Origin: Acidobacteriota bacterium
GTDB lineage: Bacteria; Acidobacteriota; Vicinamibacteria; Vicinamibacterales; JAKQTR01
Length of the DNA stretch: 37,128 nt
Reading direction: 5' to 3'
Assembly: GCA_026393675.1 (NCBI GenBank)
Contig: JAPKZQ010000013.1
Coordinates: 1 to 37,128, forward strand
The translations under genes were made by a program, and so were the position numbers. Below, one piece after another: positions 1 to 37,128 of this stretch (its first letter is position 1; each line of letters starts with the position of its first letter). Under the pieces are notes generated by a model. That model did no database searches, was not told the DNA's origin, and worked only from the letters and a program-made list of their open reading frames with translations.

Positions 1-246
1 ACACCCTCGTCTTCAGCCTGAGATCTGCATAGGCGCCTATCGACGCCAGCCATCATCTTCACGACCGAGGCGCACGCAACCCGCCAAACCTGTCCTTCGA
101 CCCGAGTGGCGTTGCGCACGGCTTCAGCCCTGCACGCGCGTTTGTCGCCCGTGTGTTGGGCGGTCTGCCATCGCAACGCAAGTGAACTCAGGGTATAGGA
201 CCGTTGAAATGCGCAACGCCAGAACGGTGAAAAGTTTGACATTGAC

Positions 247-2520
247 CTAGCGTCGGATGGTGGGGCGCAACTGGGCAAGTCTGCGCTCGGCAAGCTCCTT
301 GATTCCCGGACCGTCTTCGGTGAGCAGGCTGTCTGGCGATTCAGAAGCCACCTTGTACAGGCGTTCCGCCTCCGAGACGTTCCCGAGTTTCTCCGCGCAC
401 AGAGCCTGAAGATACACTACTGTTCCTGCAGAGACTCCTCGGCCAGGCTTCAGCGTGACGCGCTCAAGTTCTCGCTGGCATTCTGCCCAGTTTTCGAGCG
501 CCCCAAGTGCCACGGCGACATTCAGTCGCGTCACGGATTCCTCGATCGGAGACGACTGACCCGCCAGCCGTGCCCGATAGTCCACCAGCAACTTGTTCAT
601 CAGCAGGGTCCGATCCTCCATCGATATCGCGCGTGGCGTCACGGTCACGGCGAGATCCACGCTCCGTGTCCCGCCGGTACGGTTCCGGTAGTCGACCTTC
701 AACGTCTGACCGGTTTGTTTCGTCGACAGAAGCGCCGCGAAGGCTGCACCGCTCTGAACAGGCTTTCCGTCTATCGCGACGATGACGTCGCCTACCGAGA
801 TACCAGCCGTCGCCGCACTCCCGCCGGGGTCAACCCGGACCACGATCGCGCCCTCATGATCGAGCACATCAATGGTCAACATGCCGACTGATGGCTGGAA
901 CAGAGTCGGCACTTCTGTGAGCTGCGTTACGGCCTCCATCATGGATCCTGGTTCGGTGAGGTTGACCTCGAGCTGATCGGGTTTGCCGCTGCCAGCGGCC
1001 AGCATGTTCACATAGAATCGCCCGGGCTCTCGGTCCGGCACTCGGGCGATCGTCGCGATGCCCTGAACTCCCAGGTTTCTTGAAAGCTGTGACGAGAAAT
1101 CCATGCGCGCGTCCTGGGTGATCTTCGAGGCCGCCTCGTCGAGCGGTTGGAGATTCCGGTCTAGCGCGAGCCAGGTCTGCGGCAATTGGAGACGCTGGAG
1201 GTTCTGCTGCACCAGCTCAACGGTCGGCGCGAAGAACATGATCGACCCTGAGTCCTTGGTCATGGATTCCAAGATGCGGCGCAAATCCGGTCCGCCCCTA
1301 ATTCCCTCCTGGAGCCCAGTGACTGAGAGCATGCCGAAGGCGGGCCGCAAGGCTGCCTTCAGGGTGATGTTGTCACCAGCCCGGAGCTCAAGGCGCCGAA
1401 CGAACCGGCCAGAAGTCGTGCGAGCTTCAACCGTCCGCGAGCCCTCGCAGACGTTCTCCAGCGTCGTCGGGGTTGAGCCTTTGGGCTTCTCGTCGAGAAA
1501 TACAGGAATGCCAGCGGTCTCGCTTTCGACACGCACGGTCGCGACTGCCGGCTTCATCGGCTGTATCCACTTCAAGTCGGTCGGCTTCTCGGCTTGCACC
1601 TCCACGCGCACCGGCGCGTAGCAGTCCATCTTGAACTCGAGGATGATGCGGCCTGGCGCAATACCACCCACCTCGAGCCGGCCGGAGGAACTCGCCAGTG
1701 TGAGGTTCTGCTTGGCCAGGTCGTCCGCGTAAGCCACCGGTGCCGGACCCGGGGGCGTCGTCCCTTTCGATTCCCCGCCGATGAACACCTCGACGCCGGC
1801 CGGGCTCGTGATCACAGCCAGCGTGGCCGACTCGCGCTGCAGGCTCACATCCAAAACCTGACCCGGCGCTGCGGCGATTACCTGGAACGCCTGCGAGCGA
1901 GTCGCGTACCCGAGCCGTGTGGCCGTCAGTTTATGGGTCCCGGCGGTCAAAGCTACCGGTTGACCCTGCACAAGCGTCACCGGTCGGTCATCGAGTTCGA
2001 CCACGGCGTCATCGGGCGCAACCGAGATCAGCACCTCGCCGATTATCTGCTTTCGAGCATCTTCGAAAGCGTTTCTGATCGAGGGAGATGTTGTGGTTGG
2101 GGGCCAGACGTGGCGGGGCTCTCGCATCAGGATGGCCTTGAAGTCGTCCCTCGCTCCGACCCAGTCGTGTCGGCCGGCCAAGCGGGCGCGAACCCGCAGT
2201 TCGAGCGCCTGCATCAGTGTGGATCTGGCCTCTGCATCTTGTGCAGCCAGACTGTCCAGTCGAGCGATCACGGGATCAAGCGCCGCGATGGCCCTGTCGT
2301 AGTCGCCCAGATCGTACAGCCGCTGGGCTTCGACCAGCATCTGGGTCCCCGCTGTCGCCGTCGGTGCCGGCGGAGGAAGCTGGGCGAACGCCACCGAATC
2401 TGGGACGACCAGGGCCAGGACCGCAGCAAGGCATAGTAGCGGCGAACAGGTGGTGTGCGAACCGGTCGGTCCGACTATCCGATTCCGCGCTGATCGAGAG
2501 AAGATCATCGAAGCCCTCAC
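247..2520 (-). CDS. Exported PEGA-PDZ-TPR protein, last gene of the signalling operon
   Basis: A 757-residue protein with an N-terminal signal peptide (hydrophobic run about 29-45, likely cut after AFA near 46). TPR-like helices follow (about 55-140), then three PEGA-type beta repeats (about 160-230, 230-310 and 325-390). PEGA domains are surface or periplasmic repeats often found with Ser/Thr kinases. A PDZ domain lies at about 540-615 (GGSAATAGISVGD core, then IDGKPVQS), and a TPR-like C-terminus at about 640-750. No catalytic residues are visible, so it is probably a scaffold outside the inner membrane. The start is GTG at 2520, overlapping the upstream stop as GTGA; an ATG at residue 5 is an alternative start. 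As the distal gene of the kinase/phosphatase operon it may act as the exported sensor or anchor of that circuit, which is inference. The precise function is unknown. Confidence 0.85.
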   Translation of the reverse strand: MRASMIFSRSARNRIVGPTGSHTTCSPLLCLAAVLALVVPDSVAFAQLPPPAPTATAGTQMLVEAQRLYDLGDYDRAIAALDPVIARLDSLAAQDAEARSTLMQALELRVRARLAGRHDWVGARDDFKAILMREPRHVWPPTTTSPSIRNAFEDARKQIIGEVLISVAPDDAVVELDDRPVTLVQGQPVALTAGTHKLTATRLGYATRSQAFQVIAAAPGQVLDVSLQRESATLAVITSPAGVEVFIGGESKGTTPPGPAPVAYADDLAKQNLTLASSSGRLEVGGIAPGRIILEFKMDCYAPVRVEVQAEKPTDLKWIQPMKPAVATVRVESETAGIPVFLDEKPKGSTPTTLENVCEGSRTVEARTTSGRFVRRLELRAGDNITLKAALRPAFGMLSVTGLQEGIRGGPDLRRILESMTKDSGSIMFFAPTVELVQQNLQRLQLPQTWLALDRNLQPLDEAASKITQDARMDFSSQLSRNLGVQGIATIARVPDREPGRFYVNMLAAGSGKPDQLEVNLTEPGSMMEAVTQLTEVPTLFQPSVGMLTIDVLDHEGAIVVRVDPGGSAATAGISVGDVIVAIDGKPVQSGAAFAALLSTKQTGQTLKVDYRNRTGGTRSVDLAVTVTPRAISMEDRTLLMNKLLVDYRARLAGQSSPIEESVTRLNVAVALGALENWAECQRELERVTLKPGRGVSAGTVVYLQALCAEKLGNVSEAERLYKVASESPDSLLTEDGPGIKELAERRLAQLRPTIRR

Positions 2521-4043
2521 TGGTAGATCTGGACGCTTAATGCACGGTCGTCGAAGATGTACAGCCGGCCCGCAGAATCGAGAGCCATCGCCCTCGACTT
2601 CCTGAAAGCTCCAGGGCTCTTCTCCGCAATCGTGAATGAGGCAATCAGCTTGCCCGCCGGCGTCAACATGAACACCGCCGCGTTGTCCCGGTCGAGGACG
2701 TACAGATGACCGAACGCGTCGAACGTGATGTCGATGGGGTCTCTGAGCTCGTAGTCCTTGCCGCGGGAGGGTATCTGGTACAGCGTACGGCCGTTGCGAT
2801 CGGCGACGACCACGGACTTCGTGTCCCGGTCGAGCATTGCCACCTGATCCAGGTCATCAACGGCGAGTCGCCTGGCATAGACACCGGCAAAGGAGTTCAA
2901 GTATTTCCCGGACGGCGAGAACCGCAGCACGGACTTGGTGCCGGCGTCCGCAACCAGGAGATCTCCCGACGAGAGGGCCGCGGCGGCGGGGATCTCGTCG
3001 AGTGGCCGGAGTGTGTTGTCCGGCTTCGGGACAGCCAGAGCGACGGCTGCCTGCTGGTCGAGGATACGCACCGCTCCTTTGCCGATCTGGACCGCGCGTC
3101 CATCGGGGAGGAAGAACGCGCCGTAGGAAGGGTTTAGCGGGGCGGTCTTCAAAACGGTCCCGCTCTTGTCGTAGAGGCCCACCCATTGGTCGTTTGTTAT
3201 CGCGATTTCGTCGGCCGGACCGATCGCAAGGGCAGTGATGTCCTTCAGTTTTCCGGTGGTGCCGCCAATCTTCCGACTGGTGGGCACGTAGGGTGGCTGG
3301 CCCAGCTGCGGCAGGACATACAGCCGATAGAGGATGGTGAGGCGCGCCACGGCAATTGCGGCGTCCCTGGTGTCGGGGAACCGTTGGCGCACTCGCTGCA
3401 GCTCCTCCATCGCTCGCCCAGCCACCTCCCGCGTTGGAGCGGCCCGTACAAGGGTGGTCGCCAGGCCGATCTGGGCTCTGGCAGCCCATATCGATCGCGG
3501 GTACAGCACCGTGACCTCGCGGTAGCTGGCAATGGCATCGTTGTGGTTGCCGTTGAGGCGGTGGGCTTCTCCGGCATAGAAAATTGCGGCAGCCACCGCA
3601 TCGCTGCGCTTGAAGAGGGTCTGGGCGCGCTGGTAACTGGCTATAGCCGAATCGAAGTTCTCCTTCGTACGTCCCCGGGCGACCGCGATCCGGCCGAGGA
3701 GGACATAGGCCATCGGGGCCGATTTGCTGTTCGGGTACTTCGTTAAGAGATCGGCAGCGGCTTGCTCAGCGGCACCCAGATTGCCCGTGGCCTCGAACTC
3801 GCATGTGGCCACCAGCAGCAGGGCTTCGTCGGCGACGGAACTTTTCCCGTACAGCACCGCCACCGCCCTGAAGTCCTTGAGCGCTTCTGGGTAATTGCGG
3901 CTTTCAAGGAACTTCAGGCCGCTCTCCAGCCGCTGGCGTGCCAGCTGTTCCTCGGCCGCCTGGGCCTGACCACGGAGTGGTGGCCAGGTCACCGCCAGGC
4001 CAACCGCAGACAATACGACAACGGCAAGAAGGTGTTTTCTCAT
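2517..4043 (-). CDS. Exported TPR plus NHL-like beta-propeller protein
   Basis: A 508-residue protein. A signal peptide is visible (MRKHLLAVVVLSAVGLAV). Tetratricopeptide repeats resembling outer-membrane-assembly or YbgF-type TPRs span about 30-240, for example the NYPEALKDF and NHNDAIASY helices. The C-terminal half (about 265-508) is a repeated beta-strand pattern of the NHL or SMP-30 propeller kind, with recurring units such as GDLLVADAGTKSV, GHLYVLDRDN and GRLYIFDDR. I chose the ATG at 4043 because it overlaps the kinase stop as ATGA and begins the signal peptide; a longer frame reaching 4115 would run into the kinase gene. TPR and propeller modules bind proteins, so an extracytoplasmic scaffold role is likely. 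The tight coupling ties its function to the kinase just upstream. Confidence 0.82.
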   Translation of the reverse strand: MRKHLLAVVVLSAVGLAVTWPPLRGQAQAAEEQLARQRLESGLKFLESRNYPEALKDFRAVAVLYGKSSVADEALLLVATCEFEATGNLGAAEQAAADLLTKYPNSKSAPMAYVLLGRIAVARGRTKENFDSAIASYQRAQTLFKRSDAVAAAIFYAGEAHRLNGNHNDAIASYREVTVLYPRSIWAARAQIGLATTLVRAAPTREVAGRAMEELQRVRQRFPDTRDAAIAVARLTILYRLYVLPQLGQPPYVPTSRKIGGTTGKLKDITALAIGPADEIAITNDQWVGLYDKSGTVLKTAPLNPSYGAFFLPDGRAVQIGKGAVRILDQQAAVALAVPKPDNTLRPLDEIPAAAALSSGDLLVADAGTKSVLRFSPSGKYLNSFAGVYARRLAVDDLDQVAMLDRDTKSVVVADRNGRTLYQIPSRGKDYELRDPIDITFDAFGHLYVLDRDNAAVFMLTPAGKLIASFTIAEKSPGAFRKSRAMALDSAGRLYIFDDRALSVQIYQ

Positions 4044-5818
4044 CTGATTATAAGGGGTGTGGTTTCGCCTGGCCGAATCAGCACGGGGAACGGGCGGCCG
4101 GGGCGGTTGGGACACTCAACCGTGACAATGTAGTTTCCCTGGACGAGACTGTGGGACGAAAGAGGGAAGCCGCCGAGGTCTTTTCGTCCGATTCTCGCTT
4201 GGCATGCCTCGAAGGCACCTTGGAGTTGGGGGGCCAGTATGCCGAGCGCGGGGGCCTCGACCGTGACGCGCCGGCCGACTGCCGGATCGATCACTCTGCT
4301 CTGGTCCAACAGGTACTCCGCGGCACGCAGCCGGACGGTCGTGCGGCCGTAAACCCTGACTTCGTGGTGCGTACTGGCCTCCGAGATCACCCGCCCGCCC
4401 TCGACGATCTCGAAGGGATAAGGCCCATCCGCCACGACGGTGACCGGGTCTCTGCTTAGCGCGCTCAGTTTGACGGCTACCCGGCCGGCAGCGAGGACCT
4501 CCGCGGTCACCGGCACGTCGATTGGCGTGAACCCGGATTTTGTGAAGCGAATCTTGGCGGCCGATCCCCGTTCGACGGTCAGCTCGACTGGCGTCGTGTT
4601 CGCAAGTTGTGCGCCGTTCAACGAGATCGCCGCGCCCAGGGGCTCGGATTCCACCCGAAGCGTCACTGTAGACGGCAGTTGGCGAAGGCTGCCGCCACCG
4701 GGTTCCTTGGAAGGTCCGGCTTCACGCGCAGCCACGGAGCTTGCTTTCACTGGTGCGTCGATGTCGGCGCGTCTGCCTGTTCCCAGCCAGAGGCTCCCGA
4801 CCACCGCCACCGCCAACAGCGCAATCGCGGCCAGAGCAATTCGGCGCACTCCTACTCGGTTGAGCTGGTCCTGCAACGCTTCCCAGAAAGCAGGCACCGC
4901 GCCCGTCGCGCCAGCCCGGCGAGGCCGGTCAGATACAGGTTCGCGCAATATCGTGCCGGTGAGCCTGGTCTCGCGAACATCCGGTGAATCCGCTATCACA
5001 CGGCTCTCCACCCCAGCCAGCCTGACGTCGGTGGCCAGCTCCAGCGCTGTTTGATAGCGGGCGTCTTGGTCCTTCTGCAGCGCTCGATCGACAACCGCCA
5101 GCAGCGCCGGCGGCACGCTAGGCGCGATGGTGGAAAGCGGCGGCGGGGCCTCCTGCAGGATCTTCGACACGATCGCAGTCGGCGTCTCGCCATCGAACGG
5201 CCGGCGCCCGGCCAGAAGCTCATAGAGGATTACGCCCACAGCGAAGATGTCAGCCCGGGAATCGACGGGGCCGTTGCCGAACCGCTCCGGGGCCATGTAG
5301 GCGACGCTGCCCAGCGTGTCTTTTCCCTGGGTCATTGTCGATGCCGATACGCGCGCGATCCCGAAATCCAGCAGTTTGACGGCGCCATCGGGCTGGATCC
5401 ACACGTTCGCCGGCTTGACATCCCGGTGGATCACACCGGACGAATGCGCGTGGTGCAGGCCCGTGCACAACTGCACGATGATATCGGTGGTGGCGTCAAT
5501 CGTGAGGGGAGGATCCGACCGCAGACGCGTCGCCAGGTTTTGTCCCCGAAGGAACTCCATCGCGATGAACGGGTTGCCATCCGACTCCCCGAATTCATAG
5601 ATGGTGACGATGTTCCGATGTTGTAGACGGGCAGCGGCCTTGGCCTCCTTAAAGAAGTACGCGCGCGCATTGCTGTCGTCAGAGAGGTCAGTCGTCATCA
5701 CCTTGACAGCGACGTCACGATCGAGAACGGGGTCCCGGCCGCGGTAGAGCACACCCATGCCCCCGCGGCCGACGCGCTCCGCAATTTCGTATCGCCCGAT
5801 GGTCGACGGATCCTCCAC
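4040..5818 (-). CDS. Membrane Ser/Thr protein kinase with extracytoplasmic PEGA domain
   Basis: A Hanks-type kinase of 592 residues. The glycine loop is GRGGMG (17-22), the ATP lysine K39, the helix-C glutamate near E58, the catalytic loop HRDVKPAN (131-138), the metal motif DFG (151-153) and APE near 176-178. Threonines in the activation segment (TMTQGKDTLGS) are plausible autophosphorylation sites. One transmembrane helix at about 324-346 separates the cytoplasmic kinase from an outer region with a PEGA repeat (about 385-450) and another beta-rich stretch. It starts at GTG 5818, nine bases after the FHA gene stop, and overlaps the TPR/propeller gene by ATGA. All key catalytic residues are present, so it should be active. 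The outer PEGA part may sense envelope signals, and the FHA protein next door is an obvious candidate partner; both points are inference. Confidence 0.93.
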   Translation of the reverse strand: MEDPSTIGRYEIAERVGRGGMGVLYRGRDPVLDRDVAVKVMTTDLSDDSNARAYFFKEAKAAARLQHRNIVTIYEFGESDGNPFIAMEFLRGQNLATRLRSDPPLTIDATTDIIVQLCTGLHHAHSSGVIHRDVKPANVWIQPDGAVKLLDFGIARVSASTMTQGKDTLGSVAYMAPERFGNGPVDSRADIFAVGVILYELLAGRRPFDGETPTAIVSKILQEAPPPLSTIAPSVPPALLAVVDRALQKDQDARYQTALELATDVRLAGVESRVIADSPDVRETRLTGTILREPVSDRPRRAGATGAVPAFWEALQDQLNRVGVRRIALAAIALLAVAVVGSLWLGTGRRADIDAPVKASSVAAREAGPSKEPGGGSLRQLPSTVTLRVESEPLGAAISLNGAQLANTTPVELTVERGSAAKIRFTKSGFTPIDVPVTAEVLAAGRVAVKLSALSRDPVTVVADGPYPFEIVEGGRVISEASTHHEVRVYGRTTVRLRAAEYLLDQSRVIDPAVGRRVTVEAPALGILAPQLQGAFEACQARIGRKDLGGFPLSSHSLVQGNYIVTVECPNRPGRPFPVLIRPGETTPLIIR

Positions 5819-5827
5819 GTGCCTACC

Positions 5828-7345
5828 TCATTCGCCCGCTTCTGGCTTCCGGTCCCGTCCGGCGCGGAGGGCTTCGAGCCGGCTCTTCGCAAACACATGC
5901 TTCGGATCATCCGGGGGAAGTAGCCCGAGGACGCGCTGGTACCGATCAATGGCCTCCTTAGGTGATCTTCCCGAGGCGTCAAACTGCTTGGCCTCTGCGA
6001 AGAGTTCATTACCCTTCTGCGTCATACGCACGCGCAGTTGCTTCTCAAGGTTGTCCACTTCGTCAAGAGACGGATCCAGTTGCCTCGCACGCTCGTACTG
6101 GGACAGGGCGGCGACCAGGTCGCCACTGGCCTCGAGCGCCGACCCCGCGGCGATGGCCTGCCTCGTTTGGGCGGTGATTCCCGCTCGCGCCTCCTTCAAG
6201 CTGTCCGCCGACGATTCGTAGCCGGGCTCCTCGGCTAGAATCGCCGTAAAGGCGGCCGCGGCGTCCGCGAACCGCTCTACGCGTAGCAACCCCTCGGCGG
6301 CCCCGTAGCGTTCGAATATCACCCGTGAGCGTTCCCTCAGGGCGGCCGGTGTTTCGTTCGGGCGGCGGGCCAGCATCGGCCAAGGCGTGGGTTCGGCCTG
6401 CGGACGATTGCGGGCCGGCGGAGGAGCGGCCGAAGGCTGGTCTGATCTCAACGCCGCCGACTGGGGAGTTCCCGGCGTCGGTACCGCGCGCCGAGCCTCG
6501 GCGGTCCTGATGGCGTTCTGAACCCGAGTCTGCAACTCCAGTGCTTCGACATTGTTCCCGCTGATGGTCAGGGACTTGCGGACAGCGTCCTGTGCCTCCT
6601 GAAGAAGCCCACGGTCCAGTGCTGTCCTCGCGTCGAGCAGATGCCGCTGACGCTCGCTCTCTGCCGATGGCGCGAGGGGTTCGCTGGGGTTATTCGCGGC
6701 GCCTTCGCGATCCGGCTGCGCCGGCCGCCGCAGCCAAGTCTGGCTCAGGACCAATGCCAGCACCAGCACTCCCACGATTCCCGCGAAGAGCGCTAGATGC
6801 GGCCACCGCCGTGACGCGCCGATCCATTCCGGCCGGAACGCGGCGAGCTGGCGCCAGATCGGTGGACGACTACGTCGGGCCTCGGCCGCCGGACCCGATG
6901 CCTTCTCCTTCTGGGATCGTGCGTCAAAGCGCAGCGTCCCTGACGTCTGCGTCGGGGGACGGGTGGCCGCGGTCGCCGCCGATGAAGCTCCGAGGTGCGG
7001 GCCCAACCCCAGGGACTCGGCCCGGTTGACAGAGGCGATGTCCGGGTCGCCGGGCGCCGAATCGAATCTGATGTCGAACGATCCGACGGACAGGGTCATG
7101 CCGGGTGTCAGTTCAATCTCGCGCACCTGCGTCTCGCCGTTCCAGACGCCGTTCTGGCTACCCACATCGACAATTACGTAGCCATTGCCATCGAGGCGTA
7201 CTTCCGCGTGGTGGCGGGATACCGTCTTGTCCGGGTCGTCCAGCACGACATCGTTGTCTCGCGCACGGCCGATCGTGAGGTCTCTCAGCCCGAGCTGGAC
7301 CTCGCGCACGACGACGCCGTCGCTAAGCATCACCAGTTTTGGCAT
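5828..7345 (-). CDS. FHA-TM-TPR membrane protein
   Basis: A 505-residue protein. The N-terminal forkhead-associated domain (about 1-95) has the phospho-threonine binding residues intact: R27 of GR, S43 and H46 in SRHH, then S63 and N65 in SQNG. A low-complexity linker follows, then one transmembrane helix (about 183-202), then an extracytoplasmic TPR/helical region (about 225-500) with a proline- and alanine-rich break near 290-320. FHA domains bind phospho-Thr peptides, so this should read the output of one or both operon kinases and transmit it across the membrane or dock partners there. It lies 4 bases after the upstream kinase and 9 before the downstream kinase. The architecture resembles the two FHA-TM-TPR proteins of the pilus operon (24419 and 25406), which links the two operons functionally. 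Confidence 0.88.
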   Translation of the reverse strand: MPKLVMLSDGVVVREVQLGLRDLTIGRARDNDVVLDDPDKTVSRHHAEVRLDGNGYVIVDVGSQNGVWNGETQVREIELTPGMTLSVGSFDIRFDSAPGDPDIASVNRAESLGLGPHLGASSAATAATRPPTQTSGTLRFDARSQKEKASGPAAEARRSRPPIWRQLAAFRPEWIGASRRWPHLALFAGIVGVLVLALVLSQTWLRRPAQPDREGAANNPSEPLAPSAESERQRHLLDARTALDRGLLQEAQDAVRKSLTISGNNVEALELQTRVQNAIRTAEARRAVPTPGTPQSAALRSDQPSAAPPPARNRPQAEPTPWPMLARRPNETPAALRERSRVIFERYGAAEGLLRVERFADAAAAFTAILAEEPGYESSADSLKEARAGITAQTRQAIAAGSALEASGDLVAALSQYERARQLDPSLDEVDNLEKQLRVRMTQKGNELFAEAKQFDASGRSPKEAIDRYQRVLGLLPPDDPKHVFAKSRLEALRAGRDRKPEAGE

Positions 7346-7349
7346 GGTG

Positions 7350-9896
7350 TTATCTTGTTCCGGCGCTCCTCAGCCGGCCCTCCCGGACTCGAGCCAGCAG
7401 CGCCCCGACCGACGAGCGCACGGTGTTGATGAATCCGCCCTCGTGGGGGACGTCCAAGCCTCTGACCGTGCTTTCGGTGTCGGTCTCGCGCGCAGAATCG
7501 TCCTGCGCCTGCTGGGCGTCCGCGCTTCCAGCCGCGTCGTCGGACGCCGGTACTCGCCGCAGCGCCTGCGCGAAGATCGCGCGCGCCTCCGCATTCAAGG
7601 CCTCGGCGGCGAGTACAGCCTCGCACGCCTCGGCGGCGCGGTTCCAGTTATGGAATCGCAAGGCGCTCCGGGCATTCAGGAGACTGCGCTCGACTTCGCG
7701 ACGGCCACCCCGCTCGGTGCGCGTCCGAAGGTTTTGCGTCCGCTGATCGCTCTCACGTCGGAGTGCCTCGAGCACCAGGGCCGCAGCCTCGGCGGCAGTT
7801 TCGTCCATCAGGAGCGCCGCTTCGGCCTGGGTGGCGCCGCGGCTGAACTGGCCCTCATCCAGAGACGCTCGCGCGTCCGCCAGTGCCTGCTGGGCTCTCG
7901 ATAGTCTGGCCTGATGATCCGCGGCCCGCCGGAGATGCACGCGGGCATCCATCACAAGTTCTCGCGCACGATCGAGTGTCGGCTCCAACGAGAAAGCACT
8001 CGTGGCTTCGTCGCGCGTGGCGATCGCGTTCGCCCCGGCCCAAGCCTCCTCGGCGGCGGCGAGATGAGTTGCGGCTTGTGCCCGCCGGCGCTCGAGTTCG
8101 GCTAGCCGATCTGATTCCGCCACCAGCCGCGCGAGAGCGTCGCCAACGCCAGGAGCATCGGGTTCCTTCGCGCGGAAGGCTTCGAGTGCCTCGATCGCCT
8201 CGTGACGGCACCCGGCATCGAACTGCGCCTGGGAGTCCACGACTTGCGCCATTGCCCGCCGTGCGCGGTCGAGGTTGGCCCGCAGGGAGGCAGCCGGCGC
8301 TGCGGCCGAGTCGGACCCGAGCTCTTCGGCGAGCGCCTCGGCGCGGACAACATGATCTTCGGCCTCGTCCAGGCGCCCGAGTTCAACCGCTCGCATGCCG
8401 GCGTCTACGGCATTGCGCAACGCGTGCAGGCGTGCGAACCGTTCGCGCTCGATACCAGACTCGGCCTCCTCTCGCAACATGTCGGCTTTCGGACCGCCGC
8501 CGTTGAGCTGCCGAAGCTGCTCGGCCACCTCCAGCATTCCGATCCAGTCACGCGCGTTGCGGGCGGCCTTGGCTGTGGTCAGTAGCTCCTGGGTCTTGGC
8601 TTCCGTTTCATCGAAGCGGGCCGACTGCTCCCGGCCTCGCGCAAGGGCCGCATCGAGGATCGGAGACTGGGGGACCGATCGCGCGGCGGACTCCAGCAAC
8701 GGGACCGCCTGCTGCGGGGCGCCCGTGCGCAACGCATCCTCGGCTTGGACAAGGGCTTCGGCCGCTGCTCGCAGCGGGCCCACGGCGGCTTCCAGTTCCG
8801 CGCGCCGCGCGTCGATGCGTGCGAGGATGTCCGTGATGATGTCGCGCCTGAAAGGAATCCGGAGGAAGCCAGCTGCACCATGTTCCGCGACCAGCGGGTA
8901 CTCGTCCTGCAGAGCCGCCAGCACAGGGTCCGGCGTCGGGTCCAGCTCAACGCCCAGCTGCCGGCTGGCCTGCAGCCGGTTCGCCGTCAGCGTTTCGATC
9001 ACCTGGTAGCCCGCGCGGGCCCGTTCAGCGACTTGCCGGGCTTCACCTTCCCAGTCCCGGCGGAAGTTCACGAGGTCCGCGGCGAGTTCTCTTGCCGATT
9101 GCGGCCGATCTTCGCGCCTCTTGGCCAGCGCCCGCAGGAGGATGCGGGTGAGAGCCGGCGGTGCCTCCTCCGGCGCGATCACCGGCGGATCCTCGTGCTG
9201 GACCTTCCGGAGAACTGCCGGGAGATCAGGGCTGGCAAAGGGCTTGCGGCCCGTCAGGATGAAGTAGAACACCGCCCCTGCGGAGAACAGGTCAGATCGG
9301 TGATCCACATCCGCTCCGATGGTCTGTTCCGGCGACATGTAGTCCGGCGTGCCGATGATGAACCCGCTCACCGTCATCGTCGACGTGGCAAGGCGCGCGA
9401 TGCCGAAGTCGAGGATCTTCAGACTGCCGTCGTTGAGGACGTACAGGTTGCTCGGCTTGATGTCGCGGTGGAATACGCCTTGCGCATGTGCTGCGGATAG
9501 TCCTTCGCACAGCTGGATCATCAGGTCGATTCTGGTTTCAAGCGGTACGCCCTCCTGACGCGTCAAGAACTGGTTGAGAGGAGCGCCGCGCAGAAGCTCC
9601 ATGACGATGTAGAGACGACCATCTGCTTCGCCGAGGTCGTACGTCGCCGTGATGTTGCGGTGGAGCAACTGTCCGCCGACGTTCGCCTCCCGCTCGAATC
9701 TCGCGCGGACTTCGGGCTCGCTGTCCAGGTCGGCAGCCATGACCTTGAGGGCGACGGTCCGGTCCATCTCTTCGTCGCGGGCGCTGTAGACGACACCCAT
9801 CGCTCCACGCCCGATGCGCTCGATGATCTTGTAATGCCCGATTCTGGTCGGCAAGCGCGGGGGCGCGCCAATGGAACCAGGGTGAGATGTCGTCAT
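7350..9896 (-). CDS. Cytoplasmic Ser/Thr protein kinase with long helical tail
   Basis: An 848-residue protein with an N-terminal Hanks kinase (about 20-290): GRGAMG loop (29-34), K51, E70, HRDIKPSN (143-150), DFG (163-165) and SPE (188-190). All residues expected for activity are present. The remaining 550 or so residues are Ala/Arg/Glu-rich alpha-helix with TPR-like or coiled-coil periodicity, for example GRLDEAEDHVVRAEALAEEL. I see no transmembrane segment, unlike the other two kinases in the window. The tail ends with a short unstructured Asp/Ser-rich stretch. The start ATG at 9896 overlaps the phosphatase stop as ATGA. Pairing with PP2C in one operon is the common kinase/phosphatase arrangement. 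The tail probably scaffolds substrates or oligomerises the kinase; this is inference. Confidence 0.92.
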   Translation of the reverse strand: MTTSHPGSIGAPPRLPTRIGHYKIIERIGRGAMGVVYSARDEEMDRTVALKVMAADLDSEPEVRARFEREANVGGQLLHRNITATYDLGEADGRLYIVMELLRGAPLNQFLTRQEGVPLETRIDLMIQLCEGLSAAHAQGVFHRDIKPSNLYVLNDGSLKILDFGIARLATSTMTVSGFIIGTPDYMSPEQTIGADVDHRSDLFSAGAVFYFILTGRKPFASPDLPAVLRKVQHEDPPVIAPEEAPPALTRILLRALAKRREDRPQSARELAADLVNFRRDWEGEARQVAERARAGYQVIETLTANRLQASRQLGVELDPTPDPVLAALQDEYPLVAEHGAAGFLRIPFRRDIITDILARIDARRAELEAAVGPLRAAAEALVQAEDALRTGAPQQAVPLLESAARSVPQSPILDAALARGREQSARFDETEAKTQELLTTAKAARNARDWIGMLEVAEQLRQLNGGGPKADMLREEAESGIERERFARLHALRNAVDAGMRAVELGRLDEAEDHVVRAEALAEELGSDSAAAPAASLRANLDRARRAMAQVVDSQAQFDAGCRHEAIEALEAFRAKEPDAPGVGDALARLVAESDRLAELERRRAQAATHLAAAEEAWAGANAIATRDEATSAFSLEPTLDRARELVMDARVHLRRAADHQARLSRAQQALADARASLDEGQFSRGATQAEAALLMDETAAEAAALVLEALRRESDQRTQNLRTRTERGGRREVERSLLNARSALRFHNWNRAAEACEAVLAAEALNAEARAIFAQALRRVPASDDAAGSADAQQAQDDSARETDTESTVRGLDVPHEGGFINTVRSSVGALLARVREGRLRSAGTR

Positions 9897-10684
9897 GACC
9901 GGCTTCCTGCCGTCGGGATCGCGACGACCAGCGCGGTGACGTTGTCACGGCTGCCCTGGGCCAGGGCAGCCGTGAGCAGTTCTGCGGCCGCGGCGTCCAC
10001 ATCGCTGTTTTGCGCGAGCGCCGCCGCGATCGACGAGACGGCGAGCACGCCATGGATGCCGTCCGTGCAAAGCAATACGATGTCCCCGGGGAGGCAGGCG
10101 TGATCCTGCAGATGCACTTCGGTGTCCTCTCGCGCGCCAAGGGCGTTGGTGAGCACATTGCGCATCGGGTGGTTTGCGAGCACTTGCGCGTCGGCGGACG
10201 GGTCGTCGGCCAAGACCGTCGCCATCCAAGAGTCATCCCGCGTCAACTGCTCGAGCCGACCCTCACGCAGGCGGTACACCCGGCTGTCGCCGACGTGGGC
10301 GACGACGAGCCTGTCGCCAGCCACGAGCACGGCTGCCACCGTCGTGCCCATACCGAAGTAGGTATCTTGGCTTTCCGAGGTTCGGTGAATACGCCGATTC
10401 GCGAGATGCACTGCCGTACGAAGCCGGTTCCCGTCGTAGGAAAGGGTCGACACGACTCCGTAGGGCCACGAGAAGTCCTGGTCGTCGGCAGATCTCCGGA
10501 TGAAGGCCGTGATGGTCTCGACGGCGAGCCGGGACGCGACTTCACCAGCCGTGTGGCCACCCATCCCGTCAGCAACCACAAAGAGACCGAACGCCAGATC
10601 GATGGCGAAGCAGTCCTCGTTGCCGTGCCGGACAGGCCCCGTCTCGCTGCGGCCGGCGGCTTTCAGAGTTTCGGAAGTCTGCAT
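9893..10684 (-). CDS. PP2C-family (PPM/Stp-type) Ser/Thr protein phosphatase
   Basis: A 263-residue protein, the usual length for bacterial PP2C enzymes. The metal-binding motifs are in order: VRHGNED, VADGMGGH, MGTT, HVGDSRVY, LCTDGI and SRDNVT. These acidic residues hold the Mn/Mg ions that activate water for dephosphorylating phospho-Ser/Thr. There is no signal peptide or membrane segment, so it is cytoplasmic. It is the first gene of the signalling operon and should reverse the action of the kinases that follow. A Shine-Dalgarno-like GGAGGG lies upstream of the ATG at 10684. The start codon itself lies in one arm of a 10-bp inverted repeat (10681-10725), which could modulate translation. 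Confidence 0.94.
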   Translation of the reverse strand: MQTSETLKAAGRSETGPVRHGNEDCFAIDLAFGLFVVADGMGGHTAGEVASRLAVETITAFIRRSADDQDFSWPYGVVSTLSYDGNRLRTAVHLANRRIHRTSESQDTYFGMGTTVAAVLVAGDRLVVAHVGDSRVYRLREGRLEQLTRDDSWMATVLADDPSADAQVLANHPMRNVLTNALGAREDTEVHLQDHACLPGDIVLLCTDGIHGVLAVSSIAAALAQNSDVDAAAAELLTAALAQGSRDNVTALVVAIPTAGSRS

Positions 10685-10725
10685 CGATCCAACCCTCCAG
10701 ACACAGGCATCTTAGGGATCGATGC
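10681..10725 (-). promoter_or_regulatory. Inverted repeat covering the PP2C start codon
   Basis: Plus-strand bases 10681-10690 (gcatcgatcc) and 10716-10725 (ggatcgatgc) are perfect 10-bp reverse complements. In the minus-strand transcript they could form a hairpin whose 25-nt loop holds the GGAGGG ribosome-binding site and whose 3' arm contains the AUG. This would be a leader hairpin able to limit translation of the whole operon. ATCGAT is itself palindromic, so part of the match is cheap, and the arms could equally be a protein-binding dyad. Confidence 0.35.
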
Positions 10726-10803
10726 CATTGTCCGCAATACTACTTTTGGACCACGAACACAAAGCGAATCTCAAGAGTTGACAGAGTAGGTGTTGTCCCG
10801 GAA

Positions 10804-11334
10804 TCAGGCGAGACGGCATGCCAACTGGGTCCGGCTGTCCGCGCCGGTCTTGTCGAAAACTCTCATCAGGTGTCGTTTGACCGTCGCCGGAGAAATCCCG
10901 AGCGTGGCCGCGATGTCCTTGTTCCGGTAGCCACGTAGGAGCAACTGCAGAACCTCCACCTCGCGCGCAGTCAGGCGGTAGCGGCGGCGGACGGCCTCCA
11001 GTTCCCGGCCGATACCCCGAACTGTCACCGCGACCCGTCTGCGGCTGCGTGTCCCGAGCGACCGGACCTGCACGGCGAAGGTCTCACCGGTGGGGGCAGT
11101 CACCAGGGTAGTGGTGTCGGTCTCAGAGAGAATCGGCGCGAGAGCGTCAATGTGGTTTAGCAGCATCACCACTATCTCGGTGGCGTGGTCTTGGCGGAGA
11201 CGCTCCTCGAGGCTCCGCGCGGCTGGATTCGCATAGACGACGCGCCGGCCCCGAAAGACCATGATCGGGAGGTTCATCCCGTCGACGAGGTGGGCCAGGT
11301 CAGTTCGAGAAAGCGGATGCGACGTCGCCGCCAT
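10804..11334 (-). CDS. LuxR-type transcriptional regulator with PAS-like N-terminus
   Basis: A 176-residue regulator. The C-terminal LuxR/GerE helix-turn-helix (about 118-176) shows LTAREVEVLQLL, NKDIAATLGISPATVKRHL and VFDKTGADSRTQL. The N-terminal 110 residues look like a small PAS fold (LPIMVFRGRRVVYANPAA) rather than a receiver domain, since no phospho-acceptor Asp pattern is visible. It may therefore sense a ligand or redox cue. I chose the ATG at 11334 because GAGGGGG precedes it by 7 bases; a longer frame from ATG 11439 would add 35 Arg/Ala-rich residues. It sits between the signalling operon and the pilus operon and is divergent from the latter, the usual position for a dedicated regulator. 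The perfect dyad at 11440-11495 is a candidate operator. Confidence 0.85.
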   Translation of the reverse strand: MAATSHPLSRTDLAHLVDGMNLPIMVFRGRRVVYANPAARSLEERLRQDHATEIVVMLLNHIDALAPILSETDTTTLVTAPTGETFAVQVRSLGTRSRRRVAVTVRGIGRELEAVRRRYRLTAREVEVLQLLLRGYRNKDIAATLGISPATVKRHLMRVFDKTGADSRTQLACRLA

Positions 11335-11341
11335 GGTCCAG

Positions 11342-11348
11342 CCCCCTC
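11342..11348 (-). promoter_or_regulatory. Ribosome-binding site deciding the LuxR gene start
   Basis: The minus-strand sequence GAGGGGG lies 7 bases upstream of the ATG at 11334. It favours that start over the in-frame ATG at 11439, which has only a weaker GAGGGC upstream. Confidence 0.55.
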
Positions 11349-11433
11349 GCCACGCTCGCCGGCACTGCTGTCCGCCGGCTCGGGCCGCGCGAGCAGAAGC
11401 GGCGATGCCGCTTGTCCGGCGTTTTTCGGCTTC

Positions 11434-11462
11434 TTGCATGCCCTCGGGAACATCAGTATACT
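11434..11462 (+). promoter_or_regulatory. Candidate sigma-70-like promoter of the pilus operon
   Basis: TTGCAT (11434-11439) and TATACT (11457-11462) are separated by exactly 17 bases, pointing toward the first pilin gene at 11562. The -10 match is 5 of 6 and the -35 match only 3 of 6. Base context is GC-rich, so the AT-rich octamer AGTATACT stands out. No transcript data support it. One arm of the dyad at 11440-11451 fills part of the spacer. Confidence 0.4.
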
Positions 11463-11495
11463 CGGCCGCGAATCGGAAGGTTCGTTCCCGAGGGC
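11440..11495. promoter_or_regulatory. Perfect 12-bp dyad, candidate operator in the divergent region
   Basis: GCCCTCGGGAAC at 11440-11451 is repeated in perfect inverse complement at 11484-11495. The centre-to-centre spacing is 44 bases, close to four helical turns. The dyad sits between the LuxR gene and the pilus operon and brackets the candidate -10 box. The likely reading is a binding site for the neighbouring regulator or another dimer. An RNA hairpin is less likely, because a transcript starting near 11469 would include only one arm. Confidence 0.45.
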
Positions 11496-11561
11496 GGACA
11501 TCTGCCCGACGCGGATGGTGAAGATGGCCGCCGGGCCATGCGCATTCAGGGGCCGACAGAC

Positions 11562-11768
11562 ATGTTCCTGCGACCGACGGGCAGTCGCACGAGGCTCGCT
11601 ACCGGGTGGACGCGGGCCAGGCGACCCGGAGGTCAGGCCATCGTTGAATGGGTGATGATCGCGGGCGTGCTCGCTGCAGTGGGGCTCTTCTTCGGCGCGA
11701 TCATTCCCGGAGCGCTCCGCATCTTTGTCCGGTCACTAGCGCTTGCCGTCAGGACGATCGCGCCATGA
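11562..11768 (+). CDS. Small Flp/class III-type pilin-like protein 1
   Basis: A 68-residue protein with a basic leader of 24 residues ending in GG. The presumed cleavage is before Q25, with the hallmark glutamate at +5 (E29 in QAIVEW), followed by a hydrophobic helix (about 30-52). This is the layout of type IV prepilins of the Flp/Tad kind, where the prepilin peptidase cuts after Gly and Glu+5 guides assembly. The start ATG at 11562 follows AGGGG by 9 bases; an in-frame ATG at 11538 is possible. It overlaps the next gene by ATGA. It is the first of three small pilin-like genes and could be a major or minor subunit; the sequence does not say which. Confidence 0.75.
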   Translation: MFLRPTGSRTRLATGWTRARRPGGQAIVEWVMIAGVLAAVGLFFGAIIPGALRIFVRSLALAVRTIAP

Positions 11769-11968
11769 CACGGCAGCCATCGAGCCGCCTTGCCAAAATG
11801 ATCGATGGGTCTGCCGGCGGCCAGGCCGTAACGGAATACGTGACGCTGCTCGGCCTCCTTGCCACGCTACTTATCTTCATCACCAGCGTACTGACTCCTG
11901 TCCTCGGCTGGTTGGTCGTGCGACTGGTGCAGCACATGTCGGTCTACATGACGGGTTCCGGACCGTGA
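11765..11968 (+). CDS. Small Flp/class III-type pilin-like protein 2
   Basis: A 67-residue protein whose start ATG overlaps the previous stop (ATGA). The leader ends GSAGG, the mature protein would begin at Q20 with E24 at +5 (QAVTEY), and a long hydrophobic helix follows (about 25-50). It differs from its neighbours except around the processing site, so these are paralogous pilin-like subunits rather than recent duplicates. It is probably inserted in the inner membrane, processed by a prepilin peptidase and polymerised. Confidence 0.75.
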   Translation: MTRQPSSRLAKMIDGSAGGQAVTEYVTLLGLLATLLIFITSVLTPVLGWLVVRLVQHMSVYMTGSGP

Positions 11969-12014
11969 CATGCGGACGAGGATGCAGAGCAGGTCGTCTG
12001 GAAAGGGAATGGTG

Positions 12015-12281
12015 ATGAGCGTGACCCATCGCCTGTGTTTCCCGGCGGCATGCGGCCCGGCATCCACCCGGCAATTCGGCTCCGGTTCGCGGGCTGCTGT
12101 CCGGCGCATGCATCGCGGGGAGTCCGGGCAGACTTCAAGCGAGTACGTTGCTCTGGCAGGGTTGCTTGCGGGCGTCATCCTCTTGCTCTTTGCCGGTGTG
12201 TTTCGAGACGCCATGACGGACGCGACCAACTCGATCGCCGAGACGTTGCACGGGGCGGTGGCTGGCATGAGAGTCGACTAA
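12015..12281 (+). CDS. Small Flp/class III-type pilin-like protein 3
   Basis: An 88-residue protein with a longer basic leader. Cleavage is expected between G38 and Q39, with E43 at +5 (QTSSEY), then a hydrophobic helix (about 44-66) and a short amphipathic tail. Its QTSSEY motif is identical to that of the orphan pilin at 34267-34473. I prefer the ATG at 12015 because AAGGGA lies 6 bases upstream; ATGs at 11970, 12009 and 12108 are in frame. The leader is long for a prepilin, so a later start at 12108 (leader of only 7 residues) is a real alternative. Confidence 0.7.
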   Translation: MSVTHRLCFPAACGPASTRQFGSGSRAAVRRMHRGESGQTSSEYVALAGLLAGVILLLFAGVFRDAMTDATNSIAETLHGAVAGMRVD

Positions 12282-12299
12282 CCAGGAAACGGCACGCCG

Positions 12300-12767
12300 A
12301 TGACGATACCACGCTCCCCGCGACGACATTGGCGGTGCATCGCACGGATGCGTGGGCAAGCGACGGTCGAGACGGTCGTGGTGATGACGTTCCTGCTGTT
12401 CATGATCTTCGGGTTGATTCACGTCTGCCTGCTGGCCGTAACCAAGTACATGGTCAGCCTCGCCGCGTTTTCCGCTGGACGGGCTCTGATGGTGCACGGG
12501 ACCGGCTGGGTAGGTCAAGCCGCCGCTTGGACCGCCGCGACCACCGTTCTTGACAATCTCCGCTGGTGGAAGTCGGCGTGGCAGCGACTGGTACTGCCGC
12601 CGACGCAAGGAAGACTGGATGGCCGCGAGGGTGTCTTCGTGACGCACCGCGCGCCTTTTGCGTTTCCGATTTTCAATGATCTGCCGTTCGGAGGACTGCC
12701 GGTCACCGCCTTCTCCGCCGTCGCGATCCAGCCAGACATCCCGGAGAAGGGCGACAATGCGGAATAG
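12300..12767 (+). CDS. TadE-like pseudopilin
   Basis: A 155-residue protein with the short basic leader and processing site RG|QATVE typical of TadE-like pseudopilins (G19, Q20, E24). A hydrophobic helix (about 25-47) is followed by an alpha/beta C-terminal region of about 100 residues outside the membrane. TadE-family proteins are minor pilins needed to start or anchor Flp pilus assembly. The gene ends 11 bases inside the next one, so translation is probably coupled. Confidence 0.78.
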   Translation: MTIPRSPRRHWRCIARMRGQATVETVVVMTFLLFMIFGLIHVCLLAVTKYMVSLAAFSAGRALMVHGTGWVGQAAAWTAATTVLDNLRWWKSAWQRLVLPPTQGRLDGREGVFVTHRAPFAFPIFNDLPFGGLPVTAFSAVAIQPDIPEKGDNAE

Positions 12768-13737
12768 CTTGCGCCCGCCACGGAGGACCATGGGGCGCTG
12801 GCGGCGTGACCAGGGCCAGTCGACCGCGCTGGTCATCTCGATGCTGTTCGTCCTCATCCTCTTCGTGGCCGTCGTGGCTGACGTCGGCCAGGCGGTGAAC
12901 CGAAAAATCGCCCTGCAGGTTATCGCTGATACCGGTGCGTTTACGGGCGCGTCGAAGATGGCGGCCCAACTCAACCAGTTGGCGTACTGGAACAAGTTGC
13001 TGCAGCAGGTGTGGGCGGTGTTCAGCTGGCCGATGACTCTGGGAGGGGCTACGGCGGTCGATGGATATGGAGGGTGGTTTTGGCCCGGCTGCGAAGTAGC
13101 CGACCCGATCGAATCGGCCTACTCATTCGTGTGGAGCGCCGTTTCGTACTCGACGTTCAATCCGGTGAATCTGTTGTCCGCGCCGCTTCCCTTTGGCGAG
13201 GCCAGGCGGGTGAGCGACGACAACGCCCTCGATCTGTTTCCCGGGGAGCAGGATCAGCTCGAGTACCGTGAATGGGCACTCGACCTTGGAATTCTCCCCA
13301 GCCGTCCCGTCTGGACACTGGCTGAGACCGAGCAGGTTGACTCAGGTTGGCCGGCAGCTGTCTCGTGGTCACTGGCCCCGGCTCGGCCGACGGTGGTCTA
13401 CACGTGTGCGTACGACACCACGTTCGGGTTGGTGTGGGACGTTCGCTCGCGTCAGTACAATCACTGGTACCGGAAGGCGGATCAGAAGGTCTCGTACTTT
13501 GTGTGGATCGTCAGGTTGAAGAATGAGAAGGTGCGGGCGTTGCTCTTTGACAGTTTGTTCGGGGGCAGGGTCATTCCAGAGATGGAGGCCGTCGCCGTGG
13601 CCAAGGCCGTCGGCGGGTCCATCGAGGACGGCGATTCCACCTACGTCGCGAAGATGGTCCCGGTGTCGAAAGTGATGCTGGCGCCGGTGGCGTACGACAA
13701 CCTTTACGACCTTCGCATGAGGCCGGTGGTGCACTGA
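12757..13737 (+). CDS. TadG-like Flp pilus assembly protein
   Basis: A 326-residue protein starting at ATG 12757, inside the end of the TadE-like gene and preceded by GGAGAAGGG. The N-terminus matches the TadE/G-like pilus-assembly domain: basic leader, DQGQSTALV at about 18-26, one hydrophobic helix (about 25-47), then an asparagine/glutamine-containing helix of the AVNRKIALQVIADTGAF type. It keeps the Gly-Gln processing pattern, but position +5 is Leu instead of Glu, so it may stay uncleaved. The rest is a mixed alpha/beta extracytoplasmic domain of about 270 residues, rich in Trp and Tyr, with no von Willebrand fold that I can recognise. Confidence 0.75.
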   Translation: MRNSLRPPRRTMGRWRRDQGQSTALVISMLFVLILFVAVVADVGQAVNRKIALQVIADTGAFTGASKMAAQLNQLAYWNKLLQQVWAVFSWPMTLGGATAVDGYGGWFWPGCEVADPIESAYSFVWSAVSYSTFNPVNLLSAPLPFGEARRVSDDNALDLFPGEQDQLEYREWALDLGILPSRPVWTLAETEQVDSGWPAAVSWSLAPARPTVVYTCAYDTTFGLVWDVRSRQYNHWYRKADQKVSYFVWIVRLKNEKVRALLFDSLFGGRVIPEMEAVAVAKAVGGSIEDGDSTYVAKMVPVSKVMLAPVAYDNLYDLRMRPVVH

Positions 13738-13738
13738 G

Positions 13739-14263
13739 ATGACTCGCGTGCGTGGAATGCGCTGCGTGGCCGGTCAGGCAACCACCGAGACGGTGCTACT
13801 GACCTGGCTGCTGATCATACTCGTCTGCGCGGCCTTTCAGATCTATCGGGTCAATAACACGATCTTCAGGTCGCTGACTGCCGCACACCAGATGATGTTT
13901 GCGCGGGCCTTTCAACGGAACTGCGCTTCCGATGTGCCTGGATGCACTTATACGACCGACCAGGTGGACAGCGACGTGGGAGCCCGAGTGATCTGGCAGC
14001 CCGATGTTATGCCGGAGGTGGTCGTGCCCGTCGTCGGAATCTTCCGGCCGTATGGGCTTCGACGGGGCCTGCGTCTGAGCAGCAATCGCATCGAGTCCGA
14101 TGATGGCTGCACGGACTTGCCGTGCAAACGGACGAAGATGGGGTCCGGCGCCTATACCGATCCATGGCGTGGCCTGGTCGAGATATATGGCGGGCTGTTC
14201 AGCCCCGACTACTACCGCGACTACATCGATCACAAAATGGCGTACCTGAGAGGGTTCATGTAG
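13739..14263 (+). CDS. TadE-like minor pilin with Cys-containing C-terminal domain
   Basis: A 174-residue protein with a very short leader (12 residues) and site AG|QATTE (G12, Q13, E17). A hydrophobic helix spans about 18-38, with an exposed C-terminal domain after it. The exposed part has Cys in NCASDVPGC and in GCTDLPC, probably two disulphides as in many minor pilins. It begins one base after the TadG-like stop. A structural or tip role in the pilus is likely by family and context. Confidence 0.72.
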   Translation: MTRVRGMRCVAGQATTETVLLTWLLIILVCAAFQIYRVNNTIFRSLTAAHQMMFARAFQRNCASDVPGCTYTTDQVDSDVGARVIWQPDVMPEVVVPVVGIFRPYGLRRGLRLSSNRIESDDGCTDLPCKRTKMGSGAYTDPWRGLVEIYGGLFSPDYYRDYIDHKMAYLRGFM

Positions 14264-14273
14264 AGGGGCGACT

Positions 14274-15149
14274 ATGCGTGGCAGGACTGCAGCGATCGTG
14301 TCGGTAGGGTTGGCTCTTCTCGGGACCCTGCTGATGTTCGTGTACTTGACCAGCCGGGAGAATGAGTTGCTCCAGCTTGGGGCGATGAAGGACGTCATCG
14401 TGACGACGAAGGACCTGTTGGCAAACACCGTCGTCGATGAGACGGTCGTGCAGCGGATACAGGTTCCGGCGAAATACGTCCAGCCGAAGGCCGTGGCCGA
14501 TCTCCGGGAATTAGTGGGACGCGTCGTGATGGTCCCTGTGCCGAAAGGAGCGCAGGTTCTGGGAACCTATCTCGAAGAGGCGGGTCGAACCGCGCTGGCC
14601 TACGAAGTGCCGCGCGGGAAGCGCGCCGTGACGATCGGCGTGTCGGCCGTCACGGGAGTCGGCGGTCTTGTCCGCCCGGGGAACTTCGTGGACATTCTCG
14701 GGACGTTCGAGCTAGGAAGACCCGTCGGCAACCAGGGAGGCCGGGTACAGTACGCCGAGGAGCGGACCGAGACGGCGGTGCTGATGCAGAACGTGCAGGT
14801 GATTGCCGCCGGACGGGAGCACCGGCGTGAGCGCCCGGCGCCCCAACCGGCCAGCGAGTCGGCGGCCCTGTTCCGCGAGCAGGGCCGGCCAGCCGCCCAG
14901 ACCGATCAGCAGCCGATCGTCAGCAACGTGACCGTGCTCGTCGGCATGCGTGAGGCCCAACAGTTGGTGCTTGCGCAGGAGGTCGGAACGCTTACCCTGC
15001 TGCTTCGCTCGAACCTCGACGCCGGGCTGACCGAAGAACTCGGCACACTCGATCCCTTCAAACTGCTTAACATCACCATCCCGGTCAAGCCCCGGGGCGT
15101 CCCCGCAAATATCTGGAGTGAAGTGGGACGCCTTGGCCCGCAGAGATGA
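14274..15149 (+). CDS. cpaB: CpaB/RcpC-type Flp pilus assembly protein
   Basis: A 291-residue protein with an N-terminal membrane anchor (about 7-25), then a SAF domain (about 38-100) and the RcpC/CpaB domain (about 112-285, with LVRPGNFVDILG and the terminal TLLLRSN). CpaB works in the periplasm with the secretin CpaC to form or stabilise the outer-membrane channel of the Tad pilus. A GAGGGG site precedes the ATG. The gene order cpaB then cpaC is the usual Tad order, and the length is normal for the family. Confidence 0.9.
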   Translation: MRGRTAAIVSVGLALLGTLLMFVYLTSRENELLQLGAMKDVIVTTKDLLANTVVDETVVQRIQVPAKYVQPKAVADLRELVGRVVMVPVPKGAQVLGTYLEEAGRTALAYEVPRGKRAVTIGVSAVTGVGGLVRPGNFVDILGTFELGRPVGNQGGRVQYAEERTETAVLMQNVQVIAAGREHRRERPAPQPASESAALFREQGRPAAQTDQQPIVSNVTVLVGMREAQQLVLAQEVGTLTLLLRSNLDAGLTEELGTLDPFKLLNITIPVKPRGVPANIWSEVGRLGPQR

Positions 15150-15158
15150 GACCCTGCC

Positions 15159-16436
15159 ATGAAGACCCGTCCATTTCTGGCCGTCACCTTCGTCTGCTGT
15201 ATCGGTACCCATGTTGCTGCGCAGAGCCTGACCGCTCGCGACTGTCCTCCCTCGTCAAAGCTCGTTCGCGTTGAGGAGTCGTTGTTCGTCAAGGAACTCA
15301 AGACCATCGTTCCTGGATACCCCATCGGGAATGTCCAAGTCGACGATCCCCAGATTGCCGGGTTCAGCCAACTCCCTGCCGACCGAAAGACCCTGACTAT
15401 TGTCGCCCGCTCGGTCGGGACGACGCTTCTCAGCATCTGTGACCAGCAGAACCAGCGGCGGCACGAGATAACTATCACGGTCATTTCTCGGGAGGCGCTG
15501 CAACTGCGACAGGAGTTACGGGGACTGCTCAGGGAATTCCCGTCGGTTGAGGTCGCGATGCTGGCGGGATCATCGGTAGTCACCGGCGCCGTCAGCTCGA
15601 GGGACGATCTCGCTGCCGTCGAACGGATCGCGGCGGCCGCCAAAGTAAAGTGCGTCGTGCGTTACGTTATGCCGTCGGTCCCCCCTCCTGCCATCGGAGC
15701 GGCGCCGTCGGTCTCTCGGCCGCCTGCTGGAGTAGCGCCGTCGACCCAACAGACGCTGCCCACACCCGCGGGCGCCGGCCCTCCCACGTCGAGCGCTGCC
15801 GGACCGCCCGCCCAGCCTACGTTCCGGGTCAGGTACGAGGTCGAGTTGATGGAGGCCAGCATCGCGTTCCGTACTGGCTCGTTCGCGCATGGGGTCGAGC
15901 CAAGCGGTCGTCGCCTTTACCTCGGACAGGTCGAGGTGAACATCGGATCCGAAAACGAGGTCTTCATCGGCGGCGCCGCAGTGGCGCCGAAGGAAGCGAA
16001 GCGCCCAGTAGACGCCCCGACGCAGGCTCCGATGGGCCTGCGCCTGAAGTTCGCTCCGAGAGTCGGAGACAGCAGGACCCCCGTCATTACGGCCGTCCTG
16101 GTCGAAACGAATCTGCCGTTGAACTCCGGGACGTACGATCCCGAGGTGTGGCGTCGATCGCGTTGGGAATTCCCGACGGCCACGAATCAGCCGTTCGGAA
16201 TCGTGGGTGGCGACCTGCTGGCTTCCATGGACGTCGTCTCGCAGGGGCCAGGCGCGCTGCAGACCACAGCCAGCACGGCCTCAAAGATGCGGATGGTTCC
16301 CGGTGTCGGCGGGCTTCCGGGCATGGAGTACGTGCCGGTGTTCGGCAGTCTGTTCGGCTCGCGGTCTTTCAAGCAGAAAACAACGCAGCTGCTCGTGGTG
16401 CTGCGTCCGCAGGTGATTCCGCTCGAGGCCCGATGA
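15159..16436 (+). CDS. cpaC: CpaC/RcpA-type secretin of the Tad pilus
   Basis: A 425-residue protein with a signal peptide (cut near HVAAQ). The pilus-type secretin N-terminal domain spans about 30-110 (LFVKELKTIVPGYPIGNVQV). A BON-like stretch follows (about 125-165), then a long Pro/Ala/Ser linker (about 170-218) and a C-terminal secretin barrel domain (about 220-425). The barrel ends in the typical PVFGSLFGSRSF and TTQLLVVLRP. It should form the outer-membrane pore for the pilus. The proline-rich linker is unusually long for a CpaC and may span the periplasm. Confidence 0.9.
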   Translation: MKTRPFLAVTFVCCIGTHVAAQSLTARDCPPSSKLVRVEESLFVKELKTIVPGYPIGNVQVDDPQIAGFSQLPADRKTLTIVARSVGTTLLSICDQQNQRRHEITITVISREALQLRQELRGLLREFPSVEVAMLAGSSVVTGAVSSRDDLAAVERIAAAAKVKCVVRYVMPSVPPPAIGAAPSVSRPPAGVAPSTQQTLPTPAGAGPPTSSAAGPPAQPTFRVRYEVELMEASIAFRTGSFAHGVEPSGRRLYLGQVEVNIGSENEVFIGGAAVAPKEAKRPVDAPTQAPMGLRLKFAPRVGDSRTPVITAVLVETNLPLNSGTYDPEVWRRSRWEFPTATNQPFGIVGGDLLASMDVVSQGPGALQTTASTASKMRMVPGVGGLPGMEYVPVFGSLFGSRSFKQKTTQLLVVLRPQVIPLEAR

Positions 16437-16490
16437 GACCTCGGCGGCCCGTTCGGGTGCGGTAGCTGACGGCATGCCAGCTTGGCGGTG

Positions 16491-16499
16491 GGAGGAAGG
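16491..16499 (+). promoter_or_regulatory. Strong ribosome-binding site of the fused ATPase gene
   Basis: GGAGGAAGG lies 7 bases before the ATG at 16507. It decides that start over the in-frame ATG at 16474, which has no such site and would add 11 residues. Confidence 0.65.
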
Positions 16500-16506
16500 C
16501 ATCGCA

Positions 16507-18594
16507 ATGCAACGGCGCGCGAAGGTCGTCGGGGTGTTCTCGCCAAGCGGGGGAGTGGGCCGCACTACAATTGCGGTGAATCTCGCGGTCTGTCTCGCCC
16601 AGCAGGACGCGCATCGCGTGCTGTTCCTCGACTGCGCCTGTCCGGTGCCAGGCGAAGCCGCCATGCTGTTCGGGCTGGAACGGGCCAAGTCGCTTGGGGA
16701 CATGGCGCTTCTGCTGGGCAGGCTGACTCCCGAGATCTTCTCTACCTACGTCCTGCGATCGGCGAGCGGCGTGTCCGTGCTTCCGCTCGCGAACGACGTG
16801 CTCCAGTCCCGCTTGATCACGCCGGAGGCCCTGACGGCCTTCTTCGACCTCGCCGGCGCGGTCTTCGACGCGATCGTGATGGACCTGCCGTCCGGTGTCG
16901 GTCCCTTAACGCAGCCGCTGCTGGATCGGGCTGACTACGTCTGCGCGATTGTTGCGCCGACCATGACGGGGGCGATTCGTGCACGCCATGGCCTGGACTA
17001 CCTGCGCACGATCCAGATCCCCGGCGACTCCGTCCTGCTCTGCCTGAACCGCATGCCGGAACGGGGAGGGATCGGGTCCGACCGCCTCGAGCGTCTTCTC
17101 GGCGTGCGGGTTACCGTTGAGCTGCCCGACGATGGAGAGCCCGTCGAGGCGGCCACCGAGCGTGGCATGCCGCTCGTTCTCTCGGCTCCGCGGCACCCGA
17201 TCGCCCGGGGTCTGGATCGCCTGGCCAGGGAAATCGATCGGCGCGGACTTCGGGACCTCAAGATCGGCAGCGTGCCCGCGAGCGCAGATGCACGTTCCGG
17301 TGTGGAAGACGGTATCCGGGCCATCAAGCTGAAGATCCACAAGCGACTCGTCGAGGAGATCGATCTCAAGAAAACAGATTTCGGCTACTTGAGCGATCCG
17401 GTCAAGCTGCAGGAGGTACGCGCCCGCGCCGAGGCCAAGGTGCTGACGCTGATGGACGAGGAGGCGAAAAACGTCACCTCGCGCCAGGTTCGCCGGCGGA
17501 TCGTCAAGGACGTGCTCGACGAGGCGCTGGGCTTGGGGCCGCTGGAGGACCTGCTGGCCGACCCCAGTGTGACGGAGATCATGGTCAATCGCTATGACCA
17601 GATATTCATCGAGCGTAACGGGAAGCTGGAAGCCACCGGCGTCAGTTTCCTCAACCCGGATCAGCTTCGTGGCGTGATCGAGCGGATTGTGGCGCCCGTC
17701 GGTCGGCGCATCGACGAGAAAGTGCCGATGGTGGACGCCCGACTGCCCGATGGTTCTCGGGTGAACGTCATCATCCCGCCGCTTGCCCTGCGCGGCCCGG
17801 CCCTCACGATCCGCAGATTCTCCGCCAAGCTGTTGGGGGTCGACGACCTCATCCGGTTCGGGTCGCTGACCGAACAGATGGCCACCTTCCTGTCGGCGGC
17901 GGTAAGGGCGAGAGTCAACATGCTGATCTCGGGAGGCACTGGGTCTGGCAAAACCACGCTGCTGAACCTGCTGTCCGGCTTCATCCCGTCCGACGAGCGG
18001 ATTGTCACAATCGAGGATGCGGCCGAGCTTCGACTGCCGCAGGACCATGTGGTCGCACTCGAGTCCAGGCCCCCGAACATCGAGGGTGAAGGGGCGGTCA
18101 CCATCCGGGACCTGGTTAGGAACGCGCTGCGCATGCGACCAGATCGGATCATCGTCGGTGAATGCCGCGGCGGCGAAGCCCTCGACATGCTGCAGGCCAT
18201 GAACACGGGGCACGACGGGTCCTTGACCACCGTGCACGCGAACACGCCAAAGGACGCGTTGAGCCGGCTCGAGACGATGGCCTTGATGGCCGGCATCGAG
18301 CTGCCGTCCCGGGCCATCCGCGATCAGATAGCCGCTGCGATCGACATCGTGGTGCAACAGTCCAGGCTGGTGGATGGGTCGCGGCGGATCACCCACATCA
18401 GCGAAGTGCCGGCCGTCCAGGGCCAGGACTTCGAAGTCAAGGATGTGTTCGTGTTCAAGCAGACCGGGATCGAGCCGGACGGGCGGGTGCAGGGGCAGTT
18501 TGTGCCGACGGGCCACGTACCGCTATTCGTTGAGGGCCTCTCGAAGTCGGGGATCAAACTGCCGCGCGAGATATTCCTTCATCAGACAGCATAG
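16507..18594 (+). CDS. tadA: Fused TadZ/CpaE-like and TadA/CpaF pilus ATPase
   Basis: A single 695-residue open frame. Residues 1-245 are a ParA/MinD-like TadZ (CpaE) module without an N-terminal receiver domain. Its deviant P-loop reads SGGVGRTT (14-21), so the P-loop lysine is replaced by R19 and the upstream signature lysine is absent; a Walker-B-like VMDLP lies at 124-128. From about 265 the protein is a complete CpaF/TadA secretion ATPase: N-terminal helical domain to about 340, Walker A GGTGSGKTT (476-484), Walker B RIIVGE (547-552) and the His box TTVHANT (574-580). TadA drives pilus extension and retraction, and TadZ places the machine at the cell pole. The two are normally separate proteins. 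There is no stop or frameshift at the junction (about 245-265), so the fusion looks real. Confidence 0.93.
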   Translation: MQRRAKVVGVFSPSGGVGRTTIAVNLAVCLAQQDAHRVLFLDCACPVPGEAAMLFGLERAKSLGDMALLLGRLTPEIFSTYVLRSASGVSVLPLANDVLQSRLITPEALTAFFDLAGAVFDAIVMDLPSGVGPLTQPLLDRADYVCAIVAPTMTGAIRARHGLDYLRTIQIPGDSVLLCLNRMPERGGIGSDRLERLLGVRVTVELPDDGEPVEAATERGMPLVLSAPRHPIARGLDRLAREIDRRGLRDLKIGSVPASADARSGVEDGIRAIKLKIHKRLVEEIDLKKTDFGYLSDPVKLQEVRARAEAKVLTLMDEEAKNVTSRQVRRRIVKDVLDEALGLGPLEDLLADPSVTEIMVNRYDQIFIERNGKLEATGVSFLNPDQLRGVIERIVAPVGRRIDEKVPMVDARLPDGSRVNVIIPPLALRGPALTIRRFSAKLLGVDDLIRFGSLTEQMATFLSAAVRARVNMLISGGTGSGKTTLLNLLSGFIPSDERIVTIEDAAELRLPQDHVVALESRPPNIEGEGAVTIRDLVRNALRMRPDRIIVGECRGGEALDMLQAMNTGHDGSLTTVHANTPKDALSRLETMALMAGIELPSRAIRDQIAAAIDIVVQQSRLVDGSRRITHISEVPAVQGQDFEVKDVFVFKQTGIEPDGRVQGQFVPTGHVPLFVEGLSKSGIKLPREIFLHQTA

Positions 18595-18598
18595 AGAC

Positions 18599-19465
18599 AT
18601 GGCAGCACTGAAGTACCTGTCGCTCCTGTTGATCGGCCTGGGCCTCTGGCTGGTCACGAAGGTCCTCTACCGGGAGATCTCGGCCTGGTGGGCCATCCGC
18701 ATTGAGGCGTACGCCCAGTGGATGGGCACCGAGTTCGAATCGATGTTCGAGGAGATGTCGCTCGACCGGGCCCGGCGCGTGATCACTTTCGTGGTGCTGG
18801 GGGCGTTCAGTCTTGGCTTCCTGCTCGCCTCCGGCATCGTCGGGCGGCTGCTGCTGGGCACGTGCTTCGCTCTGCTCGGATACTTTGGCCCCAGGTTCGT
18901 CATTGCCTACTGGAAACGGCAGCGGCTCAACGTCATCGACAACCAGTTGGTGGACGTGCTCGTGCTCATGGGTAACGCGCTGAAGGCGGGCATGAACCTC
19001 CAGCAGTCCGTAGAACTGGTGGTTCGGGAGATGAAGCCGCCGATCGCAGACGAGTTTGGGCGCGTGGTGAAGGCCATTCAATTGGGGCGGCTGACCGATG
19101 ACGCCCTGAAGCAGTTGGCGGAGCGTGTGCCGCTTCCCGATCTCAAGCTTGCGGTGGAGTCGATCCTGACGCTGCGTGAGACGGGCGGGGATCTCAGCGA
19201 GACGTTTCACGTGATTGCCAACACGATTGTCGAGCGCAAGAAAGTCGAAGGCAAGATTAGCGCGATGACCACGCAGGGCATGACGCAGGGCGTCGTCACC
19301 TTCATGATGCCGATTCTGTTCCTCGTGTTGTTCACGCTGGTTGACCCGGATTACACACGGCCGCTCTTCGTGACGCCGATCGGGTGGATCATGCTGATTA
19401 CCGTGTTCCTGCTCGAGAGCATCGGACTGTTCCTGATGTTCAGGCTCGTGAAGATCAAGGTATGA
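18599..19465 (+). CDS. tadB: TadB inner-membrane pilus platform protein
   Basis: A 288-residue protein with membrane segments at about 4-20, 60-80, 84-104, 240-262 and 265-285, and a T2SSF/GspF-type domain between them (about 115-235, including LVDVLVLMGNALKAG and the second-half LRETGGDLSETF). This is the TadB half of the inner-membrane platform that couples the TadA ATPase to the growing pilus. It starts 4 bases after the ATPase stop and ends in an ATGA overlap with the pilin-headed hydrolase. Its usual partner tadC is displaced by 2.2 kb, to 21682. Confidence 0.9.
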   Translation: MAALKYLSLLLIGLGLWLVTKVLYREISAWWAIRIEAYAQWMGTEFESMFEEMSLDRARRVITFVVLGAFSLGFLLASGIVGRLLLGTCFALLGYFGPRFVIAYWKRQRLNVIDNQLVDVLVLMGNALKAGMNLQQSVELVVREMKPPIADEFGRVVKAIQLGRLTDDALKQLAERVPLPDLKLAVESILTLRETGGDLSETFHVIANTIVERKKVEGKISAMTTQGMTQGVVTFMMPILFLVLFTLVDPDYTRPLFVTPIGWIMLITVFLLESIGLFLMFRLVKIKV

Positions 19466-20721
19466 AGCGATCGAGCGAGCGGGGCCAGGTCACCACGCAG
19501 TTCGTGGTGCTGACGGGCATCCTGGTGACCGTCACCATCGCGGTGCTGGCCGTCGTGTTCCTTCCCGTTCGCCTGTCGTTCATCAACATCGCTACCTGCA
19601 TCATTAGTGACGTGTGCAAAGAAGGGAACGAGACAGCCCCGGAGGGTCATTCGGTCAGCGTAGACTCCCGAACTGGAGACATCTACGCATGCGAAGTGAG
19701 AAAGGGAAGCGGCGAAAAGTGCTCTTTCTGGGACTCGCTGTGCCTGCGCGGTCCGGAGAAGTTCATTCAGTCGAGTGTGGCTTATACACCCAGAATTGCC
19801 TGTGGATTGCTCGGATATGTGGTCGGATCCGCCGCGTCGTCGTCCATGGGTGGTGTCTTGGCCTTACCTGGCTTTGCCGAGGGAGCCGCTTTATGCGGCG
19901 TGAACACGCAAGACTGGAAGGCCAAGCAGAAGCGGGTTTGGTGCTGTTGCTGCAACATGCAGAACGAGTGTGATGGGACAACGACTTATAAGGGTAACGT
20001 CATCTGCGTACTAAACGACTCAGACGGCTTCGCTGCGGACATAGACGAAACACTAAACGTGATTGATGACATATCCGGGATGATCAAAGGGAACAGGCCA
20101 GGCATTACTGAAAACGACTCTATCAACAGCATGAAGAAACAAATCCTACTGGCCGTTAGCACACATGGTGCGGGCGAGAGAATAGAACTGATCGGACACA
20201 GTGAGGGTGCGGCTATTTTATCTAATGCGATCTGGCAGTTGGTGTGGGAGCAAAAGACGAACGGGACCGGTCTCACACCGGAGGACCTAGCGCGATTGGA
20301 TGTCGTCATTCTCGGTCCAGCCGAATGGCGGTTTCCCAGAGACACGGAGGTAACTTTGTACGAAAATTCTAACGAGAATGCCCTACGCTCCGATCCTGTG
20401 CCTAAGCTAAGCGATAAGTACCGAGAACTGAAGCTTGCCGGCTATAGCAACCAAATGTCTGAGGTTCATCCGGGTACGGTGCAGCCGTGGCCCTGTACCT
20501 TGTTTGACTGTCATGATGCCCAACACTACCTGGAGAATCGCGCGACCGAGGTAGTCAAAGAGGACGGGGGGTGCAAGCCGGGGGTCACGATAATGGTCAA
20601 CGGAATCCGAACCGAAGACGAAAGCCAGCAAGGGAATTGCGATTATTACCAAACCACCAGATATGGGAGTAGACAATGTCTATCGCAGCCGTCTGGTCCC
20701 CGCATTTTCGCGCCGGAGTAG
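19462..20721 (+). CDS. Pilin-headed Cys-rich protein with alpha/beta-hydrolase triad
   Basis: A 419-residue protein. A prepilin-like start (ERG|QVTTQF, G8/Q9, +5 Gln instead of Glu) leads into a membrane helix (about 14-36). A Cys-rich region follows, with 18 cysteines overall including four in a row at 161-164, and a second mildly hydrophobic glycine-rich stretch (about 112-146). The C-terminal half carries the nucleophile elbow GHSEG (245-249, Ser247), a DPVP loop (Asp311) and CHDAQHYL (His351). Spacing and order fit a lipase-type catalytic triad. It overlaps the tadB stop by ATGA. Base composition is lower in G+C than its neighbours: counted G+C is 83 of 180 at 19981-20160, against 39 of 60 at 22141-22200. 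It is probably a pilus-associated or secreted esterase or lipase. The substrate is unknown, and I do not recognise a named family. Confidence 0.75.
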   Translation: MKRSSERGQVTTQFVVLTGILVTVTIAVLAVVFLPVRLSFINIATCIISDVCKEGNETAPEGHSVSVDSRTGDIYACEVRKGSGEKCSFWDSLCLRGPEKFIQSSVAYTPRIACGLLGYVVGSAASSSMGGVLALPGFAEGAALCGVNTQDWKAKQKRVWCCCCNMQNECDGTTTYKGNVICVLNDSDGFAADIDETLNVIDDISGMIKGNRPGITENDSINSMKKQILLAVSTHGAGERIELIGHSEGAAILSNAIWQLVWEQKTNGTGLTPEDLARLDVVILGPAEWRFPRDTEVTLYENSNENALRSDPVPKLSDKYRELKLAGYSNQMSEVHPGTVQPWPCTLFDCHDAQHYLENRATEVVKEDGGCKPGVTIMVNGIRTEDESQQGNCDYYQTTRYGSRQCLSQPSGPRIFAPE

Positions 20722-20755
20722 GGGCCGGGCGTGGCAACTGGCATGAGGTATTGAT

Positions 20756-21664
20756 GTGTCACTGATCAGGTGCTTGGTCGCGGGCAGTGTCGTTGCGGCG
20801 GTTGGTGTGTGCGGCAGCACAGAGCCTTTACGCGAGTCGATAGCTGGCCACGCTGTGGTTGCCGCGACCTCCGCCGGTGAGCAGGTTCCTGAGGGAATGG
20901 TCCTGGTCCCGGCGGGCGATTACCTGAGCGGCATCCCGGCCGGCATGTCCGGTGCCAACGCCATTCCGCTTCAGCAGGTCCGAATCAAGGCTGTCTACAT
21001 TGATCGTCTCGAAGTGACGAATGCCCGGTACTACTCGTTCGCGCACGGTAATCCTGCGTGGCAGAGGGAGTCGGTCGATAGGCGTGTTGCCGATGGTCAC
21101 TACATGCGCCAGTTCACAGATGGTCAAGTGTCGAACGAACAGCGTTCATTGCCCGTGACTTGGGTAAGTTGGTTTGCAGCGAAAGCCTTCTGCGAGGCGC
21201 AGCGGAAGAGACTCCCCACAGCGTGGGAATGGGAAAAGGCCGCTCGAGGTACGGATGGGCGAGTCTACCCATGGGGCAACAAGATGGAAAACAAGTTGGC
21301 GAACTTCTGTGACCGCCGGTGTCCCCACTTTCTCAGAGAGGAAACCTGGGACGACGGATTCGCGGGACTCGCGCCAGTTGGTTCGTTTCCGGGCGGGGCC
21401 AGTCCATTCGGGGCGTTGGACATGTCTGGAAATGTGAGCGAATGGGTCAACGACTGGTTGGATGATTCGGGAGAGTACCAGAAGCACCTCCCACGCGTCG
21501 ACCCGGCGGGACCGATTGCCGGCGTCGTCAAAGCGGATCGAGGGGGCTCGTTCATGACCAGCAGCAACTATGGCACGGAACTGTTCCGGTTTGGGGGTGG
21601 TCGACCCGAACGGACGTACATGAACATCGGCTTCCGGTGCGCGATGGACGCGCCGGGCCGTTGA
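20756..21664 (+). CDS. Secreted SUMF1/FGE-like protein lacking the FGE active site
   Basis: A 302-residue protein with a signal peptide (hydrophobic 5-19) and a formylglycine-generating-enzyme-type (SUMF1) domain from about 45 to the end. Typical landmarks are MVLVPAGDYLSG, VTWVSWFAAKAFCE, RLPTAWEWEKAARG, MSGNVSEWVNDW and IGFRCA. At the place where true formylglycine enzymes carry two catalytic cysteines (after RGGS), this one has FMTSSNYGT, so oxidase activity is unlikely. Such domains often act as binding modules. The start is GTG 20756 after a GAGG site; the ATG two bases earlier leads to an immediate stop. It lies between the pilin-headed hydrolase and tadC, so it may be a partner or chaperone of that hydrolase (inference). 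Confidence 0.83.
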   Translation: MSLIRCLVAGSVVAAVGVCGSTEPLRESIAGHAVVAATSAGEQVPEGMVLVPAGDYLSGIPAGMSGANAIPLQQVRIKAVYIDRLEVTNARYYSFAHGNPAWQRESVDRRVADGHYMRQFTDGQVSNEQRSLPVTWVSWFAAKAFCEAQRKRLPTAWEWEKAARGTDGRVYPWGNKMENKLANFCDRRCPHFLREETWDDGFAGLAPVGSFPGGASPFGALDMSGNVSEWVNDWLDDSGEYQKHLPRVDPAGPIAGVVKADRGGSFMTSSNYGTELFRFGGGRPERTYMNIGFRCAMDAPGR

Positions 21665-21681
21665 GAGGAGACTGGACGCCC

Positions 21682-22572
21682 ATGGGTCCACTGTTCTCAC
21701 TTCTTGCGCTCGCGTCGGTGTTCGGAGGGATCGCGCTGCTCAGCTACACGATCCTGACCGAGCGCATGTACAGATTCGCGGTTCGGAAAGTCGGGGTGTC
21801 CGGCGGTGACAGCCGGCAGATCCCCTCAATCGCGTTGCGCCTCATGTTTCCAATGGCGGATCGCGTTGCCCCGTACTTCTCCAAGATCAGATGGCCGCGC
21901 TATAAGAACCGGACGTCCGTCAATCTCCAGCGCGCCGGGATCGGGAGGATCGTCGGCGTGAACCACCTCCTGGCGATGAAAGCGTTCACCGCGCTGGTCG
22001 TGCCGCTGGTGCTCTGTCGTCTGTTTCCCGTCTTTCTCAACCCCGCGCTGTTCCTACTGGGCGGCGCATTGGGGTTCCTCCTGCCGGATCGGTTTGTCGC
22101 GGACCTCAAGCGCTCGCGGGAGGAGAATCTGCTCGCGGCGTTGCCCGGCACCGTCGATGTGCTGGCCCTATCCGTCAGGGCCGGCCTCGAGTTTATGACG
22201 GCGCTGCAGCGCATCGTCGAGCGGGGCGCCCCGTCAGCCTTGCGAGATGAGTTGTCCATCGTGCTCAACGACATTCGCCTCGGGACGTCGAGAGCGGACG
22301 CCCTGAAAGCGTTCGCTGCGAGAGTGGTGATCCCGGCAGTGTCATCGTTCGTGTCGGTCCTCGTGCAGGCCGACATGCTTGGGGCGTCCATAGGGCCGGT
22401 ACTGGAGCAGCAGGCGGAACGCATGCGGGTTGAGCGTTTCCAGCGGGCCGAAAAGGCTGGCGCGCGGGCGAGCCAGAAGATCCTTGTGCCGCTGGTGCTG
22501 TTCATCCTTCCCGCAGTGTTGATCATCTTATTGGGGCCGGTGGCGATTCAGTTCATCTACGGGAAGCAGTAG
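21682..22572 (+). CDS. tadC: TadC inner-membrane pilus platform protein
   Basis: A 296-residue protein with membrane segments at about 5-25, 100-118, 122-140 and 265-290, and a T2SSF-type domain (about 145-260; LAALPGTVDVLALSVRAGLEF and the IVLNDIRLG segment). TadC pairs with TadB in the platform of the Tad machine. I chose the ATG at 21682, preceded by GAGAGGAG; a longer frame would overlap the SUMF1-like gene. The length is normal. Confidence 0.9.
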   Translation: MGPLFSLLALASVFGGIALLSYTILTERMYRFAVRKVGVSGGDSRQIPSIALRLMFPMADRVAPYFSKIRWPRYKNRTSVNLQRAGIGRIVGVNHLLAMKAFTALVVPLVLCRLFPVFLNPALFLLGGALGFLLPDRFVADLKRSREENLLAALPGTVDVLALSVRAGLEFMTALQRIVERGAPSALRDELSIVLNDIRLGTSRADALKAFAARVVIPAVSSFVSVLVQADMLGASIGPVLEQQAERMRVERFQRAEKAGARASQKILVPLVLFILPAVLIILLGPVAIQFIYGKQ

Positions 22573-22652
22573 TCAGAGTATGAGAGTCGCGGAGGATCCC
22601 GCTGCCTGGCGGCGACGTCAGGGACCTTGGGATCAACCAGCGCACGACAACG

Positions 22653-24422
22653 ATGGGCGCGGAGCCAATGACCGGAAAGCTCTTGGTTAGGGACGGACGA
22701 TCCGAGCGGGAGGTGCTCGTGGTCGGCACCGTGTCGGTGGGCCGGGGCGCCGGGTGCGACATCAGCGCGGGCGATCCGATGCTGTCCCGACAACACGCCG
22801 AGTTCGTCGCGACGGAACAGGCCGTCTTGGTGCGCGATGTCAAGAGCCGGAGCGGCGTCGTCGTCAACGGGGTGCGAGTGGCTGAAGCTCAGCTGCAGCC
22901 CGGGGATGATATCCGGATCGCGAATTTCCAGATCACGTACCTGGGCGCTCACGTCGTTGGGGCTGGCACGAAGCGGTCCGAGCTCCAGTCCGGGTCCGGG
23001 CCCGACGATGGCGATGACAAGACGCGCGTCGTGCTTGGTGGGCGTCCGTCGACGGCCCGTCGATCGGCGGACCCTCGAGCGCCGGTCGACGACGATGACG
23101 GCACCCGGCTCCTTCGCAGATCGGCGAACCGACCCTCTGCCGCCGCCGACAACGGCCGGGAGGCTTCGCAACCACACCTGCGTCCGCCTGAACCTCAGCG
23201 GGCTCTGCACTCCGAAGAGTCTGTTGCACCGCGCGCGCACGCCGCCAGAACATCGTGGCGCAGCCGCGTCGTGGTGCAGATGGTCGTGCTGGTGATCGCT
23301 GTCTTCCTGGCAGCGGCCCTGCCGCTCAGTTGGTGGCAGTCGCGGCTGATCGAGGGCATGGCGCTGACTCGTGCGAAGGCCCTTGTTTCGTGGCTGGCCG
23401 CTGAAGCGGCTTTGGGGTTGGAAGGAAAACGCGAGATGGCGATGGTCGCGGACGACGTCGAACGAGAAGCCGGCGTCGTGACGGCGATCGTCGTGGCGCC
23501 GGACGGCCGGGTACTCGCTCCGCCGTCGAGAGCGACCGGCGTCTTCCGGGTGATCCCGGGGATCGGCGTGGCTCCGGCAGAGATCCTGCGCCTTAGGTGG
23601 GCGTGGAATGGCGGCCTGCTCCACCTAGCACGGCCGGTCGCCGTCGGGGGGAACGGCCACGCGGCGGTGGCGTGGGTGGAATTCAGGCCGTCAACGCCTC
23701 CGGAAATTGGCAGTCGCGCCGTGGTCGTTGTCCCCGCGCTGTTCTTCGCGATCGTGGCCGCAATTGTCGTAGCCGGCATGATCACTGGCCGGACACTTCG
23801 CGCCCTCACCCTGCTGAACCAGGACACCGAACTCGCCACGAACGGCAAACTAGACACCGTCGCCGACCCGCTCGGCGCGCGCCCCGTGAGGGACCTCACA
23901 GACACGCTCAATTACCTCGTAGCCCGCGCACGGCGCGCCGGGGCGACTGGGTCCGCGGCGGCAGCGGTTCCTGATGACCGAACTGGTACGGAGAGCGCCG
24001 GCGGCGGCGCGCCACGGCTTCCCGCTGCTCGAGGAGCGTCGCCGACTCGGGCTGGCGGACAGCCACGGCCGGCCGCTTCCAGCCATGCAACAACCGCCAC
24101 GCTGGACGCTACAGCAGGTCCCATGCAGATTGTCACCGACGCCAGCTTCAAGGTCGTCGACATCGGGCGTGACGCGGCGGATCTGTTTGAGCTGCGCCGG
24201 GGGCAGGTTCTCGGCCTGCACCTGGTCGATGCCGTGACCGTGCCGACGGTCCTCGATGCCATTCTCAAGTGCCTGGCGGAGCTGCATGGGCAAGGTGAGC
24301 GCACGTTGACCGTTACCTGGAGGGGGCTGCCGGATGGCCTGCAGATTCACGTCGACAAGACGGGGCGATCTCACCCTCTCGTAGTTGCGTTTAGCGTGAA
24401 ACATGAAAGTCCAATCACATGA
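22653..24422 (+). CDS. FHA membrane sensor with extracytoplasmic domain, HAMP and PAS-like domain
   Basis: A 589-residue protein, in order: FHA domain (about 5-100; VGRGAG, S45 and H48 in LSRQHAE, then RSGVVVNG), an Asp/Arg-rich linker, TM1 (about 206-227), a sensor-like domain outside the membrane (about 228-355), TM2 (about 356-378), a HAMP-like linker (about 378-428), a disordered Ala/Gly stretch, and a PAS-like domain at the end (about 485-580). The topology is that of a transmembrane receptor, but no kinase, cyclase or methyl-accepting output is attached. It probably integrates phospho-Thr binding with an external cue and passes it to partner proteins. Start 22653 is uncertain; ATG 22668 is closer to a GGAG. 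The stop overlaps the next FHA gene (ATGA). Confidence 0.85.
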   Translation: MGAEPMTGKLLVRDGRSEREVLVVGTVSVGRGAGCDISAGDPMLSRQHAEFVATEQAVLVRDVKSRSGVVVNGVRVAEAQLQPGDDIRIANFQITYLGAHVVGAGTKRSELQSGSGPDDGDDKTRVVLGGRPSTARRSADPRAPVDDDDGTRLLRRSANRPSAAADNGREASQPHLRPPEPQRALHSEESVAPRAHAARTSWRSRVVVQMVVLVIAVFLAAALPLSWWQSRLIEGMALTRAKALVSWLAAEAALGLEGKREMAMVADDVEREAGVVTAIVVAPDGRVLAPPSRATGVFRVIPGIGVAPAEILRLRWAWNGGLLHLARPVAVGGNGHAAVAWVEFRPSTPPEIGSRAVVVVPALFFAIVAAIVVAGMITGRTLRALTLLNQDTELATNGKLDTVADPLGARPVRDLTDTLNYLVARARRAGATGSAAAAVPDDRTGTESAGGGAPRLPAARGASPTRAGGQPRPAASSHATTATLDATAGPMQIVTDASFKVVDIGRDAADLFELRRGQVLGLHLVDAVTVPTVLDAILKCLAELHGQGERTLTVTWRGLPDGLQIHVDKTGRSHPLVVAFSVKHESPIT

Positions 24423-25354
24423 CACCCGCTTCGACCACGACACGTGACGGCTTGCTCGAAGACGCCCCACGGCTGGTGTTGATGTGGCACCGCGCGGGAG
24501 AGCCTCCGGAGGAGTTCGGCGTCTGGCCGGAGCGGCCCGTTACCATTGGCCGCGACGCCACCAATCTTATCGTCCTCGATTCGCCATTTGTGTCCAAGGC
24601 GCACGCACGGATCAGGTACGAGGACGGCCACTATGTGGTGGAGGACCTGCGAAGCGCCAACGGCATCCGGGTCAACGGGTCGCGTATCGAGGTGACCACA
24701 CTGAAGCCGGGCGACGTCATAGAGATCGGGGATCAGGAGCTCTCGCTGGCCATTCGTTCCGAAGCGAGCACGCGGAAGCGCGCAAAACGCTCTGGTTCTC
24801 CGTCACGTCCTCTGCTCGCGGTTGGTGGCGTCATCCTCGCCGCGATCTTTGGGGTCGTTCTCTGGTCCGTGTACTCGCCTCAAGCCGGACTGGCGCCGCG
24901 CGAGTCCGAATCCCCTCGGACTGACAGCGCACCTCCGTCAAGACCGTCGGCCACCGTTGCGGTGCCAGTCATTGGCGACGAACCCGAGATCGTCATGAGA
25001 GTTGTGACTCAGGCGCCCATGTCGGGCAACAGTCCGGTGGCGGCGTTGTTCGATGAAGCGATGCTGCAATACCGAGGAGGGCGGCTTCGGGACACGCAGA
25101 TTCTCCTCCGGGCGGCGCTCCGCCGCGATCCGAGTCACGAACTCGCCCGCTTGCGGCTGGGGCAGGTCGAGCAGGAATGCCAGCGCAGCATCTTGGATCA
25201 CATGACGCGGGGCGATCTCGCCTTCAGCCAGCTTCGCTACGACGATGCGGTCATCGAATGGGAACAGGTTCAGCTTTTGACCGAACCCGGGGATCCCAGG
25301 TACCAGCGCGCCGAACAGAAGGCCAACGAGGCCAGGCGCGCCCGTGGCCGCTGA
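24419..25354 (+). CDS. FHA-TM-TPR membrane protein of the pilus operon
   Basis: A 311-residue protein. The FHA domain (about 18-112) has intact binding residues: GR at 44-45, S59 and H62 in VSKAHARI, then S79, N81 and G82. A basic linker, one transmembrane helix (about 131-152), a disordered stretch and TPR-like helices (about 205-305; QYRGGRLRDTQILLRAALRRD) follow. It is the same architecture as the protein at 5828-7345 in the kinase operon. The start ATG overlaps the preceding FHA gene. It is likely a phospho-dependent adaptor at the pilus base. Confidence 0.87.
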   Translation: MTPASTTTRDGLLEDAPRLVLMWHRAGEPPEEFGVWPERPVTIGRDATNLIVLDSPFVSKAHARIRYEDGHYVVEDLRSANGIRVNGSRIEVTTLKPGDVIEIGDQELSLAIRSEASTRKRAKRSGSPSRPLLAVGGVILAAIFGVVLWSVYSPQAGLAPRESESPRTDSAPPSRPSATVAVPVIGDEPEIVMRVVTQAPMSGNSPVAALFDEAMLQYRGGRLRDTQILLRAALRRDPSHELARLRLGQVEQECQRSILDHMTRGDLAFSQLRYDDAVIEWEQVQLLTEPGDPRYQRAEQKANEARRARGR

Positions 25355-25405
25355 TCAACGGCAAATGCTGGTTGGACTCTCCAGACGCTTGAGAGGACGG
25401 CTCCT

Positions 25406-26890
25406 GTGCTGACGATCTCGGTGTTCTGCCGCGACGGCACGGCTCGCCGGATCGCGCTGTCGGGCAGGCCAATCCGGATCGGCCGCGATGATGCCAACGA
25501 TCTGGTTCTGGCCGATCCGGGTATGCGTGTCGCGCTGCGGCATGCGGAAGTGAGGCGCGAGGGAATTGACGACATCCTCGTGGACCTCGGTGGCGAAGAT
25601 GGAACCTGGGTCGACGGGCAGCGGGTGGCGAGAGCAATTCTGCGGCCAGACATGACGATCCGGATCGGGAACTGCGAACTGGCCGTACGCGAACAGGAAA
25701 ACACCGGCGAGAGCGGGTCTGTTCCGGCCGATGACGTTACCCTCAGCTCGGATGGCTCCGGCACGCTGTCCTCGGCGTTGCCCGATTCGGAGACGCTTTT
25801 CGGCGTTCAGGAGACCGGCCACCGCACGTCCGGCCTCGTCGGGATCAACCAAGGACGCCAGCGCCCGACCGGACGTGGCCGTTCACCAACCCGGGAGGGC
25901 CTGGTCCGGCGGGTGTTGGCGCTGCCGAGGGGAGTTGTGATCGTCGGGCTGGCAGTCGGGTTGGTTGCCGTCTTGTTTATTGGGCTACTCTCCTCAGGTG
26001 TTTCTCGATCGACGCGCCCGGTTGCCGCGGCCGGCAGTCCGGCCGGGTCCGCGAGAGACCGGGAGGAGACCAACGAGGAGATCGTCCAAAGGCTGCTTGC
26101 AGGGGGCAGGGCGGCCATGGCGCGCGGCGAGTACGACGCTGCCATCAACAGGTACTTCGACCAGATCCTGTTGATCGATCCAGAACGGGCCGAAGCACTT
26201 GAGCTGAGAGTCCGGGCACAGGACTTGATGAGATCGTCTGGGCCGGCCGGCAGCCCCGCCGGTGTGGTTGCTCATCAACCGGTGACCGCGGCGGCCGAAT
26301 CGCAGGGGGCCCGGAACGGACGGGCATCGAGGCCAGCCATCGTGGTCGCGGACTCGAGTCCCTGCCGCGCGTCAGTCGTGGCGGGTCAGGACTCGCCAAC
26401 GGTTCGCGAGCACGTAGCCGCTGTGCAGGCACGATTCGACGAGGGCAGGCTCTCGCTCGGGAACGGGCGATTCGCCATGGCGTTGTCGGCTTTCCAGGCG
26501 CTCCAGCAGGAATCTATCACGTGCCGGGGCCTGGAAAACGTAATCGAGCAGGCCAAAGCAGGGCTCCGGATGGAAGCCGAGAAAATGTCCAAGGCCGGGG
26601 CGGCGGCGGAGCAGCGGGGCGATCTGATCGCCGCGTTGAAGTCCTACACGCTCGCCCGTGATGCCGAGAATCATGCGGCTAACGTAGACGATGCTATCAT
26701 CCGCGTGCGGGATCGCATGCGAGCCGATGGGGAAGAGGCGCTGCGCCGGGCGCGCCAGTACGACTCGCTTGGGCGTTTCCCGGAGGCGATGGCCCTTTAC
26801 GCTCGAGCCGTCGAGTGCCTTCCCGAACGTCACCCGGACAGACAGGTCGCGCGGGACCGGCTGGCGGCGCTGCGTGGGGGAATCCGATGA
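25406..26890 (+). CDS. FHA-like (degenerate) TM-TPR membrane protein
   Basis: A 494-residue protein with the FHA-TM-TPR plan: FHA-like domain (about 1-95), transmembrane helix (about 176-197), and TPR helices (about 220-275 and 330-490). The binding residues are eroded. The GR at 26-27 is kept, but the serine before the conserved His is Ala43 (RVALRHAEV) and the S-x-N-G loop is GEDGT. It may no longer bind phospho-Thr. It starts at GTG 25406 after a GAGAGGA site. The stop overlaps the start of the PilB-type ATPase by ATGA, so the two are probably made together, perhaps as a scaffold for that ATPase. Confidence 0.85.
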   Translation: MLTISVFCRDGTARRIALSGRPIRIGRDDANDLVLADPGMRVALRHAEVRREGIDDILVDLGGEDGTWVDGQRVARAILRPDMTIRIGNCELAVREQENTGESGSVPADDVTLSSDGSGTLSSALPDSETLFGVQETGHRTSGLVGINQGRQRPTGRGRSPTREGLVRRVLALPRGVVIVGLAVGLVAVLFIGLLSSGVSRSTRPVAAAGSPAGSARDREETNEEIVQRLLAGGRAAMARGEYDAAINRYFDQILLIDPERAEALELRVRAQDLMRSSGPAGSPAGVVAHQPVTAAAESQGARNGRASRPAIVVADSSPCRASVVAGQDSPTVREHVAAVQARFDEGRLSLGNGRFAMALSAFQALQQESITCRGLENVIEQAKAGLRMEAEKMSKAGAAAEQRGDLIAALKSYTLARDAENHAANVDDAIIRVRDRMRADGEEALRRARQYDSLGRFPEAMALYARAVECLPERHPDRQVARDRLAALRGGIR

Positions 26891-28701
26891 CCGATGCCGA
26901 GCTCGATGATCGGTTGGGCGAAACCCTCGTGGCTCGCGGGGGGCTGTCGGCCTCCAACCTGGAACGCGCTCGCCTGTTCCAGCGCACCAGGAACTCGACG
27001 CTGGCTGGAGCCCTGCACGAGCTGCACGTCGTAACCGAGGACGTCCTGCAGGCGTGCCTCGAAGAGCTGACCGGTGTCCGCGCCGTCGATCCGAGGCTGA
27101 TGACCGTTTATCCCGACTTCATCGCCGCGGTGAGCCGGCTGATACCGTCCGAAGTCATTCGCGGCATTCGCGTCTTTCCGGCACAGGTGGAGCTCAACGC
27201 GATCCACGTTTGCATGGTCAATCCGACCGACGGGTGGACCGCGCGGTCGATCGAGGCCATCGCTGGGTGTCGTGTCGTGCCGATGGTTACGCACGAAGCG
27301 GCCATCGCCGAAGTGATCGCCAAGCATTTTCCTGCATCAGGAGCCGGTAGCGATGCGGTGCCTGCTGATCGGTCACCGGCGACAGTCGAAGTCGTCTACC
27401 GCCAGCGCCTCGCCGAGCCCATCGAGAACCTGATCGGGCCGGCGCGGGCGTTGCTCAACCGGACACGGGACGCCATCGCGCGAGACCCGCTTGCGCTGGA
27501 GAGCGTAATCAGGGATCCGCAGCTGATTCGCCTGGTCCACCAGATCATCTGCCGCGCCGTCGAGTCCGGCGCCAGCGACATTCACATTGAACCCACCGGT
27601 GACGCATTGCGTGTGCGCGTGCGAATCGACGGGGCTATGCAAACGTTTGCCGTGTTGCCGGCCTCGGCTGCTGTCCCCGTCGTGGCCCGGCTCAAAGCCA
27701 TGGCCGATCTGCCCATCGCGCCAGCCACAGCGCCGCTGGACGGGCGCGTCGGGTACGACCTCGTCTGGGGCCGGGGCATCGATCTACGTTTCTCGCTGGT
27801 GCCGTCGGTGACCGGGGAGAACGTCGTCCTGCGCGTGCTCGACCGGTCCCGGCAGCGACGCCAACTGACCGATCTCGGTGTCGACGATACCGTCCGGCGG
27901 CAGCTGGAGCGGGCGCTTGAGCTGCCGAACGGCTTGATTCTCGTCACCGGGCCGACGGGCAGCGGCAAGAGCACGACACTATACGCCTTGCTCGATTGCC
28001 TGAACCGGGAAGATGCGAGCATCGTGACCGCCGAGGACCCAATCGAATCGCGCATCGTCGGCGTGACCCAGGTGCCATGCGATGAGTCGAGCGGCGTCAC
28101 GTTTCCGACGGCCCTGCGGGGTTTCCTGCGCCAGGACCCCGACGTCATCATGGTCGGTGAGATCCGCGACGCCGACACCGCCGACCTTGCGCTCAAGGCC
28201 GCACTGACCGGGCACCTGGTGCTGTCGTCGCTGCACACCAACGACGCGCCGGGTGCCGTGCTGAGGCTGCTCAACATGGGTCTGGAGTCGTTCCTTATCT
28301 CGTCGGCGGTTCGGCTGGTGATTGCGCAGCGTCTCATCAGACGACTGTGCCGCGAGTGCCGGGTTGGGATTGCGCCCGAAAGCGCGGAGCACCAGAACGT
28401 CATTCGCAGGCTCCCGACCGACGCTCAACGCCTGCTTTCTAACGTCGCGATCTACACACCAGGCGGTTGCCCGGCGTGCCATCGAACCGGCTATCACGGC
28501 CGTGCCGGGATATTCGAGCTGCTTCGCGTCACCGAGGCCATCGAAGACCTGATCGTCCGCCGGGCTCCGACATCCGAGATTCGCGCGTGCGCCAGGCATG
28601 AAGGGATGCGGACGCTGCGACAGGCCGGTCTGCTGAAGGTTGCCGACGGCGAGACATCGCTCGCCGAAGTGCTGGAACACACCGTGGAGGATCCGGTGTA
28701 G
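26887..28701 (+). CDS. PilB/GspE-type secretion ATPase
   Basis: A 604-residue protein with the GspE/PilB layout. The N-terminal domain (about 1-150) is MshEN/T2SSE_N-like. The ATPase half (about 200-600) has SDIHIEP, Walker [10 protein letters not shown] (355-363), Asp box AEDPIE, Walker [11 protein letters not shown] (419-428) and His box LHTND (449-453). It also has the zinc-binding Cys pairs CREC (488-491) and CPAC (528-531). It is a different family from the TadA half of the fusion gene, so this operon encodes two pilus/secretion motors. No pilC, pilM or gsp genes are nearby. The ATGA overlap with the FHA-like gene suggests control by, or assembly with, that protein. It could power extension of the same pilus, serve a second machine encoded elsewhere, or act as a regulator. 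Confidence 0.93.
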
Positions 28702-28781
28702 AACGTCCGCGACGCGAGGCCGGCCGCCACGCGTTCGCGCTGTACCCTCAATGGCGTTTGTGCTGAAGCGGAGAAATCGTA

Positions 28782-29672
28782 ATGTCCAAGGAACTCAGTG
28801 CTGCCGCGTCGGCTCTGGCATGTTTCGTTGTCATATTCACGGTGTCCGGGAAAGCTGCGTCGTCCCAGTTTCCTTGGCGATCCGCGATCAAGTACCAGAC
28901 GCTGAGCGGACCCAACAACCGGTTTACGCTCCAGTATCCGACCAGGGACTGGCAGGTGCTTCCGGGTGGTGGATCAGTGCTGCTGACGCTGGCGCAGAAG
29001 AACAACGAGGCGACGGTGGTTATCGACCACATGAGAATGGGCGTGGAATTGCGGCCGGACGAGATCGCGGAGGTGTTTGCGAACCTCGAAGCGCAGAACG
29101 TGGCGGAGCACCAGCCTGAGGCGAAGGACGTCAAGGCAGTGGTCACCGGTACGCCAACCGGGCGTATTGTGGTGCTCAACTACTTAAGGCCCGGGCTCCG
29201 GGGCGCGGAACGTGTGGTCCAGTACTCAATGCCGATCGCACAGGATCTTTACCGCCTGATCTGCAGTGCTCTTATCGGGAAGTTCAATACCTACGAGCCC
29301 ATCTTCACTCAGATTGCCTATTCGTTTCGATCCCCGGCCGGCGCGAGTACTACCCCCAAGTCAGAGATGGTGCAAGCCGCGGTCAGCACCACAGACCGCA
29401 CCACCCCCCCCAGGAAAACAAAGAACGTGAACCCGGCCTATCCGCCTGAGGCAGTGAAGGATCGCCTGCAGGGAGAGGTCATCATGGAGGCCATGATAGG
29501 GGCGGATGGCAAGGTCACCGCCGTCCGGGTCATCAAGTCTACCTCCGGCGTGTTCGATGCCGCCGCGATGGATGCCGTCCGTCAATGGGAGTTCACGCCA
29601 ACCCTGGTCGGCGGCGTGCCCACGCCAGTCAGGCTGTCGGTGAGAGTCGCTTTCACTCCCGATCGCCAGTAG
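28782..29672 (+). CDS. Exported protein with TonB C-terminal domain
   Basis: A 296-residue protein with a signal peptide (hydrophobic 8-21, cut near GKAAS). A central alpha/beta region follows (about 35-195), resembling small PsbP/DUF-type lipid- or stress-binding folds though not firmly assigned. The C-terminal TonB domain is at about 210-293 ([17 protein letters not shown], then [19 protein letters not shown]). It has no proline-rich spanning segment or N-terminal anchor of a true TonB, so it is likely a periplasmic TonB-C-fold protein. The last 78 bases are part of a duplicated segment found again at 33740. Confidence 0.8.
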
Positions 29673-30085
29673 GGGATCCACTCAGTCAATCGGCGAGGGA
29701 GCACACGTGGCCGAAACCAGTTTCCCGGCTGTTTCCGTCGTACTCGAGAGGACTGACGCGGTGATTGCGCGGGCCGAGGTCGCTTCGACCTCGGCAACGC
29801 GCCGTCGAGGGCTGCTCGGACGACTCGAACTCGCGGGGGGGACCGGGATGATCATCAGCCGGTGCTCAAGCGTCCACACGTGGTTCATGCGATTCCCGAT
29901 CGATGTCGTGTTCCTGGATGAGAACTCCCGGATTGTGCGCATCGTCGAACGTCTGGGCCCATTTCGAGTGGTGTGGGGCGGACGGAGCGTGCTCGACACG
30001 CTGGAGTTGCCCGCAGGTGCGTGTCATCTCGCCGGCCTCAAGGCAGGAGATCAGCTGCGGATTGGATAGGCTCACCCGGGCCAGC
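29595..30085 (+). repeat. Duplicated segment, copy 1 (TonB-C tail plus DUF192 gene)
   Basis: This segment matches 33740-34229 at recognisably diverged identity over its whole 490-odd bases, ending in the same TAGGCTCACCCGGGCCAGC in both copies. Here both reading frames are intact. The pair are direct repeats flanking the giant kinase gene. Confidence 0.85.
29707..30069 (+). CDS. DUF192 family protein
   Basis: A 120-residue protein with the DUF192 signature: RRRGLLGR, then SVHTWFMRFPIDVVFLD and ARVLELPAG-like TLELPAGACHLAGLKAGDQL. It has no signal peptide in this frame; many family members are exported or lipid-anchored, and the function is unknown. The start is GTG 29707 with GAGGGAG 6 bases upstream. 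It follows the TonB-C gene by 34 bases, probably in one transcript. A frame-shifted copy exists at 33852. Confidence 0.85.
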   Translation: MAETSFPAVSVVLERTDAVIARAEVASTSATRRRGLLGRLELAGGTGMIISRCSSVHTWFMRFPIDVVFLDENSRIVRIVERLGPFRVVWGGRSVLDTLELPAGACHLAGLKAGDQLRIG

Positions 30086-30171
30086 TCACTTGGTTCCGGT
30101 TCGGCGGGTGTGGGCGAGGTGCCTGAAGTTGAGCCGGCGCGAGGACAGGACTGAGCGGATACGCAACGTTA

Positions 30172-33100
30172 TCAGCGGGCGATGTCGCGGGCACACCGGC
30201 AGCCAATTGCGCCGCTGTCGATGTTGAACGTCAACACCGCTCTCCGGTCAGAAACGCGTAGGTCGTTTCCTAGGAAACGTTCTGCACGCGTGTACCAAGA
30301 TCCGCCTCGCGCCACCGGGTCGGTCCTGAAAGCCGGCTTCCGCTCCCCAGATCCCGGATAGAGTGCAAAGAGGTCTTGCACGAACTCCGACACGTTCCCC
30401 GCCATGTCGTACAGGCCATACCCGTTTGGTGCGTAGGAACCCACGGCGACCGCGCCTTTCGTGTTGGCGAAACGAGCGCCGTTCCGTGCGCCTTCGCGGT
30501 CAGTCGGCTTCTCGTCACCCCACGGATACCTCTTCCCAACAAGTCCCCCGCGCGCTGCGTATTCCCATTCGGCTTCGGTCGGCAGTCGACCGCCAAGCCA
30601 TCGACAGACGCCAGCAGCCTGCCCGTGTGTCACATTCACCACTGGCTGTGTCTCGAGTCGGCTCCACTTCGGCTGCTGGGGCATTGTCTGGCCCAACGCG
30701 CCCGCATATCGCCGAAACACTCCCACCGTTACCTCCGTCGTCATTAAATCGAACGCCGCGCTCAACGTGACCGAGTGGTCTGGCTTCTCGGCCTCGCTGC
30801 ACTCAGGGTCGTCGGCGACACAGCCCATCTGAAACGTCCCTGCCGGCATGTGCGCCCATTGCACACCCGGGACTGGACTCTTTGCCGTCGCAGCTGGAGG
30901 CACGATCGTCGCCAGAGAAGCGGGCGCTTCGCTAGCCTGGAGAGAGACGGCCGATGGGGGCGGAGTGGGAGCGTCCGCACGGAGCTCCTTGAGTCTAGCC
31001 TCGGCGATCGTCCGATAGCTCCCTTGCGGATAGCGCGTGATGTACTCGTCAAACCGGTCCGGACTGCGCAGGTCCTTGATTGACTCCCAGAACGACTCCT
31101 CTGTCTGACGCGCCGTCTCGGTGCCCGCGCGGGCGGCGGTCGCGACACGATCCGCGTCGACAACAGCTGCGGCGAACAACGTCGAAGCTGCCCAAAGTGC
31201 GCGTACTGCTTGTTCGGTTCGACCCAGCCGGTTCCCTTCATCGAGCTTGTCGGTCGCCTTCTGATATTCCCCAGAAGCAAGAGTCGGTGCGCTAACCTGC
31301 GCGGCACGCTTCTTGGCATCGGTGACCCGGACCAGGGCGTCCGCGTGCAGTTCGTCGAACAGGCGAAGAGCATCTGCATCAGCCGGCTTCACCTGCAGTA
31401 CCGAACCGAGAGTGCGCAAGGACACCTCTTTCTCACCCCGAGCAAACTGCTCGCGGGCGAGCGTACGGAGTTCAGCAAGCCGCTGGTCCGGGTCAGCAGC
31501 GGCCGACTCCACGGGCGCAGATGTCATCGGCTGAACCGCTGGCGCCGTCCCGATGGCCGGTTGTTGCTCGCCTGCGTTGCCTACTTGTGGTCTCGGCGAG
31601 CTGGATACCGCGTCACCAGCGAGAGCCTGCCCGCTCGGGCGTCCTCCGAACGACCCGCGCCCTGGTAACAGCACGACGCCGATCACGACCAGCACGGTGA
31701 CGACACCTCCCGCAGCGGCGATCATCCGCCAACCCGGTCGCGCCGACGCCCGCTCGGCGCCGGTCGGCGTCGGACGCGCCCAAGTCTCGCCGCTATGTGA
31801 CGAACGTGCCGTACACTTGGGAGCGATGGATGGGGCTTGATCGAGCAAAGTCACCGTCTCGCGGCATGTTGCGACAACCGTCGGCGCTTCAACCGCGCCC
31901 TGAATCGCGCGCGACTGCTCCTGACATGCACGAGCCTCGATGCCCGCCCGCGCCCGCTCGACCAGCAGGCGCGCCTGCTCCAGGGTTGGCTCGATCGCGA
32001 GAGCTTCATCGGCCGACCGAATAGCGGACTCGTACGCGCCTTCCTCAAGGCGCTTCATCGCGCGGTCGATCGCGGCCCTGGCCTTCCGGGCGTTCTCGCG
32101 CGCACGTTCGACGTCGGCGCGTACCTGCTCGAGTTCCTGCTCGAGGGCGTCCGACGCGACGCGACGCACAAGCGCCGCCGCGCGGTCGGCCAGCGCGGTC
32201 GCCTCTGTGAAGTCCCGTCGCTCGACCGAACGCCGCGCGTCGCTCAGACACGTTCGAACCTCTGCAGTATCCAAAGCGGCTCGTGCCCGTTCGATCAGAT
32301 CGTGGGCGCGTTCTTCCTGCGGGTCGATCGTCGCGGCCCGCTCCGCCTCCTCGATCGCGACCCGATAGTCGCCACGTTCAATCGCGTCCACGCCGACACG
32401 AAGATGTCCCTCGATCTCCTCACGGCGTCGGCGGAGCAGCCGTTCCACATCCGTCGTGCGCCGGTCCCGGCCCGGAGTCGGCGAAGGGGTGGCCGGTTGG
32501 TGTTCGGTGAATCCGGCCGGTCGGACTTCCGCCGGACGCATGCTGTCCTCTACGCACTCCCGCAGGGCTTCAAGATCTCGTCGCATCTCGAGCAAATCCG
32601 GATAGCGTGCACATGGATCCTTGTCGAGCGCACGCGCGATGATCGGGTCAACGCGCCCATCGAGATTCTCGCAGATTCGACTGGGCGGCTCCGGACATGC
32701 ACGGAGAATGCGATCAAGCACCCCGTCCGCGATCGTGCCCGGAAACGCCTTCTTGAAGGTCAGAAGTTCATAGAAGACAGCGCCGACTCCAAAGACGTCG
32801 CTGCGATAGTCGACCTGAGAGCCCTTCAGTTGCTCGGGCGACATGTAGTTGACTGTGCCCACCATCTCGCCCTGGCGCGTGATGGTCGACTCACCGAGCT
32901 GGGCAATACCAAAGTCGACGACTCGCAGCGTGCCATCTTGATCCACCATCGCGTTGCCAGGCTTCACGTCCCGGTGGACGATACCGGCTTGGTGCGCGTG
33001 GGCAAGGCCGCTACACAATTCGGCGATTAACGACAGCTTTTGTGAGAGCGAAAGCGGCGCGCGGCGCCGCACCATCTCCGCCAAACTCTCGCCCGCGATG

Positions 33101-33444
33101 TACTCCATGGCGATGAACGGCCGGCCGTCGACTTCGCCCACGTCGAATACGGTGACAACGTTCGGATGGCGCAAGCGCGCGACGGCGCGCGCCTCGCGGG
33201 CAAACCGCTCGCGAAGGCCTGGGTCGGCCGACAGGTCCTCCTTGAGCAGCTTGATCGCCACCAGTCGATCCAAGCCGGAATCGCGCGCGAGATACAGGTC
33301 TCCCATGCCACCGACACCGAGGCGACGGAGAACCTGATAGCGTCCGACATGGGAAGGCTGGCTGGTCACATGATCACAAAGTTTGTAGGCGACGTCCCCA
33401 TACGCCCAAGGACGCTTCAATAGCCGCCGCGGTACGACCGCCAC
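30172..33444 (-). CDS. Giant Ser/Thr kinase with TM helix and C-terminal SUMF1-like domain
   Basis: A 1090-residue protein. The Hanks kinase (about 35-300) has GVGGMG, K65, HRDVKPGN (157-164), DFG (177-179) and SPE (202-204), all intact. TPR/coiled-coil helices (about 330-510) follow, then a transmembrane helix (573-594). Outside are TPR-like helices (about 655-820, with a FWESIKDL repeat) and a SUMF1-type domain (about 862-1088; MPAGTFQMG, RLPTEAEWEYAARG, MAGNVSEFVQD). The formylglycine catalytic cysteines are missing (RGGSWYTRAER), so the outer domain is more likely a binding or sensing module. The annotated start is GTG 33444 with no clear ribosome site; a GTG at residue 26 or an unseen start nearer the kinase domain is possible. 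It is a stand-alone gene. The secreted SUMF1-like protein in the pilus operon carries the same outer fold. Confidence 0.9.
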   Translation of the reverse strand: MAVVPRRLLKRPWAYGDVAYKLCDHVTSQPSHVGRYQVLRRLGVGGMGDLYLARDSGLDRLVAIKLLKEDLSADPGLRERFAREARAVARLRHPNVVTVFDVGEVDGRPFIAMEYIAGESLAEMVRRRAPLSLSQKLSLIAELCSGLAHAHQAGIVHRDVKPGNAMVDQDGTLRVVDFGIAQLGESTITRQGEMVGTVNYMSPEQLKGSQVDYRSDVFGVGAVFYELLTFKKAFPGTIADGVLDRILRACPEPPSRICENLDGRVDPIIARALDKDPCARYPDLLEMRRDLEALRECVEDSMRPAEVRPAGFTEHQPATPSPTPGRDRRTTDVERLLRRRREEIEGHLRVGVDAIERGDYRVAIEEAERAATIDPQEERAHDLIERARAALDTAEVRTCLSDARRSVERRDFTEATALADRAAALVRRVASDALEQELEQVRADVERARENARKARAAIDRAMKRLEEGAYESAIRSADEALAIEPTLEQARLLVERARAGIEARACQEQSRAIQGAVEAPTVVATCRETVTLLDQAPSIAPKCTARSSHSGETWARPTPTGAERASARPGWRMIAAAGGVVTVLVVIGVVLLPGRGSFGGRPSGQALAGDAVSSSPRPQVGNAGEQQPAIGTAPAVQPMTSAPVESAAADPDQRLAELRTLAREQFARGEKEVSLRTLGSVLQVKPADADALRLFDELHADALVRVTDAKKRAAQVSAPTLASGEYQKATDKLDEGNRLGRTEQAVRALWAASTLFAAAVVDADRVATAARAGTETARQTEESFWESIKDLRSPDRFDEYITRYPQGSYRTIAEARLKELRADAPTPPPSAVSLQASEAPASLATIVPPAATAKSPVPGVQWAHMPAGTFQMGCVADDPECSEAEKPDHSVTLSAAFDLMTTEVTVGVFRRYAGALGQTMPQQPKWSRLETQPVVNVTHGQAAGVCRWLGGRLPTEAEWEYAARGGLVGKRYPWGDEKPTDREGARNGARFANTKGAVAVGSYAPNGYGLYDMAGNVSEFVQDLFALYPGSGERKPAFRTDPVARGGSWYTRAERFLGNDLRVSDRRAVLTFNIDSGAIGCRCARDIAR

Positions 33445-33683
33445 AGCAACCGCCTATGCACGTGATGAGTGTCGCCTCCATCACCGTGCATCACTCGACG
33501 GCAGCGTTCCGTGCGCGGGCCTGCGCAGTCGCGGCGGAACGGGCTCACGAGATCGTACGAGGCGTCCGGCCGCCGCAGTATCGTTTGACACCGAGCCGCC
33601 CAATGGGCACGGGCGCCGGGCGTGAGTTCAAGCCGCTCGCCGTAGAATTGCGATCAGTATCCCCCCGCGTCAGCGTTTGTCAA

Positions 33684-33722
33684 CAACAGAACTTCACAAC
33701 AGAACTTCAACAACAGAACTTC
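33684..33722. repeat. Three direct copies of a 12-base unit
   Basis: CAACAGAACTTC occurs at 33684-33695, 33697-33708 and 33711-33722, separated by 1 and 2 bases. TTCGGCAC then occurs twice (33720-33727 and 33730-33737). This is a short tandem repeat in the noncoding stretch 33445-33739 between the kinase start and the duplicated segment. I see no gene in that stretch. The copies could be a binding array for the kinase promoter or a slippage product. Confidence 0.7.
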
Positions 33723-33739
33723 GGCACAAGTTCGGCACG

Positions 33740-34229
33740 ACACCGATGCTCGTGGGCGGCGTGCCTACGCCAGTTACTGTGGAGACGAGAGTCGTTCTTG
33801 CTCTCGGTCGTCAGTAGCCGATCCACTCAGTCAAATGGCGAGGGCGCACCGGTGGTCGACACGAGTCTCTCAGTGGCTTCTGTCGTACTCGAGAGAGCGG
33901 ACGCGGGGATTGTGCCGGCCCACGTCGTTTCGACAGCGGCAACACGCCGTCGAGGGCCGTTCGGACACTCGAACTCACGTCGAGCAACGGGATAGTCATT
34001 ACCCGGCGCTCGATCGCTCACACGTGGTCCATGCGGTTCCCGATCGATGTCGTGTTCCTGAATGAGGACGCCCGGGTTGTGCGTATCGTCGAACGTCTGC
34101 GCCCATTTCGAGTGGTGTGGGGCGGACGGAGCGTGCTCGACACGCTGAAGTTGCCCACAAGTGCGTGCCATCTCGCCGGCCTCAGGGCAGGAGATCAGCT
34201 GCGGATTGGATAGGCTCACCCGGGCCAGC
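33740..34229 (+). repeat. Duplicated segment, copy 2 (decayed)
   Basis: This begins with 25 in-frame codons of a TonB-C tail ([18 protein letters not shown]) ending in TAG at 33815-33817. The DUF192 pseudogene follows, then the same end sequence as copy 1. Only the tail of the TonB-C gene is present, so the segment was cut on its left side. Confidence 0.85.
33852..34213 (+). pseudogene. Frame-shifted DUF192 pseudogene
   Basis: The frame from GTG 33852 aligns with the DUF192 protein through ATRRRG. It then shifts because one base is missing near 33965: copy 1 reads ggacgactcg and this copy reads ggacactcg. The downstream half (MRFPIDVVFLN through GDQLRIG, ending at 34213) is in another frame. 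Total length is 362 against 363 bases, as expected for a single deletion. A short protein from ATG 34031 (60 residues) could still be made but lacks the N-terminal half. Confidence 0.82.
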
Positions 34230-34266
34230 CTGGCGCCAGCCCGAGGGTCCGCTCGAGGCGGTCCGC

Positions 34267-34473
34267 CTACTGCGTCGATTTCACGATGTTGCCGGTCAGG
34301 TTCCCAATGGCGGTCATCAACTGCTCCCTGAAGACCACCATGATAGCGATAATAATCGTCACGACTATCCCGGCAATGACCAGGTACTCGCTGCTGGTCT
34401 GCCCGTCCTGATCGCGCAGCCGGTTCCTCAGTCTCGAGCCCGACGCTTGTGCCCACGTCAAGAATCCAAGCAT
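34267..34473 (-). CDS. Orphan Flp/class III-type pilin
   Basis: A 68-residue protein. The leader ends DQDG, with processing expected between G24 and Q25 and E29 at +5 (QTSSEY). A continuous hydrophobic helix (about 31-50) and a short amphipathic tail ending in NIVKSTQ follow. It looks more like a standard major Flp subunit than the three pilin-like genes at the start of the pilus operon, although it lies 6 kb beyond that operon on the other strand. The ATG at 34473 has a near-ideal GAGGAG seven bases upstream, as expected for a highly made subunit. A longer frame upstream of that start has no support. Confidence 0.82.
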   Translation of the reverse strand: MLGFLTWAQASGSRLRNRLRDQDGQTSSEYLVIAGIVVTIIIAIMVVFREQLMTAIGNLTGNIVKSTQ

Positions 34474-34480
34474 GACCTGA

Positions 34481-34486
34481 CTCCTC
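34481..34486 (-). promoter_or_regulatory. Strong ribosome-binding site of the orphan pilin
   Basis: Minus-strand GAGGAG inside a longer purine run (AGAGAGAGGAG), 7 bases from the ATG at 34473. It fixes the start within a much longer open frame and suggests high translation. Confidence 0.65.
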
Positions 34487-34734
34487 TCTCTTAAGAATGC
34501 CTCGCCCGCTACGAACCCCGCAGGGCGAGTCGGCAGTGCCACACGGTCAGTCCGCGTCTGGGTCCACTGCTCGCGTGAGTCTACCGCATGCTCGGCCAAA
34601 GGGCCACCAGAGTTCCGAAACTTGTCGGTAGTACATGAAATATCCGGGGCAAGTAGTACGTGAAATGTCCAGTCCAGAGGCGGATAGGGTACGACACAGG
34701 AGGGGCTCTGGGGACGTATCCGGACGCCGCCGTG

Positions 34735-35228
34735 GAGAAGAGGGCCATAACGATTCCGGACGTGCTCTTGCGGGCGATGAGTGGGCAGATCAGTTGGCTC
34801 CAAAGCGGCGGAGATCATAGGCGTTACCAACGGGCAGATGCAGCGCTGGCGAAACCGGCTGGAAGCCGAGGGCTACTACGGGCTGTTCGATCGGCAACGG
34901 TAGCGGCCGAGTCCAAAGCGGCTGGCGCTGGCTACGATCGAGCAGGTGCTGCGGCTGTATAGCGAGCAGCATGCGGGTTGTAACGTGCAGCACTTCCACG
35001 AGTTGTTGGTGGCGCACCATCACGTGACGCTGAGTTGCAACTGGGTGAAGCGTGCCCTGCAAACGGCCGGATTGGTGCCCTGCGACCGGTGGATGGGCGC
35101 GCATCCGCGTCGGCGCGAGCGGTGGCCGCTGTCCGGGATGTTGTTGCACATCGACGCTAGTCGGCATGCGCGGCTGTCGAACGTACGTCACGACGACTTG
35201 GTGAGCATCAGCGACGAAGGCACCATAG
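34735..35228 (+). pseudogene. Broken ISNCY-type transposase fragment
   Basis: Pieces read LLRAMSGQISWLQ, then EIIGVTNGQMQRWRNRLEAE, then VLRLYSEQHAGCNVQHFHE, NWVKRALQTAGLV and GMLLHIDASRHARL. Together they resemble the N-terminal helix-turn-helix and the start of the catalytic domain of ISNCY-family transposases. One extra base near 34804 shifts the frame, a TAG at 34901-34903 interrupts it, and similarity stops near 35228 before the catalytic core is complete. No terminal inverted repeats were recognised. It is a dead insertion-sequence remnant. Confidence 0.75.
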
Positions 35229-35538
35229 CTGAATCCGTCTGGGGCGGCTCGCTGTCTCGCGCTTCCCGTGTAGGGTTTGCCCGATGCGTGGTCACGCCCA
35301 CGCCCAGACCCCGTCCTCTGCTTCTGGCGGGGCAGGCGCGGCCAGGAAGGTCACCCAACACACAACGCAAGCATCTGGCTAGGACACGCCGCCGTTTCAG
35401 ACGAGGAAGGGCGCGATACGCCGCGGACTAATCGCCTTCGCTGACGGCCGGAATGGATATTCCACTCCGGTCGCCAAGGAAATCGCATGAAGCTACCGAG
35501 CAAGAAGCTGGAGCCGCACGTCAACGCGAGCCAGACGA
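35229..35538. other. Noncoding stretch with one strong hairpin
   Basis: No gene is seen here. Bases 35448-35470 form a hairpin of 10 positions with one mismatch and a 3-base loop (CCGGAATGGA, TAT, TCCACTCCGG). It lies about 70 bases downstream of the stop of the CsgG-like gene on the minus strand and could end its transcript, but no T-tract follows on either strand. Confidence 0.45.
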
Positions 35539-36777
35539 CTACTTCTTTCCACAGTCCATGACGGCAGTTATCACGTCCGGCGGCACTCCGGCCTCGGACA
35601 ACTTGATGAGAGCGTTTGTGCTCGTGTCGAACTTGCAGGGTGAACTCCTGATCTTGGCGAGGATGACGACGGCAGGCAACTTGGCCTTCACCATCGCTGT
35701 GATGTCGGTGTTCGTGAGCGTTTGGGCAGCGGCCGCAGCCTCGGTCGCCTGAACCTTCGAATCGGCTGCGGCGGCCGCATACGTCGCGCGTTCTTCGATT
35801 CGCTGCATATCACGAGACAACGCTGACGCTCGACGGCACTGGGCCACTGCCTCGACAAAAATGTCTCCGGGCTTGATCCGTTGCGCCTCTTCTAGGTACC
35901 CGAGTGCCTTCTCGTACTGTCCCAGGGAAAAGTACCCCATTCCGACATTGTGGCTGGCGTGCGCGACCACTTTGGGGTTTGGCTTGGGGAGGGCCTTGCA
36001 CTGGTCTAGATTAGTGAGAGATTGTTCGAGCGCACCTCGGATATCACCCGCCTTTTGCCGGCTGAACGCGTCCTTGAGGCCGCAGTCTTTGTCGTCGAAG
36101 TAGTAGAGCCGCACCATCTCCGACCACGGGAGGTACATCCGTTCTGCCTGTCGAACCACGGACGCCATCGCCTGGTCCAGGAGGGTGAACTCCTCCGGAA
36201 ACTCGGGGCAGCACCTATCATCGATTTTGTTCTCGACCAACGGACTCGCTTCCAGCACTTGGGCTGCAAAGATGCGGCTCGTCGCCAAGTCAACGCTGCG
36301 GATCGACCCTCTGACAAACGCCTGAGTCCGCGAAATGTAGGTCCGGTGCACTCCGTTGCGGTCCTTCCAGTCGTTATACAAGCTCTTCTTCTCAAAGGTG
36401 TGTCGTTGAATGTTGACGAAGATCATCACCGTCGCACCCAGAATCTTTCCCATTTGCGCGGCCGACTGCTGATCGACGTTTCCCGATAGACTGAAGTTCT
36501 GCTCCCGGAGTAGGGCATCAAGTCGGCTTCGTTCGATGACCTCCACATTGGTCTGTACGAACCGGGCTGTCAGTGCATCGACAAAGCTACCGGCAGCCTC
36601 GCCTTGTGCGGGGCCGAACGCGACCCTGTTGACCTGGATGCCCAGATTGGGAGGATGCGAAATCGTCGTGGGCACCTGCGGGTTGGTAAACTTGTCCCAG
36701 AACTGGCCCTGGACCGCGATCGAGGCCAGAAGGAAGACCAAGAGTCCCACCAGTGAAGCGACCCGTATTCTACTCAT
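35539..36777 (-). CDS. Exported CsgG-like protein with TPR and C-terminal repeat domain
   Basis: A 412-residue protein. A signal peptide (hydrophobic 7-22, cut near VQGQ) has no lipobox cysteine, unlike CsgG itself. A CsgG/curli-assembly-like domain (about 45-215) includes VEVIERSRLDALLREQ and QMGKILGATVMIF. A TPR pair follows (about 270-310; NVGMGYFSLGQYEKALGYLEEA), then an Ala-rich helix and a C-terminal domain (about 352-412; TDITAMVKAKLPAVVILAKI and AGVPPDVITAVM) seen in other proteins of this type. CsgG-like domains often act in envelope assembly or as peptidoglycan-synthesis activators. No direct link to the pilus is visible. Confidence 0.82.
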   Translation of the reverse strand: MSRIRVASLVGLLVFLLASIAVQGQFWDKFTNPQVPTTISHPPNLGIQVNRVAFGPAQGEAAGSFVDALTARFVQTNVEVIERSRLDALLREQNFSLSGNVDQQSAAQMGKILGATVMIFVNIQRHTFEKKSLYNDWKDRNGVHRTYISRTQAFVRGSIRSVDLATSRIFAAQVLEASPLVENKIDDRCCPEFPEEFTLLDQAMASVVRQAERMYLPWSEMVRLYYFDDKDCGLKDAFSRQKAGDIRGALEQSLTNLDQCKALPKPNPKVVAHASHNVGMGYFSLGQYEKALGYLEEAQRIKPGDIFVEAVAQCRRASALSRDMQRIEERATYAAAAADSKVQATEAAAAAQTLTNTDITAMVKAKLPAVVILAKIRSSPCKFDTSTNALIKLSEAGVPPDVITAVMDCGKK

Positions 36778-36873
36778 CTTTCAACTCCCTCCCAGCTCAG
36801 CGGTTCAAGAAATAGGCGCGAGGCACGTGGACAAGGTGGGAAGAACCCGCGATTCCGGTGTGATTCTAAGCCG

Positions 36874-37128
36874 ATGCGCTCGGCGGAGTCCACAGGATTG
36901 CGACGACAGGATTGTGACGACCAAAGTTCCGACGCTATTGGAGCATCCACACTTCTGGCACGTTTACCGTTTTCCCAGGTGTGGGCCTCGGCGGCCGTTC
37001 CGAATCAGCCCGCCAGGAAACTGGCGATGCAGGACAGGTACCTCGCCGCGCATGGTGGCCGGGACCTGCTCGGCGACTACCTTGCGCGGGAACTCAATGA
37101 CGGCGTCCGCGTGGTCTGCCGCAACGAC
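36874..37128 (+). CDS. Partial open frame running off the right edge, unrecognised
   Basis: An open frame from ATG 36874 continues to the end of the window without a stop (85 codons). The last part (VWASAAVPNQPARKLAMQ, then RYLAAHGGRDLLGDYLARE) looks more protein-like than the first. The true start may therefore be GTG 36979 or ATG 37027. No ribosome site or family is recognisable. It is divergent from the CsgG-like gene. Confidence 0.3.
   Translation, partial: MRSAESTGLRRQDCDDQSSDAIGASTLLARLPFSQVWASAAVPNQPARKLAMQDRYLAAHGGRDLLGDYLARELNDGVRVVCRND

What the first reader, a model, noticed from the sequence alone, without database searches (positions are those of the whole stretch)
19462..20721. 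Prepilin-like protein carrying a lipase-type catalytic triad
Seen: a prepilin-type N-terminus joined to an 18-cysteine region and a GHSEG/DPVP/CHDAQHY triad (Ser247, Asp311, His351), in a locally AT-richer gene inside a Tad operon. Pilins normally have no enzyme domain. Inferred: a pilus-displayed or pilus-secreted esterase/lipase, possibly used against other cells or substrates, and possibly acquired or fast-evolving cargo.
Basis: partly seen in the sequence, partly recalled or inferred. Interest (0 to 1): 0.75.

Follow-up and report, generated by a model that had tools for sequence, protein, structure and literature searches.

The report
Pilus subunit carrying a hydrolase domain
A soil-type bacterium has joined a secreted-effector-type hydrolase (lipase/esterase class) to a small subunit of a gripping pilus, and at the same gene position a relative carries a protease instead, which suggests that these pili may serve as interchangeable enzyme carriers.

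Summary
It sits between tadB and tadC in a Tad (Flp pilus) operon of an Acidobacteriota genome. In ten orthologous loci this slot always encodes a Flp-type pilin. Seven are short (about 50-90 aa); three carry unrelated C-terminal domains: this hydrolase, a calpain-type cysteine protease (PF00648, E=2.5e-28) and a Cys-rich domain after a Pro10 linker. Homology among the three ends at residue 55. Third-position GC drops at the same point (0.85 to 0.61).

The hydrolase assignment was confirmed by homology. An HMM built from nine relatives, without this protein, matches it at E=7e-12, and Ser247, Asp311 and His351 align with residues conserved in that family, whose inspected Acidobacteriota members lie beside a chaperone-like gene and type III-like export genes. 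The oxyanion-type strand (VNGI-T) lies C-terminal here instead of N-terminal, a probable circular permutation. An exported extra gene follows X only in the two enzyme-bearing loci.

Best reading: a modular Tad minor pilin displaying an effector-class hydrolase at the pilus tip. Activity, display and targets are untested, and AlphaFold models were too poor to use.

The parts
19462..20721 (+). X: modular Flp-type prepilin with C-terminal hydrolase module, 419 aa
   Evidence: slot and family evidence
19462..19626 (+). pilin module, residues 1-55: leader MKRSSERG, hydrophobic helix, Cys46/Cys52; +5 residue is Gln where the nine other loci have Glu
   Evidence: alignments A1 and A3; homology to the other slot pilins E=4e-12 and 5e-7
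19627..19995 (+). Cys-rich linker, residues 56-178 (includes CCCC at 161-164); no homologue found
19996..20541 (+). hydrolase core, residues 179-360
   Evidence: family HMM hit 180-318, E=7.2e-12 for the whole protein; alignment A5
20200..20202 (+). codon of Ser247, putative nucleophile (GHSEG)
20392..20394 (+). codon of Asp311, putative catalytic acid (DPVP)
20512..20514 (+). codon of His351, putative catalytic base (CHDAQHYL); His336 and His355 are less likely alternatives
20584..20634 (+). displaced oxyanion-type strand VTIMVNGIRTEDESQQG, residues 375-391
   Evidence: second HMM hit in swapped order; 1 of 500 shuffled tails does as well
20756..21664 (+). exported FGE-like protein without the catalytic cysteines; candidate protector or partner of X
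   Evidence: PF03781 E=3e-46, alignment to human FGE, present only in this locus
18599..19465 (+). TadB, inner-membrane platform
   Evidence: PF00482
21682..22572 (+). TadC, inner-membrane platform (ATG at 21682 preferred over the GTG at 21637)
   Evidence: PF00482, start region
16474..18594 (+). ParA/TadZ-like domain fused to the TadA ATPase
   Evidence: PF13614 and PF00437
14274..16436 (+). CpaB/RcpC (14274-15149) and RcpA-like secretin (15159-16436)
   Evidence: PF16976, PF13629, PF00263
12300..14263 (+). TadE-like, TadG-like and second TadE-like minor pilins, the probable tip complex (compare KilLMN)
   Evidence: prepilin N-termini in the ORFs and homologues at the same place in related loci; the role is by analogy with PMC12075869

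Best explanation
X is a modular minor pilin of a Tad pilus. Steps shown by sequence: its first ~55 residues are the Flp-type pilin that occupies the tadB-tadC slot in every locus of this Tad type examined, and the rest is an unrelated module of a serine-hydrolase-type family, with Ser247/Asp311/His351 conserved and its strand order probably permuted. Steps inferred: the prepilin peptidase cuts after Gly8; the pilin helix enters the pilus as an adapter or tip subunit (compare KilK/KilO, which couple tips to the Kil pilus); the bulky disulfide-rich hydrolase is carried out through the secretin at or near the tip; there it cleaves an ester bond, probably in a lipid, in the surface of a contacted cell or particle. 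The FGE-like exported neighbour probably protects the producer's periplasm or partners with the enzyme. The slot works as a cargo port, since relatives carry a protease or a Cys-rich domain instead.
For: Slot orthology and shared pilin module. Three unrelated C-terminal modules on one pilin module, one a complete calpain-type protease. Composition break at the module border. Family HMM match E=7.2e-12 and aligned triad. Relatives lie next to chaperone-like genes and, in two inspected loci, export-apparatus genes. Extra exported gene after X only in the two enzyme-bearing loci. Precedents: Kil tips and adapters (PMC12075869) and modular pilins (PMC8179133).
Against: No activity, structure or pilus localisation has been shown. 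Gln at +5, where the nine other slot pilins have Glu, could impair assembly. The permuted strand could mean a degenerate enzyme. Only three of ten loci carry cargo, each kind once. A 419-aa pilin must pass the secretin folded, which is untested for Tad pili.
Confidence: 0.6

Rival explanations
1. X is not a structural pilin but a substrate: the pilin-like N-terminus serves as an export or anchoring signal, and the hydrolase works in the producer's own envelope or is released, in the manner of type II secretion.
For: Gln at +5 instead of Glu, a residue important for filament assembly in type IV pilins (own knowledge); the large Cys-rich linker.
Against: The pilin module is orthologous to short slot pilins that have no other function to carry. 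TadG in this operon also lacks Glu at +5 yet TadG-like proteins are thought to be tip subunits (PMC12075869).
Confidence: 0.2
2. The C-terminal module has lost activity and serves as an adhesin: a rearranged hydrolase fold binds a surface ligand.
For: The displaced VNGI strand and low identity (25-30%) suggest strong change. Most modular pilins with a predicted role bind ligands (PMC8179133).
Against: Nucleophile elbow, Asp and His are all kept, and the sister locus keeps a complete calpain motif set.
Confidence: 0.12
3. The fusion is a recent chance insertion in one genome, decaying and without function.
For: The exact fusion occurs in one genome only, with a sharp composition break.
Against: A 419-aa frame without stops, conserved catalytic residues, translational overlap with tadB and a comparable fusion in G053.
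Confidence: 0.08

Closest known systems
Kil (Tad-like) pilus of Myxococcus xanthus with KilLMN tips and KilK/KilO adapter Flps (PMC12075869)
   Same: Tad machinery, TadE/TadG-like minor pilins, small Flp minor pilins beside the major pilin, variable domains exposed on minor pilins.
   Different: KilK and KilO are short Flps without extra domains, and the variable domains sit on KilN/TadG-like pilins. Here the extra domain sits on the slot Flp and is a recognisable enzyme. Whether kilK also lies between the two platform genes could not be checked here.
Modular type 4 pilins (PilB/PilC of Streptococcus sanguinis; PMC8179133)
   Same: [quoted passage not shown] great variety of modules, including predicted S74 and M26 peptidases.
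   Different: Those carry the IPR012902 pilin signature; X is a Flp-type pilin of a Tad system, with a hydrolase-family module. No such case was found in the papers searched.
Uncharacterised alpha/beta-hydrolase-like family of Acidobacteriota and Leptospira (L150/L152-L171, WP_243820818.1)
   Same: Core with [GA][HY]S-x-G, D-x-V, H....Y; HMM E=7.2e-12.
   Different: Relatives are free-standing or C-terminal in large proteins, with the VNGI-T strand N-terminal; X has it C-terminal and is tethered to a pilin.
Polymorphic toxin systems (PMC3482391)
   Same: Constant N-terminal trafficking part, variable C-terminal enzymes, extra gene immediately downstream.
   Different: No toxicity or immunity shown; the trafficking part is a pilin; the sample is small.

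Membership tests
Flp/Tad pilin | Short basic leader ending in Gly, then a hydrophobic helix with Glu at +5 and Tyr/Phe at +6 | tested here: inconclusive
   Leader, Gly, helix and Phe present; Gln instead of Glu at +5, unlike nine of nine other slot pilins
Flp/Tad pilin | Encoded in a Tad locus | tested here: met
Flp/Tad pilin | Small size (typically under 100 aa) | tested here: not met
   419 aa; so 'modular derivative', not a plain Flp
Modular pilin | Pilin module joined to a domain not specific to pili | tested here: met
Modular pilin | IPR012902-type pilin signature used to define the published set | tested here: not met
   Pfam scan shows no pilin model; the pilin module is recognised by slot and alignment only
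Alpha/beta-hydrolase superfamily | Nucleophile elbow, acid and His in that order, with homology to members | tested here: met
   one relative just reaches the DUF676 cut-off, the others stay below their Pfam cut-offs
Alpha/beta-hydrolase superfamily | Canonical strand order with the oxyanion strand before the nucleophile | tested here: not met
   VNGI-T strand lies at 375-391, after the His; read as circular permutation
Alpha/beta-hydrolase superfamily | Three-dimensional fold | tested here: inconclusive
   AlphaFold mean pLDDT 36 and 38, Foldseek uninformative
Lipase/esterase | Hydrolysis of ester substrates | not testable with these tools
   needs an assay
KilK-type adapter pilin | Needed to couple the tip and prime the pilus | not testable with these tools
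   analogy only (PMC12075869)
Polymorphic toxin system | One N-terminal trafficking part with different C-terminal toxins | tested here: inconclusive
   Three unrelated C-termini on one pilin module, two of them enzymes; toxicity unknown
Polymorphic toxin system | Cognate immunity gene next to the toxin | tested here: inconclusive
   An exported extra gene follows only the two enzyme-bearing pilins (2 of 2 against 0 of 7), but the two genes are unrelated and protection is not shown

The most novel reading that the evidence does not exclude
The tadB-tadC slot is an effector-loading site: a Flp adapter pilin is used as a carrier whose C-terminal enzyme is exchanged by recombination (a circularly permuted lipase-class hydrolase here, a calpain in a relative), delivered on contact at the pilus tip and paired with an exported immunity gene. 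That would be a pilus-borne polymorphic toxin system outside the known predators.
Probability: 0.33. Interest if true: 0.88.

Novelty: new variant of a known kind. Interest (0 to 1): 0.7.

Why it matters
How Tad pili kill or modify other cells is an open question: in Myxococcus the pilus and its tips are needed for prey killing, but the toxic activity has not been pinned to a domain (PMC12075869). A Tad pilin with a recognisable hydrolase, and an orthologue with a recognisable protease, would make the question directly testable with one purified domain and one active-site mutant. It would also extend modular pilins from adhesion to enzyme delivery in the Tad branch.

Tried and rejected
Searches that found no relative of the hydrolase: Pfam, NCBIfam and PHROGs (only DUF900 at E=0.11-0.22), PDB sequences, plasmids and phages, viral contigs, genome contigs with the protein and 193 genomes of the class (its one extra hit, E=0.004, lies in a locus whose long ORF looks like a transporter ATPase and was taken as chance). 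Of the five hits of the phylum search besides X itself, four were chance; only L150 was real, and it opened the family. Profile comparison with DUF900 was weak (2 of 60 shuffles as good). AlphaFold of the whole protein and of residues 171-419 failed, and Foldseek on the second gave nothing usable. A chimeric or frameshifted artefact was rejected: frame, overlap with tadB and operon order are intact. 'Lipase' in the strict sense is not claimed, because there is no substrate evidence. His336 and His355 were considered as the catalytic His; His351 is preferred because it aligns with the family His. The paper on FGE-like immunity proteins is not held.

Full report
1. The ORF at 19462-20721 (+) encodes 419 aa with 18 Cys, Ser247 in GHSEG, Asp311 in DPVP and His351 in CHDAQHY. 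Its ATG overlaps the tadB stop. Upstream lie TadE/TadG-like minor pilins, CpaB, secretin, a TadZ-TadA fusion and TadB; downstream come an FGE-like gene, TadC and FHA-domain genes. The organism is an Acidobacteriota: the named relatives with the nearest TadB are Acidobacteria assemblies such as RIFCSPLOWO2_12_FULL_66_21. The class is probably Vicinamibacteria (own knowledge).

2. The slot. Among 193 genomes of the class, 72 have a TadB-like protein, but only ten loci belong to this Tad type; there is a sharp gap from E<1e-130 to about 1e-49. All ten have a Flp-type pilin after tadB, between tadB and tadC wherever both are held. Seven are short, roughly 50-90 aa. Three are extended: X here; a 390-aa protein in G053 whose C-terminus is a calpain-family protease (PF00648 E=2.5e-28; PDB calpain-9 E=1.1e-14, with the Cys, His and Asn motifs kept); and a 178-aa protein in G016 with a run of ten prolines and a Cys-rich domain. 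Pairwise BLAST among the three finds homology only over the first ~55 residues of the pilin module (E=4e-12, 5e-7, 8e-14) and nothing significant beyond. Neither enzyme module has a relative in the rest of the class at the thresholds used. In Desulfarculus loci the interval also holds a short Flp, so a bare pilin there is probably ancestral.

3. The break. In X, third-position GC is 0.85 over codons 1-60 and 0.61 over codons 61-419. The operon mean is 0.787, and the lowest window of the same length in ten other genes is 0.705. The G053 fusion shows a weaker step (0.90 to 0.78) and G016 none. The simplest reading is that a resident pilin gene received foreign cargo, most recently in X.

4. The hydrolase. 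Ordinary searches failed (see Tried and rejected). A search of 376 Acidobacteriota genomes gave one true relative, L150: 44.3 bits over residues 179-316, against at most 20.8 bits for shuffled sequences. From it a family was collected: 21 of 162 genomes in that other class, plus a C-terminal domain of a 942-aa Leptospira plasmid protein. Nearly all members show the order VNGI, [GA][HY]SQG, D, H. An HMM from nine of them, without X, scores X at 31.5 bits, E=7.2e-12 for one sequence. In the joint alignment Ser247, Asp311 and His351 fall in the conserved columns. Relatives reach alpha/beta-hydrolase Pfam models near threshold: DUF676 at 20.3 bits with a cut-off of 20.3, Abhydrolase_6 and Palm_thioest at about 1e-3. 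No Pfam or NCBIfam model represents the family, and no solved structure matches convincingly.

5. A likely permutation. In the relatives the VNGI-T strand precedes the core by about 27 residues. In X that place is taken by the Cys-rich linker, and the matching VTIMVNGIRTEDESQQG lies at 375-391, after the His. The HMM finds it as a second hit in swapped order; the tail alone gives E=2.2e-4; moved to the front, it gives a score reached by 1 of 500 shuffled tails. This is good but not conclusive evidence for circular permutation; a truncated second copy of the domain is the alternative. Cys371, Cys393 and Cys406 near this strand and Cys161-182 before the core could be disulfide staples (inference).

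6. Effector-like relatives. Beside L150, L173 and L174 hydrolases lies a ~140-aa gene with the look of an export chaperone, and a similar gene is present in L175. L173 also has a Bac_export_1 gene (E=8e-60) and L174 an export ATPase with the EscN-type C-terminal domain (E=1.5e-25). Flagellar export proteins share these domains, so type III secretion is likely but not proven. Calling the small gene a chaperone rests on its look and position; Pfam has no match. The window's own genome has one FHIPEP protein, whether flagellar or not is undecided.

7. The neighbour. In the seven other loci where tadC is held and X carries no enzyme, tadC follows X after 10-67 nt. In G053 a 135-aa exported, lipoprotein-like ORF lies between them, overlapping the end of X; here the 302-aa FGE-like gene does. 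Two of two against none of seven is suggestive only. The FGE-like protein lacks the catalytic cysteines in the alignment to human FGE (their positions are own knowledge). FGE-like proteins have been reported as a family of T6SS immunity proteins (Lopez et al. 2021, J Bacteriol 203:e00281-21, known here only from citations in PMC13340143 and PMC9765294). A kinase in the same window also ends in an FGE domain, so an unrelated role is possible.

8. Comparison with what is known. Kil pili of Myxococcus use small Flp adapters (KilK, KilO) and KilLMN tips with variable domains for contact killing; the source of the toxic activity is not settled. Modular pilins are known in the IPR012902 branch, with predicted S74 and M26 peptidase modules. 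Searches of the open-access library found no report of a Tad/Flp pilin with a hydrolase or calpain domain, but most subscription papers are not in it.

9. Mechanism and confidence. Modular pilin with a hydrolase-family module: about 0.9. Active serine hydrolase: about 0.7. Display on the Tad pilus, probably at or near its tip: about 0.65. Used on other cells: about 0.45. The Glu5-to-Gln change fits a tip-most subunit, since Glu5 contacts the subunit above and GspK-type tip pilins lack it (own knowledge), but it could also mean weakened assembly.

10. Limits. Ten loci, three extended, each kind of extension seen once; draft assemblies; no usable structure; no experiment.

Noticed in passing
16474-18594: A ParA/TadZ-like domain and the TadA ATPase are fused in one 706-aa protein; related loci show the same long protein.
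   Followed up: partly
30172-33444 (-): A 1090-aa protein starting like a Ser/Thr kinase ends in an FGE-type domain similar to the FGE-like gene behind X (35% over 177 aa).
   Followed up: partly
11502-12281 (+) and 34270-34479 (-): Four further Flp-like prepilin frames, three in a row before the TadE-like gene and one on the other strand; the major pilin was not identified.
   Followed up: no
L039 (G016), slot protein on the - strand: Flp module, ten prolines, then a ~80-aa Cys-rich domain with no Pfam or convincing PDB match.
   Followed up: partly
L043:2048-2455 (G053): 135-aa exported, lipoprotein-like ORF overlapping the end of the calpain pilin; no Pfam match.
   Followed up: partly
L152-L171, L172-L176: An apparently unnamed alpha/beta-hydrolase-like family in Acidobacteriota, next to chaperone-like and export-apparatus genes: candidate type III effectors.
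   Followed up: partly
L151 (Leptospira noguchii plasmid): The same hydrolase family occurs as the C-terminal part of a 942-aa protein followed by a 201-aa hypothetical gene.
   Followed up: no
L061, L062, L064 (Desulfarculus), L097: A short Flp pilin also lies in the tadB-tadC interval outside Acidobacteriota.
   Followed up: partly
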